Shown here piece by piece: positions 1 through 13,793 of a DNA stretch of 13,793 nt. A program made the position numbers and the translations under genes. The notes beneath the pieces are model-generated. The model was given only the letters and a program-made list of their open reading frames with translations. It ran no database searches and was not told where the DNA came from. Origin of the DNA: Thermoplasmatales archaeon ex4484_36 (GTDB taxonomy: Archaea > Thermoplasmatota > Penumbrarchaeia > Penumbrarchaeales > EX4484-36); NCBI GenBank assembly GCA_002254765.1, contig NJDV01000009.1, forward strand, positions 1-13,793, read 5' to 3'. How positions within the stretch are numbered: position 1 is the stretch's first letter; every line of letters starts with the position of its first letter.

Positions 1-200
1 TCAAGGGGGAGGAAAGCAAGAGGCTTCCTGCCTCGCAGGCGCTCTAGGACGTCCTTGAGCAGAAGTGCGCTGTTCAACCCGTCAACGTCATTGTGGAAAT
101 GGACCTTTATCCCGTCGTAGGTCTCCAAATGGCCTCTTAGGGCTTTGAGAAAGCTCTTGGCCTCTTCTGCATCTACGTCGCACGGCACCTGCTGGGACAT
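1..200 (-). CDS. Probable DHH-family phosphoesterase, N-terminal part (cut by window edge)
   Basis: An uninterrupted frame of 66 codons begins with ATG at 200 on the minus strand and runs off the left edge. The visible protein has a helical N-terminus (about residues 11-27), then a strand followed by H-F-H-N-D-V-D-G at about 34-41 and a helix rich in Leu and Ala. A hydrophobic strand followed by H-x-D-x-D-G is the usual first metal-binding motif of DHH-superfamily phosphoesterases (RecJ, Cdc45/GAN-like, nanoRNase). Here the strand carries two histidines and the motif reads NDVDG, so the assignment rests on one motif only. A purine-rich GGGTGGGAG stands directly before the start and overlaps the end of the upstream gene, whose stop is 9 bases away; the two are probably co-transcribed. 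The missing DHH and DHHA1 motifs would lie outside the window. Confidence 0.5.
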   Translation of the reverse strand, partial: MSQQVPCDVDAEEAKSFLKALRGHLETYDGIKVHFHNDVDGLNSALLLKDVLERLRGRKPLAFLPL

Positions 201-209
201 CTCCCACCC

Positions 210-2900
210 TCACAGCTCATCGTCTTCATCCCAAACGACATATCTTCTGCGCCTTCTGGGGGTTCTTTCCTCCCCCGGCTTTTTGAACGAGATCTCCTCA
301 ACCTCCGGAGGGGGGACGGAAGGTGCCTCTTCCTCTTCCGGGTATTCCTCCTCCGGCGCCTCCTCGATCTCACTCAGTTTTTCCTCTTCTTCGGGTATCC
401 CCTCACCAGCCCCCCTCATAAACTCTTTAAGGTCCTCCTCCTTGACCTCCACCGCTGCCGGCTCCACCGGGGACGGCATAGTCTCTTGGGTGGTCACCGC
501 TAGGGGTGCGGCAGCCTCACCCTCCACCATTTTCTTCAGCGTCTCCACGTCTGGCTCCACCCCGTAGAGCTCTTTGTACAGCTTCCTCTGTTCAGCGAAG
601 GGGTCCTCTACCATTCTCTTTTTCAACCTCATGTTGTAAATAAGTGCCCCTGCTACAGTTATTACTACCATGGCCACGATGGTAAGCGGGAGATATTCAC
701 CGAAGACCTTCTCCCTCAGATAGGTAAGCGCTGGGTATTTGGACCCAGGCTTGACCAGGACCTCAACGCTGTATTCAGGGGAGGTGTAGCTTGTCTGTCC
801 ATCCTCACAAACAACTCTGAGGCGGAAGCTGTATACCCTCGCTTTCGTATCCTTCTCCGGAGTGAAAGCGACTCTCAAGGGGTATACTGCCCCGGGGGGC
901 AAGGTGAGGGAGTAATCCTTGTAGTATAGTTCCAGTTTGATCCACTTCTCACCCGCCCCCTCCCCTTCAAGGTACACGGTCACGTTGTCGGACAGGTGTG
1001 CTTCATTTGTAATGGACACCTCCACCACGAGGGCATCTCCTCTCTCCAACGACCATCTTCTTGGACCAGTGAAGTTGATGCCGAAATCTATAACCTTGAA
1101 AATGTCTCTTTTTAAAGAGGAGAAGTTCCCACCGTCCCAGGCGAGGATCTCCACGTGGTATATGCCGTAGGTGAGGGGCTCGGTGAAGTTGAGGTTAGGG
1201 CTCTTGCACCATTTCCAGGGAACTATGTCTCCTGAAGCCCAGTCCCTGCCCACTTGAACAAGATAGCTCACTGCCTCCCCCTCCGGATCCACAGAACCTC
1301 CCCACGAGATCCCCGGGGCGGTGTAGGCGAAGAGGCTCTTAAGAAGTGGGCCGGGGGCTGGTGGGGGCAGGTCCCCGCTGGAGAGCACGGTGAGGTTGGC
1401 CTTGAGGACGTTGGAATTGGAGTGTGAATCATTGGCCACCACCTCCACGAAGTATTTGCCTACCCTCAGGTTTACGCTTGCCGAAACGTCTATGAAGTTG
1501 TACCTTCCGGTGCTGACCCAGTCCATCACAGTGGTTCCAAAGGTGGCTTCCAGGATTCTCACCCTGTAGGTTATAGTATCGTTCTCTATGTCCTCTGCTG
1601 GATCCCACCATATATGACCCTCTGTGAGCCTGAAGTGGAACCATATGGTAACGTCACCATGCTCTTCTACAGTGTAGTTTTCCACCTTCTTCCAGGGGGT
1701 GTAGGGGAGGACTTCTGAGTGACTATAACAGTATTCAATGGAAGAGATGTTCACCCCTGACACCTCAAGATCCGGCTGATAGAGGTCCCTATCGTAGACG
1801 ATAATTGAGACGTTTATGTCAGGGAATATCTGAGTTTCGTACGGGCTGGGCTGGAGGTTTCTGAACTTCACCTTTATCGTGTCTATCCAGATGTTCACAG
1901 GTGGTGACTCGTTCAGGTTCCCCACCCTGTCAGTGAACCGCCATTTCACCCAGTTGTACTTTCCTTCGTTGGCCTTGACGTCCAGGTAGGCGTAGACGCT
2001 TCCGTTGGGAAGAACGCTGACATGAGGAAGGTCTCCCACCCCAGTGTAAATGTCCGAGCCCAGCGTTTTGATGTAGGCTCTTATACTGCCGGGGGCTACT
2101 CCTGCCACCCCGATATCCTTTATCATGAGGTAGCATCTCACATAGGAGGTGTTGTACCAACGGGGGATTATAGGGCCGTAGTCCAGCACTATGGGCTTTG
2201 AGAGGTCAAGTATGGGCCCTGGGTATACAGGGGAGGTGAGGGGCTCTGTCATATCCCCTGACATCACCTCATAACGGTAGTAGATTCTGCCACTTCTCCA
2301 CTCCACTGTGGTGGTTGCAATCCAGAGGGAGCCCGCCGTATTGTCTCTCTCGCTCTCGGCGGGTCTCATGACGGTTGCCCCTCCTATCTGTTCTGTGCCG
2401 TTTTTGTCAGCGAAGAGCAGGAGGCGGGGATAGCCGGCTGAGGGGTCATCACCATCTATGTCCCTGTACCAGAGGGTGAAGGCGAACTCCGTTTCGTTTG
2501 TCCCAATCTCGGGGGTGAAGCCCCTGTCCTTGAAGATGGGCGGGCGGTTCTGGCCGGTCAGGGTCTCGCTGTAGCGGGCGAAGTATATGTCCGAGCGTGT
2601 GAAGAGCTCGTCTCTGTGGTCAGCCCACACAACAAGGGGCCTTCCTATGGAGTTGAAGGCGAGGTGGGGATCCTCCTGCTTTGTCTCGTCGTCGGCGGTG
2701 CCAAGCGTCCGCTGGGTGTCGTCCACCCTCCTGGCGCCCGTCCATGTGGTGCCGTTGTTTATCGTGTAGGTGAAGTAGATGTCTCCTTCGTCGTGAGAAC
2801 GGTCCACCCAGGTTATTCCCACCATCCCTGGGGAGAAGACGGCCACCCTGGGGTTTAGCTCAAGGCCTCCTTCAGGGCCGTTATAGGCTAGCATGTTCAT
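210..2900 (-). CDS. BNR-repeat surface protein, C-terminal fragment with membrane anchor and acidic tail
   Basis: This 896-residue frame is the downstream part of a broken surface-protein gene. Homology-like sequence continues upstream of the first ATG in the same frame to about 2990 (GSVYIVWSDNR, then an Asp-box-like STTRDGRNF), so ATG 2900 is probably internal and not the true start. The N-terminal 100 residues hold at least one more sialidase-type repeat (NNGTTWTGARRVDD). The middle is beta-rich with many N-x-S/T sites and Ig/FN3-like stretches. Near 600-700 there is a CARDB-like segment about acidic and polar interactions with extracellular partners. A single hydrophobic helix at about 736-754 is followed by K/R residues, giving an outside-in topology. 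The 140-residue tail is strongly acidic, then carries RRRRR and ends WDEDDEL. It is probably a cell-surface binding protein; the ligand cannot be read from sequence. Confidence 0.7.
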   Translation of the reverse strand: MNMLAYNGPEGGLELNPRVAVFSPGMVGITWVDRSHDEGDIYFTYTINNGTTWTGARRVDDTQRTLGTADDETKQEDPHLAFNSIGRPLVVWADHRDELFTRSDIYFARYSETLTGQNRPPIFKDRGFTPEIGTNETEFAFTLWYRDIDGDDPSAGYPRLLLFADKNGTEQIGGATVMRPAESERDNTAGSLWIATTTVEWRSGRIYYRYEVMSGDMTEPLTSPVYPGPILDLSKPIVLDYGPIIPRWYNTSYVRCYLMIKDIGVAGVAPGSIRAYIKTLGSDIYTGVGDLPHVSVLPNGSVYAYLDVKANEGKYNWVKWRFTDRVGNLNESPPVNIWIDTIKVKFRNLQPSPYETQIFPDINVSIIVYDRDLYQPDLEVSGVNISSIEYCYSHSEVLPYTPWKKVENYTVEEHGDVTIWFHFRLTEGHIWWDPAEDIENDTITYRVRILEATFGTTVMDWVSTGRYNFIDVSASVNLRVGKYFVEVVANDSHSNSNVLKANLTVLSSGDLPPPAPGPLLKSLFAYTAPGISWGGSVDPEGEAVSYLVQVGRDWASGDIVPWKWCKSPNLNFTEPLTYGIYHVEILAWDGGNFSSLKRDIFKVIDFGINFTGPRRWSLERGDALVVEVSITNEAHLSDNVTVYLEGEGAGEKWIKLELYYKDYSLTLPPGAVYPLRVAFTPEKDTKARVYSFRLRVVCEDGQTSYTSPEYSVEVLVKPGSKYPALTYLREKVFGEYLPLTIVAMVVITVAGALIYNMRLKKRMVEDPFAEQRKLYKELYGVEPDVETLKKMVEGEAAAPLAVTTQETMPSPVEPAAVEVKEEDLKEFMRGAGEGIPEEEEKLSEIEEAPEEEYPEEEEAPSVPPPEVEEISFKKPGEERTPRRRRRYVVWDEDDEL

Positions 2901-2971
2901 GGTGAAGTTCCTACCGTCCCTGGTGGTGGAGTAGTAGATGTCGTAGGAGCCGAGCCTGTTATCGGACCAGA

Positions 2972-2990
2972 CTATGTATACACTGCCAGG
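2972..2990 (-). other. Frameshift site joining the two surface-protein fragments
   Basis: Upstream of this site the minus strand reads NDPDLAV and then stops; from about 2990 downward the -1 frame reads PGSVYIVWSDNR, the next part of the same repeat type. The junction lies in CCTGGCAGTG (2981-2990), which encodes LAV in one frame and GS in the other. The -1 frame is closed by TGA at 3024-3026, so the change of frame must fall between about 2974 and 3023. No classical slippery heptamer is seen, which favours a small deletion or a sequence error over programmed shifting. Confidence 0.65.
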
Positions 2991-3880
2991 TCCGGGTCGT
3001 TCTGGGAATAGGGTTCCAGATCGTCATTTACCCTTCTCTCAGGGAGGAAGGTATCGCCCCTGTCGTAGGAATAGGGTTCCAGATCGTCGTTTACCCTTCT
3101 CTCAGGGAGGAAGGTGTCGCCCCTGTCGTAGGAGACGGCCATGAAGATGCTGAAATCCCCCTCCCTCTGGTCGCTCCACACTATGAAAACTTTCTCTCCG
3201 TAAACAGCGATCCTGGGTCCGTACTGGTCCACACTGAGACCCCCGGAGTTCACCCTCTTCTCCCCTATCCACGTCACACCTCCGTCCTCAGATCGGGCGA
3301 AGTAGACGTGGAACTTGCCACCCTCTCTTTTGTCAAGCCAGGTAAGGTAAAGGGTGCCGTCCTCACCCACAGCCAAGGAAGGATAGATGGCATCTCTTAT
3401 TGAGGTGTCAACCCTTCTGTGGGTGGAGAAGTTCACATAGTCCTCGCTCCAGACCACGTATACGTGGTAGTAATGGACCCCAATGTAGATCTCCTGGTCA
3501 TCGCTGTAGGCTACGTAGAGAGTGCCGTTGGGTGCGAAAACGGCGGTGGGGTACATTTGGTTGGAGAAGTCGTTGCTTGAATTCAAATCCCTTCTGGAAT
3601 CGTCCACTTGTATCTTTTCACTCCAGGTGTAGCCGCAGTCGGTGGAGCGCGCCATTGAAATATCCCAGTTGGTGTAGAAGTAGTCCTGATATATCACGAA
3701 GAGGTCGTCCATTCCCCTAGTGAGGATGACCGGGCGCCTCTGATGGCTGCCTGTGGAGTTCCAGTTCACAAGGATGCTGCTGGAGAAGCTGTCTCCAGCG
3801 CCTTCGGTGTAATGGGGGATAAGGTAAAGTCCAGACAGCAGAAGGGTAAATAAAACGGCGAGGCCGAGCATCTTTCGCAT
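2972..3880 (-). CDS. BNR-repeat surface protein, N-terminal fragment with signal peptide
   Basis: About 302 residues from ATG 3880, chosen because a strong GGAGGT (3887-3892) lies six bases before it; ATG 3883 is the next best, and upstream 3916 would add a polar stretch before the signal. The protein opens with M-R-K and a hydrophobic core of about 15 residues (signal peptide), then a beta-propeller made of sialidase-type Asp-box repeats: STDCGYTW, SEDGGVTW and SYDRGDTF (twice). The final repeat is duplicated exactly at protein level. The frame then stops at 2972 (AVYT, stop), in the middle of another repeat that continues in the -1 frame. With 210-2900 this would be one protein of about 1,220 residues. 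The BNR fold occurs in sialidases and many glycan- or protein-binding proteins; catalytic sialidase residues are not evident, so a binding role is as likely as an enzyme. Confidence 0.7.
   Translation of the reverse strand: MRKMLGLAVLFTLLLSGLYLIPHYTEGAGDSFSSSILVNWNSTGSHQRRPVILTRGMDDLFVIYQDYFYTNWDISMARSTDCGYTWSEKIQVDDSRRDLNSSNDFSNQMYPTAVFAPNGTLYVAYSDDQEIYIGVHYYHVYVVWSEDYVNFSTHRRVDTSIRDAIYPSLAVGEDGTLYLTWLDKREGGKFHVYFARSEDGGVTWIGEKRVNSGGLSVDQYGPRIAVYGEKVFIVWSDQREGDFSIFMAVSYDRGDTFLPERRVNDDLEPYSYDRGDTFLPERRVNDDLEPYSQNDPDLAVYT
3007..3132 (-). repeat. 63-bp tandem duplication, two copies, in frame
   Basis: Copy one is 3007-3069 and copy two 3070-3132. They differ at two positions only. Both differences are silent (AAT/AAC for Asn, GAT/GAC for Asp), so the encoded 21-residue unit, containing the Asp-box YDRGDTF and RVNDDLEP, is repeated without change. 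The unit corresponds to less than one full propeller blade. Confidence 0.9.
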
Positions 3881-3897
3881 CATATTACCTCCAGATG

Positions 3898-3931
3898 GCC
3901 AGGGGCTTATAAGCATGGGGAATATAAAATA
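3898..3931 (-). promoter_or_regulatory. TATA-like promoter of the surface-protein gene
   Basis: On the minus strand an AT-rich ATATTTTATATTCC (about 3918-3931) precedes the GGAGGT-led ATG at 3880. A start of transcription 25-28 bases downstream would fall near 3900 and give a leader of about 20 bases containing the Shine-Dalgarno. A second candidate, CTTATAAG (about 3905-3912), is closer. This suggests that the gene can be transcribed apart from uvrC, whose stop is only 25 bases before the longest possible start. Confidence 0.45.
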
Positions 3932-3940
3932 TTTGGCAGG

Positions 3941-4705
3941 CTACTTTGAGCCTGAATCCCCTCTCCTCCCCTCTAGGTCTTCAAGATAGGTCTTAAGCCG
4001 GCTTGCCACTTCCCGGGGGAGAGCGGCCCTTATGGATATCTCCTCTACTGAGGCTTCACCGAGCTCTGCAAGGGAAGGGAACTCCTCAAGAAGCCTCTTA
4101 GCTCTCACCTCTCCTATCCCCTTCACCTCCTGGAGGAGGCTCTTCAGCTTCCCCCGTCTTCTTCGCAGATGGGAGACAGCGAACCTGTGTGCCTCATCCC
4201 TGACGGCCTCAAGGAGGAGAAGTCCCGGTGAGGATCGGGGAAGAAGGAGCTTCTCCCCCCTCTCAGTATATATAATCTCCTCCCTCTTGGCAAGGGCGAC
4301 TACGGGTGGTCCTTTGAGGCCCATTGACTCCCTGGCCCTCACGGCGGCGGTAAGCTGTCCTATCCCGCCATCCACCAGAAGCAGGTCGGGAGGTCCTTCG
4401 CCTTCCCTGACCACCCTCTCAAGCCTCCTCCTAACCACCTCCTCCACCGCTGCGGGATCGTTTATGCCTCTGCTCTCCTTGATCAGATACCTTCGGTAGA
4501 AGCTTCTAGCAGGTCTGCCGTCCAGAAAGACTACCAGGGACCCCACAGTGTCCAGTCCGCGGATATGGGAGATGTCCACCCCCTCAATCCTTAGAGGGGG
4601 TGAGGGTAGGGAGAGCACCTCCATAAGCTCCTTCAGCCCTCTCTCGGCAACCCGCGAGGGCAGGCGCCTTTCTCTAGCCTCCAGCGCTGCCCTTAAATTT
4701 CTCAT
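3941..4705 (-). CDS. uvrC: UvrC C-terminal half: RNase H-like nuclease plus helix-hairpin-helix
   Basis: This 254-residue protein is the C-terminal half of UvrC, which makes the 5' incision in nucleotide excision repair after UvrB has loaded on the damage. The RNase H-like domain has its catalytic residues: D44 in VDISH, D112 in LLLVDGGIGQL and H173 in RDEAHRFAVSH. A tandem helix-hairpin-helix DNA-binding region follows (about 190-245, KGIGEVRAKRLLEEF). Its ATG overlaps the stop of the N-terminal half (ATGA, 4702-4705) and no Shine-Dalgarno is visible before it, so it would depend on translational coupling. The first residues, NLRAALEARERR, match the region just before the nuclease domain; the roughly 40 residues that normally precede this in UvrC are absent from both halves. 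The family assignment is firm; whether it is a true separate subunit or a broken gene is open. Confidence 0.9.
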   Translation of the reverse strand: MRNLRAALEARERRLPSRVAERGLKELMEVLSLPSPPLRIEGVDISHIRGLDTVGSLVVFLDGRPARSFYRRYLIKESRGINDPAAVEEVVRRRLERVVREGEGPPDLLLVDGGIGQLTAAVRARESMGLKGPPVVALAKREEIIYTERGEKLLLPRSSPGLLLLEAVRDEAHRFAVSHLRRRRGKLKSLLQEVKGIGEVRAKRLLEEFPSLAELGEASVEEISIRAALPREVASRLKTYLEDLEGRRGDSGSK

Positions 4706-5616
4706 TGGGAGACTAAAATAAGTGGTGGCATTCCAGAGACCCTGGAGTAGTACTCCTCCAGGAAGGTCTCAATAGCAAGGCAGCCTTCCACCCCTTCTCT
4801 ATTCAGGAAGAAGGGTTCAGCGCCAGCAACCCTGCCCCCCCTCACCTTGAGGAGGTAGACCGCTTCGCCTCCCTCCGACGCCTCTACGAGGTCAAAGTCC
4901 TTAACAGGGGCTGTTATGGAGGCGCCCTCGCTTATCCTCTCAATGCCTCTTATGACGTCCCTATAGTAAGCCGCCAGCTCAAACTTCTCCTCCTCCGATG
5001 CCCTCCGCATCTTTTCCCGAAGCTCTTTGAGCACACCTGCAGTGTCTCCGGAGAGGAACCTCTCAAGGTCCTTCACGTTCTTTGAGTACTCCTCCTCGTC
5101 GGCCTTCCCCGTGCACGGGGCGGTGCATCTACCTAGATGTGCTTCCATACAAGGCTTGTTTCTCCTGCGCAGAACCCAGCAGTTCCTCACAGGGAAGAGG
5201 GCCCTCAGATACCTGAGTGCTACCCGGAGGTCTTTCACACCGGAGTAGGGCCCGAAGAGCTTCCCTTGCCTTCCCTTGAACCCCCTCACGAGGAAGAGTC
5301 CAGGAAACCTCTGGTGGGTGGTCAGAAGGAGATAGGGGTAGGACTTGTCATCCTTCAGCTCCACGTTGAAGGGAGGTGTCATTTCCTTTATAAGGCGCTC
5401 CTCCAGAAGGGCGGCTTCCATCTCTCCCCGGGTGAGTATGCATTCAACGCTGCTTGCCCGGCTACATAGCCTCCTCTCTTTCATGTCTGAGGATTTGAGG
5501 TGCTGGGAAACCCTGTTGCGTATATTTCTCGCCTTACCAACGTAGAGGGGGCGCCCACCCTCGTCTCTGAAAATGTATACCCCCGTGCCTGTGGGGAGCT
5601 CCCTGGGGTCTATCAT
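4702..5616 (-). CDS. uvrC: UvrC N-terminal half: GIY-YIG nuclease, Cys cluster and UVR domain
   Basis: This is the N-terminal half of UvrC, which cuts 3' of the lesion and contacts UvrB. The GIY-YIG nuclease is at about 8-90 (GVYIF, LYVGKA, then R-N-R). Four cysteines at 146, 156, 164 and 168 (C-x9-C-x7-C-x3-C) match the UvrC cluster known to bind 4Fe-4S in E. coli. The UVR motif, a UvrB-binding helical hairpin, is at about 193-228 (MRRASEEEKFELAAYYRD). The protein ends after the following beta domain (PPLILVSQ) at 304 residues, against about 600 for whole UvrC. I start it at ATG 5616: TATATA at 5640-5645 is about 27 bases upstream, which fits a leaderless message; TTG 5628 is the longer alternative. 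Archaeal uvrABC genes are generally regarded as acquired from bacteria. Confidence 0.9.
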   Translation of the reverse strand: MIDPRELPTGTGVYIFRDEGGRPLYVGKARNIRNRVSQHLKSSDMKERRLCSRASSVECILTRGEMEAALLEERLIKEMTPPFNVELKDDKSYPYLLLTTHQRFPGLFLVRGFKGRQGKLFGPYSGVKDLRVALRYLRALFPVRNCWVLRRRNKPCMEAHLGRCTAPCTGKADEEEYSKNVKDLERFLSGDTAGVLKELREKMRRASEEEKFELAAYYRDVIRGIERISEGASITAPVKDFDLVEASEGGEAVYLLKVRGGRVAGAEPFFLNREGVEGCLAIETFLEEYYSRVSGMPPLILVSQ

Positions 5617-5637
5617 CAATCTATACAAAGAGGGGGG

Positions 5638-5648
5638 GATATATAACG
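5638..5648 (-). promoter_or_regulatory. TATA box of uvrC
   Basis: GTTATATATC on the minus strand is centred near 5643, about 27 bases before ATG 5616. This is the spacing expected for an archaeal leaderless transcript and it supports that start over TTG 5628. The stretch 5649-5783 between it and the tRNA holds no convincing gene. Confidence 0.5.
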
Positions 5649-5783
5649 GATTTGGAGTCCCTCATAGGATCTTCTCCAGGTGGTAGCGGGGCCTTTCTAT
5701 ATGAGTGGAGCCGCATTCGGGACATCGGGAAATGTAGTGCAGTGGTCATTGTACTTACCCCAAAGGTGCAGAATGAGAAGAAG

Positions 5784-5893
5784 TGGTCCCGGCTCCCGGA
5801 TTTGAACCGGGGATCTGAGGATCTCTGCGGGGGTCGGGACTGGCCCGAAGCCTTCTACAGTCCCCCGCTCTAGCCAGACTAAGCTAAGCCGGG
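5784..5893 (-). tRNA. tRNA-Tyr (anticodon GTA) with intron, CCA encoded
   Basis: The minus strand folds as a tRNA. The acceptor stem is CCCGGCT with AGCCGGG, the discriminator is A73 and CCA is encoded at 5784-5786. The D arm has GCTT/GAGC with GG in its loop. The anticodon stem is GGGGA with TCCTC, including one G-U pair. The anticodon loop after splicing is CTGTAGA, giving anticodon GTA for tyrosine. The T arm is CCCGG-TTCAAAT-CCGGG. C1-G72 is the archaeal and eukaryotic tyrosine identity pair, which agrees with the anticodon. Removing the 32-base intron leaves 78 bases including CCA. A TATA-like GGATAAATAAGG (minus strand, 5917-5926) lies about 25 bases before the 5' end. Confidence 0.95.
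5823..5854 (-). other. tRNA-Tyr intron with bulge-helix-bulge splice motif
   Basis: The 32-base intron sits at the canonical 37/38 position. The central helix is CTGT (tRNA positions 32-35) with GCAG near the intron 3' end, including one G-U pair. Three-base bulges AGA stand on both sides, cut as AG^A, which returns the loop CTGTAGA. Inside the intron TCGGG pairs with CCCGA around a short loop. This is the standard substrate of the archaeal splicing endonuclease. Confidence 0.85.
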
Positions 5894-5971
5894 ACGTGTT
5901 TTCCTTATTATCACCCCTTATTTATCCTTTTTTATTTCCTTTATAAATTTTTCATCGAAAACTACAAAGGG
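5894..5971. promoter_or_regulatory. Divergent AT-rich promoter between tRNA-Tyr and nob1
   Basis: This 78-bp gap is far richer in A and T than its surroundings. CTTTATAAATTT (5939-5950) is centred about 28 bases before GTG 5972 and serves nob1 on the plus strand. GGATAAATAAGG on the minus strand (5917-5926) is at the right distance for the tRNA. TTTATAAA is itself symmetrical. No other element is evident. Confidence 0.55.
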
Positions 5972-6541
5972 GTGAAGAAGAGGGAGAAAACTTTAACCCG
6001 TATGACCCTTTCCCCCTCTGTGTACGTGCTGGACACCTCCGTAATACTCACATACTCCGGCGCACTGGGTGCGCTCCTTAAGGAAGGCGTAGCTATTCCC
6101 CCATCGGTGCTTGATGAGGTTCAGTTTGAGCCCCAGCGAAGTCGCCTCAGGGAGCTTGTAGAGGCGGGGGCAGAGGTCATCCCCCCCGCAGAGGAGGCGA
6201 TCAAAAAGGTCAGGGAGACCGCCCGAGCTGCGGGAGAGCACCAGATGAGCGAAGCAGACATCAAGGTCGTGGCACTTGCACTCCAGCTCGGCGCCACCCT
6301 CTTGACCGAGGACTACTCCGTACAGAATGTGGCCCAGCTTCTAGGAGTTCCCTGGAGATGTCTCACAACCAGAGGTATAAGGAAGGTTTATATCTGGGGG
6401 GTGAAGTGTGTGGACTGTGGTAGAGTCTTTGAAAAACCCCCTGGAGAGGTCTGCTCTATTTGCGGGGGAAGACTCAGGCGCTGGAGGCTCAAAGCTAAGG
6501 GAAAGCTTAATTTCAATAAAGAGTTACACCAGAGTGGATAA
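5972..6541 (+). CDS. nob1: Nob1, PIN-domain endonuclease for 16S rRNA 3' maturation
   Basis: The 189-residue protein has a PIN nuclease domain (about 17-130) and a C-terminal zinc ribbon, the architecture of archaeal Nob1, which cuts the 3' end of 16S rRNA in pre-40S-like particles. Acidic residues of the PIN site are D21 (VLDTSV), E49, D96 (SEADIKVVALAL) and D114 (TEDYSVQN). The ribbon cysteines are C146, C149, C161 and C164, followed by a basic tail suited to RNA binding. The length is near the archaeal norm. The start is uncertain: GTG 5972 would be leaderless behind the TATA box, while ATG 6002 removes ten basic residues and leaves a more typical short lead before the first strand. The lipoprotein gene follows after 16 bases on the same strand. 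Confidence 0.9.
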   Translation: MKKREKTLTRMTLSPSVYVLDTSVILTYSGALGALLKEGVAIPPSVLDEVQFEPQRSRLRELVEAGAEVIPPAEEAIKKVRETARAAGEHQMSEADIKVVALALQLGATLLTEDYSVQNVAQLLGVPWRCLTTRGIRKVYIWGVKCVDCGRVFEKPPGEVCSICGGRLRRWRLKAKGKLNFNKELHQSG

Positions 6542-6557
6542 AACTGGAAGTGATCCC

Positions 6558-7151
6558 ATGGTGAAGAAGGCATCCATGGCTGTTGCAGCTCTGATCGTTG
6601 TGGCAATCCTTGCAGTAGCCGGCTGCGGTGAAAAGGAAGTAAAAAGAATAAGGCAGGAGGAGGAAGGGGTAGGGGAGACTCTCACTTTCGATGGGCATCT
6701 TGACAACCCCGAGTGGGGCGGGGCCCAGAGGACGCAGGACGTCTATGAAATAGACTTCGCCCAAGAGGCCAACGTGACCGAGGGCAGGGAGGTGCAGCTA
6801 ACCAGGCTCACCGTCAACCTCAGGTGGGTAGATGACCATTCGGGGACGGACTCCCAGGACGTCACCGACCCCTTCATGGTAAATATCACTGTAGGGAACG
6901 TTACCGTTTCCTCTGGCTTCCGCGACACGGGTCAGATTACCTTGACGCTTCCCAATAATCAGGTCACTGATAAAATGCTCGCAGAGAACACCACGGTGCA
7001 GATAACGGTTTACATAGGTGACTGCGGCACCTATGCAGCGCCGCCGTTCATCTTCGGCAGGCTTGTGCGTTACTACGATACGGGGAACGATTACACAATG
7101 ACCGTTGACTATTCTTACCTTGAGGTCTGGTACGAGACTAAGAACGCCTGA
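6558..7151 (+). CDS. Secreted lipoprotein of unknown function
   Basis: The start is ATG 6558, preceded by GGAAGTGATC (6546-6555), a near-perfect match to the archaeal 16S anti-Shine-Dalgarno; upstream codons in this frame overlap nob1 and are not protein-like. The 197-residue product opens with MVKK, a hydrophobic stretch and the lipobox AVAGC, so C23 would be the lipid-bearing first residue of the mature protein outside the membrane. A charged linker (KEVKRIRQEEE) leads to a beta-rich domain with TFDGHLDNPEW and several N-x-T/S sites (NVT, NIT, NTT) that could be glycosylated. There are few cysteines, one in GDCGTY. I do not recognise the family; the fold is probably an Ig-like or jelly-roll beta sandwich. 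It may share the nob1 transcript, without any evident link in function. Confidence 0.8.
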   Translation: MVKKASMAVAALIVVAILAVAGCGEKEVKRIRQEEEGVGETLTFDGHLDNPEWGGAQRTQDVYEIDFAQEANVTEGREVQLTRLTVNLRWVDDHSGTDSQDVTDPFMVNITVGNVTVSSGFRDTGQITLTLPNNQVTDKMLAENTTVQITVYIGDCGTYAAPPFIFGRLVRYYDTGNDYTMTVDYSYLEVWYETKNA

Positions 7152-7169
7152 AGGGAGCTGGGATGTCCA

Positions 7170-8540
7170 TCAGAGTAGCTCCTTGAGGGTCACCACTGGG
7201 AGTCCCCCCTCTCTGTCAATGGTGGGCACCATGACCCCCGTTGGGGGTTTCACACCGTAGAAGAGGGGTGTATTGTCAATCAGCCTGTATTTGAAGACGA
7301 TGTCTGAGAAGTTGGCAACGGCCCCGGCCAAACTCAGATCCGGGCGCGCAATGGAGATGCCGAGGTAACCTCGACTTCTGATAAATACCCTGGTCCGCAG
7401 GAGATCTTGGGGGGTGGCCGTGGTTCCCATTCGGTACTCCAGGGTGTCCAGTCCAACAAGGTCCATAAGGGGTCTTGAGTACCCCTGGGTGAGCTCTTCA
7501 AGCTCTGTTCTGTAGAGCTTCTGCGAACTCCTATCTGTCATGGGGATTACCAGGGGATTGCCCGGGGAGGCCCTGAAGTAGTCCACGAACCTGACGTGCT
7601 CCTCTAATATACCCTCGGGGAGAAATCTGCTCAAGTCGCTGTAGATGCTCTCTGGGGTCTCCCCCCCAGGGGGCGTTATGAAGACAACACCGTCGTTCTG
7701 GATGAAGTTTAGGATAATGGGGCGCAGGATAAGCATAAGCATCTCTTCGCTGACCTCGAAGGAGGCCTCTATCATTATATACTGGCCCCTTTTGAACCCG
7801 CCGTTTAAAATATCATCGAGCTTTGGTATCCCGCTGGAGTAGCGGTTGGGAGGGTGGGGTGTTTTCTTCCACATTATCTGTTCCTCTGGCTTGAGGACAG
7901 GCATCTCAGAGAACACGCGGAAGTTTCCGCCCCGCAAACTGAAGAGATACTTTCTCCTGCCTATTTCCACTCCCCTCATTTTAATGATCTCAAGCTCCCT
8001 TACCTTTCTCCCGTCAACTTCAGTGTGACCCAGACTAACTATACCTCCCACAAGAGGGTCGAGGAAGGATTCTCTCGAGGTCTCCTCCACGATGATGAGG
8101 GAGAGATTCTCCCTCTGGACAACATCAAGGGTGGCCCTCACCATCCTTGAAGGGTTCTCGAACCTCTCAAGGAGGCTGTCAATAGTATCTATCATCACCA
8201 CCTTTGGTTTAAAATCGCTTTTTACAAGGTCAGTGAACTCCCTCAAAAACCAGTTGGGGTCAGTTATCTTAGAGTTCTTGTCAAAGAGCTTCGCCCTCTC
8301 CCTTAGCGGGGACCCCTCCTTCAGATGGGGGAATTGAAGGGAGAGCTGGTCCTCCTCCACCCGGGTGAAGAGCATGACGCCTCTCTCATCTTTTGTAAGT
8401 TGTCTCACTATCTCGATTGCTAGGAGGGTCTTTCCCGTTCCCGTGCCTCCCTTAAGGAGAAGGACCTCTCCTGTGTGCGTTCGGAAGAACTGCTCTATTT
8501 CCACAGGTACATTCTGCACGACCGGATAAGCTTCTTTCAT
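7170..8540 (-). CDS. GvpD/KaiC-like RecA-fold ATPase with degenerate second domain
   Basis: A 456-residue protein with two RecA/KaiC-like halves. The first has Walker A GGTGTGKT (31-38), an E-E pair after a strand at 62-63 as in KaiC, and Walker B VVMID ending at D118. The opening (VPVEIEQFFRTHTGEVLLLKGGTGTGKT) resembles the P-loop domain of GvpD, which in haloarchaea represses gas-vesicle genes. The second half starts like a KaiC domain (SSGIPKLDDILNGGFKRGQYIMIE, about 235-258), but where the P-loop should be it reads EASFEVSEEM, so it probably cannot bind ATP in the normal way. ATG 8540 is preceded by GAGGT (8547-8551). No gas-vesicle genes are nearby, so a regulatory or signalling ATPase is the safest reading. 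It is divergent from a small protein gene and ends 18 bases from the convergent lipoprotein gene. Confidence 0.8.
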   Translation of the reverse strand: MKEAYPVVQNVPVEIEQFFRTHTGEVLLLKGGTGTGKTLLAIEIVRQLTKDERGVMLFTRVEEDQLSLQFPHLKEGSPLRERAKLFDKNSKITDPNWFLREFTDLVKSDFKPKVVMIDTIDSLLERFENPSRMVRATLDVVQRENLSLIIVEETSRESFLDPLVGGIVSLGHTEVDGRKVRELEIIKMRGVEIGRRKYLFSLRGGNFRVFSEMPVLKPEEQIMWKKTPHPPNRYSSGIPKLDDILNGGFKRGQYIMIEASFEVSEEMLMLILRPIILNFIQNDGVVFITPPGGETPESIYSDLSRFLPEGILEEHVRFVDYFRASPGNPLVIPMTDRSSQKLYRTELEELTQGYSRPLMDLVGLDTLEYRMGTTATPQDLLRTRVFIRSRGYLGISIARPDLSLAGAVANFSDIVFKYRLIDNTPLFYGVKPPTGVMVPTIDREGGLPVVTLKELL

Positions 8541-8566
8541 CTTCAGACCTCTTCAATCATATGGAA

Positions 8567-8585
8567 AAACTTTATTAAAAAGTTT
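8567..8585. promoter_or_regulatory. Perfect 19-bp inverted repeat over a shared divergent promoter
   Basis: AAACTTT-ATTAA-AAAGTTT has seven perfectly complementary bases on each side of a five-base centre. It lies midway in the 84-bp gap between the ATPase (start 8540) and the small protein (start 8625). The AT-rich core can act as a TATA element both ways, about 36 bases from one start and 49 from the other. A dimeric regulator binding here would block both promoters. The symmetry is seen; its use as an operator is inferred. Confidence 0.5.
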
Positions 8586-8624
8586 CAGAATGATTATCGC
8601 ATAAAAAGAAAAAGTGGTGTGAAG

Positions 8625-8822
8625 ATGGACTATAGGGATATGGAGGAGGCACTCAAAAAGGTCAGTATTTTTGGGGAGGGGATGTTGAAAAGCAAAGCAC
8701 TTGACGAGATGGTCTACCTCTCCCTGGTAGACCTCCTAGTCAGAGGTGTTATGATATATGATCCCGATGAGGACACCTTTGTTCTGAGGGGGTCAGAAGA
8801 TGAGCCCTGCCACGAGGTATAG
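8625..8822 (+). CDS. Small hypothetical protein, 65 residues
   Basis: The start is ATG 8625, which follows GGTGTGAAG (8616-8624), a plausible ribosome site, and a TATA-like box about 50 bases upstream; codons before it belong to the promoter gap. The 65-residue product is acidic and looks helical at first (DYRDMEEALKKVSIFGEGML, then DEMVYLSLVDLLVRG), then has a probable beta hairpin (GVMIYDPDEDTFVLRG), which recalls a truncated winged-helix or a small adaptor, but I do not recognise the family. It is divergent from the GvpD-like ATPase and shares its promoter gap, so it could be a partner or regulator. Its last 30 bases overlap the end of the convergent OPT gene. That this is a real gene is likely but not certain. 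Confidence 0.6.
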   Translation: MDYRDMEEALKKVSIFGEGMLKSKALDEMVYLSLVDLLVRGVMIYDPDEDTFVLRGSEDEPCHEV

Positions 8823-10883
8823 GGCCACCAGCGTTCCCATTATCGCCTCACCCACTATGAGTCCCGTGGCCATCATATAGGTGTCGAGAAGCTTGAGAGT
8901 CTTCATCCTCTCATCCCCGCCGTAGCGGGGCTCAAGGACATATTTCTCCCATGAACTCCTCCATAAACCACCCACAAGTAGCGGGACTTGAAGTCCCAGA
9001 GGGAGGTACATCCCCAGGCCAAAGGCGGTCCCCATACCTATAGCAAGTTCTATCAAAACCCCCACCACGATCCCCGCTGCAAATATGTTCCAGTCAACGG
9101 CCCCCACCACAAGCCCTTTTGCGAAGACTACGAAGGCGTGGGCCTGGGGGGCTGGCAGGTTGAGCTCTCCTTTTGCAAGGCCATAGGAGAGGAAGGCGGC
9201 GGAAAGACCTGAAACTATAGCCCCTGGTATGATTCCGGGGGTTAAGCCTCTCACCAGGTCGTGGGGCCTATTCCCGCAGTAGAGCCCATTCTTGAAATTG
9301 AGGATGGTGTCCCCGGACATGGAAATGGCTCCGCCGAAGACGGTGGTCCCTATGAGGGACATTATGAGGAGCTCACTCCTGCTCATCCCAAAGAGCTTGA
9401 AGGTGAGTATAAGAATAATAAGTACCAGAAAGGACGTAGCTGAGACGGGTTCGGTTCCTGTCTCTCCCATGACCTTGACCGCTATAGCGCCCAGAATGAA
9501 GGTGAGGCTGATCAGCAAAATGGCGAAGACGAGGGAGGCGAAGAAGGGGAAGCCGCCTGCCCAGAATACCATAAAGACGATGAGAAGCGTCACCACTAAC
9601 ATGACCTTGATGTGCTCCGCCGGCCACTCGTACCAACCCTTCCTGGGGATATACGAGGCCCTAGCCCCCTCCCCGGAGCTCTCAACCTTTCTGAGGTCGG
9701 CAAAGACCGTTTTGAAGACGGGTATCATCTTCAGAAGTGCTGTTATCCCTCCCCCGAATATGGTACCTATAGCCATTATCCTGGCTAGCTGGTATGCCGC
9801 AAGGGCTGGGGAGGTGGGGACTCCCTCATAAGGAGTGCCCGCAAGGAGTCCTCTCTGTGCGAGTGGCCAGAACATACTCATGTCCGCAACGTCGAATACC
9901 TCCCCCGTGTTGAAGTATATGTACGGAATGTGGCTGGCCACTGCGAGGGGGACTACGAAGAACCACGTGAACATTGTACCTAGGAATATTAGAAAAGCTG
10001 TCCTCGCCTTCATGAACCAGCCTAGCCCAAATTGGATGGGTATGAGGCTTATAGAGGCGACGGTGTATTTTGCAGGCTCCGGGGTGAATATGATGTCCCC
10101 GGCAGCGTAGTGAGGACCACCGAAGAGGTGGTCCAGGATAGAGCGTCCTTTGATGATGGGAAAGTCTCTGAAGAAAGTGAAGAGAGCGGTAGCAGTAATC
10201 CAGGAGACCGTCATTTTGAAGGAGCGCTTGGCCTGTTCCCCTGCTTCGGAGGAGACCACCCTGGAGAGGTCCAGCATCTTCACGGTGGCCTCGAAGCCGG
10301 GGGTGGGCAGGGGATCCTCCACAAGCCAGATTCTGCGGAAAACGATAAAGTACATGACCCCCAGGATGCCCGAGACCATGGTGGAGAGGATGGATATGGT
10401 AAGTATTCTTGTCATAGGCAGATGGGTTATGAGGGGGGAGCCCCCCACGTATTCTGACGGGTCATAGGCGAGAATAAATATGGCGGGGAAGGTGAAGACG
10501 AAGCCAGTGCAGATCATCGCTGCGCCATTGGAGGCGGTGGCAGCCACGTTGAGGGTGGGCGGGTTCCATCTCCACGCCATCCCTAGGATGTAGATGATGT
10601 ACCAGGAGCCCGCCACTACCATCCCCACTTTGAGCCCTACATACTGGTTTATCAGGGCGAAGAGTGTACCGATAGCTATGGCAATCCAAATCTTTTTCCA
10701 GTCCCATGCCGGGATGTCAAAGGCTTCTCTGCGGTTTTTCTCGTCGAGATACTGTTCCAGGGCCCCGGTGTTAAAATTAGCGAACATCTCGGGGTCGAAC
10801 CAGTTTAGGGTCCCCTCCTCGATCTTACGTATGCCAGAAGGAGTGAGCGGTTGACGGTAGATGGATCTCTTAACCCTAGCCAT
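8793..10883 (-). CDS. OPT-family oligopeptide transporter
   Basis: An integral membrane protein of about 696 residues of the OPT family, which imports short peptides or metal chelates with protons. After a polar N-terminus of about 60 residues come some 14 or more hydrophobic segments. Family-like stretches include INQYVGLKVGMVVAGSW near the first helices, the GETGTEPVSATSF loop, and TVFGGAISMSGDTILNFKNGLYCG. The longest frame begins at 10925, but TTTAAGTAAA on the minus strand is centred only about nine bases before that ATG, so transcription would begin downstream of it. ATG 10883 (MARVKRS) follows GGTGGTC at about the right distance and is preferred. The gene is divergent from purS and its end overlaps the small convergent gene. 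The substrate cannot be read from the sequence. Confidence 0.88.
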   Translation of the reverse strand: MARVKRSIYRQPLTPSGIRKIEEGTLNWFDPEMFANFNTGALEQYLDEKNRREAFDIPAWDWKKIWIAIAIGTLFALINQYVGLKVGMVVAGSWYIIYILGMAWRWNPPTLNVAATASNGAAMICTGFVFTFPAIFILAYDPSEYVGGSPLITHLPMTRILTISILSTMVSGILGVMYFIVFRRIWLVEDPLPTPGFEATVKMLDLSRVVSSEAGEQAKRSFKMTVSWITATALFTFFRDFPIIKGRSILDHLFGGPHYAAGDIIFTPEPAKYTVASISLIPIQFGLGWFMKARTAFLIFLGTMFTWFFVVPLAVASHIPYIYFNTGEVFDVADMSMFWPLAQRGLLAGTPYEGVPTSPALAAYQLARIMAIGTIFGGGITALLKMIPVFKTVFADLRKVESSGEGARASYIPRKGWYEWPAEHIKVMLVVTLLIVFMVFWAGGFPFFASLVFAILLISLTFILGAIAVKVMGETGTEPVSATSFLVLIILILTFKLFGMSRSELLIMSLIGTTVFGGAISMSGDTILNFKNGLYCGNRPHDLVRGLTPGIIPGAIVSGLSAAFLSYGLAKGELNLPAPQAHAFVVFAKGLVVGAVDWNIFAAGIVVGVLIELAIGMGTAFGLGMYLPLGLQVPLLVGGLWRSSWEKYVLEPRYGGDERMKTLKLLDTYMMATGLIVGEAIMGTLVALYLVAGLIF

Positions 10884-11048
10884 GAGACCACCGATTAAAA
10901 AGGAGTTCAGGCTTTTGGATTGCATCTATTTACTTAAACCTTTGTGAATCCTCTCTAAAGCGGCTTGATTCTTGCGGCGAGGTGTAGGTTAAAATTAAGT
11001 ATTCTGCCCCTTTAAAGTGTAGCGAGACAAAAAATCGGGGGAAGTTCA
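10884..11048. promoter_or_regulatory. Divergent promoter region between the OPT gene and purS
   Basis: On the plus strand TTAAAATTAA (10989-10998) and TTTAAAG (11011-11017) are TATA candidates for purS; the first would leave a leader of about 30 bases containing GGGGGAAG (11037-11044), the second a leader of about ten. On the minus strand TTTAAGTAAA (about 10929-10938) fits the OPT gene started at 10883. No riboswitch or long hairpin is evident. Confidence 0.45.
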
Positions 11049-11312
11049 ATGTACTGGGCAGATATCCGCGTTGGTTTCAAAAAGGGAGTTACGGACCCAG
11101 AAGGGGCGAACACCGCCAAGGCGCTGAGGCTGCTGGGCTTCGAAGAGGTTGAAGAAGTGAAGTTCTCCAAGTTCTACTCAGTGAAGCTGAAGGTTGAAAG
11201 TGAGGAGAGGGCAAGGGAGCTTGCTGAGAGGATGTGCGAGAAGCTCCTTTCAAACCCAGTCATCAATTTCTATGAGATCACAATACGGGAGGAGAAGGAG
11301 GAGGTTCCGTGA
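11049..11312 (+). CDS. purS: PurS subunit of FGAM synthase
   Basis: The 87-residue protein matches PurS, the small dimeric subunit that bridges PurL and PurQ in the formylglycinamidine ribonucleotide (FGAM) synthase of archaea and Gram-positive bacteria. Typical features are the opening strand followed by [19 protein letters not shown], the [10 protein letters not shown] strand, and the end of the fold [12 protein letters not shown]. Length is normal for the family. ATG 11049 follows GGGGGAAG (11037-11044). The stop overlaps the purL start by four bases (GTGA, 11309-11312), so the two are translationally coupled at the head of the operon. The last eight residues (REEKEEVP) are charged and probably disordered. 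Confidence 0.95.
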
Positions 11313-13660
11313 GGTTCAGGAAGCTCTACCCAGATGTTGAGGTCTACGAGATCCCCATAACGGAGATGGGGGATGAGGAGCTCAAAGAGGTTAGTGCGGA
11401 GATGAGCCTTGGCCTTTCATTGAAGGAGATGAAGAACATCGCAAGTTTCTTTCGTGAACGGGAGGGCAGAAACCCCACAGACATCGAACTGCAGGCCCTA
11501 GGGCAGGCGTGGTCCGAGCACTGCTGTTATAAGAGTTCCAAGGCGATACTTAAGGCTACCATATTTGGGATTGAGGCTCCCCAGGCCATACTTGCAGTGA
11601 AGGAGGACGCAGGGGTGGTGGAGTTTGATGATGAGTGGGCATACGTGACAGCCCTTGAATCCCACAACCATCCATCGGCTATAGTGCCCTACGGCGGCGC
11701 TGCCACGGGCGTGGGTGGGATTCTGAGAGATGTTCTCTGTATGGGCGCACAGCCCATAGCTCTCACTGACCCGCTCTTTTTTGGTCCCCTTGACTATCCT
11801 TCGAATAGGCTTCCCCGGGGTGTGAAGCACCCCAAATACATAACCGCCGGGGTTGTAGCTGGAATCAGGGATTACGGAAACCGCGTTGGTATACCCACCG
11901 TGGCCGGGATGGTTGCCTTCCACCCCGGATACGTCGGCAACCCCCTGGTGAACGTGGGATGCATAGGTATGGTGAGAAAGAAGAAGATTGTCAGATCAAG
12001 GGTGGGGGGTGTGGGGGATTATTTCGTCCTGGCGGGAGGAAGGACGGGAAGGGATGGCATCCACGGGGTGACCTTTGCCTCCGCCGACTTGACGGGGGAG
12101 TCGGAGGAGAGGGATGTAGGTGCGGTACAGCTGGGTGACCCGATAGTCAAGGAGCCCCTGATGCATGCGGTGCTTGATATAAATGAGAAGGGACTGATAA
12201 CCGGTATGAAGGATCTAGGCGGGGGAGGACTCTCTTGCGTCTCTGGAGAGATGGCGCTGGCTGCAGGGCTTGGGGCCGAGATAGAGCTGGACAAGGTCCT
12301 TCTCAAAGAGGAAAACATGGCCCCCTGGGAGATATGGGTCTCGGAGTCTCAAGAGAGGATGATGGTGACGACGAAGGAGGGCAACCTAGCCAAGGTTTTA
12401 GATATCTTCTCCAGCTGGGACGTGGAGGCCACTGTGATCGGGAGGGCTACAGAAGGCAAGCGCATCCGGGTCTTCTGGAAGGGTAAGAAGATCTTGGATA
12501 TGGACCTGGAGTTCCAGACCCGGGGTCCGCTCTACTGCAGACCTTATCTGGCGGTTTATAAGGAGAGGCGAGCAGAGGACCAGCTGCCCCCCATGCCAGA
12601 GGATCTCAACAATGTCTTTCTCCAGATGCTTGAGGACCCCAACCTGGCCAGTAAGGAATGGGTCGTGAGGCAGTACGACCATGAGGTTAGGGGAAGGACG
12701 ATATTAAAACCCCTTCAGGGGGATGTGGTGAGGGTTACCCACGGGGACGCCTCAGTCCTGAAGCCCCTTGAGGACTCCTATAGGGGGCTGGCACTTACCA
12801 CGGACGTGAACCCCTACCTCTGCGAGAGGGACCCCTACTGGGGAGCGGCCTCAGCGGTGGACGAGGCCGTTAGGAACCTTGTGTCCGTGGGCGCAAGGCC
12901 CCACTCTTTTAACGACTGTCTTAACTTCGGAAACCCTGAGAAGCCCGAAAGGCTGGGGGACCTTCGTGAGGCGGCTAGAGGTCTTGCCCACGTAGCAAGG
13001 GCCTTGGGGATACCCTTTGTCTCGGGTAATGTTTCCCTCTACAACGAATCCGAGGTCGGGGCCGTGCCTCCCACACCTACAATCTTTGCCGTCGGCATCG
13101 TGGAGGATGTGCGACGGGCTACCACAGCGGACTTCAAGGAGGAGGGAAACCTCATTTACTTGGTGGGCAGAACCCATCAGGAGATGGGGGGCTCCTTATA
13201 TTACAGGATCCTAGGTTGGGAGGGGGGAGTGGTTCCCCAAGTGGACACGGATCTCCTGAGAAGATCAACGGAGGCCCTGCTGGAACTCAACCGCCTTGAA
13301 CTCTTAAGGGCGGTCCACGACCTATCGGAAGGAGGGCTTGCCGCCGCCGCTGCTGAGATGGCCTTTGGAGGAGGCGTAGGAGTTCAGCTTGACCTCTCTG
13401 TTATTGAGGGGGGGAGGGATGATGTTATTCTCTTCTCCGAGTCCAACACACGCTGGCTCCTTGAGGTTCAGCCGGAGGGGACCGAGGGGCTGGAAGAACT
13501 TCTCACAAAACATGGCGTCCCGTTCATGAGGATAGGAAGCGTGGGAGGTGAGGAGCTTCTCTTTACCCGGGGTGGGAGGGAGCTTATGAGGGTTCCACTG
13601 GAAGAGGCTTGGCAGAGGTGGCACAGCTCAATATACCGACTCGTGGGGGTGGGAGAGTGA
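11309..13660 (+). CDS. purL: PurL, FGAM synthase large subunit
   Basis: The 783-residue protein is the small-type PurL, which converts FGAR, ATP and ammonia to FGAM in purine synthesis, with ammonia supplied by PurQ. Motifs in order: [12 protein letters not shown] (about 68-78), ESHNHPS with H119 and H121 and the glycine-rich GGAATGVGG that follows, a DLGGGGLSC loop in the first half, and in the second half [26 protein letters not shown] and [12 protein letters not shown]. It has the expected two-lobed AIR-synthase-like layout and lacks a fused glutaminase, in keeping with the separate purQ. The start is GTG 11309, overlapping the purS stop; the stop overlaps the purQ start in the same way. 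The length is slightly above the 720-750 common in bacteria. Frame and motifs are intact. Confidence 0.97.
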
Positions 13661-13793
13661 AGGCAGAGGAGGTCTACGTGGGAATACTTAGAATGGAGGG
13701 TACCAACTGCGAGCAGGAAATGTATGAAAGCTTTTTGAGGGCGGGAGCCACCCCCGAGCTGGTTCACATAAAGCAACTTGAAGGGAAGGTATC
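13657..13793 (+). CDS. purQ: PurQ, glutaminase subunit of FGAM synthase (cut by window edge)
   Basis: The first 45 codons of purQ are present, from GTG 13657, which overlaps the purL stop as GTGA. The visible sequence runs through the first strand and helix of a class I glutamine amidotransferase: [17 protein letters not shown], then a helix and [11 protein letters not shown]. The E-G-T-N-C motif is the PurQ signature at this place; the C here is not the catalytic cysteine, which lies later. PurQ releases ammonia from glutamine and passes it to PurL. The last two bases of the window begin codon 46. Confidence 0.93.

Follow-up and report, generated by a model that had tools for sequence, protein, structure and literature searches.

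A split uvrC in a Thermoplasmatales draft genome is probably an assembly artefact

Separate nuclease sites in the N-terminal and C-terminal parts of UvrC are known, and Cho is a UvrC homologue that has the N-terminal nuclease half only. PMC8837605 names the GIY-YIG and RNase H domains of UvrC. In the window, by which we mean the whole 13,793-nt stretch of the draft genome of Thermoplasmatales archaeon ex4484_36 (G000) that was analysed, uvrC occupies two frames that keep the domain order of the UvrC family (TIGR00194) and are 99% identical to an intact member of it, the protein P0242, but this copy lacks a net 109 nt, its frame is broken and part of the domain PF22920 is gone. The first frame resembles Cho in matching NF007833 over residues 10-186, yet its 84 bits lie far under the cut-off of 367 and place it outside that family; among NCBIfam models it matches uvrC best (259.7 bits). 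Because of this low score, and because the near-identical relative is a full UvrC, we ruled out a Cho protein accompanied by a separate nuclease. The uvrC of the window is a broken copy of an ordinary UvrC gene, and nothing new in biology was found.

The preliminary description of this DNA held that uvrC is divided between two frames overlapping as ATGA, and this is borne out on the minus strand (Table 1). Its claim that the catalytic residues and motifs are kept in both halves also stands. GIY-YIG, UVR, RNase H endonuclease and HhH all score above their Pfam cut-offs across the two frames (HHH_5 at 28.7 bits against a cut-off of 27), and D44, D112 and H173 of the second half correspond to D400, D468 and H529 of P0242, which are invariant in a 35-sequence alignment. 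PF22920, which lies between UVR and the endonuclease domain, is incomplete, running over profile positions 9-67 of 116 in the window and 9-115 in P0242. UvrC is a single chain in P0242 and in G001, a genome of the same genus, whereas the window needs two frames to encode it. Searched with P0242 at E <=0.001, the whole draft yielded no second uvrC copy besides these two frames.

Table 1. Features of the window, and the broken uvrB gene elsewhere in the same draft (positions are those of the window unless another locus is named)
Feature	Position	Strand	Description
uvrC, N-terminal frame	4702-5628	minus	308 aa; TTG start; ends PPLILVSQ, with a TGA stop just past the deletion point; GIY-YIG, Cys cluster, UVR motif, first part of RNase H-like domain PF22920
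uvrC, C-terminal frame	3941-4705	minus	254 aa; starts MRNLRAALEARERR; RNase H endonuclease domain PF08459 and HhH
uvrC, deletion point	4702-4708	minus	net 109 nt of intact relatives absent; frame changed
BNR-repeat gene adjoining uvrC	210-3916	minus	two frames here; single 1271-aa frame in G001
PIN-domain protein (PIN_6)	5972-6541	plus	C-terminal Cys motif
KaiC/GvpD-like P-loop ATPase	7170-8540	minus	
OPT-family transporter, then PurS and PurL-like genes	8793-13660	minus, then plus	
uvrB	L102 (draft contig C30) 4740-6466		two frames, about 60 residues missing; the family model also sees two frames

P0242, retrieved with the 584-aa UvrC of G001 as protein query, is a 610-aa metagenome protein with a single intact chain, and its 90% cluster holds 35 sequences. 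The first window half is identical to its residues 13-320 at 304 of 308 positions and the second to its residues 357-610 at 253 of 254, and between the two matching parts P0242 carries 36 extra residues. Five of the 562 compared residues differ. One of these is due to the TTG start, a Leu codon in the window that was translated as Met; another falls on the junction. This leaves three real differences, and on account of these P0242 may come from another strain. Relative to P0242 the loss is 109 nt, made up of the 36 codons and a single base from the His codon before them, and the same net loss is found relative to G001, whose uvrC is one frame of 584 aa from its ATG (61% identity). Since the ATG of the second window frame is the codon of the internal Met357 of P0242, both the ATGA overlap and the missing Shine-Dalgarno sequence are plausibly by-products of the deletion. 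Two readings had been offered in the preliminary description, a two-subunit UvrC and a deletion that broke the gene: the first is not supported, as close relatives carry a single intact uvrC, and the second fits. Another protein, P0121 (174 aa; longest contig 6534), is an exact N-terminal piece of this uvrC that ends short of the junction and so carries no information on it.

The same description took the missing stretch to be about 40 residues of linker. A stretch is indeed missing, but it amounts to 36 residues and one base, and it is part of a folded domain. PF22920 spans residues 262-366 of P0242, and in an AlphaFold2 model of P0242 built from 35 sequences (mean pLDDT 83.4, pTM 0.46, with an uncertain arrangement of domains) the lost residues 321-356 comprise a helix (325-336), a strand (341-344) and the start of a further helix (347-369), with pLDDT of 88-92 over residues 321-350 and 77 over 351-360. 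Solved UvrC structures identified from the sequence are confined to residues 22-109 and 377-603. Going by the predicted model, the loss would damage a folded RNase H-like domain, not trim a flexible linker.

Is the split shared by relatives? Of a set of 57 genomes comprising G000 and its near relatives, 33 match the first half, and the 32 besides G000 carry the gene in one frame of at least 519 aa. Across the phylum set, P0242 finds matches in 155 of 292 genomes (154 of 291 when the window's own is set aside), and none of these 154 other genomes holds two adjacent split uvrC frames. The search was repeated for 15 genomes, including all others that gave two or more matches, and there the multiple matches were fragments on separate contigs or one frame of one contig (G214). 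Among the matches listed in the phylum search, 16 contain one stop codon, each genome's matched frame still being at least 517 aa, and four genomes (G100, G110, G198 and G218) give short single-frame matches. The split is thus not conserved, and the two-frame form has so far been seen in the G000 draft only. Half-length UvrC proteins do appear in the protein database, in two listings of 787 and 266 matches (120 of each shown, and the scoring for the 787 limited to the 7997 candidates sharing most words). Among the matches listed, some such proteins come from long contigs, for example P0030 (230 aa, contig 637,095) and P0230 (271 aa, contig 982,073), and given these a genuine split UvrC may occur outside this draft. 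A literature search on split or truncated UvrC and on uvrC pseudogenes found nothing.

How, then, did the gene come apart? Judging from sequence comparison, we consider it likely that the split is an artefact of the draft and that the organism has an ordinary single-chain UvrC. The loss would have arisen in assembly, when fragments were joined across missing sequence; with the 109 nt, 36 residues of the RNase H-like domain would have disappeared and the frame would have shifted, and the two open frames that remain would overlap as ATGA by chance. Such an origin seems the most likely because frame-changing losses of about 90-270 nt, together with a join between two levels of identity, hit other genes of the same draft.

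That draft has 1,023,425 bases in 111 contigs and is 54.1% complete. Our sample comprised 41 of these contigs, among them that of the window (412,349 bases), and, from G001, 60 of about 250 contigs (345,463 bases, of which 17,299 in six contigs read as N). The longest non-overlapping frames of either genome were mapped by tblastn onto the DNA of the other, and counterparts of at least 50% identity were taken. On the sampled contigs, 9 of 52 G001 genes undergo a frame change in G000, against 0 of 55 in the reverse direction. The sample was not blind, as uvrC and uvrB were the reason for including the G001 contigs C202 and C67; once these two are set aside together with the window and C30, breaks remain in 6 of 48 genes, against 0 of 48 in the other direction (Fisher p 0.026). 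The genes of loci L048 and L115 show shifts of only 5-34 nt, which may be natural, and when they too are left out the counts are 4 of 46 and 0 of 48 (p 0.054). The net losses among the nine broken genes are 193 nt in uvrB, 109 nt in uvrC and, in others, 89, 155 plus 8, 158 and 266 nt; the BNR-repeat gene, also one of the nine, has a net gain of 47 nt. These counts replace a cruder tally of split genes (20 rows for 70 G001 proteins, 4 for 72 in reverse), which contained repeat listings and maybe shadow frames.

The uvrB gene is instructive in this regard. On C30, nucleotide identity to G001 switches from 77.4% to 96.1% between positions 5597 and 5600, at the uvrB break, and a further 115 nt present in G001 are absent at 6902. 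Contig C14 lacks 155 nt in a region sharing about 93% identity with G001. In the remaining sample, alignments of at least 300 nt to G001 show 65-80% identity, and one of 288 nt shows 85%. Because two identity levels are joined inside uvrB together with a lost stretch, faulty assembly is suggested there. The switch on C30 could alternatively reflect recombination with a relative, but recombination alone would leave the lost stretch and the broken frame of uvrB unexplained. The uvrA gene has only weak matches in the draft (best E 3.6e-9). Microhomology at five junctions yielded no common pattern.

In the BNR-repeat gene next to uvrC, 63 nt are duplicated in tandem at 3005-3133, near-perfectly and in frame, and a 16-nt loss near 2975 follows by difference from its net gain. 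We counted 12 near-exact tandem duplications in the 412 kb of sampled G000 sequence and none in the G001 sample; 46 other loci totalling 264 kb gave 8. Perfect duplications make up 10 of the 12 in G000 and 1 of the 8 at the other loci, and a length that is not a multiple of three is found in 10 of the 12 and 3 of the 8, respectively. We had asked whether the number of duplications betrays contig ends left unmerged and dropped this idea, since there is no excess over other loci. That the window's own duplication is imperfect and in frame speaks against an assembly origin.

The main rival explanation is that the sampled strain truly lacks the 109 nt, so that its uvrC would be a null allele while intact alleles persist in other strains. 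This strikes us as unlikely, but several observations are in its favour. If P0242, with its three real differences, belongs to a slightly different strain, intact and broken alleles could coexist and the strain in the window could carry a true deletion; both uvrC pieces are otherwise undamaged, as would fit a recent event; and the uvrC junction, with 61% and 65% identity to G001 on its two sides, is unmarked by the kind of identity switch seen on C30, which is also a point against faulty assembly. On the other hand, uvrB, the BNR-repeat neighbour and genes on other contigs are broken alike, also when the chosen contigs are left out, the uvrB break falls at a switch of identity, and it is improbable that so many genes, undamaged in other respects, would truly decay at the same time. 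It is this pattern in the rest of the draft that makes a deletion introduced in assembly likelier than a biological one.

A working two-chain UvrC that divides the 3' and the 5' incision between its chains we regard as very improbable. The recognised catalytic residues and motifs kept in both halves would suit it, but a near-identical protein exists intact, none of the 154 other matching genomes of the phylum has adjacent frames, the second start is an internal Met codon, and the gap takes a helix, a strand and the beginning of a helix out of one folded domain of the model. That the sampled strain alone encodes two chains rebuilding a shortened but active excinuclease, with a single chain otherwise the rule in the population, would be more improbable still. 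The production of one protein by programmed frameshifting or re-initiation at the ATGA overlap, the one feature that invites it, is hardly credible, as its product would be short of the 36 residues all the same and recoding is unnecessary in the intact relatives.

Reading the locus as a probable assembly error avoids a false claim of a two-subunit UvrC. It also bears on the draft as a whole: several of its genes are broken by lost stretches and it contains at least one suspect join, so that further split or truncated genes met in it call for reads before they are taken as biology.

A few smaller observations concern the surroundings of the gene. P0242 starts 12 residues upstream of the window's uvrC frame (window 5620-5665); in this interval, compared by eye, the upstream C run is seemingly one base longer in the window than P0242 implies. 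Since a TATA-like stretch is present there, the upstream start is probably a choice of gene prediction. The PIN-domain protein encoded beyond it resembles an archaeal Nob1-type ribonuclease.
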